This document shows positions 1 through 64,000 of a stretch of 64,000 nt of DNA, one piece after another. How positions within the stretch are numbered: position 1 is the first letter of the stretch; every line of letters begins with the position of its first letter. Source of the DNA: a virus; IMG/VR virus record IMGVR_UViG_3300042319_001471, positions 113,640-177,639 of that record; one strand, written 5' to 3'. The position numbers and the translations under genes are program-made. The notes under the pieces are model-generated. The model saw nothing but the letters and a program-made list of their open reading frames with translations, ran no database searches and had not been told where the DNA came from.

Positions 1-654
1 ACTTGTGGACTGAACATCAAGGTATGCCAAGTTGGAGATAAGCAATCGGGATATTCCGTTGGGAATCAATTCAAACCAGCATCACAGGTCGTTCTCACCA
101 TTGCTGCCGATCATGGTGGTGGTAGAACGTATGGTAGAGTCACAGTGACTCCCGACATGGTTGATATGGTGGATGTGAGCGCAGGAGTTCCAGTTCCAGA
201 CAAATTCAAGAAAAAAGACGTTGTGATCATCAAGCCCAAGCAGCTTAAAATCGATCCTAATATCATCACCAATGTCACTGACAAGGGAAATGGCAAGAAT
301 ACCCCCACCGATCTGAAATTGGCAGGAGAATCCAAGTCTTGGGATTTCACCAAAGAATTGGGTAATATTTATGATGAAATATTGCAAGAAAAATTTGATT
401 TCAAAAAAGCCGATAGAAATAAAAATGGTGAATTAGAAGATTGGAAAGAAAATATAGGTAAAAAAGTCTTCGGTGATGATGAAGATGGGGATGAAGAAGA
501 AGATAACGAAGAATGCGGAGAAGAAGACGAACAAGATGCTTGTTATGAAAAAGTAAAATCTCGATATGATGTATGGCCTAGTGCATATGCCTCTGGAGCA
601 TTGGTCAAATGTAGAAAAGTGGGAGCAAAAAATTGGGGAAATAGTGAAAAATAA
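1..654 (+). CDS. Acidic phage protein, C-terminal part (partial at window edge)
   Basis: The frame is open from base 1, so the N-terminus lies outside the window; an internal ATG at 145 is not a likely start. Visible are an EF-hand-like loop (DRNKNGELEDW), a strongly acidic stretch rich in Asp and Glu, and a C-terminal block with Cys and the motif WPSAYASGALVKC. Blocks of this kind occur in T4-like phage proteins and resemble the one found beside DUF5872 domains (from memory). The stop overlaps the next ATG (TAATG), so the two genes are probably co-translated. Function unknown; a virion role is a guess from context. Confidence 0.75.
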   Translation, partial: TCGLNIKVCQVGDKQSGYSVGNQFKPASQVVLTIAADHGGGRTYGRVTVTPDMVDMVDVSAGVPVPDKFKKKDVVIIKPKQLKIDPNIITNVTDKGNGKNTPTDLKLAGESKSWDFTKELGNIYDEILQEKFDFKKADRNKNGELEDWKENIGKKVFGDDEDGDEEEDNEECGEEDEQDACYEKVKSRYDVWPSAYASGALVKCRKVGAKNWGNSEK

Positions 655-905
655 TGGAACAGATGTCCCAAAGAGAATTACTGGAAAATTTACGTGATTG
701 GTTTGCTCCTCATGTAGATAAGGAAGGTAAAAAATTTAAAGGTTGGATCAATTGTAAAACGGGAGGTCCATGTGGTAGGAAGGATACCTCAAAAGGTTCT
801 TACCCTGCATGTAGAGCTACAAAGGCAGACTGTAAAAAAATAAAAGGTAAGATGTATAAAAAGAAAAGCTCCAAAAGAGTTAATTGGGGAAAAAAGAATA
901 AATAA
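654..905 (+). CDS. Small basic Cys-containing protein, DUF5872-like
   Basis: An 83-residue, Lys-rich protein with the core WINCKTGGPCGRKDTSKGSYPAC, a conserved Cys/Gly pattern I associate with DUF5872 proteins of large phages and algal viruses. It begins on the last base of the upstream stop codon. The basic C-terminal tail (KKKSSKR) suggests nucleic-acid or capsid-interior contact, but this is inference. Confidence 0.75.
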   Translation: MEQMSQRELLENLRDWFAPHVDKEGKKFKGWINCKTGGPCGRKDTSKGSYPACRATKADCKKIKGKMYKKKSSKRVNWGKKNK

Positions 906-909
906 TAAT
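899..909 (+). promoter_or_regulatory. Late-type promoter, TAAATA-N5-ATG
   Basis: TAAATA at 899-904 is followed by exactly five bases and the ATG at 910. It resembles the T4 late box TATAAATA and predicts a leaderless transcript. Confidence 0.6.
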
Positions 910-1602
910 ATGGCACAATTCAATAACAAAGACCAGCGCAATTTGGAAGAACTTCTTGAGGAAGGATGGATGGATCGTCTCAAGGCACGGGGAGCCGAAG
1001 CTCTGGGTTCCGCCAAGGGTTTGGGTCAACAAATCAAAGGTGGTTTTCAACAAGCTGGTGGTTCTGCCCTTAGCAAAGCTGGAGATTGGATTGAAAGTGA
1101 TAAGTTATCCAGAAAAGGTCAGGAATATTCCCAACAAGGTCAACAAGCATCGGGAGAAGGTATGGTTTCTGGTCACAATGCTAAAGTCCAGTATCTTCAA
1201 AAGAATATTGACAAACGTATTGACTCATTTGTCGCTGATATTAAAAATGATATTAAAAAGCTTGGGTTGGACATTGGTAACATTGAAATTGTGTCTGGTA
1301 TCAATGCTGCTCTCGGACACCTCAAGAAAAGCGTGAGTGGTGCAACACCTCCTCCGCTACCACAACAATCTGGTGCAACACCTCCCCCTTTACCAAAACA
1401 ATCTGGTGCAACACCTCCTCCTTTACCAAAACAATCTGGTGCAACACCTCCTCCTTTACCACAACAGCAAATGGATGTAGAGAATTCTGAAATAATTCAA
1501 AACCCAAACAAGAGCAAGATTGTGCAAAACCGCTTAGATAAATATCTTCCGGGTTCTCCATCAGAGGCAGAAGAGGATTTGGATAAATTATTCTGGAAAT
1601 AA
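910..1602 (+). CDS. Virion-type protein with Pro-rich tandem repeats
   Basis: A 230-residue protein. The N-terminal half is helical and Gln/Gly-rich. The middle (about residues 144-187) holds four copies of an 11-residue unit, SGATPPPLPxQ. The C-terminus is charged and ends in DLDKLFWK. Its own late-type promoter supports a structural or assembly role. The Pro-rich linker would be extended. The gene converges on the clamp-loader gene and their 3' ends overlap by 15 bases. No family recognised. Confidence 0.75.
   Translation: MAQFNNKDQRNLEELLEEGWMDRLKARGAEALGSAKGLGQQIKGGFQQAGGSALSKAGDWIESDKLSRKGQEYSQQGQQASGEGMVSGHNAKVQYLQKNIDKRIDSFVADIKNDIKKLGLDIGNIEIVSGINAALGHLKKSVSGATPPPLPQQSGATPPPLPKQSGATPPPLPKQSGATPPPLPQQQMDVENSEIIQNPNKSKIVQNRLDKYLPGSPSEAEEDLDKLFWK
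1339..1470 (+). repeat. Four tandem 33-bp repeats (SGATPPPLP units)
   Basis: Near-identical 33-bp units beginning with tctggtgcaacacctcc, in frame inside the 910-1602 gene; copy number could vary by slippage or recombination. Confidence 0.85.
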
Positions 1603-2511
1603 TTCCTCAAGCTGTAGCAAGCAAGCAATAGCACAAATCTCTCTGTCCGTAACGGACATCATCTTAAACAGGCTCTCCGCAATGATAAGGATAGCCTGTT
1701 TTTTTGTGGTATCATCCATGGAGAGATCGTAGAAATAATTCAAAAGGTCTTTCAACAAAGATTCGTGATCGGAATCGAATAATTCCTCGTTCTCAATCAG
1801 GAATTTACGTGTTTTCAAAGTATCTCCCGATTGGAGATTGGTGTAAATCAAATCCATCACCTGATTGGTGTCTTTTTTCGTCTCAATGGAGAGAATACCG
1901 GATTTGGAATATTTTTCCAATTCATTGATACATTTTCTGATATCAGGATAATGGCTTTTGATCAGGGCAACCAAAGGTTTCTTCTGGTTATCAGGAATCT
2001 CAACATTTTCCTTTTTCAGAATCTCCAGACACCTACGGGTGACATCTTTCAGGGATGTATGGAGCGTGAGACTCTGGCAACGGGATTGTAGGGCGGGTTC
2101 AATCTTATATTTATTATTACCAGTTAGGATGAATCTGGTGGTTGATGCGTAAGACTCCATCACATTGCGAAGAGCATTTTGAGCATTTTTGCTTTGCCCA
2201 TCACACTCATCAAGGATGATGATTTTCAACCCCCCGTCAAAGCTTCTTGTCTGTGCAAACCCAATTACTTTTTCCCTGATGGTGTCAATACCATTCTCAT
2301 CGGAAGCATTTATATATAAAAAGTCACAGTTGAGAATATCTTTGGCGATGATTTTAGCTAAGGTGGTTTTTCCCACTCCGGGTTTACCAGTCAACAATAA
2401 ATGGGGTATTTTTTTACCAAAATTTTGAATAATTTTTCTAGTATTATCATCTACCATCAGATCATCCAAGGTCTGTGGTCTGTATTTTTCCACCCAAATT
2501 TGCTCTTCCAT
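1588..2511 (-). CDS. 44: Sliding-clamp loader ATPase subunit (T4 gp44-like)
   Basis: AAA+ ATPase that loads the replication clamp onto primer-template DNA. Seen: WVEKYRPQTLDDL at the N-terminus, Walker A GKPGVGKTT (residues 42-50), Walker B IIILDECD (to residue 104), sensor 1 LTGNN, and the arginine-finger SRC motif (143-145). At 307 residues it is close to T4 gp44. The partner gp62 is not in this window. The ATG is preceded on the minus strand by TAATTT and six bases, which fits the fixed spacing seen at early genes. Confidence 0.95.
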   Translation of the reverse strand: MEEQIWVEKYRPQTLDDLMVDDNTRKIIQNFGKKIPHLLLTGKPGVGKTTLAKIIAKDILNCDFLYINASDENGIDTIREKVIGFAQTRSFDGGLKIIILDECDGQSKNAQNALRNVMESYASTTRFILTGNNKYKIEPALQSRCQSLTLHTSLKDVTRRCLEILKKENVEIPDNQKKPLVALIKSHYPDIRKCINELEKYSKSGILSIETKKDTNQVMDLIYTNLQSGDTLKTRKFLIENEELFDSDHESLLKDLLNYFYDLSMDDTTKKQAILIIAESLFKMMSVTDREICAIACLLQLEELFPE

Positions 2512-2523
2512 GATTGGAAATTA
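2512..2523 (-). promoter_or_regulatory. Candidate promoter TAATTT-N6-ATG before the clamp loader
   Basis: On the minus strand TAATTT, six bases CCAATC, then ATG. It is close to the boxes in front of the structured RNAs at 41693 and 56227 (AATTTTCCAATG), so it may be a third promoter class; weak on its own. Confidence 0.35.
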
Positions 2524-2531
2524 TCACACAT

Positions 2532-3284
2532 TCAAGACAAATCAAGCCCGATTGAGTGATTTGAGCGTTCATCGATAGTTCTAACAAGATTAGCACAATC
2601 CAATAAACTAGAAAATGTGCCAACGTCGAACCAAAATCCATCCAATTTCTCAACCCCTACACCTTCTTTATCATTCATCAAACGAATCAGGTCAACGATT
2701 TCCAGTTCTCCCCTAGCAGATGGTTTTACCTTTTTAGCCATTTCCACAACTTCATTGGAAAACACGTAAAGACCAATCACAGCATCCTCTGAGATGAATT
2801 CCTTGGGTTTTTCCACAATTTGAATAATATTATCGTTTTCATCCGTTTCAACTACACCATATGCTGAAGGGTCTTTTACCTTGTAGGTGTAAATAGTGTT
2901 TGGTTGGGGATGAATGGGGGAATTGCCAATAATGACATTATCTCCAAGAATTAAGCATATTTCATCAGCATCTTTGATAAATTCCTCTCCAACAATGAAA
3001 GCATCCACCAATCCCTTTGGGGAATCTTGAATAGCGTAAGAAAGATTCAATCCGAATTTACTTCCATCTCCAAGCAGAATCTTGAATTGTTTCTGTTGAT
3101 CCTCATCGGCATTAATAATGAGAATGTCAACATATCCCATATCCTTCAGTGTTTGGAGTGGAAATGCAATGACGGGCTTATTGTATAAATTTAAAAGCTG
3201 TTTTGATATTACCTTGGTTACAGGGTAAAGACGGGTTGCCCTCCCACCCGAAAGCACAATACCACGCTTAATATTCTCTTGCAT
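2532..3284 (-). CDS. rfbA: Sugar-phosphate nucleotidyltransferase (RmlA/RfbA-like)
   Basis: Nucleotidyltransferase that would join a sugar-1-phosphate to dTTP or a related NTP. The signature loop reads GGRATRLYPVTKVISKQLL, where most RmlA proteins have GGxGTRL. Metal-site ILGDN and the EKPKE motif are present, and the C-terminal GTFSSLLDCANLV matches the family. 250 residues is slightly short for RmlA. It overlaps the RmlD-like gene upstream by 17 bases. With RmlB at 27616 it suggests a dTDP-sugar pathway; the exact sugar cannot be read. Confidence 0.88.
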   Translation of the reverse strand: MQENIKRGIVLSGGRATRLYPVTKVISKQLLNLYNKPVIAFPLQTLKDMGYVDILIINADEDQQKQFKILLGDGSKFGLNLSYAIQDSPKGLVDAFIVGEEFIKDADEICLILGDNVIIGNSPIHPQPNTIYTYKVKDPSAYGVVETDENDNIIQIVEKPKEFISEDAVIGLYVFSNEVVEMAKKVKPSARGELEIVDLIRLMNDKEGVGVEKLDGFWFDVGTFSSLLDCANLVRTIDERSNHSIGLDLS

Positions 3285-4182
3285 ATTTTTCCTCTATTTC
3301 TTGTTTGATTCTCTTGTCTTCCGCTTGTTTCTCAAGCATTTTATTGAAGCATTCTTTCATTACATCTTTCTCAAATCGCATCTCATAGATTTCCTTCGAT
3401 TTTGAGCCATCCAGAACGCAATTGCTCCTACCCGTGGCAATGGGAAGATCGGCAAGATATACGAATTTCCAATTATCGTTGTGGAAACCGTATTCTTTCA
3501 TAATATCACATACTTCCTGAGTGGTCAATGCCCCCGGATTGATGACATTGTAGATGTTCTGTCCTTTCCATTTACCGACTTTTTTAATCAAAAGATTTCT
3601 TACAAATTCGCAGAAATCGGGAATATATGTCTTGGAATTGCGGAAATTGATCAGATCGTTGTATTGTCTAATTTTGTTCAAATAATTCCTACCAGATGAT
3701 TCGTAATGGAATGGCATACGAACGCGCAGAATTATATTATCCATGGTTTTTGATAGGTTTTCAAAAGCGTGTTTGGATTTGGAGTAGAATGAAGCCCTGT
3801 TACAGAACAATCCATAATTCGGGGAATCTTCCTCACTCCACACTTTCTCATAACCATCATAAACACAACCAGATGAGATATGAAGATAATTTATATTTCT
3901 GGTATTGCATATGGCATTCACTCTTAGAGGAGATGTTGTGTTCAAATCCCAACAAAGCTCTTTTTTTTTCTCAGCTTCGTCAATATTGGGTCTTCCCGTG
4001 AATCCTGAACAATTGATCACCGTGTCAATATCATTATTGAGAAGAAATTTATGTAATGTATTTGCATTGTGGTAATCCATTTCTTTAGCCGATTGGATAA
4101 TCACGTTAAAATCATTTTTCAGATGATTGAAGAGGTGATTGCTGACGTAACCTTTTCCTAAAATTAATAAATTAAGCTTCAT
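3268..4182 (-). CDS. dTDP-4-dehydrorhamnose reductase-like SDR (RmlD-like)
   Basis: NAD(P)-dependent short-chain reductase. From the ATG at 4182 the protein is 304 residues and opens with the dinucleotide-binding loop MKLNLLILGKGYVSNHL. It has SSGCVYDG and the YxxxK pair (YSKSK). A longer frame to 4296 exists, but it overlaps the upstream gene by over 100 bases and adds no family sequence, so 4182 is preferred. The loop GKGYVSNH differs from the usual GxxGxxG. Likely acts on a nucleotide-sugar made by the neighbouring RmlA-like enzyme. Confidence 0.85.
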   Translation of the reverse strand: MKLNLLILGKGYVSNHLFNHLKNDFNVIIQSAKEMDYHNANTLHKFLLNNDIDTVINCSGFTGRPNIDEAEKKKELCWDLNTTSPLRVNAICNTRNINYLHISSGCVYDGYEKVWSEEDSPNYGLFCNRASFYSKSKHAFENLSKTMDNIILRVRMPFHYESSGRNYLNKIRQYNDLINFRNSKTYIPDFCEFVRNLLIKKVGKWKGQNIYNVINPGALTTQEVCDIMKEYGFHNDNWKFVYLADLPIATGRSNCVLDGSKSKEIYEMRFEKDVMKECFNKMLEKQAEDKRIKQEIEEKYAREY

Positions 4183-4390
4183 ATACGTTTTCAATAAATT
4201 CCCGAACGTTTTCCAAATTACAAATATCATTTTCGTATAGATATCCCTGTATGCCCTCACATAAATCATCAGCCATTTGGGAAATCTCTTCGTCATCCAC
4301 GGTATGAAGGAAATCCTGTAAATCCATAATGGATTTGATGATTTTCTCTTCGTGTAGTTCCAATTTTTTCAGTATCGTATTCTTTTTCAT
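4172..4390 (-). CDS. Small helical acidic protein
   Basis: 72 residues, predicted mostly helical (Leu/Glu/Lys periodicity, coiled-coil-like first half). It overlaps the following RmlD-like gene by 11 bases, so it heads a minus-strand operon of four genes. It lies divergent to the fibre gene with only 30 bases between starts. No family recognised. Confidence 0.7.
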   Translation of the reverse strand: MKKNTILKKLELHEEKIIKSIMDLQDFLHTVDDEEISQMADDLCEGIQGYLYENDICNLENVREFIENVYEA

Positions 4391-4420
4391 CGATGTAGGA
4401 ATTTATTTAGAGTTTTTCAT

Positions 4421-5650
4421 ATGTCAACATTAAATAATCGTATGCCGAAGATTTCTCAAATACCATCCGCAACATTACCCATTATTGGTAATGAAGTGGC
4501 TATCATCAATCAAAATGGAAGCACTTATTCCAGTGTTTTGAGTAATTTTATTGGGCGGGGTTCTGATGTTTCTACCTTATCTGCCAATTGGCAAAACACT
4601 TACACCACATTTTCCTCAAATTCCGCCAATTATGCAAAGGTTAATGTCAATAATAATTTTTCATCTACCCAAACGTTCACCACAAGTTCAATAAATGTCG
4701 GAGGATTTCCTTTATCTGCGACAGTGGGTGGTAATAGTTTGTTTGGTGGTAATCGCGCAGGTAACGGTGCCACATGCGCATGTTTCTCCAATTTCCTTGG
4801 TTATAACGCAGGTAACGGTGCCACGAACGCATCCAACTCCAATTTCTTTGGTCGATGTTCAGGTAACGGTGCCACGAACGCATCCAACTCCAATTTCTTT
4901 GGTAATGGTGTAGGTAACGGTGCCACATGCGCATCCAACTCCAATTTCTTTGGTAATGGTGTAGGTAACTGTGCCACATGCGCATCCAACTCCAATTTCC
5001 TTGGTTATAACGCAGGTAACGGTGCCACATGCGCATCCAACTCCAATTTCTTTGGTCGATGTTCAGGTAACGGTGCCACGATCGCATCCAACTCCAATTT
5101 CCTTGGTAATGGCGCAGGTAACGGTGCCACAGGCGCATTTAGATCCAATTTCCTTGGTTATAACGCAGGTAACGGTGCCACGTTCACAAACAACTCCAAT
5201 TTCTTTGGTTCAAACGCAGGTAACGGTGTCACGAACACAGGTAACTCCAATTTCTTTGGTTCAAACGCAGGTAACGGTGCCACGAACGCATCCAACTCCA
5301 ATTTCTTTGGTCGATGTTCAGGTAACGGTGCCACAAACGCATCCAACTCCAATTTCTTTGGTAATCGCGCAGGTTACTGTGCCACATGCGCATCCAACTC
5401 CAATTTCCTTGGTTATAACGCAGGTAACGGTGCCACAAACGCATGTCACTCTATATTCATTGGTTATAACGCAGGTAACGGTGCCTCTCTATCAGCTTCA
5501 ATCGCCCTTGGCTCTTGTGCCATCCCCACATCACACAATCAATTAGTGTTGGGGTCGTCAGCATACCCACTATCAACTGTTAATAGCGGCAACTGTTTAG
5601 TTGTAAACATAAATGGAACTATGAAGAAAATAGCGTTGCTTTCCGTTTAA
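4421..5650 (+). CDS. Fibre or adhesin-like protein with fifteen 17-residue repeats
   Basis: 409 residues. Residues 1-106 are Ser/Thr/Asn-rich. Residues 107-361 are fifteen 17-residue units of the form NF(F/L)Gxx(A/S)GNGATxASNS. The C-terminus (ASIALGSCAIP...NQLVLGSSA) resembles YadA-head or fibre-tip sequence. Gly/Asn/Ser-rich repeats with a fixed Phe-Gly suggest a beta-solenoid shaft. The protein is Cys-rich for such a repeat (NxATCAS units). The following glycosyltransferase and sulfotransferase genes could act on it or on a surface glycan. Receptor binding is inferred, not shown. Confidence 0.82.
   Translation: MSTLNNRMPKISQIPSATLPIIGNEVAIINQNGSTYSSVLSNFIGRGSDVSTLSANWQNTYTTFSSNSANYAKVNVNNNFSSTQTFTTSSINVGGFPLSATVGGNSLFGGNRAGNGATCACFSNFLGYNAGNGATNASNSNFFGRCSGNGATNASNSNFFGNGVGNGATCASNSNFFGNGVGNCATCASNSNFLGYNAGNGATCASNSNFFGRCSGNGATIASNSNFLGNGAGNGATGAFRSNFLGYNAGNGATFTNNSNFFGSNAGNGVTNTGNSNFFGSNAGNGATNASNSNFFGRCSGNGATNASNSNFFGNRAGYCATCASNSNFLGYNAGNGATNACHSIFIGYNAGNGASLSASIALGSCAIPTSHNQLVLGSSAYPLSTVNSGNCLVVNINGTMKKIALLSV
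4739..5503 (+). repeat. Fifteen in-frame 51-bp tandem repeats
   Basis: Units begin ggtaacggtgcca; spacing is exactly 51 bp. Several non-adjacent units are almost identical (units 3 and 12; units 2, 6 and 14), which suggests gene conversion or unequal exchange within the array. Confidence 0.92.
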
Positions 5651-5655
5651 TGTTA

Positions 5656-5668
5656 TATAAATAGCAAT
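5656..5668 (+). promoter_or_regulatory. Late promoter TATAAATA-N5-ATG
   Basis: A perfect T4-type late box TATAAATA at 5656-5663, then five bases and the ATG at 5669. Confidence 0.7.
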
Positions 5669-6541
5669 ATGATAAAAAATGCTATTTTTCATATTGAGGG
5701 GGGGTTGGGTAAAAACATTGTAGCCACTTCGGTTATCCGTTCCTATAAAAAGGAACATCCAATCCACAACATTATAGTAAATTCTGCATATCCTGACATT
5801 TTTCAAGGAAATCCTGATATTGATAGGTGTTATCTATTGGGAAATACTCCGTATTTTTATGAGGACTTTATCTTCGATAAAGATTGTGAAATATTTGCAC
5901 ATGATCCATATAAAACAACAAATCATATCACCAAACAACAACCTCTGGTGAAATCGTGGTGTGATATGATAGGGATTAATTACGATGGTTTAAATCCAAA
6001 CATTTATTTTAATTTTAGGGAAGGGGAAATACCCAGAGCGTTACTACCTCAAACTGATAAACCCATTCTCATCTTCCAACCATTTGGAGGCGCACAAAAC
6101 CAAGAATTTCCATACTCATGGACAAGGGATATTCATCCTTTCATTGCTCAACAAATAATCAATAATCTTAAAGAACAATATACGATATTGCATATTTGTC
6201 ACCCCCACCATCCTCAATTACAAAATGTGATTCGCTATGATAAAAATCAAAATAAAAAGATTTTATGTGCCATGTTGAATCTTTCTAAAAAAAGAATTCT
6301 AATCGACTCTTCTTTACAACATGCTGCGGCTGCCATGGGATTACCATCAACAGTGGTGTGGGTTGGGACACAACCGGAAGTATTTGGTTATGACATGCAT
6401 AATAATATAACTCCCCCTGTTACCTTTCCAAAGGGTAATATTAATTCGTATTTATATGATTATAGTTTCAATGGAATCATCCATGAATGCCCATATGATA
6501 ATATTTATCAAATTTTCAATATCGAAAACATCATAAAATGA
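5669..6541 (+). CDS. Glycosyltransferase family 9-like protein
   Basis: 290 residues with a GT-B-like layout. Near the N-terminus is the GGLGKNIVATSVIRSYKK loop typical of ADP-heptose:LPS transferases. A second-domain block has ILIDSSLQHAAAAMGLPSTVVWVGTQP, which matches the GT9 donor-site region. It would transfer a sugar in the cytoplasm. It overlaps the sulfotransferase gene by four bases and follows the fibre gene, so modification of a fibre or surface glycan is a reasonable inference. Confidence 0.8.
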   Translation: MIKNAIFHIEGGLGKNIVATSVIRSYKKEHPIHNIIVNSAYPDIFQGNPDIDRCYLLGNTPYFYEDFIFDKDCEIFAHDPYKTTNHITKQQPLVKSWCDMIGINYDGLNPNIYFNFREGEIPRALLPQTDKPILIFQPFGGAQNQEFPYSWTRDIHPFIAQQIINNLKEQYTILHICHPHHPQLQNVIRYDKNQNKKILCAMLNLSKKRILIDSSLQHAAAAMGLPSTVVWVGTQPEVFGYDMHNNITPPVTFPKGNINSYLYDYSFNGIIHECPYDNIYQIFNIENIIK

Positions 6542-7329
6542 GAGATATATTTTATGTGTCTGGCTTACCCAGATCGGGAAGCACTCTTCTGATGAATCTG
6601 ATGGCACAAAATCCTAAAGTATTCTGTACTCCTACATCGGGTTTGAATCAATTGATGAATAATATCAAAACATCGTGGGGTAATATCATTGAACATCGAT
6701 CTGATAAAAACGCTGGTAATGATGAAAATTTGAAGCGTATCCTCAACACTGTATTACATTCCTACCATAATACCGAAAAACCGTATGTCATCGACAAATG
6801 TAGGGGGTGGGGATTCTCCATTGAAATGTTGGAGGCAATCACCAATAAAAAAACCAAGATCATAGCACCAGTTAGAGATATAAAGGATGTTCTTGCGTCT
6901 TTCGAATTATTATATCGAAAGGGTTCCTACAAGTTCAACCCCCAAGGACCAATGCCCCAATGTTTAACAACTGAAGGTAGGATGATGCATTGGGCAAGTT
7001 TGGAGGGGGAAGTCGGTGCTGCTTACGCAATATTGAAGGATGCTTTTTTAAGAGGATTGGGGGATAGATTCCTTTTGGTGGATTATGATTACCTGACACA
7101 TAATCCTAAAATTGTCATGGACGTAATTTGGGATTTCCTCAATATACCCAAATGTGAACATGATTTTGAAAACATATTGAACCAAACACCAGAAGATGAT
7201 GGTGTTTATAATTATGTCGATTTACATAAAATTAAGAGTAAAGTCACCCCATCCAGTTCAAAAGCTAAAGAAATTTTGGGGGATGAAATATGTAAAGGAT
7301 TGGATGGTTATGAATTTTGGAAGAAATGA
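6538..7329 (+). CDS. PAPS-dependent sulfotransferase-like protein
   Basis: 263 residues. The N-terminal P-loop SGLPRSGSTLLMNLM is the 5'-phosphosulfate-binding motif, and PVRDIKDVLASF fits the 3'-phosphate-binding motif. These enzymes transfer sulfate from PAPS to sugars or proteins. The gene is coupled to the GT9-like gene (ATGA overlap), which suggests a sulfated glycan. The acceptor is unknown. Confidence 0.85.
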   Translation: MRDIFYVSGLPRSGSTLLMNLMAQNPKVFCTPTSGLNQLMNNIKTSWGNIIEHRSDKNAGNDENLKRILNTVLHSYHNTEKPYVIDKCRGWGFSIEMLEAITNKKTKIIAPVRDIKDVLASFELLYRKGSYKFNPQGPMPQCLTTEGRMMHWASLEGEVGAAYAILKDAFLRGLGDRFLLVDYDYLTHNPKIVMDVIWDFLNIPKCEHDFENILNQTPEDDGVYNYVDLHKIKSKVTPSSSKAKEILGDEICKGLDGYEFWKK

Positions 7330-7330
7330 C

Positions 7331-7341
7331 TAAATAATGAT
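7331..7341 (+). promoter_or_regulatory. Late-type promoter TAAATA-N5-ATG
   Basis: TAAATA at 7331-7336, five bases, ATG at 7342. Confidence 0.6.
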
Positions 7342-7707
7342 ATGTCTATACTAGGTAATAACACACTACCACCACCCCCGACACCCAATAAGGAAGTCCT
7401 ATTGAAACAAGCGGTATCCCGTATCAAAAATCTTTCCAAGGAATGTTTCAGTAATTTGGTGAGAACCCAACGAGAAGGTATTGAGATTGTTTGGGAGGAC
7501 GAAACCCTCACTCCGCAGGAAATAATTGATGAGATGGGGTCGGATGTTTTTAAGATTTTTCAATTCCATGGGGAGCTTACACAATTTATTCTGATGTTGG
7601 CCAAAGGGGATGGAGCAACGGTTGATGTCAAGTATCCCACCCACTCATTTACCGCAAACCTCAGTGCTGGAACTATCACCGTCCACGATACACTTTACCA
7701 ACAATAA
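7342..7707 (+). CDS. Virion-associated hypothetical protein
   Basis: 121 residues. A Pro-rich start (LPPPPTPNKE) is followed by a helical part and a beta-rich C-terminus. Its own late promoter and position at the head of the structural block suggest a particle protein. No family recognised. Confidence 0.7.
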   Translation: MSILGNNTLPPPPTPNKEVLLKQAVSRIKNLSKECFSNLVRTQREGIEIVWEDETLTPQEIIDEMGSDVFKIFQFHGELTQFILMLAKGDGATVDVKYPTHSFTANLSAGTITVHDTLYQQ

Positions 7708-7711
7708 TTAT

Positions 7712-8737
7712 ATGAAAAAACAACCGACATTGGGAGATATATATGGACAAATGCTGAACAGTGTTCAAGTCGTTCAAGAGAACGCACAGGAAAACATCAA
7801 CAAGTCCAAAAAAATTCCCAAGCAATCCAAAAACGCTTTCAACGAAACAAATCCCTTGCAAAAAGGTGGTCCATCTGAGAAAAGCGGTTATCACAAAGCT
7901 TTGAATGATACTTATGATGAGGATGAAGAGCGTAAGTATGCTAATCTTGATAAACTTAAAGAAAAGTTGAAGAATCCCAATCTTTCTGATAAACAGAAGG
8001 AATCTCTTAAAAAAGAAATTGCAAGAATGGAGAGTGGAATCCAAAGAGAGGAAGCGGAAGAGAGAATTCACAAGGAATCTAAAAAAATTGCAAGAGATAG
8101 ACTAAATACATTTATGACTAAGAAATCTACATTTGATAAGTTGTTTGAATCCGTTATGGGTAATAATTTTGACCAGCAAGAGGATGCTCAAGAAGTTGAT
8201 GCCCTCGGCCTTGGTGATGCTCCCATGGACGATGAGTTTGGAGATGACGAATTCGGTGACGATGAAGACCAAGTTACATTTACTCTTGATCGTGCCACAG
8301 CACAAAAGCTTCACGATGTTTTGATGGGAGTTCTTGATGGTGGTATGGAAGACGAAGGAGATGATCTGGACTTTGATGAAGGCGATGATTTCGGAGGAGA
8401 CGACGAAATGGATGAAGATAACGAAGAAGAAGATGATTTCTCTTATGACGAAGATGAAGAGCGCGGAACGTTTCCAACTGACAAGGTTGGTAATGACGGA
8501 ACCGTAGGTGCCAAGGATGGCAAGGGTGGTGGTCAACAACACAAGCTCCAAGGTCGTAGCAACAAGGTTAATGGCCGTCCCCAACCAAAAAACCAAAAAA
8601 CCAAGGTAGTGGGAACCACTGATAAGGTTGGTAATGACGGTGATTATGGTCACGCTCTCCACGGTGCAAAGCAACCTGATATGGGCAAGCAGAACAAAGT
8701 TTCGGATATTAGACAGGCAGAAGATTTCTTCCGCTAA
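7712..8737 (+). CDS. Acidic scaffold- or core-like protein
   Basis: The ATG at 7712 (MKKQPTLGDIYGQML) is chosen over earlier in-frame codons because those overlap the upstream gene. 341 residues: a charged coiled-coil-like region, then a very acidic Asp/Glu/Gly block at about residues 165-250, then a Gly/Lys-rich tail with two KVGNDG motifs and a closing DIRQAEDFFR. The composition resembles prohead core or internal head proteins, but no homology was established. Confidence 0.7.
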   Translation: MKKQPTLGDIYGQMLNSVQVVQENAQENINKSKKIPKQSKNAFNETNPLQKGGPSEKSGYHKALNDTYDEDEERKYANLDKLKEKLKNPNLSDKQKESLKKEIARMESGIQREEAEERIHKESKKIARDRLNTFMTKKSTFDKLFESVMGNNFDQQEDAQEVDALGLGDAPMDDEFGDDEFGDDEDQVTFTLDRATAQKLHDVLMGVLDGGMEDEGDDLDFDEGDDFGGDDEMDEDNEEEDDFSYDEDEERGTFPTDKVGNDGTVGAKDGKGGGQQHKLQGRSNKVNGRPQPKNQKTKVVGTTDKVGNDGDYGHALHGAKQPDMGKQNKVSDIRQAEDFFR

Positions 8738-8762
8738 TATGAATTAAAAAAATAAACCTAAG

Positions 8763-8794
8763 AAGAGGGGATCGTGATGATTCCCTCTTTTTTT
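8763..8794 (+). terminator. Rho-independent terminator
   Basis: AAGAGGGGATC (8763-8773), a five-base loop, and GATTCCCTCTT (8779-8789) pair over 11 bp with one G-T, followed by a run of seven T. It ends the 7712-8737 transcript. Confidence 0.85.
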
Positions 8795-8796
8795 GT

Positions 8797-8807
8797 TAAG
8801 TATTAGC
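8797..8807 (+). promoter_or_regulatory. Late-type promoter TAAGTA-N5-ATG
   Basis: TAAGTA at 8797-8802, five bases, ATG at 8808. It begins right after the terminator T-run and fixes the start of the next gene. Confidence 0.6.
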
Positions 8808-9164
8808 ATGAAGTCCTTTCTGGAATTTTTCGAAGAGCGCAATGGTGTGATACTTGAGTATCGACACAAGGATGGATTTGGTGACATTAAGCAATCCCTC
8901 CACGCCAATAATAAGAAGGGGGGTAATATTACCCGCGATCCCCTGACAAGAAAGATACCATGGAACAAAGGACCGTATAAGAAGATCAGAACAGCAGGAG
9001 AGATTCTGATTGGGGATGATCTGTTAAAGGAATTGGGACAACTCAATGGTGTGGAATTTAAAGATGGTAAAGAGATCAAAAGAAAAAACAGTAATCAAAT
9101 CCTAAAGCTGTTCACCAATCTCCATGGTCAACAATGTGGTAAAATCGTAGAAGTTAAAAAATAA
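8808..9164 (+). CDS. Basic protein with a capsid-targeting-like N-terminus
   Basis: 118 residues, Lys/Arg-rich. The N-terminus MKSFLEFFEERNG resembles the capsid-targeting peptide of T4 internal proteins (MKTYQEFIAE), which the prohead protease removes. A start upstream at 8793 (TTG) would lie inside the terminator tail, so ATG 8808 is used. A basic internal head protein is a reasonable inference; it could bind packaged DNA. Confidence 0.72.
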   Translation: MKSFLEFFEERNGVILEYRHKDGFGDIKQSLHANNKKGGNITRDPLTRKIPWNKGPYKKIRTAGEILIGDDLLKELGQLNGVEFKDGKEIKRKNSNQILKLFTNLHGQQCGKIVEVKK

Positions 9165-10072
9165 TGGGTTGTCCAACAATTCCACTTTCCTGTCTCACTC
9201 CTGAAAACATCTTTGCTGGTGTTTATCGCCCCAATTGCGGGGGATTTGCCGATCCTTCCAATTTCAAGGCTGAAAGAGCCATATTCAATTCCCAATTTGG
9301 GGAGCTTATCAATAATTATGGGGTGGAGATTGATTATTATGTGAACACCTTCAACCCAAAGGCAATGAACTCCATCTATGGGGAACACACTCTCATGTAT
9401 TGGCTCGGTCCAACAGTTATCAAAGCATATATCCAGATGGAGAATGCCTCCCCAATTTATGCTCTGGCTGGTATGGATTCCCCCGATACTTTGACACTCT
9501 ATTTACATATTGATGATTTTAATGTCAAATTTGCTGGACTTAGCGTATTTGATGGTGTTTTAAGAGATGAAAACAATAATCCCATATTAACGGAAGCAGG
9601 GGAGCAAATTATTATTGATCAGGAAAATGGTCCATGGGCTTGCGAACCCAAATCACAGGATAAGATCAGGGTGACACCATTTGGATGTGATAGGCCGAAT
9701 GGCAGGGGAGCCAAGATATTTGAGGTTACGGAAGCTCTGGATGAAGATGCCGCTGAACTCAATCCTGCAATGGGTCATTATGTTTGGAGATTGAAAGCTG
9801 TTCGTAGTGAGCATAACTTCACCACCAATGAACCAAGGGAAAATATGAATCATCAAATTGCTGATAATTCTTTCTTCGGTAAGCTGTCTTCCACGATGTT
9901 CCCAGAATTGACGGGAATGTATCCGGGTCTTTCGGCAGCATTTTTGTCGCTATCTTCTGTTCTGGATGATAACAAGATATACACCGAAAGTTCCGATGAA
10001 ATCGTGCAAAGGGATGTGTTTCCTCCATCCACGGGAGGTAGTGATGGTAGTGTATATGGGAATTATTTCTAA
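9164..10072 (+). CDS. Neck protein, T4 gp14-like (tentative)
   Basis: 302 residues directly upstream of the terminase, where gp14 lies in T4-like phages. The layout agrees with gp14: an early block VEIDYYVNTFNPKAMNSIYGE, then TLYLHIDDF, then KIRVTPFGCDRPNGRGAKIFEVTEA and a closing WRLKAVRSEHNF. gp14 connects the filled head to the tail. Similarity is by pattern and order only. Confidence 0.75.
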   Translation: MGCPTIPLSCLTPENIFAGVYRPNCGGFADPSNFKAERAIFNSQFGELINNYGVEIDYYVNTFNPKAMNSIYGEHTLMYWLGPTVIKAYIQMENASPIYALAGMDSPDTLTLYLHIDDFNVKFAGLSVFDGVLRDENNNPILTEAGEQIIIDQENGPWACEPKSQDKIRVTPFGCDRPNGRGAKIFEVTEALDEDAAELNPAMGHYVWRLKAVRSEHNFTTNEPRENMNHQIADNSFFGKLSSTMFPELTGMYPGLSAAFLSLSSVLDDNKIYTESSDEIVQRDVFPPSTGGSDGSVYGNYF

Positions 10073-10081
10073 ATAGGTAAT
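10070..10081 (+). promoter_or_regulatory. Late-type promoter before terminase part 1 (N6)
   Basis: TAAATA at 10070-10075 overlaps the upstream stop codon. Six bases separate it from the ATG at 10082 instead of the usual five. Confidence 0.55.
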
Positions 10082-10441
10082 ATGGGTAGGAAAAAAGATA
10101 CATATATGGGCAATCCTAATTTGCCCACAGCTAGTGCTACATTCGAATATACACCAGAGATGGTGGCTGAGATTGCCAAGTGTCGGGATGATATTTTATA
10201 TTTTGCTGAAAATTATTTCTATATCATTGAGCCGGATTTAGGTAAGATTAAAATACCGTTGTTACCATATCAGAAGCGGTTGCTGAACGCATTTAGAGAT
10301 AACAGATTTAATATTGTCAACTCATCTCGTCAATCGGGAAAATGTTTTGTTGGTGATACTAAAATAAAAATACGAAACAAAAAAACAGGTGAAATAGAAG
10401 AAGTTGAAGCTGAAAAGTTTTACAATTCTATTAAAAAATAG
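10082..10441 (+). CDS. 17: Terminase large subunit, N-extein plus N-intein (split gene, part 1)
   Basis: 119 residues. Residues 1-87 are the terminase N-terminus ending NSSRQSGK, the first part of the Walker A loop. Residues 88-119 (from 10343) are a 32-residue N-intein that opens with the catalytic Cys1 (CFVGDTKIKI) and ends at a stop. Very short N-inteins split near the N-terminus are the atypical class known from environmental TerL genes (AceL-TerL). Protein trans-splicing with the product of 11723-13585 would restore a 592-residue terminase. Without splicing, the ATPase would have no complete P-loop. Confidence 0.92.
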   Translation: MGRKKDTYMGNPNLPTASATFEYTPEMVAEIAKCRDDILYFAENYFYIIEPDLGKIKIPLLPYQKRLLNAFRDNRFNIVNSSRQSGKCFVGDTKIKIRNKKTGEIEEVEAEKFYNSIKK

Positions 10442-10463
10442 ACAAATATCTAAGCGATTAGAC

Positions 10464-10474
10464 TAAATATATAC
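10464..10474 (+). promoter_or_regulatory. Late-type promoter before the homing endonuclease
   Basis: TAAATA at 10464-10469, five bases, ATG at 10475. Confidence 0.6.
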
Positions 10475-11722
10475 ATGACGAACAAAACATGTATAATTAC
10501 TGGAAAATTATTGTCAGATGGAAAAAAGTGGAAGGGTTGTCATAGTAGAACCTTGTTTTTTATATATAAAGATAATAAATTTGATTTAGAAAAAACTAAA
10601 GAAGATGTTGAAAATAACTTGATATATATTGACGAGTATGATGAATATTATTCTTGTTGGAGAGCAGCATCCAGATCATTGGGAATGAGATACAATCTGA
10701 GTGAAGTTGATAAAATATCTCTCTATGAAAAATATTTTAAACCGAATAGTAAATGTAAAAAACATGATTGTAATAATCAAGTTCCTTATGATTTTTTGAA
10801 GTATAATACTTGTTGTTTGTTGCATTATAATCAAAATTTGAAAAGTTTAAAATTAAAAGATTTTAAATACACCTGTTTAGAAGATGGGAATACATTCACA
10901 AGAATAAATCGCTTGACTAGACACCTCAAAGGTGTGCTAAACATCGATCCAGAAGATTATTATAAAAAACATATTAAAAAATGTGATAGTGAGGGATTTT
11001 GTAAATGGTGTAAAACCCCAACACGATTTAAAAATGTGCGAGATGGATACGATAAATTTTGCTACAACACATCTTGTAATGTTTTGTGGTATAATAAACA
11101 TGAAAATCGCGCTAAAAATTGCGCTGAAAAGATTAGAAAAACACATTTAATCGGGGATCGTTTACCATCTCAAGAGGGATATTGGTTAAAACGAGGACAT
11201 ACGCAAGAGGAGGCTTATAAAAAAGTTAGAGAAACACAAGCCACCAACGCTGTTGACTCTATCATGGAAAGAAAGAAATGCTCATTGGAAGAAGCAGTTC
11301 AAATTAGAGCTGAAATAACCGATAAATGGTTGAAATCATTTAAGAGAATGAATTATTCAATGATTTCACAGAAATTGTTTGTTGAGGTTTGGAAAAGAGT
11401 GAAAGATAAATATAAAAATATTTACTTCGCAACATTAAACAATGGAGAGATTGTCAACGATGGTAAAAATCATGAGTTTAGGGTGAAAACATTTAGATCA
11501 AGTAGAAAAATAGATTTTTATATCAAAGATATTAATAAATGCATCGAATTTGACGGGACATATTGGCATGGGAAAAAAGGTAAAGGGGCTTCTGAAGAAT
11601 TATTAAGGGAAAGTGAAATAATTGGAACGTTGGGGTGTAAAGTTTTACACGTTAAAGAAAAAGATTTCAATAATGATAATGAAAAAATCATAGAAGATTG
11701 TGTAAATTTTTTAAATAGTTAA
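10475..11722 (+). CDS. Free-standing homing endonuclease, Vsr-like, inside the split terminase
   Basis: 415 residues between the two terminase halves. Several Cys/His clusters in the first 240 residues (for example CKKHDCNNQ and CKWCKTP) look like zinc-binding DNA-contact modules. The C-terminal 90 residues read KIDFYIKDINKCIEFDGTYWHG, then a conserved Glu and CKVLHVKEKDF, which fits the Vsr/PD-(D/E)XK-like nuclease described for fractured split-intein genes. It would cut intein-free terminase alleles and spread the whole arrangement. The gene is AT-richer than its neighbours, as expected of an invading element. Confidence 0.88.
   Translation: MTNKTCIITGKLLSDGKKWKGCHSRTLFFIYKDNKFDLEKTKEDVENNLIYIDEYDEYYSCWRAASRSLGMRYNLSEVDKISLYEKYFKPNSKCKKHDCNNQVPYDFLKYNTCCLLHYNQNLKSLKLKDFKYTCLEDGNTFTRINRLTRHLKGVLNIDPEDYYKKHIKKCDSEGFCKWCKTPTRFKNVRDGYDKFCYNTSCNVLWYNKHENRAKNCAEKIRKTHLIGDRLPSQEGYWLKRGHTQEEAYKKVRETQATNAVDSIMERKKCSLEEAVQIRAEITDKWLKSFKRMNYSMISQKLFVEVWKRVKDKYKNIYFATLNNGEIVNDGKNHEFRVKTFRSSRKIDFYIKDINKCIEFDGTYWHGKKGKGASEELLRESEIIGTLGCKVLHVKEKDFNNDNEKIIEDCVNFLNS
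11712..11722 (+). promoter_or_regulatory. Late-type promoter before terminase part 2
   Basis: TAAATA at 11712-11717 lies in the last codons of the homing endonuclease. Exactly five bases separate it from the ATG at 11723, so part 2 has its own leaderless promoter. Confidence 0.6.
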
Positions 11723-13585
11723 ATGGGGAAGATAATAGAAACCATAGATTTAACTGATTATGAAATCTGGACTGATTCTGGGTGGCACGACTTGACACAT
11801 CTTCATAAGACAGTTGTATATGATGTGTGGATCATAACAACCGAAAATTTTCAATTAGAATGTGCTGATGAACACATAATTTTTAAAAATTCTGATTATG
11901 AGGAAGTTTTTTGTGAGAACTTGAATATTGGTGATAATATTTGGACGGAAAACGGTCTTGAAGCGGTTTTATCAATTGTTAAGACTGATCGTAGCGAACA
12001 TATGTATGATGCGACTGTGGATAGCGAAGATCATCGAATTTTCACTAACGGTATTTTAAGTCATAATACCACATGTCTAACCATATTAGCCCTACATGAG
12101 ACTTGTTTTAAGGATTATAGAAACACTATAATCGTTGCCAACAAAGAAGACACCGCGAAAATGATTTTCAAGCGTGTTAAATTAGCATATGAGGAATTGC
12201 CCAACTGGTTGAAACCCGGAGTTAAAACATGGGGTCAGGAAAGCACCGAATTTTCAAATGGTTCAACCATCGGGATTGCAACGACAAGTAGTTCAACTGC
12301 GAGAGGAAGCACTATTCAATGCCTCTTACTTGACGAATTGGCGTGGGTTGATCCCGATAGTTTGGTGGTTGATTTCATGTCTTCTGTCCTACCAACCATC
12401 TCCAGAGCAAAAACATCTAAAATATTAATCACTTCAACTCCCAGAGGAAAAGATAATGTTTTTTATAAAATGTTTGCAGATGCGTTGAAAAAAGGAACTG
12501 ATGGGTGGAACGAATTTCACGCTGAAACGATCACTTGGGAGGAGGTTCCGGGTAGAGACGAAGCATGGAAATTGAAAGAAGTTGCTCGTTTAGGATCATA
12601 TGAATTATTTGAACAGGAATATAATTGTCATTTTGTTGACAATAGTGAATCATCGTTGGACGAAGCATTGTTCGATAAACTTAAAATCGATTGTAAATCA
12701 CCGCTCCACATCCTAAAAGACGGTAAATATAAAATATGGGAAGAATACGATCCTGAGAAAATTTATGTCATTGGGGGAGACGTTTCCGAAGGTGTTGGGT
12801 TGGATGCATCGGTTTTAGAAGTCCTTGACATCACAAACCCCAATGAAATCATACAAGTTGCGGAATATCATAATAATATGATCGGCCCATCGGAATTTAC
12901 CAATGAAGTTGTTGAAATTTGTGGGCATTGGGGAAATCCTTTGCTATTGATTGAGCGCAACAACCAAGGAACCGGAGTATGTGATACCTTGGCAAATACA
13001 CATATGTATCAGAATCTTGTGTCTTGGGGAGCCAAGGAAGCGCATAAGAACAAGCAGAATGGTATGATTTCCCACATCAATACCAAATACAAAGCGGTTC
13101 TCAACCAGAGATATTTTGTTAATGAAGCGCAATCCGTGGTATTCCGCAACATCGACACCCTGAAAGAGTTCAAGATGTTTGTGCGATACCCAAATGGCTC
13201 TTGGAAAGCCAAAAGCGGGGAACATGATGACCGTGTGATGGCATTTGTGTGGGCATTGATGGCTCTTTACAAGGATATAACTGAATTGTATTTTGAAGTT
13301 GAGGAACTGGATGATTGTGATAAACCTTTACGCATAAAACCCATCGATCAGGGACTTCACCAATACAGATCATCCACATCCATATACACGAATGAAGAGG
13401 TTGACAAGATTGAACACTCCAATATCTCTCCCATGCTCTTCGGAGGATTTGGGGGTGCTGCTGTCAGCGACATGGCGGAATTGGAAGCTGCGGGTTGGGC
13501 TTTACCAGATCATTCGGTGTTCTCCAATCCCGAAAGGAATATCTCTTCCGATCAATGGGCAGCAATGGAGAAATATTTCGGTTGA
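11723..13585 (+). CDS. 17: Terminase large subunit, C-intein plus C-extein (split gene, part 2)
   Basis: 620 residues. Residues 1-115 are the C-intein, with block-B-like ADEH and the C-terminal splice block FTNGILSHN. The C-extein begins at 12068 with Thr +1 (TTCLTILALHE) and completes the Walker A loop as SRQSGK/TT. Then come Walker B LLLDELAW, the coupling motif ITSTPRG, and RNase-H-like nuclease acidic residues in VIGGDVSEG, LLIERNNQG and HDDRVMAF. This is the packaging motor ATPase and headful nuclease. Confidence 0.95.
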   Translation: MGKIIETIDLTDYEIWTDSGWHDLTHLHKTVVYDVWIITTENFQLECADEHIIFKNSDYEEVFCENLNIGDNIWTENGLEAVLSIVKTDRSEHMYDATVDSEDHRIFTNGILSHNTTCLTILALHETCFKDYRNTIIVANKEDTAKMIFKRVKLAYEELPNWLKPGVKTWGQESTEFSNGSTIGIATTSSSTARGSTIQCLLLDELAWVDPDSLVVDFMSSVLPTISRAKTSKILITSTPRGKDNVFYKMFADALKKGTDGWNEFHAETITWEEVPGRDEAWKLKEVARLGSYELFEQEYNCHFVDNSESSLDEALFDKLKIDCKSPLHILKDGKYKIWEEYDPEKIYVIGGDVSEGVGLDASVLEVLDITNPNEIIQVAEYHNNMIGPSEFTNEVVEICGHWGNPLLLIERNNQGTGVCDTLANTHMYQNLVSWGAKEAHKNKQNGMISHINTKYKAVLNQRYFVNEAQSVVFRNIDTLKEFKMFVRYPNGSWKAKSGEHDDRVMAFVWALMALYKDITELYFEVEELDDCDKPLRIKPIDQGLHQYRSSTSIYTNEEVDKIEHSNISPMLFGGFGGAAVSDMAELEAAGWALPDHSVFSNPERNISSDQWAAMEKYFG

Positions 13586-13615
13586 TTTTGTGTGTTTTCA
13601 TGCTAACGTGAAAGT

Positions 13616-14122
13616 GTGAAATGTTATGAAAATTACATCACCGATCTAAAAGATGATGAAGTGTTTGTGTTCACTTCGAATTTATTGGGGTGGCACGGGG
13701 CCGGATCAGCGGGATATGCATCTTTTGGAGAAATTGGTAACGTTTGGAGAAAATACGATTACCATTTAAAAGAGAATGGGTGGAAAGGTCGATGGAATGT
13801 GAAGGGTTGTGCTGAAGGTATCCAAGAAGGGCGAGAGGGTAAATCATATGCAATCCCATCCGTCACGAAAGCGGGAGCCAAACGATCCATACCAAAAAAA
13901 CAATTAAAACAAAATATCCAAAGGTTTTACCGATTTGCGGAGAATAATCCAAAGTGGAAATTCTATGTCGCGCAGGATGCGAAGTTGGGATATAATGGTT
14001 ATGATGTGGATGAAATGGTGGAAATGTGGGCAGTTGAATATCCTCCCGATAATGTTTATTTTTATAAACCATTCTATGATCTGTTAAAGGAGCGTTTCCC
14101 ATTAAATATGTTTAGTGAGTAA
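13616..14122 (+). CDS. A1S_2505-like / macro-fold-like phage protein
   Basis: 168 residues with a GTG start. The pattern FVFTSNLLGWHGAGSAGYA followed by GKSYAIPSV and a C-terminal GYNGYDVDEM block matches a small family of phage and plasmid proteins that look related to macro domains, which bind ADP-ribose-like ligands. The biochemical role is not known to me. It lies between terminase and a tube gene and overlaps the next gene by eight bases. Confidence 0.75.
   Translation: MKCYENYITDLKDDEVFVFTSNLLGWHGAGSAGYASFGEIGNVWRKYDYHLKENGWKGRWNVKGCAEGIQEGREGKSYAIPSVTKAGAKRSIPKKQLKQNIQRFYRFAENNPKWKFYVAQDAKLGYNGYDVDEMVEMWAVEYPPDNVYFYKPFYDLLKERFPLNMFSE
14103..14114 (+). promoter_or_regulatory. Late-type promoter TAAATA-N6-GTG
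   Basis: TAAATA at 14103-14108, six bases, GTG at 14115; it lies within the upstream gene and supports the GTG start. Confidence 0.45.
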
Positions 14123-14723
14123 TACAGAGGTCCGACAATCGTTCTTAAATCGCAGCAGGAAGGATAAATTCCTTCTCGTTTTCGATTTGCCCCCAATTTT
14201 AAAGAGAATCCAATCCAATTACACAAGGAATGACAATACCATCATTCCCGATAGTGTGCAATTCAGCATCTATGGGACGATGGTTCCGGGATTGACCATT
14301 AAAGCGATTGCCACCCGATATGCGGGAGATACGCTTTATGTGTCAAGCCATAGCAAAGACCCTTATCCTCCCGTAAATGTCAAATTCAAAGTGGATAGCG
14401 GATATAATAATTATTGGGTAATTTACCAATGGCTGAATCTACAACATGACCAAAAGACGGGTCAATTCAATGAAAAGGGTATTATAGTGGATGGTAATTT
14501 TTCGGATTATCAGACGGATATTACGATGTATGGATTGGATGAATATGATAATAAAGTAATTCAATTTAAATATACGAAAGCTTTTGTAACATCAATCGAT
14601 GAATTAGCATTCTCTCAGAATGAGACGGGTGAAATGGAGATTGAAAGCGGATTTACTTTTGTTTTCTCACAAATGCACATCAATTTACTGGGATGTGATA
14701 GATATAATCAGACTCTGAGTTGA
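14115..14723 (+). CDS. Tail-tube-fold protein (T4 gp19/gp54-like)
   Basis: 202 residues. The second half (DITMYGLDEYDNKVIQF...ELAFSQNETGEMEIESGFTF) lines up by eye with the end of T4 gp19. The first half has SIYGTMVPGLTIKAIATRYAGD. It is one of three tube-like proteins here (also 18224 and 18821); this one may be a terminator or initiator disc. Its place just before the sheath gene agrees with a tail role. Confidence 0.75.
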   Translation: MSNTEVRQSFLNRSRKDKFLLVFDLPPILKRIQSNYTRNDNTIIPDSVQFSIYGTMVPGLTIKAIATRYAGDTLYVSSHSKDPYPPVNVKFKVDSGYNNYWVIYQWLNLQHDQKTGQFNEKGIIVDGNFSDYQTDITMYGLDEYDNKVIQFKYTKAFVTSIDELAFSQNETGEMEIESGFTFVFSQMHINLLGCDRYNQTLS

Positions 14724-14742
14724 CATTTCAATTTTTCAAGGT

Positions 14743-14753
14743 AAAGTAATTCC
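14743..14753 (+). promoter_or_regulatory. Weak late-type box AAAGTA-N5-ATG
   Basis: TAAAGTA is one base from the consensus; five bases precede the ATG at 14754. Confidence 0.35.
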
Positions 14754-14924
14754 ATGGAAAATATATTTTTAGGAAAATTACCAACAATGGTTCAAGGAGA
14801 AGAACCATTGGGTGCAGAATTGATAGCCAAATTGGAAAAATATGCAGAAGATAATAAATTACCGTCTTTCAAGATTGTCGAGGATGTTGATGGAAATTCT
14901 GTGGCAGAGATGATTGAAAAATAG
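14754..14924 (+). CDS. Small acidic protein (56 residues)
   Basis: ATG at 14754, TAG at 14922. It reads MENIFLGKLPTMVQGEEP, then a helical stretch and the ending VAEMIEK. It fills the gap between tube-like and sheath genes. No family recognised. Confidence 0.65.
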   Translation: MENIFLGKLPTMVQGEEPLGAELIAKLEKYAEDNKLPSFKIVEDVDGNSVAEMIEK

Positions 14925-14963
14925 TGTGTTTTATAGAATAACAAATTTTCAGCCATAAATTGC

Positions 14964-14974
14964 TAAATAGTAAT
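14964..14974 (+). promoter_or_regulatory. Late-type promoter of the sheath gene
   Basis: TAAATA at 14964-14969, five bases, ATG at 14975. This places the start at MATRTINSAG rather than at the upstream TTG. Confidence 0.65.
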
Positions 14975-17356
14975 ATGGCAACACGCACAATAAATTCGGC
15001 TGGGGTGGAGATATTTGAGAGAGATTTAAGTCTCGTCGCACAGGCGAATGTAGGGACTAATATTTTCGTAGCAGGTTATACACCTCAAGGATATTCTGAT
15101 GAGGTTATCAAAATCACTTCCAGAGACGAACTGGAAGCAATCTATGGAACCCCAACCAATAGCGCAGAACGTTATTTCTATTACACTGTGAGGGAACTCC
15201 TGAATTCTCCCGCAAACATCTACACTTTCCGTCTTCCTTATGGTTCCGGTTCTGGTGATGGATTTGGAAGCCAACATTCTGCCCTTGTTTATCCCGTTGT
15301 TGCCGCAACCCCCACCGGAGTTACCACAACGAGAAACCTCGATCTCTCCGCTGGAACCTATTTCCTCGGAAAACCCTATCAGATTACCCTATCGGAAACG
15401 GAATTTGCCCAAGCCATGGAAGGAACCCTCTTTGATTGGTCTGCAACGGCATCTCCCCTTTCCTCTTTTTCCTCTGTAAAGGCAAATACCCTTTCTGCCA
15501 TGGGCGGTGCTGGTATCATTGTGCTTGATAAAGCCCAAACCACGATCAATAGCCAATTTGAAGGTTATTATGTCGGTATCGCAGATAACGTAAATCTCAA
15601 TCCAGCATCCAATTTTGATGCAATCACCCGCGCATATACCACAAGCCTTACTGCTGGTGTGATTTCGGATTTCACGCAGATTCCAAACGGAACGCTCCAA
15701 TTCAATCTCTCCGCTACCGATGGAGGTGCCACTGGTAGTATTTCCCAAGTCATGGAGAACCTTACCGACTACAACATTGCCGATAGGGAAGACGATGACC
15801 TTCTTAACGTTGGTGTCTTCAAGCTCCGTAAGAGTGTATATGCAACGGAAGCATTCAAGCTGGATTATGTGCTTGATGACCGTATCGTGGGTTCCATTGA
15901 TACTTTCAGAACTCAACTCAATCCAAATGGTGGACCATCCGTTCCATTCTTCCTTGAAACTCAGGATACCAATTCCCGCAATGTGGAAATCATGGTCAAT
16001 CCATACATCTCCAACAAGTTCACCGAATCCTCGCTGGATTCTTCGGGTAATCCCACCAAGAAAATCCGTGTGGTAACTGAGAGCTTGCTTGCCACTCAAT
16101 ATACAAGCATCTCCGCTGCATTAGGTATTACAACCACTACCTCTACCGCCTCCGCTCTTAGTTCTAATTTAACAGTAGCTAACACATATGCACTTTCGGG
16201 TCTTTCTGAAAGCGTTGGAGTCGCAAATGCCCTGTATCCTCTGGGTGTTTACAATCCTGTCAAGATCACCCAAAAAATCATCGGCAATGTTCCAACCAAG
16301 ATCAACCGCGCTCTGGAAAGCATCAAGAATGATGAAATCTATGACATTGATGTGGTTGTCGAAGGTGGTCTGGGAACGATCTTCACGATGACATCTGCTG
16401 CGGGAACCGCATATTATGACGATACCCTTTATAACAGTGCGTTGAAGGCTAAGGTGGACTCCCTGAGAACATCCCAAGATATTTTCTACAATACGGTAGC
16501 AACCGATCTTCGTGCCAATTACAGCGCGATCTTCAACCAATTTGAGAACTTCTGTAACCTCCCCTCCAATACTGGTGGTCGTGGCGACTGCGTATTCATT
16601 GCTGATCCTATCCGTCACATTCTTGTGACTGGAAGAAACACCAAGATTCTTTCTGATAGAAACAAGAACTTCCAAACAGATGTTTATTGGGCTATGAGAC
16701 ACCAATTCGAATTGGAAAACACTTCCTATGCTGCAACTTATGGAAACTGGGTGCAAGCCTATGATGATTTCACAGGTGAAAAGGTTTGGCTTCCATTCTC
16801 TGGATACCAAGCTGCTATCATGGCACGTAGCGATGCTGCGGAATTCCCATGGTCTGCTCCTGCTGGATTCACCCGTGGTCTGGTGACAAACGCTCTGGAC
16901 ATCGCAATCAATCCGAATCAGAAACAGCGTGATGAGTTCTACAAGATCAACATCAACCCTGTTATGTTCTCCCCCGCCCAAGGTGTGGTTGTCTTTGGTC
17001 AAAAGACCATGAGCCGCAAACCAAGCGCATTTGATCGCATCAATGTCCGTAGGTTGTTCCTTGCTCTGGAAAGACCTACCAAGAAAGCTGCCCAATTCTT
17101 CGTGTTTGAACCCAACAACGAATTCACACGCACTCGCTTGGTAAACACGCTTACGCCGATTTTCGAATTTGCGAAACAGAACGGTGGTTGCTATGATTAT
17201 CTGATCGTTTGCGACGAAAGGAATAATACTCCACAAGTCATTGATACCAATGAGTTGAAGGTTGATATTCTGATCAAACCAACGAGAACCGCTGAGTTTA
17301 TTTTGATAACTTTTACGGCTACCCGTAGTGATGCGAATCTGGAAGAATTGATTTAA
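14975..17356 (+). CDS. 18: Contractile tail sheath protein (T4 gp18-like)
   Basis: 793 residues. The N-terminus ATRTINSAGVEIFERDLS is the gp18 pattern. The C-terminal domain has VRRLFLALERPTKKAAQFFVFEPNNEFTRTRL and a closing KPTRTAEFILITFTATRSDANLEEL, the conserved sheath core and strand-exchange arm. Sheath subunits polymerise round the tube and contract at infection. The protein is somewhat longer than T4 gp18 (659 residues), with extra Ser/Thr-rich loops at about residues 90-390. A terminator follows the gene. Confidence 0.95.
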   Translation: MATRTINSAGVEIFERDLSLVAQANVGTNIFVAGYTPQGYSDEVIKITSRDELEAIYGTPTNSAERYFYYTVRELLNSPANIYTFRLPYGSGSGDGFGSQHSALVYPVVAATPTGVTTTRNLDLSAGTYFLGKPYQITLSETEFAQAMEGTLFDWSATASPLSSFSSVKANTLSAMGGAGIIVLDKAQTTINSQFEGYYVGIADNVNLNPASNFDAITRAYTTSLTAGVISDFTQIPNGTLQFNLSATDGGATGSISQVMENLTDYNIADREDDDLLNVGVFKLRKSVYATEAFKLDYVLDDRIVGSIDTFRTQLNPNGGPSVPFFLETQDTNSRNVEIMVNPYISNKFTESSLDSSGNPTKKIRVVTESLLATQYTSISAALGITTTTSTASALSSNLTVANTYALSGLSESVGVANALYPLGVYNPVKITQKIIGNVPTKINRALESIKNDEIYDIDVVVEGGLGTIFTMTSAAGTAYYDDTLYNSALKAKVDSLRTSQDIFYNTVATDLRANYSAIFNQFENFCNLPSNTGGRGDCVFIADPIRHILVTGRNTKILSDRNKNFQTDVYWAMRHQFELENTSYAATYGNWVQAYDDFTGEKVWLPFSGYQAAIMARSDAAEFPWSAPAGFTRGLVTNALDIAINPNQKQRDEFYKININPVMFSPAQGVVVFGQKTMSRKPSAFDRINVRRLFLALERPTKKAAQFFVFEPNNEFTRTRLVNTLTPIFEFAKQNGGCYDYLIVCDERNNTPQVIDTNELKVDILIKPTRTAEFILITFTATRSDANLEELI

Positions 17357-17379
17357 CCATCTGACTAAATAAAAAATCT

Positions 17380-17415
17380 AAATCCCGATTGGTTTTTACT
17401 AATCGGGATTTTTTA
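17380..17415 (+). terminator. Rho-independent terminator after the sheath gene
   Basis: AAATCCCGATT (17380-17390) and AATCGGGATTT (17401-17411) form an 11-bp stem with a ten-base loop, followed by T-rich sequence. Confidence 0.88.
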
Positions 17416-17439
17416 TTAGAAAAGATTGTGTCGAACAAC

Positions 17440-17450
17440 TAAATAATAAT
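17440..17450 (+). promoter_or_regulatory. Late-type promoter of the GIY-YIG gene
   Basis: TAAATA at 17440-17445, five bases, ATG at 17451. Confidence 0.6.
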
Positions 17451-18212
17451 ATGTCCACTACTATCGACAATATAGGAGTTCCTACTGATTATAAAAAATC
17501 CCCAGCAATTTATATTTTCAGAAATAATATAAATGATAAATTTTATATCGGAGAAACATTAAATCTAAAACAGCGAATGTATTCGTATTGTCGTCTTAAA
17601 AAAGAAAACAGACCAATAATTAAAGCTATTAGAAAATACGGTATTGAAAATTTTTCATTTGAATATTATTTTTTTCCAAATTTTACAAAAGATGATTTGA
17701 TAAAATTGGAAGAAGAAATGATTAAAAAATATAAAAGTTCTGTATTTGAAAATGGTTATAATATATGGATAAAGGGTCAAAATAGGAGAGGTGCGACACA
17801 TTCTGAAGAATCTCGTAAAAGAAGAAGTGAAATTTTTAAAGGGAGGATTATCACAAAAGAGTGGAGGGAGAATATTTCCAAATCTAAAAGGGGTGAAAAA
17901 CATCCAATGTATGGTAAAAAATTATCAGAGGAAACAAAGAAAAAAATGGGAGATTCGCGTAGAGGTGAGAGAAATGGTAGATATGGTAAAAAAACATCCA
18001 ATGAACATAAAAATAAATTAATGATGAATCGGAAAGATCGTATAGAAGTGGAGCAATATACGAAATGTGGTGAGTTTATTGGAAGATATCCATCAATTAG
18101 AGAAGCAGCAAGACAAACTGGAATAGATAGTAGATATATTAATCCAGTTTGTGATAAAATTGGGAGAAGTGCTAAAGGATATATTTGGAAAAAAGTGATA
18201 CCAAATGACTAA
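17451..18212 (+). CDS. GIY-YIG homing endonuclease (SegA-like)
   Basis: 253 residues. The GIY-YIG nuclease is at residues 18-90 (AIYIFRNN...KFYIGETLNLKQR, with Ala for the first Gly; catalytic Arg and a later Glu present). NUMOD3-type DNA-binding repeats follow (THSEESRKRRSE, HPMYGKKLSEETKKKM, NGRYGKKTSNEHKNKL), then a C-terminal NUMOD1-like helix-turn-helix (YPSIREAARQTGI). It sits between sheath and tube genes with its own promoter. Its AT-rich codon use marks it as a selfish insertion. Confidence 0.92.
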   Translation: MSTTIDNIGVPTDYKKSPAIYIFRNNINDKFYIGETLNLKQRMYSYCRLKKENRPIIKAIRKYGIENFSFEYYFFPNFTKDDLIKLEEEMIKKYKSSVFENGYNIWIKGQNRRGATHSEESRKRRSEIFKGRIITKEWRENISKSKRGEKHPMYGKKLSEETKKKMGDSRRGERNGRYGKKTSNEHKNKLMMNRKDRIEVEQYTKCGEFIGRYPSIREAARQTGIDSRYINPVCDKIGRSAKGYIWKKVIPND

Positions 18213-18223
18213 ATAATAATACA
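18210..18223 (+). promoter_or_regulatory. Late-type promoter of the tube gene (N8)
   Basis: TAAATA at 18210-18215 includes the stop of the endonuclease. Eight bases separate it from the ATG at 18224, which predicts a three-base leader. Confidence 0.5.
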
Positions 18224-18799
18224 ATGGCAACGAGCATCGAAAACTTTTTCAACCAAGCCTCCCAAAAACAATTTGCAAGGGACTTCCTATTCCGTGTTAA
18301 ACAGATCAATATCACTGGTTTATCTCTAAACGGAGAAACAGATTTGATTTATGCTCGTAGTGCATCCCTACCCGGACGCGATATTGAGAACAAGCAAGTC
18401 AACTTCAGTGGGCAGACCTTCAATTTGCCGGGAAAATCATCTTATCCGGGTTCTGAAGGTTGGAGTGTTGAATTTTATGTTGACCAATCCTTGGATATCC
18501 GCACCAAACTTGAACGCGCAAGCAGACTTCTTTTCAACAATGAGGACACCACTGGAAATATCTGTATGCCCGGTTTTGAGTCAATTATCACTTTAGATGT
18601 TCTCCAAATTCCATGCCAACGTGGAACCAATGTTTCCAGCGGCGGGTCGTTGGAAGTTATTAAAACAATTGAGCTTGTTGGTGCCTCTTTGAGAACCATC
18701 GGAGAAATTGCATATCAAATTGCTGATGGAACTGGAGAAGTTCTTAATTTCCCAGCTACTTTCGCTTATCACTTCTATAAAGATTTCTCCGTTGCTTAA
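18224..18799 (+). CDS. 19: Tail tube protein (T4 gp19-like)
   Basis: 191 residues. It begins ATSIENFFNQASQKQFARDFLFRV and has the gp19 core YARSASLPGRDIENKQVNFSGQTFNLPG with WSVEFYVDQSLDIRTKLERAS. It forms the inner tube inside the sheath. Position directly after gene 18 (apart from the inserted endonuclease) is the T4 order. Confidence 0.9.
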   Translation: MATSIENFFNQASQKQFARDFLFRVKQINITGLSLNGETDLIYARSASLPGRDIENKQVNFSGQTFNLPGKSSYPGSEGWSVEFYVDQSLDIRTKLERASRLLFNNEDTTGNICMPGFESIITLDVLQIPCQRGTNVSSGGSLEVIKTIELVGASLRTIGEIAYQIADGTGEVLNFPATFAYHFYKDFSVA

Positions 18800-18809
18800 T
18801 CTTTCTGAT

Positions 18810-18820
18810 TAAGTATCTTC
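18810..18820 (+). promoter_or_regulatory. Late-type promoter TAAGTA-N5-ATG
   Basis: TAAGTA at 18810-18815, five bases, ATG at 18821. Confidence 0.6.
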
Positions 18821-19423
18821 ATGGCTGGTCCTCAAATCAACGATTTCCTTCAGGCGTTCTCAGGAGAAGCCAAATACTGTCTATCTATACCAGTTCTTTG
18901 GACGGTATCCATAGATGGTGTTACGGAATCAGCAATCAATAGCGTTCTATCGGATGCTGGGGAGAATTGGAAAGCCAAGATCGCTCCCAATGCCATGACT
19001 AGGAACGGAACAATACTTCCAGCCCAAGCTGTTACCATCCCCCAAGAATCATCCAATTTCACTCCCATGGTGGCAGGAGATTCCTATGGTGGATTCCTTC
19101 CCGGCTATGCCATGTCATCCCGAAGCGATTTCCTCTCCCGTAGCTTCTCCATCAACTTTCTGGAAACAAGACAGGATTTGGAGCATGAGTATTTTCGTCC
19201 TTGGCAGATCGCCATTGGTATCAAGGGTCTGGTGGAGCGTGGTGTGAATCTCAAGTCCACCATCACCGTAAAACAATACACCAATAACGGGGTGCTTCGA
19301 AAAGGATACCAATTCAAACGGGCATTCCCCGTTGCTGTGGAGGGATTCACCATGGATTATGACAACACTGATTATCCGATCAAGAGTGTGACGTTTGCTT
19401 GTGAGAATTATTCTCAGCTATGA
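18821..19423 (+). CDS. Second tail-tube-like protein (baseplate tube, gp54-like)
   Basis: 200 residues with the tube fold pattern: AMSSRSDFLSRSFSINFLETRQDLEHEYFRPWQIAIG and a C-terminal VEGFTMDYDNTDYPIKSVTFACENY. In T4-like phages a gp19 paralogue (gp54) starts tube assembly on the baseplate; this assignment is tentative. It overlaps the next gene by four bases. Confidence 0.75.
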   Translation: MAGPQINDFLQAFSGEAKYCLSIPVLWTVSIDGVTESAINSVLSDAGENWKAKIAPNAMTRNGTILPAQAVTIPQESSNFTPMVAGDSYGGFLPGYAMSSRSDFLSRSFSINFLETRQDLEHEYFRPWQIAIGIKGLVERGVNLKSTITVKQYTNNGVLRKGYQFKRAFPVAVEGFTMDYDNTDYPIKSVTFACENYSQL

Positions 19424-20118
19424 AAATCAAATTCAAAGACCTTAAAGAAATCTCCGAAAATGGGGATGATTGCCTGATTGATTATCTCAACAACTTTTCA
19501 GGGGATAACATTTATGAAAAATTTTTAAATGTTTTAACATGTTGGGAACGTGATGTCTCCTATGACATGGGATTCACCGTGGAAGAGAAGAACGTGAAAG
19601 TATCCCTTTCATACTTTATAAAAGAATTGGAAAATTACGATAAGGAACCCCTGATCATCAAGACCGATAATCTGGAATTTGAATTGGATGTCCCTCCCCT
19701 GTTTAAAAAGGATTACGATATTTTCTCCATATCGGAGACGATCCGAAAGGTGAAATATGGGGAATCCGTGTTGGATTTTGCCAATGTGGGGGATAAAGCA
19801 GCTTTGATTGAACAGCTTCCCGCATCCACATACAATACTCTGATCAATGCACTTCTCAAAAATGAATCCAAAACAATTCGTTTTACTAATTCATCCTTGA
19901 AAAACATTAATATTAATTTCATGGGACATGCTCCCCTTGAGCTTCTAAGGGGTCTGTGCCATCCGTATGGGGAAGATTATTATAGAGATATCATCTACCA
20001 CCTGTCGGCTAAAATAGACGGTAATATACTCCTGAATTCCACCATGCGAGACATTGATTACTTTGTCGATAAGCTCAATCAGGAAAATACTTCGGAAAAA
20101 ACACCAGAATTGGGTTGA
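19420..20118 (+). CDS. Baseplate-hub assembly protein (gp26/gp51-like, tentative)
   Basis: 232 residues. The block APLELLRGLCHPYGEDYYRDIIYHLSAK resembles T4-like hub assembly proteins. The middle part (VGDKAALIEQLPASTYNTLINAL) parallels a similar phrase in the protein at 20369 (VKDRVKIVENLPLSINKEIIKYI), so the two may be distant paralogues. Coupled to the tube-like gene upstream. Confidence 0.7.
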   Translation: MKIKFKDLKEISENGDDCLIDYLNNFSGDNIYEKFLNVLTCWERDVSYDMGFTVEEKNVKVSLSYFIKELENYDKEPLIIKTDNLEFELDVPPLFKKDYDIFSISETIRKVKYGESVLDFANVGDKAALIEQLPASTYNTLINALLKNESKTIRFTNSSLKNININFMGHAPLELLRGLCHPYGEDYYRDIIYHLSAKIDGNILLNSTMRDIDYFVDKLNQENTSEKTPELG

Positions 20119-20150
20119 TTTTTTAAATTGATAGTGTAAGTATGGTTAAT

Positions 20151-20348
20151 ATGAAATTACGAGATTTGATTGAAAGGCTCAATAAATATGATATGGATAG
20201 TGATGTAACCATTCATACTGCAAATGGGACAAAATCTTTAGAAATCAAAGATTTCAATCCTCATACGGAGCGTGAGATGGGAGATACTACAGAACCTAGA
20301 TTAACTTTAATTTGTTATGATGATTTTACGGTTTATGCCCATAATTAA
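20151..20348 (+). CDS. Small protein with an RDLIERL start
   Basis: 65 residues from ATG 20151 (MKLRDLIERLNKYDMDSDVT); a start at 20142 is also possible. A TAAGTA box lies eight bases upstream. The opening resembles short bacterial and phage proteins of unknown function that begin KLRDLIExL. Confidence 0.6.
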   Translation: MKLRDLIERLNKYDMDSDVTIHTANGTKSLEIKDFNPHTEREMGDTTEPRLTLICYDDFTVYAHN

Positions 20349-20357
20349 TTTTAATCT

Positions 20358-20368
20358 TAAATAAACAC
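20358..20368 (+). promoter_or_regulatory. Late-type promoter TAAATA-N5-ATG
   Basis: TAAATA at 20358-20363, five bases, ATG at 20369. Confidence 0.6.
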
Positions 20369-21103
20369 ATGGAAAACAACGTTCAACAATTCCTTGATAG
20401 TATTCAGGAACTCAAGGCAACCAAATTCAAGGCATACCAAGCTTCTACCAAAAAGGAAGTGGATTGCTCTCCCCTCACTTTCAAGCAACAGAAAGACATC
20501 ATTGCCACCGTAGCCGATGGGACGGTGGGTGTTCTCAAGTTCCAAAAAATCCTTAATGATATTCTTATTGAGAATACGGAATCCGATACCCTCAAAGTTG
20601 AAGATAAGCTGCCTCTGATTCTCAAAATTCGGGGAGAAAGCCTTGGTAATGATCTGAAGCTGGATGGCGAAGTTGGTAGTATTGAAAGCAACATCCAAAG
20701 CACCCGCAAGATCAAATCCCCCAAGGAAAAGGTGATCAATGGTGCCGTGGATGTGGTTCTGGCTACCCCCACTCTCAAGGAAGAGAATAAGGTTATCAAT
20801 TATGCCATTGAAATTCTGAAAAAGGATGGGGATAAGGATGCGGGTAAGAACATCGGTAATATCTACACTTTTGAAATTGTAAAATTTATCAAATCCGTGA
20901 AATTCGGAGAAAATGAGATCGTATTTGCCGATACTCCTGTAAAGGATCGTGTGAAAATCGTGGAAAATCTACCTCTATCAATCAATAAGGAAATCATCAA
21001 ATATATTGAATCTTTCAAGGAGGATGAGCAATCCCATCTGAAAGTGACAATCAATGGTGAGGAAAAGGCGTTTGATATTGATGTGTCCTTCTTTGATAAT
21101 TGA
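20369..21103 (+). CDS. Baseplate hub subunit (T4 gp26-like, tentative)
   Basis: 244 residues. DCSPLTFKQQKDIIATVADGTVGVLKFQKILNDIL matches the general pattern of the gp26 family (a mid-N-terminal phrase ending KQxKxI), followed by a beta-rich part and VKDRVKIVENLPLSI. It lies between tube and tape-measure genes, as expected for the hub. Pattern-level assignment only. Confidence 0.72.
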   Translation: MENNVQQFLDSIQELKATKFKAYQASTKKEVDCSPLTFKQQKDIIATVADGTVGVLKFQKILNDILIENTESDTLKVEDKLPLILKIRGESLGNDLKLDGEVGSIESNIQSTRKIKSPKEKVINGAVDVVLATPTLKEENKVINYAIEILKKDGDKDAGKNIGNIYTFEIVKFIKSVKFGENEIVFADTPVKDRVKIVENLPLSINKEIIKYIESFKEDEQSHLKVTINGEEKAFDIDVSFFDN

Positions 21104-21111
21104 TTGGTGAT

Positions 21112-21122
21112 TAAATAATAAA
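21112..21122 (+). promoter_or_regulatory. Late-type promoter TAAATA-N5-GTG
   Basis: TAAATA at 21112-21117, five bases, GTG at 21123. The fixed spacing selects the GTG start. Confidence 0.6.
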
Positions 21123-23597
21123 GTGAATGTCGCTTTATTGGAAGAACTGCTTGGATTACTGAAAACGGTCAATGAAACCATTGGCGTTCCACAGGGGGAA
21201 TCTCTGGAAGATAAGAACGTATTGCAGGGTAATAATCCCTCTGATCCCAATAAAAGGGTGACACCCACGCTCAATAGCAATGAGCGCAAAAGAACAACGG
21301 AAATCGCTTCCCTGTTTGCCAAGACATTCTTTGAATATCAGAAGAAAAAGACTCCTGATAAGGCGATCAAGACTTCCATTCAGAAAGTAACGGGTAAAAC
21401 AGGGGAGAAGATACAACAAGGGGGGGATAAAGTTGATGCTAAATCATCTTGGTGGAAAATTCTTTTACCTTTAGTGGTGGGTATCGGCGCGTTAATTGCG
21501 GGACTAATGACAGACGGACCATTTAAGGGTGCTTTGAAAATGCTTGCTAGATTAGGATTGGGTATCGTTGAAAGGCAAATTAAAATGATACTCAAAATAG
21601 CACGGGGGCTAATGCCTGATAAGTTGATAGGTAACTTATTTGAAAAGTTAATACCAAAAAATTTCATAGGTAATTTAATTAAAAGGCTATTATCTATTGA
21701 CGATATTGTTAAAATGGTCACAAGTGGTATGACCGGATTTATTTCATCTCTCAAAGGGATGATATCCGCCCCTTTCAAAGCTCTTGGGGGCATGGTAAAG
21801 GGTGGTAGTATAATGACTAAAATGGTGAAGTTTTTAAAACCGATGTTGTTGGTTCTTAAAAGAATCCCTTTAATTGGAACAATTATTTCATTCGGGTTTG
21901 CCATATCTCGTTTCAGCAGTGGGGATACTGTTGGAGGTGTGATCGATGTATTGAGCGGCTTGGCAGGATTACTTGATTTAGTGGCTCCCGGACTTGGCAC
22001 AACTTTGTCCATAGGCTTGGACGTTCTCAACGCATTTCTGGATGTTAAAACTGGTGGTGCTACGGGCAAGCAACAAGGAGCTAAGATGGACTTGCTTGGA
22101 GATATGGCAAAAGGAATTGGTAAATGGATATGGAAGAATGCCCTCTGGCTACCTGTCATTGGTGGATTTAAGAGAATGGAGATGTCTTGGGATGCTTTAA
22201 AAAGTGGTAATATAATGGAAAGCATAAAACAATTTGCGTTTGGAATGCTGTCGTTTACTTCTCTTGGTCCAATTGTCACTGGTATTGAGATGTTGTTAGG
22301 ATTTGGTGATGAAAAAAAAACCAATACGAAAGATATTAAGAAAGGCAGCTTGTTAGGTAGTATGACCAAAAATATTGGCAACTGGATATGGAAGAATGCC
22401 CTCTGGCTACCTGTCATTGGTGGATTTAAGAGAATGGAGATGTCTTGGAACGCTTTCAAAAGCGGAGACATCATGGGTGGTCTTTATCAATTTGGTGCAT
22501 CATTATTATCGTTTGGTGGTCTTGGTCCGATTGTTACGGGTATTGAAATGCTATTAGGATTTGGGGATAAGAAAGAATCCGATAAATCCCTGTCTCCGAA
22601 AACGGGATGGTTTTCCGGTTTGAAAGCATGGATCAAAAAGAAGTTGAAGAACTTACCATGGGTTCTCAGAAAGCCTCTGGAATGGTTCGGTATTCTTGAT
22701 GATAGTGATGAGGATACTAGCATCAAGACAAGTATACTGAATAGTGCATATGATAAATTAAAAAAGTTTGCCTCTTCTATGTGGAGTGGAATTACAAGTA
22801 GTCTAGCTTTAGTGGGTGATTTGTTAGTAAAAGGTGTTACCACGCTTTACAATAATGTAAAGCAAACGCTTAGTGACGCGGCTAGTGCAGTAAAGAATGC
22901 CGCAGTAGAAGTTCATAATAAGCAAGTCAAAAAATATCGAGGTCTTGCAGAAAAAGATGCATCTACACGGGTGGTGGAAAGTGTGAAAAATCCATTCGGC
23001 ACCATATATGGGGCAGGAGCGGAAATAGTTGCCCTTGGAGCTTCACGGCGCGATGCTGCTGCAAGCGAAGAGGCATTTTCAAAGAAACAAAAAGAGCTGA
23101 TAAAACGCGGCATCCTTAACCCAGATGGGACTCCCAGAAGCCGCGAGGAGAGGGTAAAATCGGGTCTAGCAAAACCGCTCCCCACACAGGATAAAACGGT
23201 GGTATCTGATGCTATTAAAACGGTAAAAATTCCTCAAAAAACACAGGATAAAACGGTGGTATCTGATGCTATTAAAACGGTAAAAATTCCTCAAAAAACA
23301 CAGGATAAAACGGTGGTATCTGATACACCAAATCCAAACGCATTACCTGTTGTGCAATCTGGAAATTCACAATCCTTGGAATTTTTGCGTAATATTGGTA
23401 TGACACAGATCAAGATCATGGGTGATATTAAGGGTATTGCAGCCCAAATCCTGAAAAAAATGGATTCCAGTATGGGGGGAAGTAATAGCAACACCGTTGT
23501 TCCAATTTCTCAGCCTCCCTCTAGTCAGAAATCATCCCCAATGCCAATGAATTCCAATCGCGGTGATTATGGTTCATCCGCTTATGCGCTCGCATAA
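21123..23597 (+). CDS. Tape-measure / central hub protein (gp29-like role)
   Basis: 824 residues with a GTG start. Hydrophobic helices span about residues 105-300, typical of tape-measure proteins. A segment of about 80 residues starting IGxWIWKNALWLPVIGGFKRMEMSW is duplicated. Near the C-terminus a 19-residue unit (TQDKTVVSDAIKTVKIPQK) occurs two and a half times. It sets tail length and may cross the membrane at injection. Assigned by size, composition and position; no direct gp29 motif is visible. Confidence 0.78.
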   Translation: MNVALLEELLGLLKTVNETIGVPQGESLEDKNVLQGNNPSDPNKRVTPTLNSNERKRTTEIASLFAKTFFEYQKKKTPDKAIKTSIQKVTGKTGEKIQQGGDKVDAKSSWWKILLPLVVGIGALIAGLMTDGPFKGALKMLARLGLGIVERQIKMILKIARGLMPDKLIGNLFEKLIPKNFIGNLIKRLLSIDDIVKMVTSGMTGFISSLKGMISAPFKALGGMVKGGSIMTKMVKFLKPMLLVLKRIPLIGTIISFGFAISRFSSGDTVGGVIDVLSGLAGLLDLVAPGLGTTLSIGLDVLNAFLDVKTGGATGKQQGAKMDLLGDMAKGIGKWIWKNALWLPVIGGFKRMEMSWDALKSGNIMESIKQFAFGMLSFTSLGPIVTGIEMLLGFGDEKKTNTKDIKKGSLLGSMTKNIGNWIWKNALWLPVIGGFKRMEMSWNAFKSGDIMGGLYQFGASLLSFGGLGPIVTGIEMLLGFGDKKESDKSLSPKTGWFSGLKAWIKKKLKNLPWVLRKPLEWFGILDDSDEDTSIKTSILNSAYDKLKKFASSMWSGITSSLALVGDLLVKGVTTLYNNVKQTLSDAASAVKNAAVEVHNKQVKKYRGLAEKDASTRVVESVKNPFGTIYGAGAEIVALGASRRDAAASEEAFSKKQKELIKRGILNPDGTPRSREERVKSGLAKPLPTQDKTVVSDAIKTVKIPQKTQDKTVVSDAIKTVKIPQKTQDKTVVSDTPNPNALPVVQSGNSQSLEFLRNIGMTQIKIMGDIKGIAAQILKKMDSSMGGSNSNTVVPISQPPSSQKSSPMPMNSNRGDYGSSAYALA
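22089..22570 (+). repeat. Internal duplication in the tape-measure gene
   Basis: Two units offset by 258 bp (about 22089-22318 and 22347-22570) share at least 60 identical bases around tggatatggaagaatgc. Identity at the DNA level means the duplication is recent. Confidence 0.85.
23184..23327 (+). repeat. 57-bp tandem repeats in the tape-measure gene
   Basis: acacaggataaaacggtggt recurs at 23184, 23241 and 23298; the 19-residue unit is in frame. Confidence 0.88.
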
Positions 23598-23605
23598 GTA
23601 ATATC
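23595..23605 (+). promoter_or_regulatory. Late-type promoter TAAGTA-N5-ATG
   Basis: TAAGTA at 23595-23600 contains the tape-measure stop codon; five bases, then ATG at 23606. Confidence 0.6.
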
Positions 23606-24448
23606 ATGGCTAAATCCATTAATGTGGTTAGAGATTATGATTGGACGAGTATTCCACGAGGTAGTGTGTTGAGAGACAATGCTCCAAGGGTTCGTGTGCA
23701 ATCATTTAAGATCAATTCTAGTGAATCTATAAATCGCATTAAAAGTTACCTCAACTCTGTGACATCGGTAAATCCTGATGAATTTTATAATAAATTATAT
23801 GGAAACATATCTGATCCAGATGATACCTTTATATTTCCATTTTTAGGAGATGCCGTTCGCTCATTCAGTAATGAATATGGTGACACTTTCCAATCAGCTT
23901 TCTTGGGATCGGTTGATTCCGCGTTTGGAGAAGCTGCTAAGTTATTTGGAGAAATTAAAACATATAATGTATCAGAAAATTTTGGTAAATTGGCTGATAA
24001 TATAGCAAAAGCTGATTCGTTAGGTTCATTCGTAGATACGGCAACCAAAAATATGTCAACTGCTCCGGGTTCATATGTTGAAACTCCGAAATTATATCAA
24101 TATTCCCAAAATGATGCAGGATTGGAGGTATCGTTTGTCTTGTCGAATACACTCAATGCTGATGGTGTGCAGAAAAATATAAATTTAGTCAACAAGCTTA
24201 CAAGAATCAATCGCCCATTTCGTAGAAATGGTCTTGTAATGGAACCACCAAGGATTTATGAAATCAGGATTCCCGGTATTAGATATATAAAATGGGCTAG
24301 TTGTAGTAGTTTTTCAGTGCAGCTTCTAGGAGCTAGACAAATGCACGGCAATGAACTCATACCAGAGGGGTATCTTATCTCCATGACATTCACCTCTCTC
24401 ACAACCGAAGTCTCCAACTTCATGGATAAAATTTCAGAAGAAGAATAA
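23606..24448 (+). CDS. 48: Baseplate tail-tube cap (T4 gp48-like)
   Basis: 280 residues. The C-terminal half has the gp48 signature PPRIYEIRIPGIRYIKWA followed by HGNELIPEGYLISMTFTSLTTEVSNFM. gp48 caps the baseplate and starts the tube. It directly follows the tape-measure gene and precedes the gp53-like and gp27-like genes. Confidence 0.82.
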   Translation: MAKSINVVRDYDWTSIPRGSVLRDNAPRVRVQSFKINSSESINRIKSYLNSVTSVNPDEFYNKLYGNISDPDDTFIFPFLGDAVRSFSNEYGDTFQSAFLGSVDSAFGEAAKLFGEIKTYNVSENFGKLADNIAKADSLGSFVDTATKNMSTAPGSYVETPKLYQYSQNDAGLEVSFVLSNTLNADGVQKNINLVNKLTRINRPFRRNGLVMEPPRIYEIRIPGIRYIKWASCSSFSVQLLGARQMHGNELIPEGYLISMTFTSLTTEVSNFMDKISEEE

Positions 24449-24450
24449 AT

Positions 24451-24849
24451 ATGAGTAACATCGGAAAATACCAGAACCAGATTCCCTCCTTATCAGCTTT
24501 GGATATCAAAAGCTATGAGAGGATATTCAAGGTCTATTACGATTCCACAAATGGGAAGGAATTCCCGTATTATAACATTCTCAAGAAGATTGAAATACCG
24601 GAATTGGATTCTAGCGTAATTGAGTTCCACAATGTCCAGATTCGACAACCCCTTACAACGGTATCTTTCAATGTTTATGGTGACATTCGCTCTTGGTGGA
24701 TTATATATCTTCTTAATAAGGATAAATTCACGGGAGTCCCTTTCTGGGTGGAAGGAGGAACACAATTGAAGGTTCTCAAGACCGAATTGAGAACCCTGCT
24801 TTATCTTGATATCACCCAGAATACTATATTTGGGGGGAGGCATTTCTGA
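24451..24849 (+). CDS. 53: Baseplate wedge protein (T4 gp53-like)
   Basis: 132 residues. The core VSFNVYGDIRSWWIIYLLNKDKF plus the GGTQLKVL phrase fits gp53-type wedge proteins. It overlaps the next gene by one base. Role: joins baseplate wedges around the hub. Confidence 0.78.
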   Translation: MSNIGKYQNQIPSLSALDIKSYERIFKVYYDSTNGKEFPYYNILKKIEIPELDSSVIEFHNVQIRQPLTTVSFNVYGDIRSWWIIYLLNKDKFTGVPFWVEGGTQLKVLKTELRTLLYLDITQNTIFGGRHF

Positions 24850-26162
24850 TGGGAGATATTTATAAAATAAATGATGTCAATTATGACTGCGAATTCAAGC
24901 TCAAAAATCCTGATGGGCAGGAAGTCAAATTCACAAAGTCTGCCCTGCGTGGTCTGACGATCACGGATAATTTTTTCAATCCATTTCTGGTTGGATCGGT
25001 GGCAATTGCTAATCCTTATGATCTGGTGGAAGATAAGTATCTTCTCAGAGGGGATGGTAGGGATGTGTTTTCCATAGAAATCTTTCCTGAAGATAAACCA
25101 AAGGATAAATTGAAATACGATTTTATTTTATTTTCCGAGGAGAATTTTGGAAATCCCGAAGTCCGTTCCGAGAACATTAAGAAGTTATCTATGATGCATA
25201 AAGATGCTTTACCATTCATGGATACTATCCCATATGGTAAAATCTGCTCTGGAAAAGCGGGGGATATTCTAAAGGATATTTTTAAGGAACTGCTTGGGGA
25301 AGATATGGTGGACAATGATGAATGGCAGAGCGGCGATTTCACACTGACATATCATCCTCCCCTCACATTCCGATATATGGATTTGATGAATTATCTTCTG
25401 AAACATTACTATGCCAAAGATGGGGATATGTATGTGAAGGGATTCATCCATTTTGATGAGGAAAAGGGTAAATATCAGCTTCGGTTGCTCTCCAAAATAT
25501 TTGAGAAGAACAAGGATGAGGTGATGGAAGCATTCACCCTGTCTGATTTTGCCGATGTGGGGGATACATCCAACGATAACAACCCCCCTCCTGATGCCGA
25601 GGTTAGTGAGTATAACAACGGTATCAAGAACATTGGTTATTCCACTCCCATGTATGGGATCAACAACGATTTCTTTATCAATACAGTGGTCTATGGATAT
25701 GATCCAATTCTAGGTATTCACAAGACGAGAATCAAGAAGCTGGAAGACATTGAAAAGCAATGGGAGAAGAAATTCGTAAAATCTTTCAAGGCGATTGGAG
25801 GAGAACCCAAACCATTCGTCGTTAAAAATAAAAATACAAAACAGAAATTCCGACACTTTCGTTCCCCCTATCCCGTGGAGGATTCGGAGAAGATGGTGGA
25901 AGCTGAAATGATCAATACCTTGACATTTTATAATTTGAGAGCTATCTTTGCCAATCTTGGTTCCGCCAACAGAGTAGGAGGTAAATTCATTGATATTGTC
26001 AAGGTGGGAGAAGGCAAGCAGAAGAGCGATGAAAAGCTGCTTGGTAGATGGTTTGTTCACGAATTGAGACATATTTTTCTAGGAGACGGTTACACGAATG
26101 AATTCTCATGCTGTAAGACTTATAGCGGACCAAACACCAAAATAACCCCTGACGCTGAGTAA
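24849..26162 (+). CDS. 27: Baseplate hub protein (T4 gp27-like)
   Basis: 437 residues. The N-terminal barrel (SALRGLTITDNFFNPFLVGSVAIANP) and the late block GRWFVHELRHIFLGDGYTNEF are characteristic of gp27/VgrG-type hub proteins, which link the spike to the tube. In translational overlap with the wedge gene. Confidence 0.8.
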   Translation: MGDIYKINDVNYDCEFKLKNPDGQEVKFTKSALRGLTITDNFFNPFLVGSVAIANPYDLVEDKYLLRGDGRDVFSIEIFPEDKPKDKLKYDFILFSEENFGNPEVRSENIKKLSMMHKDALPFMDTIPYGKICSGKAGDILKDIFKELLGEDMVDNDEWQSGDFTLTYHPPLTFRYMDLMNYLLKHYYAKDGDMYVKGFIHFDEEKGKYQLRLLSKIFEKNKDEVMEAFTLSDFADVGDTSNDNNPPPDAEVSEYNNGIKNIGYSTPMYGINNDFFINTVVYGYDPILGIHKTRIKKLEDIEKQWEKKFVKSFKAIGGEPKPFVVKNKNTKQKFRHFRSPYPVEDSEKMVEAEMINTLTFYNLRAIFANLGSANRVGGKFIDIVKVGEGKQKSDEKLLGRWFVHELRHIFLGDGYTNEFSCCKTYSGPNTKITPDAE

Positions 26163-26167
26163 TAAAT

Positions 26168-27079
26168 ATGAGATCGAATATTGATGTTCTTCGCGGATTA
26201 TGTTTTTCCAAGGAAGATTTGGAGCAAATCCAAAATCTGGGGGATCAATTCACCGAGAAAGAGATTGAATTCATGATTGAGTTCAAGAAGATTTATGAAT
26301 TGGGTTTAAACCAATTGGAGAAATTCATCAACAAGTTGGATGAAGAGGGAAAGGATTTGGAGACATGGGATATTGATTACTATGTGAGACATCTCCTCAA
26401 TGGCCCTCTTGCTGCTCAAACATTGGAATTGTCAAAAGATAAAAAATATTTTAAAACGATTCCCGATATTCTGGGTGTTTTGGGAAACAACCAATCCACC
26501 CGACACAATACAACCCTCTACACCGATGATATTGTGGCACTGGACGTTCCCGTGGACGTTTACAACAAAACACCGGAATTTTCTCAAAAAAATATTACAA
26601 ATTCCAATGATCAGGTGGAACAATTGTTCCGTTCATCCATGAAAATGGCTGTGATCCATGATAACACCCTCCCAATAGCTGATAAGAAGCCACAGGATCG
26701 CTACAGCGAGGAGAGAACCGGAAAGTGGGTAACTAAGTCAAACGCAAGTTTCGTGGTCAAGGATTCGTTCTGGCGCGTCAAATTGAAGGATGTGCGCCAA
26801 CAGGTGTTTGACAAGGTGAAAGAGATGATTGGGGAAGAATACTATCGTATCTTCGGAGATCGCAAGACCTATACACCATTCGATTCCGATAAGAACGATT
26901 CCAAGGCAACTGCATACGAAATTGAAAAGACCGTTGTTGATGGGGACAAGGAAGAATTGTTCAAATTGGATGTATATGGGGATGTTTATGATACCCGTGA
27001 CACCATTCTCAAGGTGGAGAATCCTGAGAAGAATAAGGAATACCTATTAAATACCGTTGAAGGTCAATTCGGAATTTAA
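26168..27079 (+). CDS. Baseplate-region protein, unknown
   Basis: 303 residues, charged and mostly helical in the first third, beta-rich at the end. It lies at the end of the hub and wedge cluster, five bases after the gp27-like gene, and converges on the minus-strand gene at 27076 with a four-base overlap. Likely a baseplate component; no family recognised. Confidence 0.72.
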   Translation: MRSNIDVLRGLCFSKEDLEQIQNLGDQFTEKEIEFMIEFKKIYELGLNQLEKFINKLDEEGKDLETWDIDYYVRHLLNGPLAAQTLELSKDKKYFKTIPDILGVLGNNQSTRHNTTLYTDDIVALDVPVDVYNKTPEFSQKNITNSNDQVEQLFRSSMKMAVIHDNTLPIADKKPQDRYSEERTGKWVTKSNASFVVKDSFWRVKLKDVRQQVFDKVKEMIGEEYYRIFGDRKTYTPFDSDKNDSKATAYEIEKTVVDGDKEELFKLDVYGDVYDTRDTILKVENPEKNKEYLLNTVEGQFGI

Positions 27080-27564
27080 ACGTCAACCGTCACTGGAACA
27101 GCGGGAGGAGCATCATCGTCATCATCCTTTTTCTTTTCCAAAAGTTTCAGAATATCATTTCTGGTGAATGTGAGCTTGGGAGTCCCATCGTCATCATCTC
27201 CCTTGGTGATCTTCGAATCAATGTTCATTTGAGCGATTTCCTTTTGTGCCTTAATCTTGTCTTCCGCATTCTTGAATTTTAATAATGTTTCCAAAGCGGA
27301 TGTGGTTGCTTTGGTGTGTGCCGAATAAGATTCAAGCATCTTGGAATCGGCACTGGCAATCACATCATCTTTCATCTTTTCCATTACCTCCACGGAATGG
27401 GTGATTACCTTGGCGGCTGTTCGCAGTAGTAATTCTTCCAGATTCTCCCGATTCAATTCGGGAATTTCCGTTTCTTCTTTTTTGAAATTTTTTGATTGGT
27501 TCTTGATCTGTGAAATAATATCATTCACCTCATTATCCAATTCGTCATCATCATCGTAATCCAT
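27076..27564 (-). CDS. Terminase small subunit-like coiled-coil protein (gp16-like, tentative)
   Basis: 162 residues. Acidic ends flank a long central helix (EELLLRTAAKVITHSVEVMEKMKDDV...YSAHTKATTSALETLLKF), as in gp16-type small terminases, which form a ring of coiled coils at the DNA entry. It is not beside gene 17 but is the only candidate in the window. A late-type promoter lies on the minus strand. Confidence 0.7.
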   Translation of the reverse strand: MDYDDDDELDNEVNDIISQIKNQSKNFKKEETEIPELNRENLEELLLRTAAKVITHSVEVMEKMKDDVIASADSKMLESYSAHTKATTSALETLLKFKNAEDKIKAQKEIAQMNIDSKITKGDDDDGTPKLTFTRNDILKLLEKKKDDDDDAPPAVPVTVDV

Positions 27565-27575
27565 AGTGATATTTA
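27565..27575 (-). promoter_or_regulatory. Late-type promoter on the minus strand
   Basis: Read on the minus strand: TAAATA (27570-27575), five bases, ATG at 27564. The same rule on the opposite strand strengthens the promoter reading. Confidence 0.62.
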
Positions 27576-27615
27576 GCTTGATTTTTTAAAACGCAATGAT
27601 AAGTTACTTCTGATT

Positions 27616-28584
27616 ATGATTAATTTAACACATGCGAATGTTTTAGTTACTGGTGGAGGCGGTTTCATAGGAAGTAATTTCATCAAAATGTTATTGGAAA
27701 AATACGATGGTGTGAAAATTATAAATGTTGATAAAGGGGGTATTGGTAGTAGGAGTCTTAAATCAGAGATACCAGCCACCAATTGGAATACTTGGTCATA
27801 TTTGGAACTTAATAATGATATTAGAAATATTGATAAAATTCATTTTCAGGATTATAAATTCGATTACATTTTCCACTTTGCGGCAGAATCCCATGTGGAT
27901 CGCAGCATTAGCGGACCATCACCTTTCATTGAAAACAACGTGATGGGAATGGTATCTCTTTTAGAATGGGTAAGACAATATCAACCCCAAGCTAGAGTCA
28001 TCAACATTTCCACAGATGAGGTATATGGTCATCTGGAAAAGTATGAAGCACCTTTTATCGAAACTTGTAAGTTTGATCCCCGTAGCCCATATGCAGCATC
28101 CAAGGCATCTGCCGATCTGATCGCCAATTCCTATGTTACAACGTATGGTTTGGATATTCTAACGACCCATTGCTGTAACAATTTTGGAAAGCATCAAGCG
28201 GATGAGAAGTTCATTCCCACGGTGATTCGTAATATGGTTCAAGGTAATAAGATTCCAGTCTATGGCACGGGAGAGAATATCCGTGAATGGATTCATGTTG
28301 GGGATCACAACAAATCCCTGTTGGAAATCGCAGAAGGGGGCAGGGCTGGTTATCGTTACAATATTGGATCAAAGGTGGAAAAGACAAATATGGAGATGAT
28401 CATTGACATTTCTGAAATTCTTGGTAAGGTGGCTGATATTGAATATGTGGAAGACAGAAAAGGACATGATTTCCGATATGCTGTGGATAGTCTCAATTAC
28501 CGTAGGCAATTTGAATTGCGGGATCATTCCGATGCTTTGAGAGAGACGGTGGAATTTTATAAAGAGAAATATTCTACTAAATAA
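27616..28584 (+). CDS. rfbB: dTDP-glucose 4,6-dehydratase-like (RmlB)
   Basis: 322 residues. NAD-binding TGGGGFIGSN (12-21), HFAAESHVDRS, catalytic STDEVYG (132-138) and YAASK (159-163) are all present, so it should be active. It makes the 4-keto-6-deoxy sugar nucleotide, upstream of the RmlD-like step and downstream of RmlA. The pathway genes are 23 kb apart on opposite strands. Confidence 0.93.
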   Translation: MINLTHANVLVTGGGGFIGSNFIKMLLEKYDGVKIINVDKGGIGSRSLKSEIPATNWNTWSYLELNNDIRNIDKIHFQDYKFDYIFHFAAESHVDRSISGPSPFIENNVMGMVSLLEWVRQYQPQARVINISTDEVYGHLEKYEAPFIETCKFDPRSPYAASKASADLIANSYVTTYGLDILTTHCCNNFGKHQADEKFIPTVIRNMVQGNKIPVYGTGENIREWIHVGDHNKSLLEIAEGGRAGYRYNIGSKVEKTNMEMIIDISEILGKVADIEYVEDRKGHDFRYAVDSLNYRRQFELRDHSDALRETVEFYKEKYSTK

Positions 28585-28603
28585 TAAGGACTAAACAAAA
28601 ATT

Positions 28604-29683
28604 ATGGAAATAAAACAAAGTGTGATTGAAGCGCGGGTGATGAAAGGATGGACTTTCTCAAAGATTTATGACACATATGGTGTCCCAAAATCGACTGCTC
28701 AGGGGTGGCTACAAAAACATTTCGCTGAAGAGGGAGAAGACGAAGAATCCCCAACTCCTTATGATGAATATAAGCAGGGTTATGTGAACGAAAACCTTCA
28801 AAGGGATAAGCCCAAGAAACCTAAGAAATCTGAAGAGGAGATTATGGAGTTCCTTTCACAGCTTGCCCCGATTCAAGTCCACAGTGGATATACCGTAGCT
28901 CCTTCAAGTCTGAGTGATTATGCTGTAGTAGGATCAGATTTCCACTTTGGGTGTCATGATGAAGCGGCTATTAACATCTTCCTATATACCATTGAGGAAC
29001 TGAAACCCAAAACAATCGTTCTGAATGGTGATACAATGGATATGTTAGCCATCTCCAGATATCCCAAAGATATTAAGAAACAGTGGAGTCTTCAGGATGA
29101 GCGGGTTGCTTACCACGAATTTTTGGATAATTTGATTGCCGTTTCGGGGGGTGCTAAGATTTATGAAACGGTATCTAATCATAGTGGACAATCCATCGAC
29201 GGTAGATGGAGACGCTATTTATCGGAGCGTTTGGGGGAACTTGCATCATTGCCTGATATCACGGATAAGCTGAGTTACCAGAACGTGTTCATGGGAGATT
29301 ATCAGGAGCATGTGGAGCATGTGGATTATGTTGACCTAAATGGATTGATTGTGACACACGGTAACACGGTGCGTGGGGCTGGGGGTGCGTCTGCTAGAGG
29401 TGAGATTGATAAATGGCATACAAGTATTCTACATGGTCATACCCACAGAATTGGGAGTTCAGCTAAAAGAATACCTGCTGTTGGCAATCGCCCCGAAAGA
29501 CAGATAATTGGTTTTGAAGGTGGTGCATTATGTTCGCTTGATGCGACATATGGTTCGTGTATGAACTGGCAGCAAGGTTTTAACATAGTTGCATTGGGTG
29601 GTGAAACGTTTGGAATGGAACAAGTGATGGTGAATAACGGGGTTGCCAATATCTCCACGCTTGGTCAAACGATCAGAGGATGA
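28604..29683 (+). CDS. Calcineurin-like phosphoesterase with N-terminal HTH
   Basis: 359 residues. Residues 1-40 look like a helix-turn-helix (VMKGWTFSKIYDTYGVPKSTAQGWLQKH). The phosphoesterase domain has SDFHFG, LNGDTMDM, SNHSG (in place of GNHD/E), VTHGN and ILHGHTHR, so metal ligands are mostly kept. It probably acts on a nucleic acid or nucleotide; the HTH suggests DNA targeting. It overlaps the protease gene by four bases. Confidence 0.85.
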   Translation: MEIKQSVIEARVMKGWTFSKIYDTYGVPKSTAQGWLQKHFAEEGEDEESPTPYDEYKQGYVNENLQRDKPKKPKKSEEEIMEFLSQLAPIQVHSGYTVAPSSLSDYAVVGSDFHFGCHDEAAINIFLYTIEELKPKTIVLNGDTMDMLAISRYPKDIKKQWSLQDERVAYHEFLDNLIAVSGGAKIYETVSNHSGQSIDGRWRRYLSERLGELASLPDITDKLSYQNVFMGDYQEHVEHVDYVDLNGLIVTHGNTVRGAGGASARGEIDKWHTSILHGHTHRIGSSAKRIPAVGNRPERQIIGFEGGALCSLDATYGSCMNWQQGFNIVALGGETFGMEQVMVNNGVANISTLGQTIRG

Positions 29684-30549
29684 TGGAATCGTTTTCTACA
29701 TTCTTTGAGAGGCGTGAGCGCAACCCCCTTCGCAAAAAGGAACTTGAGGACTTACCAAACAACAAGCAATGGGTTGAGGATGAGAAATCCAAATTACCCC
29801 GAAAGGATGTATCAAAAATCCGTAAGATGGAGAAGCTTGGGGTGGAACCCGAACGTATCCAGACATGGAAGGACTACAAGATCAAGGAACGGGAGAAGGA
29901 ACTGAGGGAATTATATCTAAGGAATAAAATCGAGAACGCGACCCTTATATTGGATATTTTCGGTATCAAGGTTTACACCGACCATTATGCGACATACGAT
30001 TTTACCGAAGGTTCCGTGAATCTACGATCTGTTGAAAACACGGTCAAAAAGATTGTTCTCGATTATAAGGACATTATTCCCAATAGAAAACCAACGTTCA
30101 TCATCACCGATAGCAGCAAAAACCCACGAACAAAGGGTGTCAATGTTACGGGAAGTGGTGACGATCCGGCTGGTGTGTATTGGAAACGTCTGATTTACAT
30201 TGATCAGGAGTATTCTGACAAGTATAAAATTTATGCCCACGAATACGCACACTTTTTGGAAAACAGAGTTTCTAGACAAATGTCAAAATACCTTCAGGAA
30301 GAATATAAGAACATGTTGGATGGGTTCTTCCGATCCATCAAACAGAGGAAAAGGGAAAATCTGGAAGGTGCTGAAAATGAAAAATATCGAAAGGCAATTG
30401 CCAAGAAGTTGGGATTACCCACCGATTACTCTTCCACCAACCATTCCGAGTGGTTTGCCGAATTGATCGCACACTGGAAGAATATTCCCAACAACAAGGC
30501 AACATATAGATTTAAGCAAGTGATGAAAAAAATAATTAATAGACTGTGA
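29680..30549 (+). CDS. Zincin-type metalloprotease with capsid-targeting-like start
   Basis: 289 residues. HEYAHFLE (HExxH at 187-191) and a downstream SEWFAELIAHW give the metal ligands of a gluzincin-like peptidase. The N-terminus MMESFSTFFERRERN resembles the 8808 protein (MKSFLEFFEERN) and T4 internal-protein targeting peptides. A protease carried in the capsid and injected with DNA is therefore possible. A charged helical linker fills residues 20-85. Confidence 0.82.
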   Translation: MMESFSTFFERRERNPLRKKELEDLPNNKQWVEDEKSKLPRKDVSKIRKMEKLGVEPERIQTWKDYKIKEREKELRELYLRNKIENATLILDIFGIKVYTDHYATYDFTEGSVNLRSVENTVKKIVLDYKDIIPNRKPTFIITDSSKNPRTKGVNVTGSGDDPAGVYWKRLIYIDQEYSDKYKIYAHEYAHFLENRVSRQMSKYLQEEYKNMLDGFFRSIKQRKRENLEGAENEKYRKAIAKKLGLPTDYSSTNHSEWFAELIAHWKNIPNNKATYRFKQVMKKIINRL

Positions 30550-30734
30550 TGAGTGAGAAATACGAAGCTGTGATTGGGGGCTATACCTTTCTGATGAAGG
30601 AGGACGATGTGATTGAGGTGTGGGCAGGGTTGGATGCGGAATATCCAGAATCCTTTATTTATGTGAAGGAGGGGAGTGTTTTGGATCGAAAATCTTTCGA
30701 GATGGAGATCATGGATTACGTTCTTAAAAACTAG
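30549..30734 (+). CDS. Small acidic protein
   Basis: 61 residues, start overlapping the upstream stop (TGATG). The last codons AAA AAC TAG are part of the following promoter. No family recognised. Confidence 0.65.
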   Translation: MSEKYEAVIGGYTFLMKEDDVIEVWAGLDAEYPESFIYVKEGSVLDRKSFEMEIMDYVLKN

Positions 30735-30748
30735 ACTATATTGGGGAC
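30724..30748 (+). promoter_or_regulatory. Early leaderless promoter
   Basis: TTAAAAACTAG core, -10 TATATT (30737-30742), six bases, ATG 30749. Confidence 0.75.
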
Positions 30749-31069
30749 ATGCAAGAAGACATGAATGAATTACAGAAGTGGGATTATAACTCACGGGAGG
30801 ATCATCGTAAGAGTTATTCAGACATTCGATGGTGTGCAATGCAACCAAAAGGCGACCCGAAATATAAAATCGGGGACGTTGTGGAATTTCATGTTGGGGG
30901 GTTCGGTATTATCAACGGGGTATCAAAACCATCCAATGGATGGCCCTCGTCATATTCAACTGAAAAAATTGATGAATTACCAGACCATGCATCCACAAAA
31001 AGAGCATGGCACTATGAGGGGGATTTTAAAAATTGGATTGCTAAATCCCCCCTACATGGGATGGGTTAA
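30749..31069 (+). CDS. Early protein, unknown
   Basis: 106 residues. The middle part (PKYKIGDVVEFHVGGFGIINGVS) looks like a small beta-barrel of the kind seen in KOW- or SH3-like domains. First gene of the early block. Function unknown. Confidence 0.68.
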   Translation: MQEDMNELQKWDYNSREDHRKSYSDIRWCAMQPKGDPKYKIGDVVEFHVGGFGIINGVSKPSNGWPSSYSTEKIDELPDHASTKRAWHYEGDFKNWIAKSPLHGMG

Positions 31070-31090
31070 AAACTAGACTACAATCGTTCC
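31066..31090 (+). promoter_or_regulatory. Early leaderless promoter
   Basis: TTAAAAACTAG core containing the upstream TAA stop, -10 TACAAT (31079-31084), six bases, ATG 31091. Confidence 0.78.
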
Positions 31091-31813
31091 ATGACTAAAA
31101 TTGAATTTACTGACGAACACCTTCGGGTGATGATGACTGCCTTGGAAGTGTATTCCAGATTGCGAGCAGGACAGATCAGGATCGCCATTGATGAGGCGTT
31201 TCGGGATGTGGGCTTGTCTTGGAAAGAATCGGAATCTATTGAAACATTTGTAAGGGGTATTCTGTATCCCGAACCTCCCCAATTGAAATACGATGGACAT
31301 GGGGGTTATTACGACCAATATGGATGCACCTATGGGGAGAATGGGGAACGCAATACGGAAGTGTCTTGGGAAGAGAAAGAGCGTTTGAAGCGTGGTCATC
31401 TACGGGGTAATTTTGGGGTATGCAATAAAAAAATGATTGAAGGTGGGGGGACACTGGCATACGAAATCTACTCCACCCTGCGTCAATATGTTTCTTTAAA
31501 GAACAACGACGGATACGAAGGTAATGGTGTGAATTATCGTGATCCCCTACAAATCACCAAAGTTCCTTTACCAGTAATTGAGGGATTTGCCGCTGAAAAG
31601 AGATTCCCCATCAAGGGGAAGACTATCGTGAATAAATTGGATAAAGCCCATGAAACCAAGGACTATATGAAGGTGTGGCAAGTGGTTGGGGAATACGTGG
31701 AACGGAAATATCCCGAATTGGTTGGATATTCCCAAGCAAGGATTGAGCGGGAGGATAATCATTATGTGATGATTGCCAAAGGAGCTAGAAAGAAGGAAAT
31801 TCTTAAAAACTAG
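31091..31813 (+). CDS. Early protein, unknown
   Basis: 240 residues, charged, with a Tyr/Gly-rich segment (YDGHGGYYDQYGCTYGENGE). No motif recognised. It ends ILKN, its last codons lying in the next promoter. Confidence 0.68.
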   Translation: MTKIEFTDEHLRVMMTALEVYSRLRAGQIRIAIDEAFRDVGLSWKESESIETFVRGILYPEPPQLKYDGHGGYYDQYGCTYGENGERNTEVSWEEKERLKRGHLRGNFGVCNKKMIEGGGTLAYEIYSTLRQYVSLKNNDGYEGNGVNYRDPLQITKVPLPVIEGFAAEKRFPIKGKTIVNKLDKAHETKDYMKVWQVVGEYVERKYPELVGYSQARIEREDNHYVMIAKGARKKEILKN

Positions 31814-31827
31814 AACACAATCAAAAC
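31803..31827 (+). promoter_or_regulatory. Early leaderless promoter
   Basis: TTAAAAACTAG core, -10 CACAAT (31816-31821), six bases, ATG 31828, which starts only a 22-codon frame. Confidence 0.7.
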
Positions 31828-31986
31828 ATGTCATACAAAACATCAGTAGAACCAGACATCTACCGTCTCGCTAAGGAATGGGATTGTCATGGATAAAATA
31901 AAATAATACTCCGAAGAGGGGAGAAGTTCAAAGTTGAGCGAACTGCGAAGGAAAAGGAACTCATCGCAAAATACCGCAAGGGTTGA
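31828..31986 (+). pseudogene. Small early gene interrupted by an in-frame stop
   Basis: From the promoter-proximal ATG the frame reads MSYKTSVEPDIYRLAKEWDCHG, then TAA at 31894. The same frame then continues open with KFKVERTAKEKELIAKYRKG to TGA at 31984. The downstream part looks like real coding sequence (a KELIAKYRKG helix), so a single substitution or small change probably broke a protein of about 52 residues. Alternatively only the 22-residue peptide is made. Confidence 0.5.
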
Positions 31987-32007
31987 TCTGGAAAAATATT
32001 TAAAATT

Positions 32008-32523
32008 ATGACAATAGAACAATTTAAAAAGGATTTTGATAAACAATTAGCTGCTATGAGTGACGAAGAAATAATTCAAGATTTCAAGGACTTGGGATGT
32101 GATGTTGAGATTAGAAAACCAAATTTGGTGATCCTTCGTGGAAGCTCTGGATGCGGCAAAAGCTCTGTAGCAATGCTCTTCGGCGGGGAACTTGCAATCT
32201 GCTGTGCTGATGATTACTTCTATGATGAATTGGGGAAATACAATTTCAATCCTGATCTTCTGGGAAAAGCTCATGAACGGTGTCGTGAAAAATTCCTGTA
32301 TGCTCTGGATAATCCAGAACTTTTTGATACTATTGTGGTAGCTAACACAAACACCAAAATTTCCGAATTTCAATTTTATATTGACGAAGCGGAAAGGCGT
32401 GGTATCATGGTGTTCTCTCTAGTGGTGGAGAAACGCCACAACGGAACCAACTCCCATGGAGTACCAGAAAGCGTGATTGATCGGCACGTAGAGAATATTA
32501 AAAACAGCTTGAAATTAAAATAA
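32008..32523 (+). CDS. P-loop kinase-like protein (N4BP2L1 / polynucleotide kinase-like)
   Basis: 171 residues. Walker A LRGSSGCGKSSVA, then CADDYFYDELGKYNFNPDLLGKAHERCREKF and VVANTNTKISEFQFYIDEAERRG, which is the pattern of N4BP2L1-type and T4 Pnk-like kinases. It probably phosphorylates a 5'-OH end or a small substrate. The N-terminal 30 residues (MTIEQFKKDF) resemble those of the next protein. It may pair with the RNA ligase at 38799. Confidence 0.82.
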   Translation: MTIEQFKKDFDKQLAAMSDEEIIQDFKDLGCDVEIRKPNLVILRGSSGCGKSSVAMLFGGELAICCADDYFYDELGKYNFNPDLLGKAHERCREKFLYALDNPELFDTIVVANTNTKISEFQFYIDEAERRGIMVFSLVVEKRHNGTNSHGVPESVIDRHVENIKNSLKLK

Positions 32524-32524
32524 T

Positions 32525-33193
32525 ATGACAGGAGAACAATGGAAAAAAGACTTTGAGCAATCCTCAAAATTCATTCAAGATTTGGCAATGGATTTTACTT
32601 TCGTTGAGTGGGGAGAAGGTTCAATGAGCATATCAGATGTCCCCAAGGGATGGGAGAAGATCATTCTCAATCTCTTTGGAGCGATCAATCAATACTCCAA
32701 AACAAAAATCCATTATCTGGAAGACACGCGGATAAAGCGTTTCAAATTCTGGTGGAATGGTAAGACTTGGGAAGCAGCAAAATTTGTCAGCAAGGTTCTC
32801 AAGCCAACTCAACGTCTATACCCAAGTGATAATCCACGAATCATTTTTCCTGAGATGCAGAAAAAAATTCAAGCAACCTCTTGGTGGAAATGGGAAAATC
32901 GAATCCGAAAGCTGCTTCGTAAAATGCGGTTTGATTTCACAAAATATCAGAGAACGCGATATCCTGAGCCAGTTACTATCGAACAGGTGAAGCAGAAGTA
33001 TAGCCTTTGTATATACACCAGTGGGGGAGATGATATCATCAAGGGGATGATTCGTTTGGCGGAATACCAAGCATCCCAAACCTGTGAAGTGACGGGCAAT
33101 GCTGGTGTTTTCTGTGTCAATAAACGTGGATGCTATCGGACTTTATCCAAGGCAAAAGCCAAGGAATTGGGGTTCACGCCTGTTAAAAACTAG
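32525..33193 (+). CDS. Phage protein with C-terminal TCExTG domain
   Basis: 222 residues. The last 70 residues (YSLCIYTSGGDDIIKGMIRLAEYQASQTCEVTGNAG) belong to a pattern common in phage hypothetical proteins. Two Cys lie near the end (TCEVTG, FCVNKRGC), which suggests metal binding. Trp-rich middle. Function unknown. Confidence 0.75.
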   Translation: MTGEQWKKDFEQSSKFIQDLAMDFTFVEWGEGSMSISDVPKGWEKIILNLFGAINQYSKTKIHYLEDTRIKRFKFWWNGKTWEAAKFVSKVLKPTQRLYPSDNPRIIFPEMQKKIQATSWWKWENRIRKLLRKMRFDFTKYQRTRYPEPVTIEQVKQKYSLCIYTSGGDDIIKGMIRLAEYQASQTCEVTGNAGVFCVNKRGCYRTLSKAKAKELGFTPVKN

Positions 33194-33207
33194 AATACAA
33201 TAGGGAC
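33183..33207 (+). promoter_or_regulatory. Early leaderless promoter
   Basis: TTAAAAACTAG core, -10 TACAAT (33196-33201), six bases, ATG 33208. Confidence 0.8.
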
Positions 33208-33864
33208 ATGAAAGTTACGAAAAAGAAAACAACCGTGGTTACGGAAACCACGACCTATAGGTTACATCCCAATGTTGTTTTAAAGGAAGTTGTTGTAAAC
33301 GATAAGCAAACATCCAGAACATTGGAATATGGCGGTAAAGCCGTAAAATCAAAACATAATAGCACATTACACTTTGATGTTGTTTATAATTCGAGTTTGG
33401 AGTATTTGGAAGAAACAAATCCATACTGGGGTTGGAATAAAAAAGAGGATGAAAAATGGTGGAAAGGGGAGGAATTGCCGGAAAATCCAGAGGACATCGA
33501 TATCTCCAAAATCGTGTTGGCATGTAGTTACGATCACACGTTTTGGACAGTTGATCTGGAGCCTATTCCCGTGGTTGTTGTGGGGGATTATATTGATGCC
33601 CATATCAGATCAAAAAATTATAATCTGAAAAAACTTCATGAATACTTCTCCAAACATAAGCAGATCAAATCAATTTCAAAAATTGAACTCATTCCATATT
33701 ATAACAATGATAGTGGTCGGGAGGAATATTTCACGGTTAATGTTCTACCCACCTTGAAACAATTGAAAAAGATGGGAAGAGATAAGGAGATTTTCTACAC
33801 ACCTTGGGGAAAAGAAGATTATCTTGGAATGAAGCAATTCTGGATTGGAAAGGATGATTACTGA
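33208..33864 (+). CDS. Early protein, unknown
   Basis: 218 residues with a Lys/Thr-rich N-terminus (MKVTKKKTTVVTETTTYRL) and aromatic-rich middle. Overlaps the next gene by one base, so it is co-expressed with the phosphoesterase. No family recognised. Confidence 0.7.
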   Translation: MKVTKKKTTVVTETTTYRLHPNVVLKEVVVNDKQTSRTLEYGGKAVKSKHNSTLHFDVVYNSSLEYLEETNPYWGWNKKEDEKWWKGEELPENPEDIDISKIVLACSYDHTFWTVDLEPIPVVVVGDYIDAHIRSKNYNLKKLHEYFSKHKQIKSISKIELIPYYNNDSGREEYFTVNVLPTLKQLKKMGRDKEIFYTPWGKEDYLGMKQFWIGKDDY

Positions 33865-34532
33865 TGACAAGTGTGTGTATTATTGGGGACAGCCATGGAG
33901 ATTGGGATGCTCTGTTTCGTAAGTTAGAAAGCCTTAAAATAGAAGATTGTGTTCTCCTACATGTGGGCGATTTAGGCGTTGGGTTTAAATCTCCCGATAA
34001 GCAACATAGGGAGATTGAGCTTCTAAACAATCGTTTCAAGAAGCGTAACATTCAATTCAAAGGAGCGAGGGGCAACCACGATGATCCCAAATACTTTCTT
34101 GGCACTGTTAATCATTCTCATTTTGAATTGATACGTGATTATTCCTACCAGACATTCAATGGGGAGAAGTTCCTATTTGTTGGGGGTGCTGTGAGCATTG
34201 ATCGTCGTATTCGTGTCCCCAATATGTCATGGTGGGAGGATGAAGCGTTTGTTTTGAAGCCTGAATTGGTGGATAAGGTGGATGTTTTAATAACGCATTC
34301 TGCTCCAAATTGGATCGGGGATTTTTCGAAGCAAGGGATCGCTGGATGGTGTGAGAAAGACCCCACACTTTGGGAAGAATGTGTGAAGGAACGGGAGGAC
34401 ATTGCCAAGCTAATAGAACTTTGTGGAGCTAAAAAGCATTGGTGTGGTCACTTCCACCAGTCACACTTCGCATCTCACAATGGTTGTGATAGCAGGATTT
34501 TAGATATTCTTGAGATTGTAGAACATCGTTAA
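33864..34532 (+). CDS. Metallophosphoesterase
   Basis: 222 residues. Complete calcineurin-like set: IGDSHGD, HVGDLGVG, RGNHD, THSAP and CGHFHQ. Likely hydrolyses a phosphodiester or nucleotide. One of three phosphoesterases here; this one has the most canonical motifs. Confidence 0.9.
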   Translation: MTSVCIIGDSHGDWDALFRKLESLKIEDCVLLHVGDLGVGFKSPDKQHREIELLNNRFKKRNIQFKGARGNHDDPKYFLGTVNHSHFELIRDYSYQTFNGEKFLFVGGAVSIDRRIRVPNMSWWEDEAFVLKPELVDKVDVLITHSAPNWIGDFSKQGIAGWCEKDPTLWEECVKEREDIAKLIELCGAKKHWCGHFHQSHFASHNGCDSRILDILEIVEHR

Positions 34533-34553
34533 AAACTAGAATACAATATGAAT
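34529..34553 (+). promoter_or_regulatory. Early leaderless promoter
   Basis: TTAAAAACTAG core with the upstream TAA, -10 TACAAT (34542-34547), six bases, ATG 34554. Confidence 0.8.
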
Positions 34554-34766
34554 ATGAAACACAAAATTGACGAAGAGATCGTCTTCAAGACATACTATGA
34601 TAATGCCCTGATTCACTTTGAAGTCACTCTTTGCGAATTCCCATCTGAAAGAATCGGTTGTATGATCCATGGATTGCCCGATCATGGGGAAATTAAGGAT
34701 TTGGAGACACTGGAAAGGATCATTGGGTGTCTTCAAGCTGCTAGAAAGAAATGGAAAACATTATGA
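34554..34766 (+). CDS. Small early protein
   Basis: 70 residues from the ATG six bases after the -10 box (MKHKIDEEIVFK); an ATG at 34548 lies too close to the -10. Ends ARKKWKTL. Unknown. Confidence 0.68.
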   Translation: MKHKIDEEIVFKTYYDNALIHFEVTLCEFPSERIGCMIHGLPDHGEIKDLETLERIIGCLQAARKKWKTL

Positions 34767-35020
34767 CCAACCTTCAATACATCAAAAAGCCATCCAAAAG
34801 ACGGCAAGCCGAAGACGCTATTCTAGCTGAGAATGCTTTTAGAAAAAATAAATTTGGAGAGTATGATTTGAAGATCAATCCTTACGAGGAAGGCATTCGA
34901 CACGACAGATTCAAGCGATATTATGATGGAATTCATCGCAGATATTGGGAATATGAGCCGATTTTTCGGGACTTGTGTGAAGTATATGGATTTGACCCTG
35001 AAAAACATTATGCATATTGA
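34763..35020 (+). CDS. Small early protein, basic
   Basis: 85 residues from ATG 34763 (ATGA overlap with the upstream stop); an ATG at 34751 is also in frame. Lys/Arg/Tyr-rich (KKPSKRRQAED, HDRFKRYYDGIHRRYWEYE). Unknown. Confidence 0.66.
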   Translation: MTNLQYIKKPSKRRQAEDAILAENAFRKNKFGEYDLKINPYEEGIRHDRFKRYYDGIHRRYWEYEPIFRDLCEVYGFDPEKHYAY

Positions 35021-35231
35021 AAGTTACAAAAACAAATTAATCAAGATAATTGATGATGCGGGGGATTTCGTCTTCAATGATGATGGATATATTTATTATT
35101 TTCCCAAAGAATTAAACGGATACTTATCATCTCATCAATTACGATTCATAGCGGATGAGTTGGATAAACGTAACAAGCCTTGGGATGATAGCATTGCGGA
35201 ATATTTTGCAAACCATCCCAATAAAAACTAG
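35010..35231 (+). CDS. Small early protein
   Basis: 73 residues from ATG 35010 (MHIESYKNKLIKIIDDAGDFVF). Overlaps the previous gene by 11 bases. Ends NPNKN inside the promoter. Unknown. Confidence 0.66.
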   Translation: MHIESYKNKLIKIIDDAGDFVFNDDGYIYYFPKELNGYLSSHQLRFIADELDKRNKPWDDSIAEYFANHPNKN

Positions 35232-35245
35232 AATACAATCAAATT
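35222..35245 (+). promoter_or_regulatory. Early leaderless promoter
   Basis: TAAAAACTAG core, -10 TACAAT (35234-35239), six bases, ATG 35246. Confidence 0.78.
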
Positions 35246-35614
35246 ATGAAAACAATACTAATTATACTACTGACGATTAACCTTGGGTTCTCTCAAGAAT
35301 ATGGAATCGCTTCCCATTACTCAATTCGCACGAATGGGGGGACGCATACAGCAAGCGGAATCCCCCTGAGGGATGATTCATACACGATGGCACATAAGAC
35401 TCTGCCATTTGGCACGATTGCCAAGATTACCAACCTATCCAATGGTAAGGATGTGATGGTTCGCGTCACAAATCGCGGGCCATACATCCGGGGAAGGATC
35501 GTTGACCTTTCCCAAGCTGCTGCCAGTAAGCTTGGTTTCCTGAAAAAAGGGATTACCAAGGTGCGGGTGGATGTGATTAAGAGAGGGGATGGAAAAACAT
35601 ACTTTAAAAAATGA
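35246..35614 (+). CDS. RlpA-like double-psi barrel protein with signal peptide
   Basis: 122 residues. Residues 1-17 (MKTILIILLTINLGFSQ) are a clear Sec signal peptide. The mature part is a complete RlpA-like double-psi beta-barrel: YGIASHYS, THTASGIPL, MAHKTLPFGT, NGKDVMVRVTNRGPY and GRIVDLSQAAASKLG. RlpA proteins bind or cleave glycan strands in the cell wall. An exported version in the early region could remodel the wall rather than act as the lysis enzyme. Confidence 0.9.
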   Translation: MKTILIILLTINLGFSQEYGIASHYSIRTNGGTHTASGIPLRDDSYTMAHKTLPFGTIAKITNLSNGKDVMVRVTNRGPYIRGRIVDLSQAAASKLGFLKKGITKVRVDVIKRGDGKTYFKK

Positions 35615-35618
35615 AATT

Positions 35619-35987
35619 ATGATAAAATTAACTAAAATAAATATCAACCCCAACAGTGAGGCTACACAATCTTCCACCGTTGAGGAATACCGTATTGACC
35701 AAGAGCGTGGCACTTGGGGACAGTTTCACGAAGGAAAGAGTCCTCCCGTGGACTACTGGATCGTGGGAGAGCTTATCGGAGAAATCGAAGTCGGAAAGAT
35801 GATCATCATTGACCGTTGGAATCGCAATGGTGTGGTGAAGCGGGGAACCATGCACACATCGGAAGTGATGAAGCTGGAAGAGAACGAGGGAGTAACCTAT
35901 ATCACAACTGCAAACAGTCTGTATAAGATGGAGCAAGTGGAAGATGAGGAGATTTTGAATTATGAAATGGAAAATCCCAACATTTGA
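35619..35987 (+). CDS. Early beta-rich protein
   Basis: 122 residues from ATG 35619; an in-frame ATG at 35589 lies inside the previous gene. SEATQSSTVEEYRIDQERGTW and GEIEVGKMIIIDRWNRNGVVKRG suggest a small beta-barrel. Overlaps the next gene by 26 bases. Unknown. Confidence 0.7.
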   Translation: MIKLTKININPNSEATQSSTVEEYRIDQERGTWGQFHEGKSPPVDYWIVGELIGEIEVGKMIIIDRWNRNGVVKRGTMHTSEVMKLEENEGVTYITTANSLYKMEQVEDEEILNYEMENPNI

Positions 35988-36129
35988 AGATCACCCATCC
36001 GACATGGAGTGGGAACCGCCGAATTACAAGCCAGAGGACTACACTTGTTTTGATTGTCCCCACAAGGACACTTATGAATATGCTTGGGATTACTACAACA
36101 CGAATGGTGATTGCCTTGCAATGAAATAA
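35962..36129 (+). CDS. Small Cys-containing protein (55 residues)
   Basis: ATG 35962 to TAA 36127. MKWKIPTFEDHPSDMEWEP, then CFDCPHKDTYEYAWDY and a final Cys, which could hold a zinc. The stop is the first triplet of the next promoter core. Unknown. Confidence 0.65.
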   Translation: MKWKIPTFEDHPSDMEWEPPNYKPEDYTCFDCPHKDTYEYAWDYYNTNGDCLAMK

Positions 36130-36150
36130 AAACTAGACCACACTACATCC
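36127..36150 (+). promoter_or_regulatory. Early leaderless promoter
   Basis: TAAAAACTAG core, -10 CACACT (36139-36144), six bases, ATG 36151. Confidence 0.72.
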
Positions 36151-36819
36151 ATGCACGAAACGCTTAAAACAGACAATTGGCAATATATTTACGATAATTA
36201 CGAATCCACCTATCTTGATGGATTGCGCGGAAGATTTCTAATCCGTAACTGGAGAGTTGATGAAAATAGTCTTCATGATGGTCTAAATGACATGGCAAGA
36301 GCCTATCAGACTGCCCAACGACAAGATAAGGAATGGGATGAGCGGGTGTGGTTTCCGTTTCTGGAGGAGATCAAGGCAAGAGCGGTGAATAATAAGATTG
36401 TTCTTCATTGCAAACCAACCCATGAATACACGGGTGATCAGAACAAATGGTGGGCTTGGGATTATTCCAAGATGGATGATCGTTATGGGTGGGGATATTC
36501 TTTCAATTGGATTGAGGAACCCAAGGAAAAGATCAATCACGATTTGGGGCAAAAGCTTTATGAGTTGGATCGGTATCAAGAGAAATTCGGAAAGCGGGTA
36601 TTCATGCTTCAAAAGCTGCTTGAGAAGTATCTGCTGATATATATGTATCGAATTTACAATTACGAATGGCTTGTCAATAATCAATTTTCGGGTAAGCTGG
36701 TGAAAATCACCTTGAGGGGAGATGAATATTGGTATCATATTGTAATGAATAAACATAGGGTTCCCACATGGAAGAACTTCATCTGGCAATCAAATCAAAC
36801 GGAGGAAATTAATCTATGA
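36151..36819 (+). CDS. Early protein, Trp/Tyr-rich
   Basis: 222 residues, aromatic-rich (WWAWDYSKMDDRYGWGYSFNW). A long helix lies in the middle. Overlaps the next gene by four bases. Unknown. Confidence 0.68.
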   Translation: MHETLKTDNWQYIYDNYESTYLDGLRGRFLIRNWRVDENSLHDGLNDMARAYQTAQRQDKEWDERVWFPFLEEIKARAVNNKIVLHCKPTHEYTGDQNKWWAWDYSKMDDRYGWGYSFNWIEEPKEKINHDLGQKLYELDRYQEKFGKRVFMLQKLLEKYLLIYMYRIYNYEWLVNNQFSGKLVKITLRGDEYWYHIVMNKHRVPTWKNFIWQSNQTEEINL

Positions 36820-37508
36820 ACTACAAATTTTTAATGGATCAAGATGAGCTTGAAAGATTTATCGATTGGCTACCAGACTTGGAAGAGCATGAGATATACT
36901 ACTTGGCAGCGTTTACAAGAAAAAAATACTGTTCATCAGAACAACATCCTTGGATCAAAGCGGATAAAAACCACTTGAAACGCCTAACGACAACCAAGGA
37001 AAGAATGGTATCCAAGATCAAACAATTGGAATGCCCCATCGGTTCTTACACGATGAAAGGTAAAGGTGGGGAGGAATTCGTGGTGCCTCAAGAAAGTTTG
37101 GTATTATACTGTAGCCCAAATCCGCGAGACATGTTTAAAGCCACCATCCAAGGTGCGATTGATCTTATGAAAGTGGTGCAATGCCAAGGTAAGAACAGCA
37201 ATCCCCATCAGGAGATTCTATCCACCATCCAAAGGACTGCTTCCAAGAAAAGGGTTGTCACGTTTGATGTGGATGAGAAGAGCCAGAACGTTCTGGATCG
37301 CTTCACCGATGTCTGTGGCAAAGCTGTGGACGTTGTGGAGACGCGAGGTGGTTATCACTTCCTAGTCCATCCCAAGGAGATGCCAAAGAATGAGAAATGG
37401 TATCAGACTTTATCGGAGGTTTCAGACGTTACAGGTGACGCTTTACTTCCAATCCCCGGCACATTTCAGGGGGGCTGGGTCGTGAAGATGATCATCAACA
37501 ACCATTAA
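36816..37508 (+). CDS. Early protein with DxD and GGYHFLVH motifs
   Basis: 230 residues. The second half has VVTFDVDEK, TRGGYHFLVHP and LLPIPGTFQGG. A DxD followed by a His strand recalls the primase-polymerase fold, but the match is too weak to assign. Otherwise unknown. Confidence 0.68.
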   Translation: MNYKFLMDQDELERFIDWLPDLEEHEIYYLAAFTRKKYCSSEQHPWIKADKNHLKRLTTTKERMVSKIKQLECPIGSYTMKGKGGEEFVVPQESLVLYCSPNPRDMFKATIQGAIDLMKVVQCQGKNSNPHQEILSTIQRTASKKRVVTFDVDEKSQNVLDRFTDVCGKAVDVVETRGGYHFLVHPKEMPKNEKWYQTLSEVSDVTGDALLPIPGTFQGGWVVKMIINNH

Positions 37509-37512
37509 AATT

Positions 37513-37881
37513 ATGGAAAACGCTAAAGTAGAACTAGAATTCAAATCAATAAACGATGAGGTTTGTTGGAGGATAAAATCCTGCAAATATCATGAATCAG
37601 ATTATGGTTGTGAATACGATGCAGATACATCAAGTATGTGGATCAGAAAAAATAATCAACCAATATGTTGTAATTGTTTGAGTGATGATATATATGAAGA
37701 AACCGAAGGGATTGATTGGGGGGGTTACGTATGTCTGTCATGTAATCATTCCTGCTTTGATAAGGGATATTGTTGGTTCGACTTTATTGAAGAATTGGGA
37801 TATGATAAAATTTTAACTTTGACAGAATTTGAACTAAAGCCGAACTATAATTATCAGGAAATAGAATTAATTGAAAACTAG
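37513..37881 (+). CDS. Cys-rich early protein, probable zinc binder
   Basis: 122 residues with CCNCL and CLSCNHSC pairs, plus earlier Cys residues, which suggests one or two zinc sites. Ends in the promoter (LIEN stop). Unknown. Confidence 0.68.
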   Translation: MENAKVELEFKSINDEVCWRIKSCKYHESDYGCEYDADTSSMWIRKNNQPICCNCLSDDIYEETEGIDWGGYVCLSCNHSCFDKGYCWFDFIEELGYDKILTLTEFELKPNYNYQEIELIEN

Positions 37882-37895
37882 AATACACTGATCAC
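37871..37895 (+). promoter_or_regulatory. Early leaderless promoter (variant TTGAAAACTAG)
   Basis: -10 TACACT (37884-37889), six bases, ATG 37896 of a degenerate gene. Confidence 0.65.
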
Positions 37896-38113
37896 ATGAA
37901 AATTGAAATCACAACGGAGGAGAAACTAAAAATTCTCAAATTCTCCACAAAAATCAGGCAAAAAAATATGAACACGGAGAAGTTGATCCCGTCCACTCTT
38001 CAAAGGAATCCAAAGATTTTATCAAAAAATTTCTGAAGAGTCGCGGGATTGGAAGACGGAATAATCTAATGGATAAAATACGCACGTATTTGGACTTTGA
38101 CGATTCGGAATGA
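37896..38113 (+). pseudogene. Degenerate duplicate of the 38369 cupin-like gene
   Basis: The first 19 codons are nearly the same as those at 38369 (MKIEITTEEK...KFSTKI), including the promoter spacing. A net two-base gain then shifts the frame. A second frame continues YEHGEVDPVHSSKESKDFIKKFLKSRGI, homologous to the intact gene, before it diverges and ends at 38113. It lacks the whole sheet domain. Confidence 0.8.
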
Positions 38114-38117
38114 AATT

Positions 38118-38354
38118 ATGGAAAAATTAGTATTAAGATATCACTGGTGCGTCCCCTACGAAGCTGATGGGGATGAGACTATACCGTTTGAATATGAATC
38201 AAAAGAACAGGCTTTTGTGGATTTCCATGAGCTAAGAGAAGGCTCAATATGGGAATTTGAATTTTTAGGTGAGAACTTCAACCCGTCTGATACAGCTAAT
38301 GTTGAATTTCTCACCTTGGAAGAATGGTTTGAAAGATACAAGCTTAAAAACTAG
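38118..38354 (+). CDS. Small acidic early protein
   Basis: 78 residues from ATG 38118. YHWCVPYEADGDETIPFEYESKEQAFVDFHELR suggests a short alpha-beta fold. Ends KLKN within the next promoter. Unknown. Confidence 0.68.
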   Translation: MEKLVLRYHWCVPYEADGDETIPFEYESKEQAFVDFHELREGSIWEFEFLGENFNPSDTANVEFLTLEEWFERYKLKN

Positions 38355-38368
38355 AATACACTGATCCC
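38344..38368 (+). promoter_or_regulatory. Early leaderless promoter
   Basis: TTAAAAACTAG core, -10 TACACT (38357-38362), six bases, ATG 38369. Confidence 0.78.
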
Positions 38369-38836
38369 ATGAAAATTGAAATCACAACGGAGGAGAAACA
38401 AGAAATTCTCAAATTCTCCACAAAAATCGGAAAAAAATTTGAAGATGGGGAAGTTTATCCCATCCATTCTTCAAAGGAATCCAAAGATTTTGTCCGTGGA
38501 TTTCTAAAGAGTCGTGGAATCGAAAAGCCAAGGGTTTATGAACAAGGAATCTATACTTTTGGTGATGTGGGAATGCACACTGACAGTCTCTCTCCAAAAT
38601 CGGCAATGACAATGTGTTTGTTGATTTCTGGTAGCGGTACATTGTTCGCTTGGGATGGTAAAAAGGTAAATGAATGTCGTATCAACAAAGGAGAGGGTGT
38701 CATTTTTGATTTCAATCTTCCCCACTCATTTGAAGCCGATAAAACGTGCCAAGCATTTCTAGTGGATGTTCCCAAAAAATATAAGAAAAATTTACAAAAT
38801 GGACAATATGAAACTCCCCGATCCAGAACAATTTAA
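38369..38836 (+). CDS. Cupin-like (double-stranded beta-helix) protein
   Basis: 155 residues. The core GMHTDSLSPKSAMTMCLLISGSGTLFAWDGKKVNE...GEGVIFDFNLPHSFEA has the Gly/Pro turns of a cupin and candidate metal ligands (HTD and a later His). It could be a small oxygenase or a sugar- or metabolite-binding protein. Overlaps the RNA ligase start by 38 bases. A broken copy lies upstream. Confidence 0.75.
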   Translation: MKIEITTEEKQEILKFSTKIGKKFEDGEVYPIHSSKESKDFVRGFLKSRGIEKPRVYEQGIYTFGDVGMHTDSLSPKSAMTMCLLISGSGTLFAWDGKKVNECRINKGEGVIFDFNLPHSFEADKTCQAFLVDVPKKYKKNLQNGQYETPRSRTI

Positions 38837-39887
38837 CTTCAAAGATGTCACCATTGCTGGGGATGAATGCCTATTGATCACTCCCGATTCAATAAAATGC
38901 AAGTGGGTTGAAGACACTCTCAAGTTCCGATCCATGATCATTCGTAAATCAGATCATCACATAATTTCCAGATCGTTCCCAAAATTCTTCAATTACTCTG
39001 AACAACCAGATTTGGATAAATTCCCTCTGGATGAGAGATTTGTAGCCTATGAGAAGTTGGATGGTTCCCTTGGAATTTTTGATTCATATAGAGGAGAACT
39101 TTTGGCTAGAACGAGGGGGACTTCCAATTTACGTCAATTGGAGAATGGACACGAATTAGATTTTCTATTGGAAAAATATGAGAAATTCTTTGATTATGTG
39201 ATGGATGATCCTGATTATACGTTCCTTTGCGAATGGCAGACAAATAGTAACATAATTGTGGTTGGAGGGTTTCCAGAACCAAAATTATCTTTGATTGGTA
39301 TCATCCATAAGGAAACGGGTCTTATGTTTTCTCAGGAGCATTTGGATGATCTGGCAAAAGATTTAGATATTCCAAGACCAGATAAATATCATTACGAATC
39401 AATTCAGGAATGTGTCCAAGATGTGGAGATGTGGCGGGGAAAGGAAGGAGTGGTTTTATATTCTGAGAGTGGGAAAATGCGTAAGCTGAAAGGTGAATGG
39501 TATCTGAGCCTTCATAAAATTTTTACGGGAATGCGTTCCCTTTCAAATATTTTGGATTTTTTCCTATCATCCCCAAGATTTATAGAATATGGAGATTTTT
39601 ATAATTACACCGTTCAACACGTTGATTTTGAATTGGCAGAGAAAATCAAAGATGAAATGATGCAAATCACCGAAGCATACGGCAAATTTGTCCATTCGGT
39701 CAACACCATTGAACGTGCCATGGGATACATCTCCAAGCTGGACTCCCGTAAGAAGCAAGCAATGGCTATTCAGGAGCATTGGGACGGATTCATGATTCCG
39801 CTTGGATTTGCGATGCTTGACAACAAGGAATTGGATGATAAGCTGGTGAAGAAATCAATGGAGAAACTTTTAGGATTATGTGGTTAG
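38799..39887 (+). CDS. RNA ligase (T4 Rnl1-like)
   Basis: 362 residues from ATG 38799; ATG 38808 is also possible. Nucleotidyl-transfer motif I YEKLDGS with Lys86, then LARTRGT, CEWQTNSNIIVV, EGVVLYS and MRKLKGEWY are the ligase core motifs. The C-terminus is helical. T4 Rnl1 repairs tRNA cut by host anticodon nucleases. The kinase-like protein at 32008 could supply 5'-phosphate ends. Confidence 0.9.
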   Translation: MDNMKLPDPEQFNFKDVTIAGDECLLITPDSIKCKWVEDTLKFRSMIIRKSDHHIISRSFPKFFNYSEQPDLDKFPLDERFVAYEKLDGSLGIFDSYRGELLARTRGTSNLRQLENGHELDFLLEKYEKFFDYVMDDPDYTFLCEWQTNSNIIVVGGFPEPKLSLIGIIHKETGLMFSQEHLDDLAKDLDIPRPDKYHYESIQECVQDVEMWRGKEGVVLYSESGKMRKLKGEWYLSLHKIFTGMRSLSNILDFFLSSPRFIEYGDFYNYTVQHVDFELAEKIKDEMMQITEAYGKFVHSVNTIERAMGYISKLDSRKKQAMAIQEHWDGFMIPLGFAMLDNKELDDKLVKKSMEKLLGLCG

Positions 39888-40225
39888 AAGCAGAAGAAAT
39901 TGAAAAATTCATGACCCAAGAAGCTGATCTTTTGAAAGAATATGATAAAAGAAATGAATCATATTTCTTCATAAAGGTTGCAATCTGTCACTGGCATGAT
40001 AAAAATGGACTACACATGCGAAAGGATATTCGGGTTCTCTCCAGAAAAAGTGGAAAATCTTGGGTGGACTGGTTTGATGAAGATTGTTCGAATTCTGGTG
40101 CTGATACGGTATTTAAGAATTTTGAGAATTTGGAAGAAGGAACCTACAAGGTGAGAATGCGAACATTCAAAGATTGGGAGACTGGTTATGTGGATGATTG
40201 GGTATATGAAACGGAAAAATTATGA
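39878..40225 (+). CDS. Early protein, beta-rich
   Basis: 115 residues. Overlaps the ligase end by ten bases and the next gene by four. VRMRTFKDWETGYVDDWVYE at the end. Unknown. Confidence 0.68.
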   Translation: MWLEAEEIEKFMTQEADLLKEYDKRNESYFFIKVAICHWHDKNGLHMRKDIRVLSRKSGKSWVDWFDEDCSNSGADTVFKNFENLEEGTYKVRMRTFKDWETGYVDDWVYETEKL

Positions 40226-40509
40226 ACTTGGAACAATTACTAAAAACAACACCTGAGACGCTTGCGGTTGAGCAACACGATGCTCTAAAGGCACATGTCA
40301 TCAATGTACTGGAATCAACCCTTAAAGCGGTGAAGGATGAGTATTACAGCGCAATCCAAGAATTAACAATTGATTCTCCTGCGGGAGATGGATATGGTTG
40401 TGACAATAATTTCATCAATTTTGGGTATGAAGATAATAAACCTCTTGATATTTGCGAAGTCATGGAACGGTTGATTGAATTGAAAAAGATTGCAAAGAAG
40501 AAAAAATGA
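40222..40509 (+). CDS. Early helical protein
   Basis: 95 residues; helical first half (LLKTTPETLAVEQHDALKAHVINVL), basic C-terminus KKIAKKKK. ATGA overlap with both neighbours. Unknown. Confidence 0.67.
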   Translation: MNLEQLLKTTPETLAVEQHDALKAHVINVLESTLKAVKDEYYSAIQELTIDSPAGDGYGCDNNFINFGYEDNKPLDICEVMERLIELKKIAKKKK

Positions 40510-40799
40510 AAAAGAAAATTGAAACAAATACAACAATCAACGTCAAGATCGGGGATTACGAATTCAATCTAACCAAAGAGGAAGCGGAGGAATTGTATAA
40601 TTCCCTGAAAAATTCTCTTGGAAAGAACGATTTGACAAAATGGCCCTCCCCTATAAAGGATTACGAAGACCTTAATAAACAATACAAGGAATGGAATCCC
40701 GTTCCATATCCAAACCCATACGATATCTGGTGTGAAAAAAAACCACACGAATTCTGGGCTAAAAATACCACACATTCTCCATACGACCTGAACCCTTAA
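40506..40799 (+). CDS. Early protein, charged
   Basis: 97 residues. Starts KKKIETNTTINVKIGDYEFNLTKEEAEELYNSL, a short sheet plus helix typical of small phage regulators, then a Pro/Trp-rich tail. Unknown. Confidence 0.67.
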   Translation: MKKKIETNTTINVKIGDYEFNLTKEEAEELYNSLKNSLGKNDLTKWPSPIKDYEDLNKQYKEWNPVPYPNPYDIWCEKKPHEFWAKNTTHSPYDLNP

Positions 40800-40803
40800 A
40801 ATC

Positions 40804-41040
40804 ATGAAAAAGAAATTCACATTAGCTACGAGTTCCCAATGCGGACCTTGCTACACCCTCAAAGCCCGAATCGAAAAGGAAAAGCTTGAGGTGGAGATTA
40901 AAGACTACACAAATCCCGAAAATATCGAATGGTTTAAGAAACATGGTATTCGTGCCGTTCCTCGTCTGGTGATTGAGGATGGGGATAACGTGGAGATCAT
41001 TCAGGGCATGGACGACATCATCGAAGCATTGAAAAAATGA
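40804..41040 (+). CDS. Thioredoxin/glutaredoxin-like protein
   Basis: 78 residues. The redox motif CGPC is at residues 13-16, with the cis-Pro phrase IRAVPRLVIEDGD and a C-terminal helix. T4-like phages carry NrdC-type thioredoxins that serve ribonucleotide reductase. Complete and probably active. Confidence 0.9.
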   Translation: MKKKFTLATSSQCGPCYTLKARIEKEKLEVEIKDYTNPENIEWFKKHGIRAVPRLVIEDGDNVEIIQGMDDIIEALKK

Positions 41041-41258
41041 AAGCAGTATTAAAAAAGGCGACTTGGGGTGATTCTTTTCGTGAAAAGAGAAAGAGTTATG
41101 AATTTAATTTTTATGGAAAAAATGAGGAGGGAACTCTGAATATCGATTCCAATAGATTCTTACATGATCCAAACGAATCGGCAGATAATTACGATTTTGA
41201 GATTGAGATAAAAATCAAGGCTATTAGAAAACAGTCTAATGAAACAACCTTACAATGA
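41037..41258 (+). CDS. Small early protein
   Basis: 73 residues, in ATGA overlap on both sides. Starts KAVLKKATWGDSFREKRK. Unknown. Confidence 0.64.
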   Translation: MKAVLKKATWGDSFREKRKSYEFNFYGKNEEGTLNIDSNRFLHDPNESADNYDFEIEIKIKAIRKQSNETTLQ

Positions 41259-41473
41259 AACAACAACCATCTCAAATAGAAGCCCAATGGGAAGTCGCTC
41301 TTCATTGCAAATGTCCCAAGTGTGAAAAATTTGTCAATCTATTGGAAGCGACTGATTTTTGGGATGGTCGGGGGTGGCTGGACATTCCTGAACATGGCAC
41401 GGAACGAAGCAACAATCTGGAAGTCAATTGTCCAGACTGTGACCACGCTTTTGAAGTGTGTTGCGTGTGGTAA
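41255..41473 (+). CDS. Small zinc-ribbon-like protein
   Basis: 72 residues. CKCPKCEKF and CPDCDHAFEVCC make two CxxC knuckles. Likely zinc-binding; role unknown. Confidence 0.72.
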   Translation: MKQQPSQIEAQWEVALHCKCPKCEKFVNLLEATDFWDGRGWLDIPEHGTERSNNLEVNCPDCDHAFEVCCVW

Positions 41474-41477
41474 GCTT

Positions 41478-41502
41478 TTAAAAACTAGAATATAATATGG
41501 AT
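41478..41502 (+). promoter_or_regulatory. Early leaderless promoter
   Basis: TTAAAAACTAG core, perfect -10 TATAAT (41491-41496), six bases, ATG 41503. Confidence 0.82.
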
Positions 41503-41679
41503 ATGACAAACGAAGAATTGAGAGAGACTGCGATGAAAGCACTTTGGAATGCTCAACAAAACGGAGACACTGAAGCTGCCCATGGTTACGCTGATAGCGC
41601 ATTATGTGATCTATTGGTTGGGTTGGGCTATGCCGATGTTGTGACAGAATTTGACAAAGTTGAAAAATGGTATGCCTGA
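41503..41679 (+). CDS. Small early protein
   Basis: 58 residues, start set by the promoter spacing (MTNEELRETAMKALWNAQQ). Helical. Followed by the structured RNA. Unknown. Confidence 0.66.
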   Translation: MTNEELRETAMKALWNAQQNGDTEAAHGYADSALCDLLVGLGYADVVTEFDKVEKWYA

Positions 41680-41680
41680 A

Positions 41681-41692
41681 TAATTTTCCAAT
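41681..41692 (+). promoter_or_regulatory. Candidate promoter of the structured RNA
   Basis: TAATTT, six bases TCCAAT, then G at 41693, the first base of the terminal helix. The same 12-base box (AATTTTCCAATG) precedes the RNA at 56227. Confidence 0.45.
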
Positions 41693-41884
41693 GATCGCTT
41701 CGGCAGCATCACAACATTGCCAGAACCTCCCTCTACCATTAATTTGGTAAGGAGACTGGCGGGATCGAGAAATGGAGCCTTCGGGTGTTCGGAAAAAGTC
41801 AGCAATGACAGGCATAAATTCCATAATCCTCAAACTCGGATGCTGAAAAGTTGGCGCGACAACGTGCCGAAGTGATCACCTTTT
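41693..41884 (+). ncRNA. Structured RNA candidate A
   Basis: No reading frame fills this gap. The ends pair: GATCGCTTCGG (41693-41703) with CCGAAGTGATC (41867-41877), 11 bp with one G-T. Inside, CAGCATC (41704) pairs with GATGCTG (41840). GCCAG and CTGGC enclose a hairpin with CTCC/GGAG and TACC/GGTA stems, and GTTG/CAAC forms another. ACC and a T-run follow. It could be a free RNA or a structured leader of the phosphoesterase gene seven bases later. No Rfam family recognised. Confidence 0.6.
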
Positions 41885-41890
41885 AAAAAC

Positions 41891-42538
41891 ATGATTAAGA
41901 TTAAGAAACAACGCAAGGACTATAAGGAAATTCTCCTGATGGGTGACAGCCATTTCGGGCATGGAAAAGATTTCCTATATGTCCCAAGGGGATTTTCAAA
42001 TCCAGAGGATCATAATAATTGGATACAGGAACAGATTGATGGCATCCATCCCGATAGCTTGCTCGTTCATTTTGGAGATGTCGGTCTGTCATGTGGTCCT
42101 GAAAGGATTCAGGAATTCATGATGACATTCCCATGTGAAACCCTCATGATTTTTGGGAATCATAATAGTGGTGTGCAACAACTCTATCAAAAACAATTAC
42201 CAAAGGGATTTGAGAATTGCCAATTGTATCCCATGAAGATCACTCCCAACATCACTCTGATGGGATACGAATTTCTTCTGGATATTGATCGGGAACGATT
42301 CTATTGCCGACACATGGCTCCCTTGATCTGGCCGGATCAAAACAAGGGTAGAGATGCCCTTATTGGACATTCCCATGGCAATCTCCAGCAAGCCAATCCT
42401 GATGGGAATGGTTTTGGCAAGATGCTTGATGTGGGGGTGGAGAATGCCAAGAGATACAACGGAACCGCTTTCTTCAAGCTGGAGGAAGTCGTGGAAATCA
42501 TGGCTAAGAAGGAAACATCAAAATTTGATCATCACTGA
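41891..42538 (+). CDS. Metallophosphoesterase
   Basis: 215 residues. MGDSHFGHG, HFGDVGLS, IFGNHNSG and IGHSHGN are calcineurin-like motifs. The start follows TTTTAAAAAC directly, with no CTAGAATACAAT part, so expression must come from further upstream, perhaps through structured RNA A. Confidence 0.86.
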   Translation: MIKIKKQRKDYKEILLMGDSHFGHGKDFLYVPRGFSNPEDHNNWIQEQIDGIHPDSLLVHFGDVGLSCGPERIQEFMMTFPCETLMIFGNHNSGVQQLYQKQLPKGFENCQLYPMKITPNITLMGYEFLLDIDRERFYCRHMAPLIWPDQNKGRDALIGHSHGNLQQANPDGNGFGKMLDVGVENAKRYNGTAFFKLEEVVEIMAKKETSKFDHH

Positions 42539-42539
42539 T

Positions 42540-42734
42540 ATGCAAGAATTAATTGAAAAGGTTGAAAAAACTAAAAAATGGATGAACACTGCATTCCACA
42601 AGTTGAATACTTTCGATACCGAACTTGACATTGAGGAATGTGGTGCTAATCTTGAGAAGCTTGAGAAACGGATAGCCAATCTCCGAAAGGAATGGGAAAT
42701 TGAATATTCGTATCTCCAAAACGAAAAACAATAA
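42540..42734 (+). CDS. Small coiled-coil protein
   Basis: 64 residues from ATG 42540. Heptad-like Leu/Ile/Lys/Glu pattern through most of the length. Unknown. Confidence 0.66.
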   Translation: MQELIEKVEKTKKWMNTAFHKLNTFDTELDIEECGANLEKLEKRIANLRKEWEIEYSYLQNEKQ

Positions 42735-42740
42735 AAACAT

Positions 42741-42986
42741 ATGAAGAAAACAAATGATACACGAACAATGCGTAGAGATAGAAAATGGCTTAGAAGTCCA
42801 GACCAAAGGAAACGTACCAAACTTTTTACGGTAAACATGATCCAGCGTAAGGACGGTTCCTTTCATATTTTGGGAGGTGGAGCCACGGCTGTAATTAAAA
42901 CCAATTCCCGACATGCCATGGAAGTGCCTATCAATGTCCGTGATATGGCAACGGAGATGCGGATGAACGGTGTGACATCGTTCTAA
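42741..42986 (+). CDS. Small basic protein
   Basis: 81 residues. Arg/Lys-rich N-terminal half (RTMRRDRKWLRSPDQRKRTK) suggests nucleic-acid binding. Ends before a strong terminator. Unknown. Confidence 0.67.
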   Translation: MKKTNDTRTMRRDRKWLRSPDQRKRTKLFTVNMIQRKDGSFHILGGGATAVIKTNSRHAMEVPINVRDMATEMRMNGVTSF

Positions 42987-42992
42987 GACATG

Positions 42993-43034
42993 ATACCCCA
43001 TCCCGTTTGTTTGTCGGGATGGGGTATTCTCTTT
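42993..43034 (+). terminator. Rho-independent terminator
   Basis: ATACCCCATCCCG (42993-43005) and CGGGATGGGGTAT (43015-43027) form a perfect 13-bp stem with a nine-base loop, then TCTCTTT. The strongest hairpin seen in the window. Confidence 0.9.
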
Positions 43035-43061
43035 AAAAACTAGAATACAATGAGCGTGGAC
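43033..43061 (+). promoter_or_regulatory. Early promoter with longer spacing
   Basis: TTAAAAACTAG core, -10 TACAAT (43046-43051). The usable ATG is at 43062, ten bases on; ATG 43050 overlaps the -10 box. Confidence 0.65.
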
Positions 43062-43232
43062 ATGGAAGCAAATCCTAGAGAATACTTCTACGAGAAGTGG
43101 ATTGATGAACACTTGAGAGTCCTTGAACTTGAGAATTTTGTGGGTCTTGTTGCTACTGGAAAGCGATCCGATGGGACGTATAATTATTGTAGGGAAGCAT
43201 TGGAAGAAAAAGCAAAGGAACTATTGAAATGA
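43062..43232 (+). CDS. Small acidic early protein
   Basis: 56 residues from ATG 43062 (MEANPREYFYEKWIDEHL). A start at 43050 would lie inside the promoter. Helical. Unknown. Confidence 0.62.
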   Translation: MEANPREYFYEKWIDEHLRVLELENFVGLVATGKRSDGTYNYCREALEEKAKELLK

Positions 43233-43513
43233 AATACAAAATCAACATATCCGATGGATGCACGGCAGGGGGACATCTGGAAGTCAATGGTGTTGCTTAC
43301 TCATGCGAAGACAAGCGATACGAGCTAACCAAAGAACAGCGTGAAAAGTTCCACGATGATCTGTTTGTGGAAATCAAGCGCATGTTTGATGATGGGGAAA
43401 TCGGGGTGAATGATTTGGTGCAATTGCTTCCCGTTGAGGATACCCACTATTCAGAGACTTGCGATCAATGTGGGGATACTCAGGTGACAACTTATTACGA
43501 ATTTGAAGTATGA
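43229..43513 (+). CDS. Early protein with CxxC
   Basis: 94 residues. CDQCGDTQVTTYYEFEV at the end; SDGCTAGGHLEVNGVAYSCEDKRYELT near the start. Possible zinc site. ATGA overlaps on both sides. Unknown. Confidence 0.68.
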   Translation: MKYKINISDGCTAGGHLEVNGVAYSCEDKRYELTKEQREKFHDDLFVEIKRMFDDGEIGVNDLVQLLPVEDTHYSETCDQCGDTQVTTYYEFEV

Positions 43514-43773
43514 AAACGCCCCCAAAACAATTACTCAAAAACATCTATTACATGGCTTTGTATCATCGTGACAAAGCTAATTTGAGAATGAATGATCTTT
43601 TGAGAGAAGACGAACTTAGAAAGAAAGACGAGGGGCTGTATAACGCTTATGCCTATGTTGTTCAGATGATCGAATATCACGATTCAATCGGATTGGTTGA
43701 TTATAAAAAAGTCCATAATATGAAGGCAAAATTTCCAGAAACCCCAACACCGATCACAGCACCGCTTCTATGA
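43510..43773 (+). CDS. Early helical protein
   Basis: 87 residues; MALYHRDKANLRMNDLLREDELRKK helix. In a chain of overlapping genes. Unknown. Confidence 0.66.
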   Translation: MKTPPKQLLKNIYYMALYHRDKANLRMNDLLREDELRKKDEGLYNAYAYVVQMIEYHDSIGLVDYKKVHNMKAKFPETPTPITAPLL

Positions 43774-43991
43774 AAAGAGAATATCACAATGCCATTTTTG
43801 ACGAAAGATTTGAGTTGCTGCCAGAACATCATCAAGAAATGATACGAATGTTTTTCGGCTCAGGATGTTATAGCGTGGCGGAAGCTGTGATTCTTTGGAT
43901 GAACAGTATGGATTGTTCTGCAAGTGCAAGAGAAATGATTCTTGACTATAAGAACGAATATGATAAATTGATGGACAAATATGAAATTTAG
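43770..43991 (+). CDS. Small early protein
   Basis: 73 residues, helical, LLPEHHQEMIRMFFGSGCYSVAEAVI. Overlaps the next gene by 11 bases. Unknown. Confidence 0.66.
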   Translation: MKREYHNAIFDERFELLPEHHQEMIRMFFGSGCYSVAEAVILWMNSMDCSASAREMILDYKNEYDKLMDKYEI

Positions 43992-44217
43992 AATAGTTGA
44001 AAAAAGAAATGGGTTTGCTACATGGTATCATATAGAATACCTAACCAAATTTTTATGGTGGGAATATTGGGAGAATGCTACCAATGGAGTACACAGATTT
44101 TGTGGTTATCTTAATTCAGGATATGATTCTTTGGAAGCCGCTGAAAGAGGTGTTGAAATAATCAATAAATTTTCCATTCCAACTGGAGAAACGACTATTA
44201 AAGAATTTGAAATATGA
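43981..44217 (+). CDS. Small early protein, paralogue of next gene
   Basis: 78 residues. KFRIVEKRNGFATWYHIEY and the WW block resemble the next protein (KYRIQETINGNGVSTFTVQ, LWWW), so the two are probably tandem duplicates. Unknown. Confidence 0.67.
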   Translation: MKFRIVEKRNGFATWYHIEYLTKFLWWEYWENATNGVHRFCGYLNSGYDSLEAAERGVEIINKFSIPTGETTIKEFEI

Positions 44218-44390
44218 AATATAGAATACAAGAAACAATTAATGGCAATGGTGTCAGCACCTTTACAGTTCAAGAAAAAATTCTTTGGTGGTGGACGAAC
44301 AGTATGCAATGGCGCAGCAAACATGAAGCCGAAAACTATATCAGATTTCTACAAACAAAAGAAGTAAAATATCATACTGTAGAACAATAA
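44214..44390 (+). CDS. Small early protein (58 residues)
   Basis: ATG 44214 (ATGA overlap) to TAA 44388. MKYRIQETINGNGVSTF, then ILWWWTNSMQWRSKHEAE. Related to the gene before it. Unknown. Confidence 0.65.
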   Translation: MKYRIQETINGNGVSTFTVQEKILWWWTNSMQWRSKHEAENYIRFLQTKEVKYHTVEQ

Positions 44391-44391
44391 A

Positions 44392-44853
44392 ATGAAACAA
44401 TACACAATAGGCATGACTTGTAGCGGCGGAAGTGCCATCGCAGGAAACTACATCACTGACACAAAGCGCAAGGCTCTAGCTATGGCAAAGAAAGAGAATG
44501 GGGATGAATGGACTTATTATGTCCACACTGAACAGAAAATCGGTCTGAAGGGTAGATACTATTTCATCGCCCGATATTGGAACGATGTGGACAATCAGTT
44601 GGAATTCGATGAACCTTATGTTCGCATTAAAAGCATGAGGTATGGAGATGAAAAGGATGCCGAGAAGTATTTGAAAAGTGTTTTGGAAAATTCGGATGAT
44701 AAGGATTGGCAAATCTTTTGGATCAATACGGATAGGGATGATCGTAAAACACCTGAGAGTATTCGGGCTGATATTGAACTCAAACGTAAGGAAATGGAAC
44801 TCTTGAAAGAGGGTGATTATGCTGCGTGGTTGGATTTGAAAAACGACTGTTAA
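44392..44853 (+). CDS. Early protein, unknown
   Basis: 153 residues. MTCSGGSAIAGNYITDTKRKALAMAKKE at the start; a charged helical C-terminus (RADIELKRKEMELLKEGD). Unknown. Confidence 0.68.
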   Translation: MKQYTIGMTCSGGSAIAGNYITDTKRKALAMAKKENGDEWTYYVHTEQKIGLKGRYYFIARYWNDVDNQLEFDEPYVRIKSMRYGDEKDAEKYLKSVLENSDDKDWQIFWINTDRDDRKTPESIRADIELKRKEMELLKEGDYAAWLDLKNDC

Positions 44854-44874
44854 AAACTAGAATACGATCAGCGC
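44850..44874 (+). promoter_or_regulatory. Early leaderless promoter
   Basis: TTAAAAACTAG core with the upstream TAA, -10 TACGAT (44863-44868), six bases, ATG 44875. Confidence 0.75.
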
Positions 44875-45360
44875 ATGAATCAATTCTCCATCGATTATTG
44901 TCCCGCTCAATCTGCCAAATGGTTGGTGGATCGGCACATGAAGATGCTTCTTGAAAGCTGCCAAATGTTCTGCACAAATTTTCATTTACAAGGAATTGAT
45001 GCTCCATACCAACAAACACATCCCAAACACCCAACGACGATTTGGCTACGCACATCATATGACAATTTCCTATGGGGACTTGAACACGCATATGCCATCG
45101 CATCCGAATATACAGCACGTTATCACAAACGTCATAAGTCAGAGGATGTATTGGATTGGGTAGAATCAAATAGCTGGAGACTTGGTTTTGATTCGGAAGC
45201 TCAGACACCATTCGCCCTTGCTATCGCGGAGGATGCCATTTGTAGGACACTTCCAGAGTGGAACGATGTTGATGAGGTGGGGAAGTATAGACTCTTCTAC
45301 AAGCATGATAAGGCACACTTACATGCTTGGAAACGCAATAAACCGGAATGGATCGAATGA
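44875..45360 (+). CDS. Phage protein related to pyrimidine-dimer-region hypotheticals (unknown)
   Basis: 161 residues. His-rich (HMKMLLESCQM, HAYAIASEYTARYHKRHKSED). The pattern of a Cys/His helix followed by TPFALAIAED occurs in phage proteins of unknown function. ATGA overlap with the next gene. Confidence 0.7.
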   Translation: MNQFSIDYCPAQSAKWLVDRHMKMLLESCQMFCTNFHLQGIDAPYQQTHPKHPTTIWLRTSYDNFLWGLEHAYAIASEYTARYHKRHKSEDVLDWVESNSWRLGFDSEAQTPFALAIAEDAICRTLPEWNDVDEVGKYRLFYKHDKAHLHAWKRNKPEWIE

Positions 45361-46127
45361 AATCACTGATCATAGGTAGTCACGCTATCCGCCATTGGTT
45401 TCCCGATTTTTCAAGGGAACCAAAGGACATGGATTACATGTCTGAACAAGGTAATAGCACGAAAGAAGTGGAATATCTCTGGATACCAGAATATCAATAT
45501 TTTTTAGATAATAATCAAGATGATCGGTTTCTTGACAAGGATCATCTATATACGCTAAAATTATCCCATTTGGGATGGGACATATTCTGGGAAAAACACG
45601 TATCCGATGTATGCTTTCTCAAATCAAAAGGATGTGTGGTCAATGAAAAGTTATATAAGAAGTTGGTGAAGGCATGGATATTGAAACATGGCAAACAATG
45701 GGCTTCCCTGAAAGGTAAGGATTCCCAAACATTCTTTGAAGATGCAGTGAAGAGAAAGTATAATCACGATTCGATTCACGAATGCGTAGCCATCTACGAC
45801 AAACCCTTATACGAATCCTTGGTATATGAGGGGGTATCATGCTCCAAAAAAGGATTTGACAAACTCTCCCATGATGATAAATTAAATCTTGTGAAAGAGG
45901 AAGTGTGGGTGACTGCTCTGGAAAGGTATCTAATCCCCCATGATTTCAAATTCTCGAAAATTGAAGCGTATCAAAAATCTTTGAAGAAATTGGCCACAAC
46001 CATGAGTAGTGGTTGGTTCAAGTTCTTCATCCTGACAAACATTGATGTCCTGAGAAACGATAGAGATTTCTCTTACATTGATAAATTTAAACAAGCAGAA
46101 CAACAAAACAAATTAAGACTAATATGA
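45357..46127 (+). CDS. Nucleotidyltransferase-like early protein
   Basis: 256 residues from ATG 45357. IIGSHAIRHWFPDFSREPKDMDYM has the GS...DxD layout of minimal nucleotidyltransferases and matches a family of phage hypotheticals (DUF7275-like, from memory). The rest is helical. ATGA overlap with the next gene. Biochemical role unknown. Confidence 0.74.
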   Translation: MKSLIIGSHAIRHWFPDFSREPKDMDYMSEQGNSTKEVEYLWIPEYQYFLDNNQDDRFLDKDHLYTLKLSHLGWDIFWEKHVSDVCFLKSKGCVVNEKLYKKLVKAWILKHGKQWASLKGKDSQTFFEDAVKRKYNHDSIHECVAIYDKPLYESLVYEGVSCSKKGFDKLSHDDKLNLVKEEVWVTALERYLIPHDFKFSKIEAYQKSLKKLATTMSSGWFKFFILTNIDVLRNDRDFSYIDKFKQAEQQNKLRLI

Positions 46128-46597
46128 AAACAAGCAAAGAAATAGAAGCGGAAATTGCTCGTATGCAGCAAGAATTGGAAAAAGCGAAGGAATTGGAAAG
46201 CGAAAAGCTACCCGATATTCTGGAGAATTTCAATCCCAAGAATATCAGAAACGTTCTCAGGTTCTTGGAACCAAAGGATAGTGCTGACAAATATCTCAAA
46301 AATCCAACAGCATATCAATCGAAATGGGGTATTGATGAATATTCCTTTTATGATAGTATGGAAAAAATTCAATTTGGCGATTGGGTGGTGCAAGTAGTGA
46401 ATCAACAAGGGGGTGGGGAAGGTGAAGGAGAACATTGGCACTGCGTCTTCAAAGTTGAGAAGAATGGGACATTAATGGGACATTACTACATTCCCGGTTA
46501 TTATCAGTCCTATAACGGCACGGAGATTGAATGGGATAGCATCTACGAAGTTGAGCCATATGAGAAGATGGTGATCGACTGGAAAACCAAAGGATAA
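46124..46597 (+). CDS. Early protein with N-terminal coiled coil
   Basis: 157 residues. Coiled coil at residues 1-28 (EIEAEIARMQQELEKAKELE), then a beta-rich domain (GDWVVQVVNQQGGGEGEGEHWHCVFKV). Unknown. Confidence 0.68.
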   Translation: MKTSKEIEAEIARMQQELEKAKELESEKLPDILENFNPKNIRNVLRFLEPKDSADKYLKNPTAYQSKWGIDEYSFYDSMEKIQFGDWVVQVVNQQGGGEGEGEHWHCVFKVEKNGTLMGHYYIPGYYQSYNGTEIEWDSIYEVEPYEKMVIDWKTKG

Positions 46598-46618
46598 AAA
46601 CTAGCGTATGGTTGTTCC
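46595..46618 (+). promoter_or_regulatory. Early leaderless promoter (weak -10)
   Basis: TAAAAACTAG core with the upstream TAA, -10 TATGGT (46607-46612), six bases, ATG 46619. Confidence 0.62.
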
Positions 46619-47056
46619 ATGTTGAAAGCGAAAGGAACCATCAGGGTTGACTCATCCAAGTCCCGCATTGTTGTGGAGACGGGATCGGATATTCTTGATT
46701 ATTATCATTTTTTTATCCAGCGCGAATATTGGATCAATCTACAGAAGCCCTTGCATGATGCCCATATAACAGTTGCAAACGAAAAATTCCACAAAGATGT
46801 GGATTGGAAGAAAGCTGAATACTATGATGGGGAGGAAATTGAATTTGAATATGATCCATACCTTGTTCGCGGGGGATACACCAAGGGATTCATCATGTTT
46901 TATCTGAAAGTCTATTCTGAAGAACTTGACAAAATGAAAAAGGAGCTTAACATTGTGGATAGCGAAGGCTATCGCGGACTTCACCTTACAGTGGCGAACG
47001 GAAAAAATGGTAATGTTCAACCATATTGGCCGGAAATGATCACCGTTAAAAACTAG
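46619..47056 (+). CDS. 2H phosphoesterase, candidate anti-CBASS Acb1
   Basis: 145 residues with two HxT motifs, HIT at 49-51 (DAHITVANE) and HLT at 122-124 (GLHLTVANG), the defining feature of 2H phosphoesterases. T4 Acb1 (product of 57B) is a similar-size 2H enzyme that destroys CBASS cyclic nucleotides, with about 70 residues between its two motifs as I recall; here the gap is 73. Function as Acb1 is an inference from size, motif spacing and phage context; RNA 2H ligases are the alternative. Confidence 0.78.
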   Translation: MLKAKGTIRVDSSKSRIVVETGSDILDYYHFFIQREYWINLQKPLHDAHITVANEKFHKDVDWKKAEYYDGEEIEFEYDPYLVRGGYTKGFIMFYLKVYSEELDKMKKELNIVDSEGYRGLHLTVANGKNGNVQPYWPEMITVKN

Positions 47057-47072
47057 AATACAATAGAAAAAT
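47046..47072 (+). promoter_or_regulatory. Early promoter with eight-base spacing
   Basis: TTAAAAACTAG core, -10 TACAAT (47059-47064), eight bases, ATG 47073. Confidence 0.7.
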
Positions 47073-47393
47073 ATGAATACAGCACAAACACTAATTAGAT
47101 ACATTAGAAACAAGAAGGGACAACCCCGTGGGGTGGTCGTAGCTCTGCGGGATAAGAACGAGGTTTGCTATGGCTATTCCATCTGCAATCCGATTGATCG
47201 TTGGGATAGGCATGAAGGATTGAACCGAGCCATTTCCCGTGCAAAGGAAAGGGAATATGATCTTCCCACCGCTCCAAACACAATCAAACAAATTGTGGAA
47301 GGATATGAAAATCTCTCCAAACGTGCCGTGAAATATTTCAAGGATTTGCCAAGGGAGATGGTGGAATTTGATAGCATTGAAATCATTCAATAA
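47073..47393 (+). CDS. Early protein
   Basis: 106 residues. IRNKKGQPRGVVVALRDKNEVCYGYSICNPIDRWDRHEGLNRAISRA is a pattern seen in several T4-like phage hypotheticals. Overlaps the next gene by one base. Unknown. Confidence 0.68.
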   Translation: MNTAQTLIRYIRNKKGQPRGVVVALRDKNEVCYGYSICNPIDRWDRHEGLNRAISRAKEREYDLPTAPNTIKQIVEGYENLSKRAVKYFKDLPREMVEFDSIEIIQ

Positions 47394-47704
47394 TGGTTGA
47401 AGAAAAAACATTACCTCTCCACGAACTCAAATACTACCATGGTGAAAGCCTTGGTTTTGTATTTTCAGGCGTATTACCATCTTCCAATGATGCCATCCAG
47501 CGATTGGCGAACAATCTGGTGGGGTGGGGGGTATCCAAAAAGCTACCGGAGTTCTATGTTCGGGTGACTCCAAATGAAGTGGCATTCATTTACGCTCCCG
47601 ATTCAGAATTTAAGCAAGCGGCATTCTATCAAGCATGTAGGCAGTTCAACGTGATGGGAATATTTACCATTGACACATTGGCATCATGGCTTAAATTACA
47701 TTAA
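47393..47704 (+). CDS. Early protein
   Basis: 103 residues. YHGESLGFVFSGVLPSSNDAIQRLANNLVGWGVSKK. No family recognised. Confidence 0.66.
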   Translation: MVEEKTLPLHELKYYHGESLGFVFSGVLPSSNDAIQRLANNLVGWGVSKKLPEFYVRVTPNEVAFIYAPDSEFKQAAFYQACRQFNVMGIFTIDTLASWLKLH

Positions 47705-47705
47705 T

Positions 47706-47924
47706 ATGAAAAAGAAATACTTAGTGGAAGCTTTGGCAGCTTTTGAGGATGATGATCACATCATGATTGGGGATGATGCTTTATCATGGGTTCCAAAAAT
47801 TACTAAAATATGCGGTGGTAGAATTCCATATATGGTATATTATTGTATTCGTAATAAGGGGCATACTGGTAGATGTTATTGCACCTGTAAGGATGTGGAC
47901 TTCGATGCTGAAATATTTGATTGA
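47706..47924 (+). CDS. Small Cys-rich protein
   Basis: 72 residues from ATG 47706. ICGGRIPYMVYYCIRNKGHTGRCYCTC has a Cys/His pattern fit for zinc. Unknown. Confidence 0.66.
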   Translation: MKKKYLVEALAAFEDDDHIMIGDDALSWVPKITKICGGRIPYMVYYCIRNKGHTGRCYCTCKDVDFDAEIFD

Positions 47925-48160
47925 TGGATTACCAATTGATTATGCTGCCATTGGAAGCTGGGGGAACATGTATCCTTGATTATGATCCTGAAATCCATGA
48001 GAATATGGAAAAATCCATCATGCTATGTGGTAGGGAGGATTTGGTGTTGTGTTCCGTTCCCGTGGAATATCAGGGTAAATGTTCCTTACACTTGATAAGT
48101 GATAATGAGAATTTAGATGACTTTTGGGAAGCGTGTGTTAAGGTAAGCGACGATGAATAA
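47924..48160 (+). CDS. Small acidic early protein
   Basis: 78 residues; TGATG start-stop overlap. Overlaps the next gene by eight bases. Unknown. Confidence 0.65.
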   Translation: MDYQLIMLPLEAGGTCILDYDPEIHENMEKSIMLCGREDLVLCSVPVEYQGKCSLHLISDNENLDDFWEACVKVSDDE

Positions 48161-48587
48161 CGAAATAATATTACCGATTGAATTGTTTGATGGTCGCCTA
48201 TCTCTCCTTGAGATAGGGACAGTGGGCGTTATCATGTCTTATCCCCACCAAGCCAAGGATGTGCTTGACAAATGGGATGGAACTGTTATCTTCAACCAGA
48301 CGATCAACGAGATGATGGATCGGGGAATGATTACCGTGGAAGGTGATGAACTGGTATTGAAAATCGATGATGAACAACCAAAGTATAATAATATGAAAAT
48401 TGAAACGGCATTAAACGAATTGTATAACAATGGAATTTGCAATGAGGACAACGTGGAAGCGATCCGTGATGTCATGGAAGAGCTTTCCAACGAATTCTAT
48501 CATTTGGGTTATGAGGATGGTAGGATTGATTTTAACGCGGATGGTGATACATTCACTGCATATGGTAAGAAAGAGGACTTCTCTTAA
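48153..48587 (+). CDS. Early protein, possible winged helix
   Basis: 144 residues. The first 75 residues (LSLLEIGTVGVIMSYPHQ...MMDRGMITVEGDELVLKID) look like a winged-helix domain. The C-terminal part is acidic and helical. Function unknown. Confidence 0.68.
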   Translation: MNNEIILPIELFDGRLSLLEIGTVGVIMSYPHQAKDVLDKWDGTVIFNQTINEMMDRGMITVEGDELVLKIDDEQPKYNNMKIETALNELYNNGICNEDNVEAIRDVMEELSNEFYHLGYEDGRIDFNADGDTFTAYGKKEDFS

Positions 48588-48608
48588 AAACTAGACTACA
48601 CTGATACC
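48584..48608 (+). promoter_or_regulatory. Early leaderless promoter
   Basis: TTAAAAACTAG core with upstream TAA, -10 TACACT (48597-48602), six bases, ATG 48609. Confidence 0.76.
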
Positions 48609-48875
48609 ATGGAAAGATTAATTGTTGCTGCTGCCATGCTAATGGATGATGGGGATGTTGTGGTCGGTATCCGACACTTTTCCCCTGAAATGCGTAAGAT
48701 TATGTTTAAAGCTTATGGGGAAAAATATCATTTGAAAGTCAAGGAACAAGGATTTGTGGATCAAATGGGGGTATTTTTAAGTCGTGAGGATGCTTGGAAA
48801 ATAGCTGAAAAAGAAGGTCAGATCAGACGAAAAGTATCTTCTGATGGAACGCTCTACAGTGAGAACCTTTATTAA
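48609..48875 (+). CDS. Early protein (AAMLMDDGDVVVGIRH type)
   Basis: 88 residues. The pattern ERLIVAAAMLMDDGDVVVGIRHFSPEMR and LSREDAWKIAEKEGQIRRKV...GTLYSENLY is widespread in phages as a small protein of unknown function. Its last 31 codons and the following promoter are duplicated at 49939-50059. Confidence 0.78.
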   Translation: MERLIVAAAMLMDDGDVVVGIRHFSPEMRKIMFKAYGEKYHLKVKEQGFVDQMGVFLSREDAWKIAEKEGQIRRKVSSDGTLYSENLY

Positions 48876-48896
48876 AAACTAGATCACACTCAGGAC
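48872..48896 (+). promoter_or_regulatory. Early promoter now without a gene
   Basis: TTAAAAACTAG core, -10 CACACT (48885-48890), six bases, ATG 48897, followed by AAG TAA. The original downstream gene is now behind the second copy at 50029. Confidence 0.72.
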
Positions 48897-48957
48897 ATGA
48901 AGTAAGCAAGCTAAAGATCTCTAAGTAACGAACACGAAACGAACACTAAAACACATT

Positions 48958-49281
48958 ATGACTCCAGTATACATTATCATCAACGAATACGGAAACAAGC
49001 ATTACTACAAGGACAAAGCAATGACGATACGCCATCGTGAAGACGGTCCTGCGGTTGAACTTGCCGATGGGAGTAAAGCTTGGTACTCTAATGGAAAACG
49101 CCATCGTGAAGATGGTCCTGCGGTTGAATACCCCGATGGACATAAAGTTTGGTATCTCGACGGAGTGAAACACGGTGAACAAGAATTCCTTCTTAAAACC
49201 GCTAAAGAAATCGTCTTGACGATGGACGAGATTGCATCTAAGTTTGGCATTGAAGTAAGCAAGCTAAAGATCTCTAAGTAA
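48958..49281 (+). CDS. MORN-like repeat protein, short copy
   Basis: 107 residues. Two 23-residue units of the form HREDGPAVEYPDGHKVWY then the C-terminal tail EQEFLLKTAKEIVLTMDEIASKFGI. Such repeats occur in large-phage proteins and resemble MORN/YwqK-type repeats. No nearby promoter of the usual kind; the leader has acgaaacgaac repeats. Confidence 0.78.
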   Translation: MTPVYIIINEYGNKHYYKDKAMTIRHREDGPAVELADGSKAWYSNGKRHREDGPAVEYPDGHKVWYLDGVKHGEQEFLLKTAKEIVLTMDEIASKFGIEVSKLKISK

Positions 49282-49300
49282 CGAACACGAAACGAACATT

Positions 49301-49831
49301 ATGACTCCAGTATACATTATCATCAACGAATACGGAAACAAGCATTACTACAAGGACAAAGCAATGACGATACGCCATCGTGAAGACGGTCCTGCGGTTG
49401 AACTTGCCGATGGGAGTAAAGCTTGGTACTCTAATGGAAAACGCCATCGTGAAGATGGTCCTGCGGTTGAATACCCCGATGGACATAAAGTTTGGTACTC
49501 TAATGGAAAACGCCATCGTGAAGATGGTCCTGCGGTTGAATACCCCGATGGACATAAAGTTTGGTACTCTAATGGAAAACGCCATCGTGAAGACGGTCCT
49601 GCAATTGAACATGCCGGTGGAGATAAATCTTGGTACGTCGATGGAAAACGCCATCGTGAAGACGGTCCTGCTATTGAATTTGCCGATGGACATAAAGAAT
49701 GGTACGTCAATGGAGTGGAACACGATGAACAAGAATTCCTCAAGCGAACTGCTCCAGAAATCGTCTTGACGATGGACGAGATTGCATCTAAGTTTGGGAT
49801 TGATGTTAGCAAGTTGAAGATCTCTAAGTAA
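49301..49831 (+). CDS. MORN-like repeat protein, long copy
   Basis: 176 residues. Same N- and C-termini as the copy at 48958 but with five 23-residue units. Units 2 and 3 are nearly identical in DNA. The repeats probably form a beta-hairpin sheet. Function unknown. Confidence 0.8.
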   Translation: MTPVYIIINEYGNKHYYKDKAMTIRHREDGPAVELADGSKAWYSNGKRHREDGPAVEYPDGHKVWYSNGKRHREDGPAVEYPDGHKVWYSNGKRHREDGPAIEHAGGDKSWYVDGKRHREDGPAIEFADGHKEWYVNGVEHDEQEFLKRTAPEIVLTMDEIASKFGIDVSKLKISK

Positions 49832-49861
49832 GGAACACGAAACGAACACGAAACGAACATT

Positions 49862-50032
49862 ATGACTCCAGTATACATTAACATCGGCAAATATGGCGAC
49901 AAGCATTACTACAAGGACAAAGCAATGACGATACGCCATCGTGAGGATGCTTGGAAAATAGCTGAAAAAGAAGGTCAGATCAGACGAAAAGTATCTTCTG
50001 ATGGAACGCTCTACAGTGAGAACCTTTATTAA
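49862..50032 (+). pseudogene. Chimeric third copy: MORN-like start fused to 48609-type end
   Basis: 56 residues. MTPVYINIGKYGDKHYYKDKA and IRHRED come from the MORN-like gene; then EDAWKIAEKEGQIRRKV...SENLY from the 48609 gene, in frame. The N-terminal part differs from the other copies at several residues, so it may once have been an independent gene. Whether it is expressed is unknown. Confidence 0.7.
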
Positions 50033-50053
50033 AAACTAGATCACACTCAGGAC
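50029..50053 (+). promoter_or_regulatory. Early leaderless promoter (second copy)
   Basis: Identical to the promoter at 48872. -10 CACACT (50042-50047), six bases, ATG 50054. Confidence 0.76.
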
Positions 50054-50344
50054 ATGAAGCAAGAACTTTATATCGAACTTGATGGTAACACATCCAAAGA
50101 ACTTTGGGATAATCTAATGGATTTGATGTGTGAAGCATGTAAATGTAAAAACGATGAGGGGGTGGACGAATGGCCACTGTTGATGTCAAAGAGTTATAAG
50201 GGACTGATCAAAGTGGTTGATCTTGGCAAGGGGAATACCAGCGGAAACCAATATCATAAAGATGTAGAGATCAAAAAATTGAAAGCCGAAATTACCAATT
50301 TGGAGAATAGAAAATCGGGACACAATATTTTGAATTATGTGTGA
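50054..50344 (+). CDS. Early protein
   Basis: 96 residues. MKQELYIELDGNTSKELWDNLMDLMCEACKCKNDEG, later a coiled-coil-like helix (KDVEIKKLKAEITNLENRK). Overlaps the next gene by eight bases. Unknown. Confidence 0.67.
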   Translation: MKQELYIELDGNTSKELWDNLMDLMCEACKCKNDEGVDEWPLLMSKSYKGLIKVVDLGKGNTSGNQYHKDVEIKKLKAEITNLENRKSGHNILNYV

Positions 50345-50522
50345 TTGTTATAAAATTGGTGGACCTTGGATTGCAGAAGACCCGAATTGTCCAGTTCATG
50401 GAACTGAGGCTAGGATTAAAACAAACAAGATTGAAGCTCTTAAAACAAGAGCCGATCAAGCTACAAATCTTGAAGAAGTGACGGCAATATTAAAAGACTT
50501 TATTGATCTACAATCGGAATGA
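50337..50522 (+). CDS. Small protein with Cys/His cluster
   Basis: 61 residues. CDCYKIGGPWIAEDPNCPVHG is a compact Cys/His knuckle common in small phage proteins, then a helix. Unknown. Confidence 0.7.
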   Translation: MCDCYKIGGPWIAEDPNCPVHGTEARIKTNKIEALKTRADQATNLEEVTAILKDFIDLQSE

Positions 50523-50528
50523 TTTCTC

Positions 50529-50553
50529 TTAAAAACTAGACTACACCGATACC
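50529..50553 (+). promoter_or_regulatory. Early leaderless promoter
   Basis: TTAAAAACTAG core, -10 TACACC (50542-50547), six bases, ATG 50554. Confidence 0.7.
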
Positions 50554-50733
50554 ATGAAAGCAAGTTATCGCAAAACAAAGACTGGATTTTACCCTGTAAT
50601 TATCTTCAATAACAAATCGCGCATGACGCATCGTGTCCAATGTTTCACAAAAGATTCGGCAATTAGGCTTGCGGAAAGTGTTATCAACGACATTATCAAT
50701 GTCGGGATTATCTCAGAATATCAAGAAAAATGA
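50554..50733 (+). CDS. Small early protein (59 residues)
   Basis: ATG 50554 to TGA 50731. Starts KASYRKTKTGFYPVIIFNNK and ends GIISEYQEK; short sheet then helix, basic. ATGA overlap with the next gene. Unknown. Confidence 0.67.
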   Translation: MKASYRKTKTGFYPVIIFNNKSRMTHRVQCFTKDSAIRLAESVINDIINVGIISEYQEK

Positions 50734-50942
50734 ATATTCAAGCATACGTTAATATTGAGCCTATAACAATCAAGAGAGAATTGACCAGAGGTGAGTGTCT
50801 GGAATTCATCACGGAAATTGATGCTGCATACAAGGATGTGGGTTTCACGTTGGAATTGATCAAAATCCTGATGAAGTCTGTTAAGGGTGATCTGGAGGAT
50901 TTTGAATGGAATGAATTATTGGAATCATTCACGAAATTATGA
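50730..50942 (+). CDS. Small acidic early protein
   Basis: 70 residues, helical second half. ATGA overlaps on both sides. Unknown. Confidence 0.65.
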   Translation: MNIQAYVNIEPITIKRELTRGECLEFITEIDAAYKDVGFTLELIKILMKSVKGDLEDFEWNELLESFTKL

Positions 50943-51373
50943 TCAAGATACCTGAAGAAATTATAAACAGATTCAATTTACCAAATACGGCATTTTTATC
51001 TGGAAGTAGAGCCATGGGATTCCCAAGAGAAGGGAGTGATTGGGATGTTTGTATTCCCAACCATTTAATAGCGGATATTAAAGACAAATGTGATAATATC
51101 AAGGAAAGTGAATACTTTGAGGGTTTTATAACACAATTTGGAGAATATAAAGTGAATTTTATCCCTCTCCATCCCTTAGATATGGTTTGTTGGATTTTAG
51201 CAACCAAAACAATTGCTGATTTGAACAACACTTTTGAACATACCAGAGTGAAAGAACCTGCAATGCGTCATGGAATATTTGAAACATTCAGGGGAGTATT
51301 TAAAACGACCATTGTTTACGAGGGAGCAGAGGCACTTCATCCGATAATTGAAAAGCTGCTTGCCGATTCTTAA
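50939..51373 (+). CDS. Minimal nucleotidyltransferase-like protein
   Basis: 144 residues. FLSGSRAMGFPREGSDWDVCIP is the GS(x)nDxD motif of the pol-beta-type nucleotidyltransferases; a third acidic residue could lie near FGEYKVNFIP. Substrate unknown; such phage proteins are usually listed only as nucleotidyltransferases. Confidence 0.8.
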   Translation: MIKIPEEIINRFNLPNTAFLSGSRAMGFPREGSDWDVCIPNHLIADIKDKCDNIKESEYFEGFITQFGEYKVNFIPLHPLDMVCWILATKTIADLNNTFEHTRVKEPAMRHGIFETFRGVFKTTIVYEGAEALHPIIEKLLADS

Positions 51374-51394
51374 AAACTAGAACACAATACCCCC
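51370..51394 (+). promoter_or_regulatory. Early leaderless promoter
   Basis: TTAAAAACTAG core with upstream TAA, -10 CACAAT (51383-51388), six bases, ATG 51395. Confidence 0.76.
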
Positions 51395-52354
51395 ATGCAG
51401 ATTAACACGCTAGAAACCAAATTCGCCAAATGCTCCTCAATCGAGATTCCCGATTCCTACTTCAATAGGATGACTACGGGATGTTCCGAAATTGACATGA
51501 TGTTTGGCACTGAACATCTTTCCGGCTTTATGTCTGGTAGTGCAATCTCCATCTGTGGCGTTGGAGGTTCTGGAAAATCTACCGCACTGTGTCAAATAGC
51601 TCAAATGCTTACCACCCAAGGTAAACGTGCTGCCATTGCTTCTGGCGAGGAATCCCATCTTCAAATCGCCTATGCTTGCAAGCGTTTGGGTGTTACGGAT
51701 GTTGATGTTGCCCATATCAGCAACGTGGAGGATATTGCGGAAGCCATGTCTGATTACGATTTCATGGTGGTGGATAGCTTTCAAGCCCTTCGTTCTTCCA
51801 ATTCTAAAATGAAGAAGAGGGAATTCTACCAATACGCACAAGATTTGCTTCTATCAACTGCCAAGGAAACCGGATGCGTTCTGGTGTTCGTTCTCCATAT
51901 CACAACCCAAGGTCTTCCCAAGGGAGGAACCGATATCATCCATGCCGTGGATGTGAACATGAAAGTCACGGTGGATAAGGAGGATGATTCCATGCGTCTC
52001 TTCCATGTATATAAGAATCGCTTCGGGGAAACCAAGATTCACATGGCAATGATGACTTCCAAGGGATTTGACTTCAAGGGTGCTTATGTTGCTCCTGTGG
52101 AAGCTGAAAAGCCTAAGAAGAATAAGACTCCCACTGCGGAGATTCGCAAGGAAGAAATTCTCAATATGGATGAACCTCCTCACTTGACTCTGGATCGGGT
52201 GTGTGATAAGCTTGAGGTGTCCGGTCAAACCGCTGGCATTCTCCTTCGGGAGCTTGTTGGAGAGGGTAAGATGCAGAAATTTGGCAGGGGTGTGAACGCT
52301 GTCTGGAAAATCGCACAAGAATGTCAGAAATTACACAAACATTTAACGAAATAA
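51395..52354 (+). CDS. RadA/RecA-like ATPase with C-terminal winged helix
   Basis: 319 residues. Walker A CGVGGSGKSTAL, the ASGEES segment typical of RadA/Sms, Walker B DFMVVDSFQ, and a motif-3-like FVLHITTQGLPKGGTDIIHAVD. The RadA zinc finger and Lon-like domain are absent. The C-terminal 70 residues (EIRKEEILN...LTLDRVCDKLEVSGQTAGILLRELVGEGKM) look like a winged helix. Likely acts in recombination or replication-fork branch migration. Confidence 0.87.
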   Translation: MQINTLETKFAKCSSIEIPDSYFNRMTTGCSEIDMMFGTEHLSGFMSGSAISICGVGGSGKSTALCQIAQMLTTQGKRAAIASGEESHLQIAYACKRLGVTDVDVAHISNVEDIAEAMSDYDFMVVDSFQALRSSNSKMKKREFYQYAQDLLLSTAKETGCVLVFVLHITTQGLPKGGTDIIHAVDVNMKVTVDKEDDSMRLFHVYKNRFGETKIHMAMMTSKGFDFKGAYVAPVEAEKPKKNKTPTAEIRKEEILNMDEPPHLTLDRVCDKLEVSGQTAGILLRELVGEGKMQKFGRGVNAVWKIAQECQKLHKHLTK

Positions 52355-52358
52355 TATT

Positions 52359-52573
52359 ATGGAAGAACACGATTATTACAGAGTTCAGGTGACTAAAAAA
52401 ATAAAAAACCCATCATTCAGTATGATATTGAACATTCTTTTATTAGAAGATGGGAATCTACCAAGGATGCTTGCGTCGATCTGAATTTAAATAGTTCTAG
52501 TATGTCAAATCATCTAAGTGGCAAAACCCGTCATTGTGGTGGTTATTTGTGGGAATTTGAAAATAAAAAATAA
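52359..52573 (+). pseudogene. NUMOD1-type DNA-binding gene with a -1 frameshift
   Basis: The first frame reads MEEHDYYRVQVTKKIKN and soon goes off. One base back, the frame continues KPIIQYDIEHSFIRRWESTKDACVDL and ends HCGGYLWEFENKK, a clear NUMOD1-like helix-turn-helix from homing endonucleases. The switch lies at A AAA AAC (52403-52409), the classic -1 slippery heptamer, in the correct phase. It is either a programmed frameshift or an indel in the A-run. Confidence 0.68.
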
Positions 52574-52577
52574 TAAA

Positions 52578-53033
52578 ATGCGAGTTGTAATAAATAAATG
52601 TTTTGGGGGGTTTAGCCTTTCCAAAAAAGCGGTGCGAAGAATGGCGGAACTTCAAGGGAAGGAATGTTATTTTTTCAAAAATGATTTTAAAACCAATCAA
52701 TACATCCCCATTGAGGATGATGCTGAAGAATGGTGTTGGTTTGCATTCCATGTTCCCAATCCGAATGATTACCAATCTGAAAAAGAGTGGCGTGAAATGA
52801 CGATTGAAGAGAGGCAAGCAGATAACAAGAAATGGGATGCCATCTCCATTGATAAAAGACTAAGCGATAGGAGTGATCCTGCTATGATTCAAGCTGTGGA
52901 AGAGTTGGGGGAAGCTGCCAACGGTGATTGTGCGGAACTGAAGATCGTGGAAATTCCTGATGGTGTGAAATACACTATTGCGGAATACGATGGTATGGAG
53001 CATATCGCAGAAGTCCATAACACTTGGGGATAA
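52578..53033 (+). CDS. Phage protein of the VINKCFGGFSLS family
   Basis: 151 residues from ATG 52578. RVVINKCFGGFSLSKKAVRRMAEL at the N-terminus and VEELGEAANGDCAELKIVEIPDGVKYTIAEYDGMEHIAE later are a widespread phage protein pattern without known function. Complete. Confidence 0.82.
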   Translation: MRVVINKCFGGFSLSKKAVRRMAELQGKECYFFKNDFKTNQYIPIEDDAEEWCWFAFHVPNPNDYQSEKEWREMTIEERQADNKKWDAISIDKRLSDRSDPAMIQAVEELGEAANGDCAELKIVEIPDGVKYTIAEYDGMEHIAEVHNTWG

Positions 53034-53037
53034 GAAT

Positions 53038-53290
53038 ATGAAATTTTTTAACATTTTCAGAAAAGAAACTTGGTCGGTGATCAAGGAAGAACTCGCCGTT
53101 GTAACTGTTGGATACTACGATTCTGGTTGGCCAATGGGACAAATTGAGGCAACCTTAATATTTGAAGAGAGTAACAAAGGAAACAAACGATGCTGGATGA
53201 AAGAACATTGATGGGAACACTGTGGAGGAATTCAATGATCTGCCGAATCCCAAGAATTGTCAGATCATCACAAGAAGAATCAACGAATAA
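53038..53290 (+). pseudogene. Small early gene with an apparent frameshift near its end
   Basis: ATG 53038 opens a 57-residue frame (MKFFNIFRKETWSVI) that stops at 53211. Another frame continues IDGNTVEEFNDLPNPKN and QIITRRINE up to the TAA inside the promoter at 53288, the usual gene end here. A one-base indel near 53200 would explain both. A real short protein remains possible. Confidence 0.5.
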
Positions 53291-53311
53291 AAACTAGAAT
53301 ACACTGATCCC
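53288..53311 (+). promoter_or_regulatory. Early leaderless promoter
   Basis: TAAAAACTAG core, -10 TACACT (53300-53305), six bases, ATG 53312. Confidence 0.76.
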
Positions 53312-53797
53312 ATGCCCGACATTGAAATTAACGGAACAAAATTGTGCGTATCTTTGGAAACCATCATCAATGGAATGTCCAAGGAACAGAAGAGAGAAGT
53401 CCTATCATGGCTTGCCACCGATGGGGAAGTCATGGAATCCGTGGTGGATCATATTCTGGGAAGGGATGAGCAAGGATGGTCAACGGGTGATCCAAACCGT
53501 TGCCAACAAATCCTTGGGGAAGTGGAGGATTTCCATCTTGCTGATGTCAGATATAACTGGAAACCTTGGGATGAAATCAAGCAGAAATTGAAGAACATTC
53601 GTGCTGATGAGCGTCTGTATTGGGTTCTCTATCATCAAATTGACGCACAAACGAGTAGTATGGTGTTCAATGAATTACGGAGACTTGGGGTGGAATCCAA
53701 TTACACAACCAAAGAGGCTGATGAGGATATTGCCACGATCCATGAGGTTATCAAGGATACGTTCAAACAGATGGCTAAAGATAAGGTTAAAAACTAG
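53312..53797 (+). CDS. Early protein, helical
   Basis: 161 residues. SKEQKREVLSWLATDGEVMESVVDHILG, then a long helical part. Ends KVKN in the promoter. No family recognised. Confidence 0.7.
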   Translation: MPDIEINGTKLCVSLETIINGMSKEQKREVLSWLATDGEVMESVVDHILGRDEQGWSTGDPNRCQQILGEVEDFHLADVRYNWKPWDEIKQKLKNIRADERLYWVLYHQIDAQTSSMVFNELRRLGVESNYTTKEADEDIATIHEVIKDTFKQMAKDKVKN

Positions 53798-53811
53798 AAT
53801 ACAATAGCAAC
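53787..53811 (+). promoter_or_regulatory. Early leaderless promoter
   Basis: TTAAAAACTAG core, -10 TACAAT (53800-53805), six bases, ATG 53812. Confidence 0.8.
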
Positions 53812-54135
53812 ATGTTTAAGCTACCACAAATAATCATTGGCTGTATCCTATTCTTTATCGGCATGTCCATCCCTCTGGGATTCTTCAGCCTGTTTGGTAT
53901 GTTATTGGCACTTGTTGGCACGTTCTTTATCTCCCGTCCTTTCGCATTGGATAGCGGATTTGGGAATACTCCCATGTTCTTCCTGTTGGGCATGTTCGTG
54001 TTTATCCCCTCGTTCTTTTTAACACGAAAGACTTTCATTGAATTTGGTATGGATGACTTAACAATCGGGGCAATCCGTCTCACACTTTGTATGGTGGGGG
54101 GTGTGCTTGCCTTTCTCTCAATCTCAAAATCATAA
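53812..54135 (+). CDS. Small membrane protein, four helices
   Basis: 107 residues, nearly all hydrophobic: segments at about 6-24, 25-43, 52-70 and 83-103. A leaderless early membrane protein. It could alter the host membrane (for example superinfection exclusion), but nothing specific is visible. Confidence 0.75.
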   Translation: MFKLPQIIIGCILFFIGMSIPLGFFSLFGMLLALVGTFFISRPFALDSGFGNTPMFFLLGMFVFIPSFFLTRKTFIEFGMDDLTIGAIRLTLCMVGGVLAFLSISKS

Positions 54136-54136
54136 T

Positions 54137-54316
54137 ATGACATTGGAACAATTCCAACAAACCAAGCAGAAAGAACTTGCAAATCTCATTCCATGTCGTA
54201 AGATCGCTTACGAAGAGGGAACGGATCACAAGGTTGTTCTAAGCAATGACAAGTTCTGGGACTTATTCGCATTCTTCAAGAATCAATGGCACTACATTAC
54301 AACAATTAAGATATAA
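54137..54316 (+). CDS. Small early protein (59 residues)
   Basis: ATG 54137, directly after the membrane-protein stop. MTLEQFQQTKQKELANLI helix. Unknown. Confidence 0.65.
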   Translation: MTLEQFQQTKQKELANLIPCRKIAYEEGTDHKVVLSNDKFWDLFAFFKNQWHYITTIKI

Positions 54317-54317
54317 C

Positions 54318-54521
54318 ATGACAAAGTATCAAAAATTATGGTTTGAAGAAGGTTATTATGATAACCAACAAGGGGAACATCCCGAAGCATTTTGTCAGGA
54401 AAAGTGGATGAAGTCCATATATGACTGTGGTTGGGGTGGTGAACAATTTACAATGATTGTGGAACACTTTCCATTCTACAAACAAGGAGCAACAAAAGCA
54501 TATAACGAAAAAAACAAATAA
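54318..54521 (+). CDS. Small early protein, acidic/aromatic
   Basis: 67 residues from ATG 54318. KYQKLWFEEGYYDNQQGEHPEAFC. Unknown. Confidence 0.65.
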   Translation: MTKYQKLWFEEGYYDNQQGEHPEAFCQEKWMKSIYDCGWGGEQFTMIVEHFPFYKQGATKAYNEKNK

Positions 54522-54522
54522 C

Positions 54523-54702
54523 ATGGCTAATAAAAAAACAAGGGCAAGTCGGGCAAGAGGATGGTGCAGCACACTGGATGAGCAAACCAATGGCAACAAA
54601 ATCTTCAAGGGAGACGTTTGCGATACTGCATGGAACGCGAAAGCATCCAACAAGCGAGCGCGAAAGGTCTATGGTAGGATATCACAACAAGGCAAGGACT
54701 GA
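54523..54702 (+). CDS. Small basic protein (59 residues)
   Basis: ATG 54523. Arg/Lys-rich (NKKTRASRARGWCSTLD, NKRARKVYGRIS); possible nucleic-acid binder. TGATG overlap with the next gene. Unknown. Confidence 0.66.
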   Translation: MANKKTRASRARGWCSTLDEQTNGNKIFKGDVCDTAWNAKASNKRARKVYGRISQQGKD

Positions 54703-55133
54703 TGGGTAGCATGTTTGACAACCGCAAGATTCTCCATGGCCTTCCAAAGGATGGTCAGAAGATCGAAGCCATTACTAACAAAACCAATTCGTGGTTTCTA
54801 TCAGTGGTGGAAGATACTAAAAAGCTGAAGATTGGAAAGGAATATACTGTTCTCAAGACGGAACTCAATTCATCCAGTTCTTATGTGTGGCTTGAGGAAT
54901 TTGGAAAAGATGTATTCTTTAATATACATAGCTTTGAATGGGAACTCCCGAATCTTGATCCAAATGATCTGATTGGGTTTTTCGTTTCCGATATGAATAC
55001 CATTCATCACAAATATGGGTGGGGTGTTCAAGTGGGGGAGAATATCAGACATGAGGGAAATCCCATGATCGTGGTGAAGTGTGAGAATAAGGAACATGTC
55101 GATTACATCACAAGCGTAGAATTTAAAAACTAG
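54702..55133 (+). CDS. Early protein
   Basis: 143 residues. KIGKEYTVLKTELNSSSSYVWLEEFGKDVFFNIHSFEWE is a small SH3-like barrel pattern (gp-type DUF in phages). Ends EFKN inside the next promoter. Unknown. Confidence 0.68.
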   Translation: MGSMFDNRKILHGLPKDGQKIEAITNKTNSWFLSVVEDTKKLKIGKEYTVLKTELNSSSSYVWLEEFGKDVFFNIHSFEWELPNLDPNDLIGFFVSDMNTIHHKYGWGVQVGENIRHEGNPMIVVKCENKEHVDYITSVEFKN

Positions 55134-55147
55134 AATACAATAAAGAC
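55123..55147 (+). promoter_or_regulatory. Early leaderless promoter
   Basis: TTAAAAACTAG core, -10 TACAAT (55136-55141), six bases, ATG 55148. Confidence 0.8.
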
Positions 55148-55348
55148 ATGAAATACACAGTAATTTGGGAAGACCGCTGGCAATCAGGATCACATCATCA
55201 TTGTATCACAAAGAAGACTTGGGTGGAAGCTAATTCCATTGAAGACCTTATGAAAGAATATGGTGATTATGCCCGATTCATTTTTGAGGGACATATCCTA
55301 ACTTTGGGGGAAGAATTCAATCAGGAATTGGTTGATGTGATTGTTTAA
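55148..55348 (+). CDS. Small early protein
   Basis: 66 residues. KYTVIWEDRWQSGSHHHCITKKTWVEANSIEDL. Pattern seen in other small phage proteins; unknown function. Confidence 0.67.
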   Translation: MKYTVIWEDRWQSGSHHHCITKKTWVEANSIEDLMKEYGDYARFIFEGHILTLGEEFNQELVDVIV

Positions 55349-55369
55349 AAACTAGAATACAATATCAAT
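55345..55369 (+). promoter_or_regulatory. Early leaderless promoter
   Basis: TTAAAAACTAG core with upstream TAA, -10 TACAAT (55358-55363), six bases, ATG 55370. Confidence 0.8.
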
Positions 55370-55753
55370 ATGAATAACGAACAACAAATAAACGAAGCCC
55401 TTCAATGGCTACAATCGACGGGTCAATCTTTGGTTGACTTCACTGGCGAACAATCTCCTCTCTACTGTCAGGAAGTTCTCAATTGGACATTCTATGGTAA
55501 TATGATAACGGTAATCATCGGCATCATTTGGATTATTGGTTCTCTGTTTCTAATCAAACCGTGTATTAAAGCTTGGAATTTTGAATATGGTTATTGCAAC
55601 AAAGGAGCAGCAATTTCTATATCTACCTCTTTGGCGTTGGTGATTGCAGGTGCATTCATACCAATTACTATTATGAGTGTTGTTGATATGGTTAAAATTA
55701 AGGTTGCACCACGAATGGTATTGGTTGAGCATTTTCAACAAAAATTAAAGTAA
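55370..55753 (+). CDS. Small membrane protein, two helices
   Basis: 127 residues with hydrophobic segments at about 45-63 (MITVIIGIIWIIGSLFLI) and 80-103. N-terminal 40 residues polar. Overlaps the next gene by one base. Unknown. Confidence 0.7.
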   Translation: MNNEQQINEALQWLQSTGQSLVDFTGEQSPLYCQEVLNWTFYGNMITVIIGIIWIIGSLFLIKPCIKAWNFEYGYCNKGAAISISTSLALVIAGAFIPITIMSVVDMVKIKVAPRMVLVEHFQQKLK

Positions 55754-56214
55754 TGCACCCCCAATTCAATCCCCAAGCCCTGCTTAACAAACCTCTGGAA
55801 ATCTCCTATTGGAAAGATTCCATTGGGGAGGACGCAAAAATCGTTGACATTGGGGAAGACCAATATAAGATCGTATTTGAGCAAGCACCGGAAGACGATG
55901 ATCAGGAAGACCTTTTCATTTGGACAACCCAAGAACCGGAATCAATCGAAGGAGATAGAGCATTCTTCCGAAACATTGGAGCAACAAATTTCTATCTGAA
56001 AATCAAACAAAAACTAGAATACAATAACATTATGAAAACAACAGTAAAGGAACTGAGTGAGAAGCTGGGAGTAGATACCGTGTATGTGAACGGATTTCTT
56101 CAAACCCTAATCAAGATGGGCAAGGCAAGCGTGGTAGGCAAGGTGAAGAAACCTAGCGGAACCCGTGGCAAGCCTTCCAATATCTACGAAATCAACGAAG
56201 GTATCGTTGACTAA
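55753..56214 (+). CDS. Fused early gene with a promoter inside its coding sequence
   Basis: 153 residues. Residues 1-93 are an acidic domain; residues 94-153 are a winged-helix-like protein (MKTTVKELSEKLGVDTVYVNG). The joint is the promoter core, where the usual TAA has become CAA, so the frame reads through the promoter into the next gene. The downstream gene keeps its own start at 56032. Both a fusion and a free 60-residue protein can be made. Confidence 0.78.
   Translation: MHPQFNPQALLNKPLEISYWKDSIGEDAKIVDIGEDQYKIVFEQAPEDDDQEDLFIWTTQEPESIEGDRAFFRNIGATNFYLKIKQKLEYNNIMKTTVKELSEKLGVDTVYVNGFLQTLIKMGKASVVGKVKKPSGTRGKPSNIYEINEGIVD
56008..56031 (+). promoter_or_regulatory. Early leaderless promoter inside a coding frame
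   Basis: CAAAAACTAG core (T to C at the first base), -10 TACAAT (56020-56025), six bases, in-frame ATG 56032. Confidence 0.75.
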
Positions 56215-56226
56215 CAATTTTCCAAT
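56215..56226 (+). promoter_or_regulatory. Candidate promoter of structured RNA B
   Basis: CAATTT, six bases TCCAAT, then G at 56227, first base of the end helix. Same box as before RNA A. Confidence 0.42.
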
Positions 56227-56432
56227 GGAGCAACGGTGTGGAAAATCTTAGACACACAGCAGAGTCGCTTGAAGTATCTCTGGATTAGTTTATCAGGCAA
56301 GAAAGAAGGAAAGACGAAACCCTTCCTCCTGACGCATCGAGTAGCCAGTCGTGGTGAAAGCCAGATATGTTGAGTAGATTGTGGGCATGATCAGCCTAGA
56401 GTGGGGGTAAGACCCACTTGCTCCACCTTTTT
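56227..56432 (+). ncRNA. Structured RNA candidate B
   Basis: A gap without a good frame. GGAGCAA (56227-56233) pairs with TTGCTCC (56418-56424), followed by ACC and a T-run. A hairpin GTGGG, seven bases, CCCAC (56401-56417) abuts the 3' strand just as a T-arm abuts an acceptor stem, and GTGTG/CACAC (56236 on) sits where a D-arm would. A two-step hairpin TCAGG/CCTGA with GAAGG/CCTTC lies in the middle. About 200 bases; not an obvious tRNA, tmRNA or 6S RNA. Confidence 0.52.
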
Positions 56433-56581
56433 AATAAATAAAACACTAACCACCGCGAAAATGCGTGACCTGACGGCAAATGGAAGCTCTACCAAGTGGG
56501 GGACTGGCATTCTGCATAACGCCAATGTGGAGGCACGGGCGGACAACGCCGCACCGCCGAAGCCCCCGACTCAATAACTAC

Positions 56582-56923
56582 ATGAAAACTACGAAATCAA
56601 AACACCCCGCCCGTTGCTCTCTCACGCCTTGTTCGTCGTCTTTGATTTTGAAACGTCGGATGCAACTCAAACGCATGGAAATCCAGATAGAGAAAAACGT
56701 CGCGTGGAATCTCGGCTACGATCCAAGCGATATCTGGCATCACGAACTACTCGACCGCCGCAACGAACTCTCACTGATCGTGGGTAAAACCGACCCCGAA
56801 TGGTGGGCGATCTACGACCGATTCCGGGACGCCGAAAACTGCAAGCGGCTGATGACCTTTCTTCCGACGAACGACCAAGCTGACCCGCTGCATGGGCGGG
56901 GGAAGACTCAACCGGAGAAATAA
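56582..56923 (+). CDS. Hypothetical protein in the GC-rich island
   Basis: 113 residues from ATG 56582; ATG 56660 (MQLKRMEIQIEK) is an alternative. Basic N-terminus, then LGYDPSDIWHHELLDRRNELSL and a charged helix. Unrelated in codon use to phage genes. Unknown. Confidence 0.55.
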   Translation: MKTTKSKHPARCSLTPCSSSLILKRRMQLKRMEIQIEKNVAWNLGYDPSDIWHHELLDRRNELSLIVGKTDPEWWAIYDRFRDAENCKRLMTFLPTNDQADPLHGRGKTQPEK

Positions 56924-56924
56924 T

Positions 56925-57251
56925 ATGCCGAATCACAGAAAACTCAGAGAAGAACAGGAAGGCCCATGCAGTTGGGTCCAGCGTCTGGTTCGCCGTTGGC
57001 GGTGGACACGCAGAGAGCGCGACATCATCCAGAACTGTGGATGCGTGACCTACTGCCCGAAGTGCCACGACATGCTCAACGATCAAGCCTACTGGCTGGC
57101 GAGCAATGGCGACGGACTTGGAACCTACAAGTGCCGACTCTGCGGGAATGTCAGCGAGTGGCATTTCGGCATCGCTCCCGTGGCGCTGCTGATCTACTCG
57201 GCTCACACGAAGCATACGGCGAACGATCAAGTGGAGGCACGCCGACCATGA
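56925..57251 (+). CDS. Zinc-ribbon protein in the GC-rich island
   Basis: 108 residues from ATG 56925, with GGAG ten bases upstream. CPKCHDML and CRLCGNVSEWHF give a zinc ribbon. Overlaps the next gene (ATGA). Unknown. Confidence 0.62.
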   Translation: MPNHRKLREEQEGPCSWVQRLVRRWRWTRRERDIIQNCGCVTYCPKCHDMLNDQAYWLASNGDGLGTYKCRLCGNVSEWHFGIAPVALLIYSAHTKHTANDQVEARRP

Positions 57252-57523
57252 ATGCTCGAATACAGAAAGAAGCCAAACGTCTAGGTCTTGGAATCCGCCC
57301 CGGCGGGAAATACGTTCGAGGAGGGTGGACTGACGGAATGCCCGGAAAATGGGTGTTCAGCACCTACCCGCTCGATCCGTCTGGAAACGAAAAAGAGGAG
57401 GACATGGGACACTGCGACGACAACGCCGAGGACGCCATCGAGCAGCTGGGCAAGGACGCTGAGTATTTCTTCGCTAACGTCACAACGCACGCGCCGGGAG
57501 CCAATGAGAAGCCTTTGAAATGA
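57248..57523 (+). CDS. Hypothetical protein in the GC-rich island
   Basis: 91 residues from ATG 57248, with GGAGG upstream. NARIQKEAKRLGLGIRPGGKYVRGGW, then an acidic C-terminus. Unknown. Confidence 0.58.
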   Translation: MNARIQKEAKRLGLGIRPGGKYVRGGWTDGMPGKWVFSTYPLDPSGNEKEEDMGHCDDNAEDAIEQLGKDAEYFFANVTTHAPGANEKPLK

Positions 57524-57602
57524 AACTGGAGAGCTAGTCTCGGTCGTGTGCCGTGGCTTGTTCTCGCTCTTCCGAATTACCAACCAACCTACAAATCACG
57601 AT

Positions 57603-57857
57603 ATGACGATACGAATCACAAAATGGAACGGACTCTGCCTCACGGCGGAAAAGAAACACCGCTGGTGCCTGAAAATATGGTGGCTGGGCAAATGGTGGGG
57701 ACGCTGCGGCTTCTCATCCAGCGGGCGGGACTTCTACCACACGGATGTTAGCTACTACCATCACGGATGGACTCGGACGCGCCGGACGTGGATCGGCCCG
57801 ATCATGGTCGAAGCTGAAAAGTCCCTGACGTGGGGAATCATTTCCGGAGAACAGTAA
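57603..57857 (+). CDS. Hypothetical protein in the GC-rich island
   Basis: 84 residues from ATG 57603. Trp-rich (KHRWCLKIWWLGKWWGRCGF). No Shine-Dalgarno or phage promoter. Might be a small beta-rich protein; unknown. Confidence 0.52.
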   Translation: MTIRITKWNGLCLTAEKKHRWCLKIWWLGKWWGRCGFSSSGRDFYHTDVSYYHHGWTRTRRTWIGPIMVEAEKSLTWGIISGEQ

Positions 57858-57923
57858 CTTATGACCCCCAATAAGTGTCCATAACCATGCCGGAATCAAT
57901 TATGCGCTTTCCTTACTACATTC

Positions 57924-57948
57924 TTAAAAACTAGAACACAATAACACA
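57924..57948 (+). promoter_or_regulatory. Early leaderless promoter
   Basis: TTAAAAACTAG core, -10 CACAAT (57937-57942), six bases, ATG 57949. First phage-type promoter after the island. Confidence 0.76.
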
Positions 57949-58509
57949 ATGAGCAAAACGCTAATTACAACACTGTCGGTTCTTGGAGGTGTCATCCTCC
58001 TTGGAGTAATCCTTTTGGTTTCCGTTCTGGGAAGCTTCAACTCTTACACAAGATTTGAGAATCTTGCAAAAGCAGCACAAACGGATAATAAGAATATCCT
58101 TGATAACACTCGAAAATCCATTCGGGAAGCTGCCAACGTATCGGACAAGGAAGTGGAAGCCCTTACCAATATCATCACGGGTTATGCCGATGCAAGAGGG
58201 GGTAATACTGCCGGGGATGGTCAACTTGTCACTGTAGGTATGGTGACGGAAGCAGTCCCAAGTATCCAAGGTATTGAAACGCTGAAGAATCTCCAGAACA
58301 TCGTGGTTGCAGGACGAAAGGATTGGCAAATGGCACAAACACGATTGGTTGATATCAAACGACAAGCGGATAATATGATTGGAACCGTACCATCTGGAAC
58401 CATTCTGAAATGGTTTGGTAAAAAGGAAATTGAAATTATCATCGTAACTTCCAAGGAAACCGAAGGTAATTTTGCCACTGGTGAGGATAATTCCAATTGG
58501 GTTGAGTGA
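57949..58509 (+). CDS. LemA-like membrane-anchored protein
   Basis: 186 residues. N-terminal membrane helix (residues 5-30), then NSYTRFENLAKAAQTDNKNILDNTRK and a helical bundle, the LemA family layout. LemA proteins face the outside of the membrane and their role is unclear. Overlaps the next gene by one base. Confidence 0.85.
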   Translation: MSKTLITTLSVLGGVILLGVILLVSVLGSFNSYTRFENLAKAAQTDNKNILDNTRKSIREAANVSDKEVEALTNIITGYADARGGNTAGDGQLVTVGMVTEAVPSIQGIETLKNLQNIVVAGRKDWQMAQTRLVDIKRQADNMIGTVPSGTILKWFGKKEIEIIIVTSKETEGNFATGEDNSNWVE

Positions 58510-59579
58510 TGAGCGGATACTGGATATTCCTGTTGATGATAATCCCCGTGATCGCGGGGGTTGTCTCATGGCAAAAGTTCCACACAATTGAATTGTGGGA
58601 ATCGGCAACAAGCGTGGGAGCGGCACTGGTTGTGATCATCTCTGTTTTTGGCATATCACAATGTAGCCTGAGTCATGATACTTATACCGAATCCGGTAGG
58701 ATTATGTCGGTTGTCCACACTCCTAAATGGAAGGCTGAATGGACGGAGACGGAGACATACACCACAACCGATTCCAAGGGTAAATCCCATACACATACAA
58801 GACTGGTTACAAGAAGAAAAACACATTCCCCCACATGGGTTGCAGATACGACAATCGGTAGTATGCAAATCACGGAAGGATATTTTAATTACATTGGGAG
58901 ACAACATGGAATTCGTAAAGAGTTGGGGTATCGTCCCGATTATGATTCAGGAGATAGATATGATTATCATTCCACGGTATCTGATGATCCCGAATTTTGT
59001 GATTATCCGGTCAATGGAACTGCCATGTGGTTAAATCCAATCCTAACCCAAAAGGGATTGCGTGGATATGAAAAGCTATCAGACAATGAAATCCAACAAT
59101 ACGGACTATTTGATTATCCGAACCATGATAAATTCAAGTCATCCCGATTGTTGGGGGGTGTTCCCCTAAGCCATTGGGATTGGGATAAGATGAATACCTA
59201 TCTATATGATCAAAGGGGGGTGAATGTTCTCATGGTCAAATTGGGTAGCATTGATACTGCCAAGAAATTCCAACAACATTGGAAGAACGGTAGGAAGAAT
59301 GATCTGGTTCTATGCTATGGTGATGGTTGGTCTTATGTGTTTGGATGGACTGATAAGGAACTGGTTAAGATGAATCTTCAGACGATCTTGTTGGATAATC
59401 CAATTGATATTAATATCATACCTTTGATAAAATCGGAAATTCTGAAAAATTACAAGCCTCATAATTGGGAGCAATATCAGGACGATGAATTTGTGGTAGA
59501 GACTTGGATGATCGTCACGGCATTTCTCCTGATGATCGCAACCCAAGCAGGACTCTACTACAAGTTCCATAAAAACTAG
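58509..59579 (+). CDS. Membrane protein, partner of the LemA-like protein
   Basis: 356 residues from ATG 58509. Two membrane helices at 5-22 and 33-51, a long soluble part, and one more helix at the C-terminus (residues 333-350). The LemA plus large membrane-protein pair is seen in other jumbo and T4-like phages; function unknown. Ends HKN in the promoter. Confidence 0.78.
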   Translation: MSGYWIFLLMIIPVIAGVVSWQKFHTIELWESATSVGAALVVIISVFGISQCSLSHDTYTESGRIMSVVHTPKWKAEWTETETYTTTDSKGKSHTHTRLVTRRKTHSPTWVADTTIGSMQITEGYFNYIGRQHGIRKELGYRPDYDSGDRYDYHSTVSDDPEFCDYPVNGTAMWLNPILTQKGLRGYEKLSDNEIQQYGLFDYPNHDKFKSSRLLGGVPLSHWDWDKMNTYLYDQRGVNVLMVKLGSIDTAKKFQQHWKNGRKNDLVLCYGDGWSYVFGWTDKELVKMNLQTILLDNPIDINIIPLIKSEILKNYKPHNWEQYQDDEFVVETWMIVTAFLLMIATQAGLYYKFHKN

Positions 59580-59593
59580 CGTATAATCGAAGT
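59570..59593 (+). promoter_or_regulatory. Early leaderless promoter
   Basis: TAAAAACTAG core, perfect -10 TATAAT (59582-59587), six bases, ATG 59594. Confidence 0.8.
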
Positions 59594-59839
59594 ATGAAAC
59601 CAACAATCAGTCTGATTAAGTCCATCATTTGGAAAATGTATTATCACCTATCTTTAGGCAAGGATTACCAATCCAGTATGAAGAGTGCATCCAACATCTT
59701 CTCCAACGTGATCGACTCCACGAACGGTAGGGTGTCGCATTTCCATAACATCAAAGGTGATCGCATTCGGGGATGGCATAAGCGAATCAAGTTCAATGTC
59801 AATGTCACACAACATCCTTTAATCTCAAAATATTATTAA
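59594..59839 (+). CDS. Small basic early protein
   Basis: 81 residues, basic, SLIKSIIWKMYYHLSLGKDYQ. Unknown. Confidence 0.66.
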   Translation: MKPTISLIKSIIWKMYYHLSLGKDYQSSMKSASNIFSNVIDSTNGRVSHFHNIKGDRIRGWHKRIKFNVNVTQHPLISKYY

Positions 59840-59840
59840 T

Positions 59841-60104
59841 ATGATGACTGATATTTACAAAATCGGAGAATACACCATCTTAATTGAACGTGATGAAGAT
59901 GATGATGATTTCTGGTATTATCATAATGTAATTCTACCAAGCGGAGAACAACATATGTTAGATACTTGCAGAAATATCAATGATAAGGATATTGCGGCGT
60001 TTATATCATTCTATGAAGTCCATGATAGATTTCCAACACGCAAGGATCACCCAACGAACAAGGTCGGGGGACTGAATGCCAAGAGAATTCTTGAGATTAA
60101 ATAA
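59841..60104 (+). CDS. Small acidic early protein
   Basis: 87 residues; ATG 59841 or 59844. IERDEDDDDFWYYHNVILPSGEQ, a small sheet, then DRFPTRKDHPTNKVGG. Unknown. Confidence 0.66.
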   Translation: MMTDIYKIGEYTILIERDEDDDDFWYYHNVILPSGEQHMLDTCRNINDKDIAAFISFYEVHDRFPTRKDHPTNKVGGLNAKRILEIK

Positions 60105-60108
60105 TACC

Positions 60109-60363
60109 ATGTCCCAATGTAGATACTGTCAGTCCTCATCATATGGTCTAGGATGTCCCGCTTCCCCTTATGGAAAGCATGAACACTTTGATGATGAAAG
60201 GAAATGTGAATTTTGTGGACAGACAGGCTATGGTGCAGGATGCACACTTAGTCCCGTGAAGAAGCACAAGCATGGTAGTGGCAAGAACAAGTGTAGGTGG
60301 TGTGGAAATACGGCATCCGGTCATGGTTGCATTCATTCCCCAAGTGGATATCACGAAAAATAA
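60109..60363 (+). CDS. Triple zinc-knuckle protein
   Basis: 84 residues from ATG 60109. Three tandem units of about 28 residues, each CxxC(G/Q)...GxGCxxSPxxxH: CRYCQSSSYGLGC, CEFCGQTGYGAGC, CRWCGNTASGHGC. Each unit supplies three Cys and a His. It probably binds zinc three times and contacts nucleic acid or protein. Confidence 0.82.
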   Translation: MSQCRYCQSSSYGLGCPASPYGKHEHFDDERKCEFCGQTGYGAGCTLSPVKKHKHGSGKNKCRWCGNTASGHGCIHSPSGYHEK

Positions 60364-60364
60364 T

Positions 60365-60556
60365 ATGAAAGAAATTAAATTTGATAATGATTTTAAGTTG
60401 GGTAAAGCAACACATAGGAATCTAGGAGTTGTTGAAATAACCGAAGCATGTCTATTTATGCAGGATTGTAATCCCGATGCTTCAACTCTTTATGTTGAAC
60501 ACGATGGCGATATTAAAGAAGTATCTCACAATATGATGATTCCTCAATCAAAATAA
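60365..60556 (+). CDS. Small early protein (63 residues)
   Basis: ATG 60365 (MKEIKFDNDFKLGKATHRN), one base after the zinc-knuckle gene. Unknown. Confidence 0.66.
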   Translation: MKEIKFDNDFKLGKATHRNLGVVEITEACLFMQDCNPDASTLYVEHDGDIKEVSHNMMIPQSK

Positions 60557-60557
60557 T

Positions 60558-60821
60558 ATGAAAGCATTGACAAAAGAACAATTGGAAGAACTTGGTTTCA
60601 CGGTTAAGGAAAGACAACTTAAAAAAGGATTGAAAATTGATATCTATTGGGATGGTTGTTATTCTGATTATATCGGGCATTACGAAGAGTATCCATCGTT
60701 TAGGGATATCATTGGAAACGTAGTGAGAGAGGTTGGAAACGAAACGGACAGGCTATGGAAGAACCGTTTGATGGAGAGGTTGTTTGGTGATGCGAACGAC
60801 ACTATCTATTACGATATGTGA
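60558..60821 (+). CDS. Small early protein
   Basis: 87 residues. KALTKEQLEELGFTVKERQLKKGLKIDIYWDGC. Followed by a promoter variant. Unknown. Confidence 0.67.
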   Translation: MKALTKEQLEELGFTVKERQLKKGLKIDIYWDGCYSDYIGHYEEYPSFRDIIGNVVREVGNETDRLWKNRLMERLFGDANDTIYYDM

Positions 60822-60822
60822 A

Positions 60823-60847
60823 TTAAAAAATAGCACACACTGTTCTC
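60823..60847 (+). promoter_or_regulatory. Early leaderless promoter (variant core)
   Basis: TTAAAAAATAG core, -10 CACACT (60836-60841), six bases, ATG 60848. Confidence 0.68.
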
Positions 60848-61036
60848 ATGCCGAATAAAACATTTACAATCAAACAAGTTCGAGAATATGTTGAAGGGTG
60901 GTTGGGAGTAGAGGATGATATGCAAGCCCTGAACATGAATCAGATCAAGGCAATGCTGAACAATTCTCTGGTATGCGTGGACGATCCAAGCGATGGGATT
61001 GAGGATTATGTGGCGCGAAGTTTGGATAAAAACTAA
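60848..61036 (+). CDS. Small acidic early protein
   Basis: 62 residues. FTIKQVREYVEGWLGVEDDMQALNMNQIKAMLNN is a helical pattern common in small phage proteins. Ends LDKN in the promoter. Unknown. Confidence 0.68.
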   Translation: MPNKTFTIKQVREYVEGWLGVEDDMQALNMNQIKAMLNNSLVCVDDPSDGIEDYVARSLDKN

Positions 61037-61050
61037 ATTATAATCAACCC
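61027..61050 (+). promoter_or_regulatory. Early leaderless promoter
   Basis: TAAAAACTAA core, perfect -10 TATAAT (61039-61044), six bases, ATG 61051. Confidence 0.76.
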
Positions 61051-61236
61051 ATGGAAGATTTCGTAGATAAATTTGAGGAGTGGACAGATGAAGAACTCAC
61101 CAAAAGATGGAACTATCTGGAAACCTGCAAGCTTTCCCATTATGTGGAACAAACGATGGATGCTATTGAGGCAAGTCTTAGCTATCGGAGAGTGGAAGCT
61201 TGGGATGCGGATGGTAAGATTACCCAAAGGGGTTAA
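61051..61236 (+). CDS. Small acidic early protein
   Basis: 61 residues, helical (EDFVDKFEEWTDEELTKRWNYLE). Unknown. Confidence 0.66.
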   Translation: MEDFVDKFEEWTDEELTKRWNYLETCKLSHYVEQTMDAIEASLSYRRVEAWDADGKITQRG

Positions 61237-61257
61237 AAACTAGACGATACTTGAGCC
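61233..61257 (+). promoter_or_regulatory. Early leaderless promoter
   Basis: TTAAAAACTAG core with upstream TAA, -10 GATACT (61246-61251), six bases, ATG 61258. Confidence 0.68.
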
Positions 61258-61596
61258 ATGAAGAGAACAACAATCAACAGAATCCAAAGGAAGCGAGAGC
61301 ATCGCTATGAAATTCTTAGACGGGTATTTTCAAATTTTTATGGTTTGAAGGACATGACACTCCCCAAAGCTATTGAAATCCTGAAACCACACAGGGGAGA
61401 GATTGCTGCTGAACTTCGCTATCTGAATTGGTATGATCAAATGAGGGGGTGGATGCCTTTAGATAATAGAAAGGGAGTGGATACCTATGGATATGAATCG
61501 GAAGAATCAATCCTTATCAATCTTCAATATATTTCTGATCGTTTCCCCGCACAATTCCGCCTTCAATGGGTGCTGGATTTGCTGGATAAAAACTAG
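61258..61596 (+). CDS. Early protein, basic N-terminus
   Basis: 112 residues. RTTINRIQRKREHRYEILRRVFSNF, then a helical part. Ends LLDKN in the promoter. Unknown. Confidence 0.68.
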   Translation: MKRTTINRIQRKREHRYEILRRVFSNFYGLKDMTLPKAIEILKPHRGEIAAELRYLNWYDQMRGWMPLDNRKGVDTYGYESEESILINLQYISDRFPAQFRLQWVLDLLDKN

Positions 61597-61610
61597 AACA
61601 CAATAACGCC
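61587..61610 (+). promoter_or_regulatory. Early leaderless promoter
   Basis: TAAAAACTAG core, -10 CACAAT (61599-61604), six bases, ATG 61611. Confidence 0.76.
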
Positions 61611-61883
61611 ATGACCAAACAATACTACATGTTCATTCCTCTGGACATTGACAAGGAAAAGAACACCCGATTCGTTGTGGAGACGGATGGGATTCCTACT
61701 GGTAATCTATTCTCTGGTAGGGTCATCGCAAGGAACAAGAAAGCTTACTGGTATTTGGGAAGAGAATCGGATCAATGGGCAAATCCCATTGCGGATATGA
61801 AGAACGGCAGCAAGCCATCTTTCCTTCCCATCAATCTGGATGAGGCGATTGCGAAATTTGATGAGCATTGCATCGAAGGATAA
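61611..61883 (+). CDS. Early protein
   Basis: 90 residues. YYMFIPLDIDKEKNTRFVVETDGIPTGNLFSGRVIARNKKAYWYLG. Unknown. Confidence 0.67.
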   Translation: MTKQYYMFIPLDIDKEKNTRFVVETDGIPTGNLFSGRVIARNKKAYWYLGRESDQWANPIADMKNGSKPSFLPINLDEAIAKFDEHCIEG

Positions 61884-61887
61884 AATT

Positions 61888-62520
61888 ATGAGAAACGTTA
61901 ATATACCTAAAGCCAGAGTCTATATTCGCGCCGATGCATTCGGTGGTAATGAGACTGATTTTGAACCTGCGTGGTTACTCAGTGTCAGAGCAATGCGGAA
62001 TCGTCCGTTCTGCTTTCAAGTTTGGGTAGATCGATTTGCTGCTTGTTTCGACAAGATTCCCCCTCAATGTGTCTATCACTATGAGCCGAATGGTGAACAA
62101 GTTAATCTTCCGCTTCATAAAGTGCAAATGTGGGAGTGTTTAACGGGTAGTATCGAGGTTTGGCAGAAAAGTCAGCTTGCAGATGTCCCTATGTTGGTGA
62201 ATATGGGGAAAGGTTGCGCCCCCATGACTGGACATTACTGGTTCACCATTGATTTCCTTCCAGAAGGACAAGCTGCTGGGATGATTGACATTGGCGATGT
62301 GGAACTTCTTGAAGAACACAAGGAGGGGAATGTTGTGAAGTTGTCAAATGGACAAATTGCAATCTATCCAAACAACCGTTTGAAATGGTTGCCAATCAGT
62401 CTTACTCCGAAAGGTGCAGTGGAGCGCATACCTGATTGGAATGTCGCTACAAACGAACAATGGGATGACTGGTGGCAAGACTCAACAGAAATCCTTGGGG
62501 ATGCTAAATGGGCTTACTAA
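61888..62520 (+). CDS. Early protein, Trp-rich
   Basis: 210 residues from ATG 61888. ARVYIRADAFGGNETDFEPAWLLSVRAM and a Trp-rich C-terminus (WDDWWQDSTEILGDAKWAY). No family recognised. Confidence 0.7.
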   Translation: MRNVNIPKARVYIRADAFGGNETDFEPAWLLSVRAMRNRPFCFQVWVDRFAACFDKIPPQCVYHYEPNGEQVNLPLHKVQMWECLTGSIEVWQKSQLADVPMLVNMGKGCAPMTGHYWFTIDFLPEGQAAGMIDIGDVELLEEHKEGNVVKLSNGQIAIYPNNRLKWLPISLTPKGAVERIPDWNVATNEQWDDWWQDSTEILGDAKWAY

Positions 62521-62528
62521 CATGCTCT

Positions 62529-62553
62529 TTAAAAACTAGACTACACTGACAAC
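62529..62553 (+). promoter_or_regulatory. Early leaderless promoter
   Basis: TTAAAAACTAG core, -10 TACACT (62542-62547), six bases, ATG 62554. Confidence 0.76.
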
Positions 62554-62867
62554 ATGAAGACAAGACCAAGAGCGATGAGAAGCTTTCCACCCGTTCTCTG
62601 AATCAGATGACGGAAATCGTCTCTCTGGCATGGAATGGTGCAGGTAATCGCGGCGGGAACATGTTCTACCTTGCCCAAGGTGCGACGGAATTCTGGACTA
62701 GGGGCAATGGCACTGGTGGATCGAACAAAGACCTTGGACGTAAGGCATACTCCGCTGAATTCGGCTTGGGTATGGAGAACAAGAGAAGCTTTGTATCTGC
62801 TCTTGTCAATCCCGTGGAGCGTGAGAAGCTTATCAAGCGGGGTGATCTGGTTCTTACTGCTGGATGA
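62554..62867 (+). pseudogene. Early gene with frameshift near its start
   Basis: The promoter-set ATG 62554 gives only MKTRPRAMRSFPPVL before a stop. Another frame reads EDKTKSDEKLSTRSLNQ and then, from ATG 62607, MTEIVSLAWNGAGNRGGNMFYLAQGATEFW to TGA at 62865. One base lost just after the ATG would restore a protein of about 104 residues. Alternatively, translation starts at 62607 (86 residues). Confidence 0.55.
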
Positions 62868-62870
62868 TAG

Positions 62871-62982
62871 ATTTGGGGTGTGCGACTAATGGTATGTCGG
62901 CATGTGGTCGCAACAGACATGATATCCACTGTCTGCCAGACGAGTCAGCGATGGAGGTTCAAGTCCTCCCGCCCCAACCTTT
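62871..62982 (+). tRNA. tRNA-like RNA with oversized middle region
   Basis: Acceptor-like TGGGGTG/CGCCCCA pair (one G-T) ends in ACC and a T-run. The T-arm is canonical: GGAGG, loop TTCAAGT, CCTCC, directly before the 3' acceptor strand. The D-arm is normal: CGAC, loop TAATGGTAT with GG, GTCG. About 52 bases lie between D- and T-arms where 22-37 are normal. I can find no 5-bp stem with a 7-base anticodon loop, so no anticodon is called. Possible stems are CATGT/ACATG and GTCT/AGAC. Confidence 0.5.
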
Positions 62983-63007
62983 TAAAAACTAGATTAAGAT
63001 TTGGTCG
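62983..63007 (+). promoter_or_regulatory. Early promoter directly after the tRNA-like RNA
   Basis: TTAAAAACTAG core, -10 TAAGAT (62996-63001). The predicted start falls on 63008, giving a 17-base leader before ATG 63025. Confidence 0.6.
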
Positions 63008-63024
63008 TAACGAGAAAGAAACAT

Positions 63025-63339
63025 ATGAAAAAAGTAATCGAAGGAAAAGTCTATAACACGGAAACCGCAACTGAAATTGATTATTATTCCAATAATTATT
63101 ATTCAACGGATTTCAATCATTACACTGAATCGCTTTACAAAACCAAGAAGGGGAATTACTTTCTATATGGTTCTGGTAATGCCATGAGCAAATATTCATG
63201 TCCAGTTGGAAACAACGGGCGGGGAGGTTCTTCTGATATCATCGCCCTAAGCGAATCAGAAGCCATGGAATGGATGGAAAAGTATGGGGATGCTGATATC
63301 ACGGAGAAAGAATTTTCCCATGCTCTGGTAGAGGCTTGA
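63025..63339 (+). CDS. Early protein
   Basis: 104 residues from ATG 63025. KVIEGKVYNTETATEIDYYSNNYYSTDF and KTKKGNYFLYGSGNAMSKY; this pattern recurs in phage and plasmid hypotheticals. Unknown. Confidence 0.72.
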   Translation: MKKVIEGKVYNTETATEIDYYSNNYYSTDFNHYTESLYKTKKGNYFLYGSGNAMSKYSCPVGNNGRGGSSDIIALSESEAMEWMEKYGDADITEKEFSHALVEA

Positions 63340-63430
63340 GTGTCAAAAACAGCTTCCGATTAATCCCGCTCGGACGGGAAAAATGCTGAGACGGAAGGAA
63401 CGGGAATAGCATTACGCCCGACCACTTTTA
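63340..63430 (+). ncRNA. Possible pseudoknotted RNA D
   Basis: No frame. CTTCCG (63353) pairs with CGGAAG (63393), enclosing a CCCG/CGGG hairpin. ATGCT between these strands pairs with AGCAT downstream, giving an H-type pseudoknot. Ends CCAC then a T-run leading into a promoter, as in the other RNA candidates. Weak on its own. Confidence 0.35.
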
Positions 63431-63452
63431 AAAACTAGATTAAGATTTGGAT
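63428..63452 (+). promoter_or_regulatory. Early leaderless promoter
   Basis: TTAAAAACTAG core, -10 TAAGAT (63441-63446), six bases, ATG 63453. Confidence 0.72.
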
Positions 63453-63686
63453 ATGAAAAATATCTCTAAAAAGATACTAGCAGTGATTGAAATTGCGGAG
63501 CAAAACAATTATAGGGTATCCCATTGTCACGATTGTATTTTCATTACCAAAGGTAAGACGAATCGTTCAAGGGGAATTCAGGTTTGGGAGGATATGACAG
63601 CTACTAGATGTGATGTTGATATATCATACGCAAATAAACTGAAAACAAAAAAAGACATGTTGAAAGCTTTGGGGTTGGAGGAATAA
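63453..63686 (+). CDS. Small early protein
   Basis: 77 residues, start set by promoter spacing. ISKKILAVIEIAEQNNYRVSHCHDCIFITKG. Ends before the next promoter, whose TAA is its stop. Unknown. Confidence 0.68.
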   Translation: MKNISKKILAVIEIAEQNNYRVSHCHDCIFITKGKTNRSRGIQVWEDMTATRCDVDISYANKLKTKKDMLKALGLEE

Positions 63687-63707
63687 AAACTAGATTAATA
63701 TTTGAAC
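63684..63707 (+). promoter_or_regulatory. Early leaderless promoter
   Basis: TAAAAACTAG core, -10 TAATAT (63696-63701), six bases, ATG 63708. Confidence 0.72.
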
Positions 63708-63884
63708 ATGCAGACGCAACAACAAATGTTCTACCAATCCCAACGGAAAATCGCTGAACGATACCATGCCATTGATTGGATTGCAAAGCAGGACAACAAG
63801 CCGACATTGGAAGAATTGGAAATCCTACGGAAAAAGAATCCCGCATGGAACTCGTATCCTGAAGCATTCGCTTTTAAAAACTAA
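63708..63884 (+). CDS. Small early protein
   Basis: 58 residues. QTQQQMFYQSQRKIAERYHAIDWI helix. Ends AFKN in the promoter. Unknown. Confidence 0.66.
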   Translation: MQTQQQMFYQSQRKIAERYHAIDWIAKQDNKPTLEELEILRKKNPAWNSYPEAFAFKN

Positions 63885-63898
63885 ACCACAATCAAACC
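63874..63898 (+). promoter_or_regulatory. Early leaderless promoter
   Basis: TTAAAAACTAA core, -10 CACAAT (63887-63892), six bases, ATG 63899. Confidence 0.72.
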
Positions 63899-64000
63899 AT
63901 GACAACAATCACCACACAACTCTACTCCTACAAGGAGTTATCTCCCGAAGCGCAAGCACGGGTAATCACCAACAAGATCAGGGATGCGGAGAACGATGAA
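63899..64000 (+). CDS. Early protein, start only (runs off window)
   Basis: 34 codons visible: TTITTQLYSYKELSPEAQAR then VITNKIRDAENDE. The opening YSYKELSPEAQ resembles small phage proteins that begin with a YxFxELSxEAK motif. Incomplete. Confidence 0.62.
   Translation, partial: MTTITTQLYSYKELSPEAQARVITNKIRDAENDE

What the first reader, a model, noticed from the sequence alone, without database searches (positions are those of the whole stretch)
10070..11722. Each of the three cistrons of the split terminase has its own late-type promoter
TAAATA boxes lie at 10070, 10464 and 11712, with six, five and five bases to the respective start codons. The third lies inside the end of the endonuclease gene. 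If real, the invader brought or evolved promoters so that both intein halves are made independently and in balance.
Basis: seen in the sequence. Interest (0 to 1): 0.7.

Follow-up and report, generated by a model that had tools for sequence, protein, structure and literature searches.

The report
Homing endonuclease with own late promoter
In a T4-like phage whose DNA-packaging motor gene is broken in two by a parasitic DNA-cutting gene, the motor gene and the parasite each sit right behind a phage 'late' promoter (the parasite's is found in most comparable phages), but the third promoter, claimed for the second motor half, appears in this phage alone and may be chance.

Summary
The three TAAATA boxes are at the stated positions. 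Genome-wide, TAA[AG]TA lies exactly 5 bases before the start codon in 44 of 263 called genes (0.5 expected), never with a Shine-Dalgarno, and a different early-type box keeps an equally fixed distance in another gene cluster. The boxes therefore most likely mark promoters whose predicted +1 is at the start codon (leaderless), unlike T4 (14-35 bases plus Shine-Dalgarno). The phage encodes a gp55-type late sigma. The boxes are not equal. Box 1 is the old TerL promoter, kept in many uninvaded relatives. Box 2 belongs to the endonuclease: 16 of 20 non-redundant split-TerL loci, with two unrelated endonuclease types at two TerL sites, have a box 5-7 bases before the endonuclease start (background 1.1%). 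Box 3 is found in this phage only (1 of 20 C-half starts, P = 0.20), scores below every training site, and other C-halves overlap or abut the endonuclease stop. Best reading: two promoters, TerL-N from its own and endonuclease + TerL-C from the endonuclease's, so an essential gene half depends partly on the parasite's promoter. The claim of three independent, balanced promoters is only partly supported. No RNA data exist.

The parts
10070..10075 (+). Late box 1 (CTAAATA), 6 bases before the TerL start; TerL's own promoter
   Evidence: retained in many uninvaded TerL relatives
10082..10441 (+). TerL N-half: N-extein to SGK of Walker A, then 32-aa N-intein from Cys at 10343
   Evidence: uninvaded L016 reads SSRQSGKTTVAT
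10449..10462 (+). Small inverted repeat TCTAA-GCGA-TTAGA just upstream of box 2
   Evidence: weak here (z -2.1 for the stretch), strong in L015 (z -5.4)
10464..10469 (+). Late box 2 (CTAAATA), 5 bases before the endonuclease start; endonuclease's own promoter
   Evidence: box at 5-7 in 16 of 20 non-redundant split-TerL loci
10475..11722 (+). Putative homing endonuclease, weak Vsr/DUF559-like C-terminal nuclease domain
   Evidence: PF18741 E 4e-4, DUF559 0.07, both below cut-off; relatives at 41-52% in the same split
11712..11717 (+). Box 3 (TTAAATA), 5 bases before the C-half start, inside the endonuclease gene; doubtful promoter
   Evidence: score 5.95, below all training sites; absent in the other 19 loci
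11723..13585 (+). TerL C-half: 115-aa C-intein ending SHN (to 12067), then C-extein starting TT
   Evidence: C-intein profile matches VidaL (E 1e-8) and CatC (E 1e-4)
17440..17445 (+). Late box before the free-standing GIY-YIG endonuclease (comparison, perfect consensus)
   Evidence: score 16.5

Best explanation
The locus is a split-intein terminase with two late promoters that matter. Box 1 is the pre-existing TerL promoter and makes the N-half mRNA (with read-through). Box 2 is the endonuclease's own gp55-type late promoter, placed so that transcription should begin at the endonuclease AUG (leaderless); that transcript also carries the C-half, whose start directly follows the endonuclease stop. 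The two TerL halves then trans-splice to restore Walker A (SGK|TT). Because the essential C-half is read from the endonuclease's transcript, deleting the endonuclease with its promoter would cost the phage, which favours retention. Box 3 is at most a lineage-private addition. Shown: positions, fixed spacing, conservation pattern, gp55 homologue, split anatomy. Inferred: promoter activity, RNA start sites, leaderless translation, trans-splicing, retention advantage.
For: TAA[AG]TA at exactly 5 bases before 44/263 starts vs 0.5 expected; 79/192 in near relatives vs 2.5. No boxed gene has an SD-like motif; T4 late boxes mostly end 14-35 bases before starts and 76% of those T4 genes have SD. T4's 8-bp TATA box begins at -13 (PMC2988020), so a TAAATA ending 5 bases before ATG puts +1 on its A. 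A second box (TTAAAAACTAGAATACAAT, AAAAACTAG ending 14 before ATG in 23 genes) occurs in another cluster with almost no overlap of classes. Box frequency follows the need for a promoter: 9/12 divergent gaps of 16-60 bases vs 1/80 overlapping starts, p = 2e-9. gp55 homologue, phrog_234 E 5e-24. Endonuclease starts 16/20 boxed vs C-half 1/20, Fisher p = 2e-6; endonuclease binomial p = 4e-28 at 1.1% background.
Against: No RNA or protein data; start codons were called by script. Five sequences of one distant Vsr-like clade (L065, L078, L079, L081, L082) have no box at 5-7 before the endonuclease, so it is dispensable. Related loci are not statistically independent. The 5-7 range was chosen after seeing the data. 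A translational role for the box is not excluded.
Confidence: 0.75

Rival explanations
1. One reading: all three boxes are active and N-half, endonuclease and C-half each have their own late start.
For: All three boxes have the genome's favoured spacing. Among 111 tight junctions only three have a box at spacing 5, against fewer than one expected. T4 has promoters for downstream essential genes inside endonuclease genes (PMC2988022).
Against: Box 3 scores below every training site, is absent at the other 19 non-redundant C-half starts, and one in 20 is within chance (P = 0.20). In L015 (C-intein 76% identical) the C-half start overlaps the endonuclease stop without a box.
Confidence: 0.25
2. 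The TAAATA box is a translation-initiation signal for ribosomes of a host that does not use Shine-Dalgarno, and all three genes are read from one upstream transcript.
For: Box at a fixed distance from AUG; no SD in the genome above background.
Against: 179 of 263 genes have neither box, among them 79 of 80 overlapping starts that need initiation as much; a different box serves another gene cluster; boxes concentrate at divergent starts. The motif is the T4 late -10 element and the phage has its sigma.
Confidence: 0.12
3. Boxes 2 and 3 are chance matches in AT-rich endonuclease DNA; only box 1 is real.
For: Local AT richness; in AT-rich stretches the chance of such a score is 0.6-0.8% per ATG.
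Against: For box 2, conservation at 16 of 20 endonuclease starts, including unrelated GIY-YIG endonucleases at another TerL site. For box 3 this remains possible.
Confidence: 0.05

Closest known systems
T4 late promoters (gp55/gp33/gp45, TATAAATA)
   Same: Same core box, late structural genes, gp55 homologue present
   Different: Box ends 5 bases before the start codon, no SD and no room for a leader; T4 has 14-35 bases and SD. First two positions relaxed (usually C or T before TAAATA). gp33 and gp45 not identified here.
T4 intron endonucleases I-TevI/II/III and seg/mob genes with own middle or late promoters
   Same: Endonuclease with its own late promoter inside an interrupted gene; promoters for downstream essential genes can be embedded in endonuclease genes; hairpins on read-through RNA block the start (PMC2988022)
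   Different: Here inside a split intein, not an intron; leaderless geometry; hairpin strong only in some relatives
Fractured genes: split inteins with a free-standing Vsr-like endonuclease between halves (Dassa et al. 2009)
   Same: N-half, free-standing endonuclease, C-half order
   Different: Paper not held here, so compared from citing papers and memory only; host gene is TerL; many loci carry GIY-YIG endonucleases instead; promoters are the point here
AceL-TerL / GOS-TerL / VidaL / Cat atypical split inteins
   Same: Split TerL intein with a short N-part; C-intein matches VidaL and CatC
   Different: N-intein 32 aa, Cys1 and Thr+1 (AceL 25 aa with Cys+1, GOS 37 aa; PMC11766414)

Membership tests
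T4-type late promoter | TATAAATA-like box at the -10 position | tested here: met
   TAA[AG]TA at fixed spacing; position -12 relaxed (C 18, T 16, A 8 of 42)
T4-type late promoter | phage gp55 late sigma | tested here: met
   G000:61911-62360, phrog_234 E 5e-24; 40% identity to coliphage gp55 over 107 residues
T4-type late promoter | gp33 co-activator and gp45 clamp | not tested
   not identified among the proteins scanned; not searched for systematically
T4-type late promoter | RNA start about 6 bases after the box | not testable with these tools
   needs RNA 5'-end mapping
Atypical split TerL intein (AceL/GOS/VidaL type) | short N-intein on a separate gene, C-intein of about 104-115 aa, Cys1, C-terminal His-Asn | tested here: met
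Atypical split TerL intein (AceL/GOS/VidaL type) | trans-splicing activity | not testable with these tools
   biochemistry
Fractured gene (split intein + free-standing Vsr-like endonuclease) | endonuclease gene between the two halves | tested here: met
Fractured gene (split intein + free-standing Vsr-like endonuclease) | Vsr/EDxHD nuclease domain | tested here: inconclusive
   PF18741 E 4e-4 and DUF559 E 0.07, below curated cut-offs; conserved E334, D347, E358, H365
Leaderless mRNA | RNA 5' end at the start codon | not testable with these tools
   predicted from geometry only

The most novel reading that the evidence does not exclude
A large uncultured group of T4-like phages transcribes early and late genes from promoters fused to the start codon, so that most promoter-proximal mRNAs are leaderless, and split-intein endonuclease cassettes of unrelated nuclease families carry such a promoter, which makes the C-half of the essential terminase depend on the parasite's promoter.
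Probability: 0.55. Interest if true: 0.75.

Novelty: new variant of a known kind. Interest (0 to 1): 0.55.

Why it matters
It shows how a selfish endonuclease in a split essential gene could keep itself needed: it supplies a promoter for the gene half behind it. It also identifies a T4-like phage group whose two promoter classes both sit at the zero-leader position, making leaderless expression as a default in a T4-type phage directly testable, and it offers start-site predictions to single-base precision for many environmental phage genomes.

Tried and rejected
The Dassa 2009 paper is not held. Host: one genome-contig scan gave three MAG contigs of mixed taxonomy (Lachnospiraceae, Clostridia, Paludibacteraceae), not enough to name a host. 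Cultured relatives are distant (TerL 31%). The Syn9 stretch had too few genes for a spacing test. Rejected: that the invader brought box 1; that box 3 is conserved; that the endonuclease box is needed in every split TerL. A hairpin before the endonuclease start as in T4 is clear in some relatives but weak in the window, so it is not part of the main claim. Contigs of the same phage population matched at 100% protein identity and the TerL start region was identical in all, so they say nothing about box variation.

Full report
What was checked. The window is positions 113640-177639 of a 177,639-base IMG/VR virus record. The three TAAATA boxes are at 10070, 10464 and 11712, with 6, 5 and 5 bases to the ATGs at 10082, 10475 and 11723. 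The first box contains the stop codon of the upstream gene; the third lies in the last codons of the endonuclease gene.

More than chance. Genes were called by a codon-usage script in the whole record. TAA[AG]TA lies exactly 5 bases before the start in 44 of 263 genes (0.5 expected from control ATGs) and at 6 bases in 5 (0.2 expected). The consensus of 42 spacing-5 sites other than the three under study is AACTAAATAATAAT-ATG. In near relatives 79 of 192 genes have it at 5 bases against 2.5 expected.

Promoter, not ribosome site. A second, different motif, TTAAAAACTAGAATACAAT, ends a fixed distance before the start in another gene cluster (AAAAACTAG ends 14 bases before ATG in 23 genes); only one gene has both kinds. 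179 genes have neither. Late boxes are at 9 of 12 divergent starts with gaps of 16-60 bases and at 1 of 80 overlapping starts (p = 2e-9). The record encodes a gp55-type late sigma at 61911-62360. The box is the T4 late element, also reported as NATAAATA in cyanophage S-PM2 (PMC2984593).

Leaderless geometry. T4's 8-bp late box starts at -13 (PMC2988020), so it ends at -6. With TAAATA ending 5 bases before ATG, the predicted +1 is the A of ATG. The early motif's TACAAT ends 6 bases before ATG, the usual -7 of a -10 hexamer, giving the same +1. No boxed gene has an SD-like motif, whereas in a 40-kb late region of T4 the box mostly ends 14-35 bases before the start and 76% of genes have SD. This is a prediction; no RNA data are available.

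The split terminase. The N-half ends SGK followed by a 32-aa N-intein beginning with Cys; the C-half begins with a 115-aa C-intein ending SHN followed by TT. Uninvaded relatives read SGKTT at this point (L016). The C-intein profile matches VidaL (E 1e-8) and CatC (E 1e-4); AceL-TerL and GOS-TerL are the closest published cases (PMC11766414). A contiguous, endonuclease-free version of the same intein is in L106, and L113 has three contiguous inteins in one TerL.

Box by box. Box 1: many uninvaded TerL genes of relatives have a box at 5-6 bases (for example L016, L017, L020, L025, L031, L045), while others (L019, L022, L029, L030, L032, L046) have none there; it is TerL's own and dispensable. 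Box 2: in 20 non-redundant split-TerL loci (endonucleases at most 80% identical), 16 have a box 5-7 bases before the endonuclease start, against a background of 1.1% at other ATGs of these loci (binomial p = 4e-28; the loci are related, so this overstates). They include Vsr-like endonucleases at the Walker A site (window, L015, L080) and GIY-YIG endonucleases at a second TerL site. In L118 and L084 the box lies 16 and 20 bases upstream with an SD between, the T4 layout. Of the Vsr-like clade L065, L078, L079, L081, L082 none has a box at 5-7, although their phages use it elsewhere, 10 of 38 genes. Box 3: only the window has one among 20 C-half starts (P of at least one by chance 0.20; endonuclease vs C-half Fisher p = 2e-6). 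It scores 5.95, under the lowest training score of 6.4. My own estimate that box 3 is a working promoter is about 0.3.

Mechanism. Box 1 gives the N-half (and read-through); box 2 gives endonuclease plus C-half; C-half starts lie -26 to +7 bases from the endonuclease stop in all 20 loci, which suggests one transcript and perhaps coupled translation. T4 precedents are the late promoters of intron endonucleases and embedded promoters that favour retention of endonuclease genes (PMC2988022). In several relatives the start region of the endonuclease folds better than dinucleotide shuffles (8 of 23 with z below -2, and one of these 8 is the window at -2.1; C-half starts 0 of 23), reminiscent of T4 hairpins that silence read-through RNA; in the window the fold is weak.

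Verdict. Observation confirmed; interpretation partly supported. The promoter reading holds for boxes 1 and 2, not clearly for box 3, and the independent-and-balanced argument should be replaced by 'TerL promoter plus endonuclease promoter'.

Noticed in passing
window 30500-64000; e.g. starts at 41497, 55148, 57949: Early-type promoter TTAAAAACTAGAATACAAT at a fixed distance (usually 6 bases after TACAAT) from start codons of many small genes, implying leaderless early mRNAs too.
   Followed up: partly
window 17451-18212: Free-standing GIY-YIG endonuclease (NUMOD3, NUMOD1) between tail sheath and tail tube genes, with a perfect late box at 5 bases.
   Followed up: partly
L276 (Rhodothermus phage RM378 1-50000): A cultured phage with T4-like portal has TTATTTAA boxes a fixed 6 bases before six starts, a possible laboratory model for start-glued late promoters.
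   Followed up: partly
L078:980-1030, L081:2400-2445, L065:205-245, L015:390-440: Hairpins at the endonuclease start, some including the ATG; stems of L078 and L081 differ by compensating changes.
   Followed up: partly
L033:2600-4300: Endonuclease and C-intein are one ORF that overlaps the end of the N-half in another frame, with a CTAAATA box 9 bases before its likely start.
   Followed up: partly
L106:3587-5860; L113:3617-6565; L024, L026, L027, L047: Contiguous mini-intein of the same family without endonuclease; a TerL with three contiguous inteins; large contiguous inteins at the same Walker A site.
   Followed up: partly
L080:73-5467: A TerL that appears split twice: N-half, endonuclease, middle part ending in a second N-intein-like tail, and a C-part.
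   Followed up: no
window 56215-57948: Island of higher GC (52% in the 56-58 kb bin against about 40%) with no well-scoring gene, no tRNA and no tandem repeat; origin unclear.
   Followed up: partly
window 4421-5650: 409-aa protein made of repeats of the form GNGATNASNSNFFG.
   Followed up: no

What the first reader, a model, noticed from the sequence alone, without database searches (positions are those of the whole stretch)
10082..13585. Terminase broken inside its Walker A loop by an atypical split intein with a resident homing endonuclease
The terminase P-loop SRQSGK/TT is split between two genes. Part 1 ends with a 32-residue N-intein starting Cys1; part 2 starts with a 115-residue C-intein ending SHN before Thr +1. 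A 415-residue Vsr-like endonuclease lies between. Atypically split TerL inteins (AceL-TerL) and fractured genes with Vsr-like nucleases are known from metagenomes. Here both occur together in a long genomic context, so the host phage type and gene order can be read.
Basis: partly seen in the sequence, partly recalled or inferred. Interest (0 to 1): 0.9.

Follow-up and report, generated by a model that had tools for sequence, protein, structure and literature searches.

The report
Terminase split by mobile intein-endonuclease element
In this environmental phage the gene for the DNA-packaging motor is cut in two inside its ATP-binding loop by a selfish element (two intein halves that should weld the protein back together, plus a DNA-cutting gene), and the same element sits in the same loop of several other phage motors, which makes the origin of 'atypically split' inteins testable.

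Summary
TerL is broken between the Walker A Lys and Thr (SRQSGK^TT): TerN-IntN (10082-10441), a 415-aa Vsr/EDxHD-like endonuclease ORF (10475-11722) and IntC-TerC (11723-13585). IntC is homologous to the atypically split inteins VidaL and Cat by sequence (E=5e-14) and fold (TM 0.81). All splice-critical residues are present, and the predicted spliced product (592 aa) matches uninterrupted relatives (585-588 aa). It is not a chimera: 11 IMG/VR contigs from other metagenome IDs carry the arrangement.

Relatives show the same site empty, occupied by an unrelated contiguous intein, or fractured, with 96-100% identical DNA in the nearest flank. Other relatives carry contiguous, split-without-nuclease and HEG-deleted versions. 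Element DNA is less diverged than its host TerL in several pairs (100% versus 76-88% in one). The same element sits at GK^T/S of TerL, gp46/SbcC, DnaB-like helicase and clamp-loader genes. It is therefore a mobile, P-loop-targeting fractured-intein family whose endonuclease gene lies at the N-terminal (S1-like) split position. Trans-splicing and DNA cleavage are inferred, not shown. New variant of a known kind.

The parts
10082..10342 (+). TerL N-extein (87 aa) ending SSRQSGK: Walker A up to the invariant Lys
   Evidence: phrog_5989 4e-28
10343..10441 (+). IntN, 32 aa (CFVGDTKIKIRNKKTGEIEEVEAEKFYNSIKK) plus stop; Cys1, block A
   Evidence: the same element in L008, L058, L082-L086, L088, L089
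10442..10474 (+). 33-base AT-rich gap between the IntN stop and the endonuclease start
10475..11722 (+). Free-standing homing endonuclease-like gene, 415 aa: Cys/His zinc-finger-like middle, Vsr/EDxHD-type C-terminus
11420..11719 (+). Endonuclease catalytic domain (approx. residues 316-415), conserved E334, D347, E358, H365, E395
   Evidence: invariant in 11 homologues; I-Bth0305I / Vsr fold match
11723..12067 (+). IntC, 115 aa: block B CADEH, blocks F and G MYD...H...NGILSHN (penultimate His, terminal Asn)
   Evidence: ATG follows the endonuclease stop directly
12068..13585 (+). TerL C-extein (505 aa) starting Thr+1 (TTCLTI...): rest of the ATPase and the RNase H-like nuclease

Best explanation
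A selfish three-part element occupies the TerL gene. (1) [inferred] TerN-IntN and IntC-TerC are made as separate proteins; the 32-aa IntN docks into the nearly complete Hint fold of IntC, and class-1 trans-splicing (Cys1, Asn115 of IntC, Thr+1) joins Lys87 to the following Thr, rebuilding Walker A and a 592-aa terminase. (2) [inferred] The Vsr/EDxHD-like endonuclease cuts intein-less TerL alleles at the P-loop codons in a co-infected cell, and repair copies the whole element. (3) [shown by comparison] The element is mobile: the same site is polymorphic, and element DNA has crossed between diverged TerL genes. (4) [partly shown] The endonuclease gene lies in the linker after IntN, not at the canonical endonuclease site. 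Inserting there fractures a contiguous intein (CP220 versus F379); losing it leaves either a split intein without nuclease or a contiguous mini-intein with a relic linker (L168). This accounts for atypical split positions.
For: Anatomy. Intein homology and fold. Endonuclease homology: with conserved catalytic-type residues (62, 100) and low dN/dS (0.06/0.26, 0.08/0.35). Allelic series: L008 (fractured), L019/L020/L040 (contiguous Ala1 intein) and L024 (empty) have 96-100% identical DNA in the nearest left flank and 91-100% per 150-base bin over TerC. Campylobacter phages: CC_R7 empty, CP220 contiguous, F379 fractured; all give a 599-aa terminase. Transfer: 4-fold-site divergence of element versus TerL 0.30 vs 0.56 (p=2e-4), 0.14 vs 0.31 (p=3e-4), 0.34 vs 0.51 (p=0.004); L167/L168 intein ends 100% identical versus 76-88% in TerL; L168 is an exact in-frame 687-base deletion of the endonuclease ORF seen in L167. 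Site specificity: located junctions read [GS]K^C and the +1 residue is T/S, in TerL, gp46/SbcC, DnaB-like helicase and clamp-loader genes.
Against: No splicing or cleavage experiment. Block B has Ala where most inteins have Thr (ADEH), though VidaL reads AFNH there. The endonuclease model is only moderate (pLDDT 72, pTM 0.35) and its PDB sequence match is weak (E 0.03). The endonuclease target sequence is not known. Four of seven 4-fold comparisons were not significant on their own (p 0.06, 0.06, 0.09, 0.31). The element is AT-rich, which could lower apparent synonymous divergence. The P-loop is conserved at DNA level, so shared insertion sites could partly be convergent.
Confidence: 0.9

Rival explanations
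1. The halves are rejoined at RNA level: the insert is a group I or II intron carrying an endonuclease, as in the ICP1 terL gene.
For: Phage terL genes with RNA introns and nearby endonuclease genes are known (PMC10448857).
Against: No Rfam match at E<=1 over 9000-14500. Both sides of the break carry conserved intein coding sequence under amino-acid constraint (dN about 0.02-0.06 with dS 0.17-0.88 for IntC) that an intron would not need. Relatives have one uninterrupted in-frame intein ORF at the same site.
Confidence: 0.02
2. The two TerL pieces work together without covalent joining (genes in pieces, as described for a phage ribonucleotide reductase split by a homing endonuclease); the intein parts are relics.
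For: Such a split enzyme is reported (cited in PMC10448857).
Against: Splice-critical residues are kept in all 10 fractured site-1 loci aligned. The break is inside Walker A, between Lys and Thr, where a free end would be expected to destroy ATP binding. IntC is among the most constrained parts.
Confidence: 0.04
3. Trans-splicing is real, but the endonuclease no longer homes: it is a passenger or serves another role, and the intein is now fixed.
For: Several relatives have lost the endonuclease and keep the split or contiguous intein (PhiW-14, Atu_ph07, L173, L168). All 11 other copies of the window's own element are essentially identical, so there is no direct sign of recent spread of this copy.
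Against: The endonuclease ORF is intact, under purifying selection in relatives, with catalytic-type residues conserved. Very close relatives of one lineage still include empty alleles.
Confidence: 0.12
4. Assembly chimera or decaying pseudogene.
For: Metagenome-derived contig; a short N-terminal ORF followed by unrelated-looking sequence.
Against: 11 further contigs from other metagenome IDs agree, five over the full 3,504 bases with flanks; diverged homologues keep the order and open frames.
Confidence: 0.01
5. Splicing of the motor is a regulatory switch, delaying packaging until both halves accumulate, and is kept for that benefit.
For: Conditional splicing is reported for other inteins (abstracts of PMC6195587, PMC5790916).
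Against: Many close relatives do well with an uninterrupted terminase (L009, L010, L024); the distribution is that of a mobile parasite.
Confidence: 0.06

Closest known systems
Fractured genes with split inteins and Vsr-like homing endonucleases (Dassa et al. 2009, doi 10.1093/nar/gkp095; cited via PMC6892783, text not held)
   Same: Essential gene broken in two ORFs, each fused to an intein half, with a free-standing endonuclease gene between. A published isolate relative is the DNA polymerase B of Pseudomonas phage MIJ3 (PMC6892783); MIJ3 carries a 27%-identical endonuclease homologue.
   Different: As I recall, those inteins are split at the canonical endonuclease position (about 90/40 aa); in MIJ3 blocks A, N2, B and N4 are all on the N side. 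Here the break is near the N-terminus (32/115).
Atypically split inteins AceL-TerL (25/104), GOS-TerL (37/115), Cat, VidaL (lengths from PMC11766414)
   Same: Short IntN, long IntC; IntC is homologous to VidaL and Cat by sequence and fold; also in TerL.
   Different: Insertion at Walker A GK^TT with Thr/Ser +1; AceL and GOS have Cys+1 and, as I recall, lie at QEx^C. Inteins at a QEx^C-like site were seen here in L083 and L084. No source held says whether AceL/GOS loci carry an endonuclease.
TerL1-a mycobacteriophage inteins (PMC5050341)
   Different: Inteins of Terminase_1 proteins in mycobacteriophages; that paper does not mention split inteins.
Ackermannviridae TerL mini-inteins (e.g. Klebsiella phage Magnus, 159 aa annotated; Kuja, CBA120, LIMEstone)
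   Same: Same insertion site; IntC about 39-46% identical although TerL is about 31% identical.
   Different: Contiguous, no endonuclease; a variable linker lies where the window intein is split.
I-Bth0305I (3R3P) and Vsr endonuclease
   Same: Fold of the C-terminal catalytic domain.
   Different: About 300 extra N-terminal residues with zinc-finger-like Cys/His clusters; activity untested.

Membership tests
Class 1 intein | Cys/Ser1, block B His, block F/G with penultimate His and terminal Asn, nucleophile at +1 | tested here: met
   C1, H51, D96, H114, N115 of IntC, Thr+1; T-to-A at the block B Thr
Class 1 intein | Hint fold | tested here: met
   AF2 IntC pLDDT 90, pTM 0.77; 40 PDB matches at E<=0.001, top ones inteins
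Class 1 intein | Protein splicing activity | not testable with these tools
   needs expression
Atypically split inteins (AceL-TerL/VidaL/Cat type) | Natural split near the N-terminus (IntN about 15-37 aa) | tested here: met
   32/115 in the window; 31-62 aa IntN in most relatives
Atypically split inteins (AceL-TerL/VidaL/Cat type) | Sequence homology to characterised members | tested here: met
   VidaL E=5.5e-14, CatC E=9e-11
AceL-TerL insertion-site orthologue | Same insertion site in TerL and Cys+1 | tested here: not met
   Walker A site with Thr+1; AceL/GOS have Cys+1 (PMC11766414). Their extein position is recalled, not read.
Fractured gene (Dassa type) | Two host ORFs with intein halves and a free-standing endonuclease ORF between | tested here: met
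Fractured gene (Dassa type) | Split at the canonical endonuclease (S0) position | tested here: not met
   Blocks B, N4, F and G are all on IntC; that the type members are S0-split is from memory
Vsr-like / EDxHD homing endonuclease | PD-(D/E)XK-Vsr-type catalytic fold and residues | tested here: met
   3r3p prob 0.99 TMt 0.60, 1vsr prob 0.66; E334, D347, H365 and E395 invariant in 11. Model confidence is moderate.
Vsr-like / EDxHD homing endonuclease | Cleaves the element-free allele | not testable with these tools
   needs purified protein
Group I/II intron | Conserved intron RNA structure | tested here: not met
   no Rfam match at E<=1

The most novel reading that the evidence does not exclude
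A mobile family of inteins specialised for the Walker A GK^T/S position has spread through at least four unrelated phage ATPases (TerL, gp46/SbcC, DnaB-like helicase, clamp loader). Its endonuclease gene resides in the N-terminal (S1-like) linker as a separate or out-of-frame ORF instead of at the canonical endonuclease site. Gain and loss of that gene cycles the intein between contiguous, fractured and nuclease-free split forms, and this is how atypically split inteins arise.
Probability: 0.6. Interest if true: 0.8.

Novelty: new variant of a known kind. Interest (0 to 1): 0.66.

Why it matters
Inteins are reported to carry their endonuclease at one conserved position (abstract of PMC6801210), and why some are naturally split near the N-terminus has had no clear natural history. 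This family supplies before/after pairs at DNA level (empty, contiguous, fractured, nuclease lost), one of them in culturable Campylobacter phages, so the origin of atypical splitting and the route of homing can be tested directly. The short IntN peptides (about 30 aa) are candidate tools for peptide labelling. It also shows that the Walker A loop of several phage motors is a shared target of one selfish element.

Tried and rejected
RNA intron: Rfam scan of 9000-14500 at E<=1 gave nothing. Assembly chimera: rejected by 11 further contigs. Pfam intein family PF14890 finds nothing in the genome, because that model misses this intein. A scan of GTDB genome contigs for the terminase gave no relative, so the host is not identified. 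PHROGs has no family for the 415-aa endonuclease. An intein tree across sites 1-4 was too weakly supported to order the sites; I do not use it for claims beyond near relatives. Dassa 2009, Thiel 2014 and Bachmann 2015 are not held, so points resting on them are marked as recalled or second-hand. My first automatic split/contiguous classification had mis-assigned rows; replace it.
Full report
OBSERVATION. The window is bases 113640-177639 of a 177,639-base IMG/VR virus record. Three consecutive + strand ORFs lie at 10082-10441, 10475-11722 and 11723-13585. The first encodes 87 aa of terminase ending SSRQSGK, then 32 aa starting CFVGDT. The third encodes 115 aa ending GILSHN, then 505 aa starting TTCLTI. 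Terminase families match on both sides of the break. The ATG of the third ORF follows directly on the stop of the second. In relatives the same junction often overlaps by 4-26 bases.

NOT AN ARTEFACT. Eleven further IMG/VR contigs from 11 other metagenome IDs carry the arrangement. Five are identical over all 3,504 bases of the locus with flanks. The rest agree over the part they cover, apart from three bases at one contig end. Some of these samples may be related, so they are not 11 fully independent observations. Diverged versions (L008, L058, L082-L086, L088, L089) keep all parts in order and open frames.

THE INTEIN. IntC alone finds VidaL (6vgv) and the consensus atypical intein CatC (6dsl) as best PDB sequences. 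As a profile of 12 the E-values are 5.5e-14 and 9e-11. Its AF2 model (pLDDT 90, pTM 0.77) matches VidaL best (TM 0.81, rmsd 1.2 A). Blocks B, N4, F and G are all on IntC, so the break is far upstream of the usual endonuclease position. The Walker A break is between Lys and Thr; the predicted product is 592 aa against 585-588 aa in uninterrupted relatives.

THE ENDONUCLEASE. The 415-aa ORF has zinc-finger-like Cys/His clusters in its middle and a C-terminal domain like I-Bth0305I and Vsr. E334, D347, E358, H365 and E395 are invariant in 11 homologues. Between close relatives its dN/dS is about 0.13-0.26, as expected of a working gene. The whole model is only moderate (pLDDT 72), so I rely on the C-terminal domain.

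ALLELIC STATES. In one TerL lineage, L008 is fractured with the endonuclease, L019/L020/L040 hold an unrelated 356-aa contiguous intein (Ala1, with LAGLIDADG-like stretches read by eye) at the same base, and L024 is empty. The nearest left flank is 96-100% identical and TerC is 91-100% identical per 150-base bin. Closer to the window, L011, L026, L046 and L047 have the empty P-loop in DNA 77-87% identical, but all carry an intein at a second site (GSTIQ^C). Among isolates, Campylobacter phage CC_R7 is empty, CP220 (and others) contiguous, and F379/CJLB-13 fractured by an endonuclease ORF placed in the linker after IntN. Outside the insert, CP220 and F379 are nearly identical (496 of 502 and 1666 of 1715 bases). 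All three give a 599-aa terminase. PhiW-14 (N half unannotated) and Atu_ph07 are split without an endonuclease. Ackermannviridae phages are contiguous with a variable linker at the split position.

MOBILITY. Element and host gene were compared at four-fold degenerate sites: 0.30 vs 0.56 (p=2e-4), 0.14 vs 0.31 (p=3e-4), 0.34 vs 0.51 (p=0.004) in three pairs. Four other pairs point the same way but are not individually significant (p 0.06-0.31). AT-richness of the element (GC 24-34% against 37-41% in TerL) is a possible confounder, but pairs with similar host divergence (0.56-0.58) differ in element divergence (0.30 vs 0.48). L167 and L168 have identical intein ends (first 90 and last 310 bases) inside TerL genes that are only 76-88% identical. 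L183/L185 show the same (92% and 99% vs 59-73%). L168 is L167 minus exactly 687 bases, in frame. Its linker is made of the out-of-frame start and end of the L167 endonuclease gene, so loss of the nuclease is visible base by base.

SPREAD TO OTHER P-LOOPS. Where IntN was also located, the junction reads [GS]K^C, and +1 is Thr or Ser throughout. Clustering by extein gave about 51 groups: mostly TerL (38-39), then gp46/SbcC (7-8), DnaB-like helicase (4) and clamp loader (1); one truncated locus (L170) was auto-labelled TerL but has the gp46 junction. Gene identities were checked on examples: DnaB_C 1e-13 to 3e-6 in four loci, phrog_77 SbcC-like 3e-89, with the SbcD-like gene upstream in L155 (2e-62), and phrog_168 clamp loader 1e-36. 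Split with a Vsr-like endonuclease is the commonest state found.

WHAT IS SHOWN AND WHAT IS NOT. Shown by sequence: the anatomy, homology to atypically split inteins, intact splice residues, empty/contiguous/fractured/nuclease-free versions, and lower divergence or identity of element DNA across diverged hosts. Inferred: trans-splicing in vivo, DNA cutting at the P-loop, and that the endonuclease drives the spread. The claim that inserting a nuclease into the linker makes an atypical split rests on CP220/F379, L120/L058 and L168/L167; the direction in the first two pairs is not proven.

NOVELTY. Fractured genes, atypically split TerL inteins, and P-loop TerL inteins (PMC5050341) are all known. 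I found no held paper describing the combination at this site, the N-terminal location of the endonuclease gene across a family, or its spread through several P-loop ATPases; but the key papers (Dassa 2009, Thiel 2014, Bachmann 2015) are not held, so I claim a new variant, not a new kind.

Noticed in passing
L084:73-5467 (IMGVR_UViG_3300044971_004217): One terminase gene with four inteins at four sites: P-loop (split, with Vsr-like endonuclease), SLN^CVMVDE (contiguous), DECAFIE^ (split, no endonuclease) and QEFNN^C (contiguous). TerL would have to be assembled from three polypeptides by two different split inteins.
   Followed up: partly
L083:3562-7838; L133 and L131: Other terminases with several inteins: L083 has three (P-loop split plus two contiguous further on); L131 and L133 also continue into further inteins.
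   Followed up: partly
L011:901-4045, L034:4408-7581, L046, L047: Second TerL site (GSTIQ^CLLLDE) fractured by a split intein; in L011 the endonuclease is GIY-YIG-type (phrog_314 2e-40) and L034 looks alike; IntC ends SKN, not SHN.
   Followed up: partly
L026:2681-5501: Second site with a different endonuclease-like sequence in one frame with IntC-TerC (940 aa), overlapping the TerN-IntN ORF; the intein ends in Gln (SHQ) instead of Asn.
   Followed up: no
L116:2756-4966, L167:2813-5632, L169: Endonuclease gene nested out of frame inside one continuous TerL-intein ORF (HEG at L116:3081-3995 and L167:3156-3995); L168 shows its exact in-frame deletion.
   Followed up: partly
L155, L129, L154, L157, L163, L186, L150: The same split intein at Walker A of gp46/SbcC, DnaB-like helicase and clamp-loader genes, mostly with a Vsr-like endonuclease between the halves.
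   Followed up: partly
L065 (Delftia phage PhiW-14) about 2961-3440: The N-terminal half of the terminase plus IntN is unannotated; the annotated terminase starts inside the intein.
   Followed up: partly
L066 (Agrobacterium phage Atu_ph07) 2965-5156: Split TerL intein without endonuclease, starting with Ser1 (GK^SVHKSTD) and Thr+1: a possible cysteine-independent atypical split intein.
   Followed up: no
L134 vs L135: IntC 99.7% and left flank 97.8% identical but IntN only 58% and right flank 86%: a mosaic breakpoint inside the element.
   Followed up: no
L138:1374-2057: A short terminase ATPase-like ORF with an intact P-loop (PRQMGKTLLEII) lies between the endonuclease and the IntC-TerC ORF; no IntN was found. 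Unexplained.
   Followed up: no
window 17451-18212; also G000:22870, 31822, 59103: GIY-YIG-type homing endonuclease genes (phrog_314), one just downstream of the tail sheath gene; the genome has about four.
   Followed up: partly
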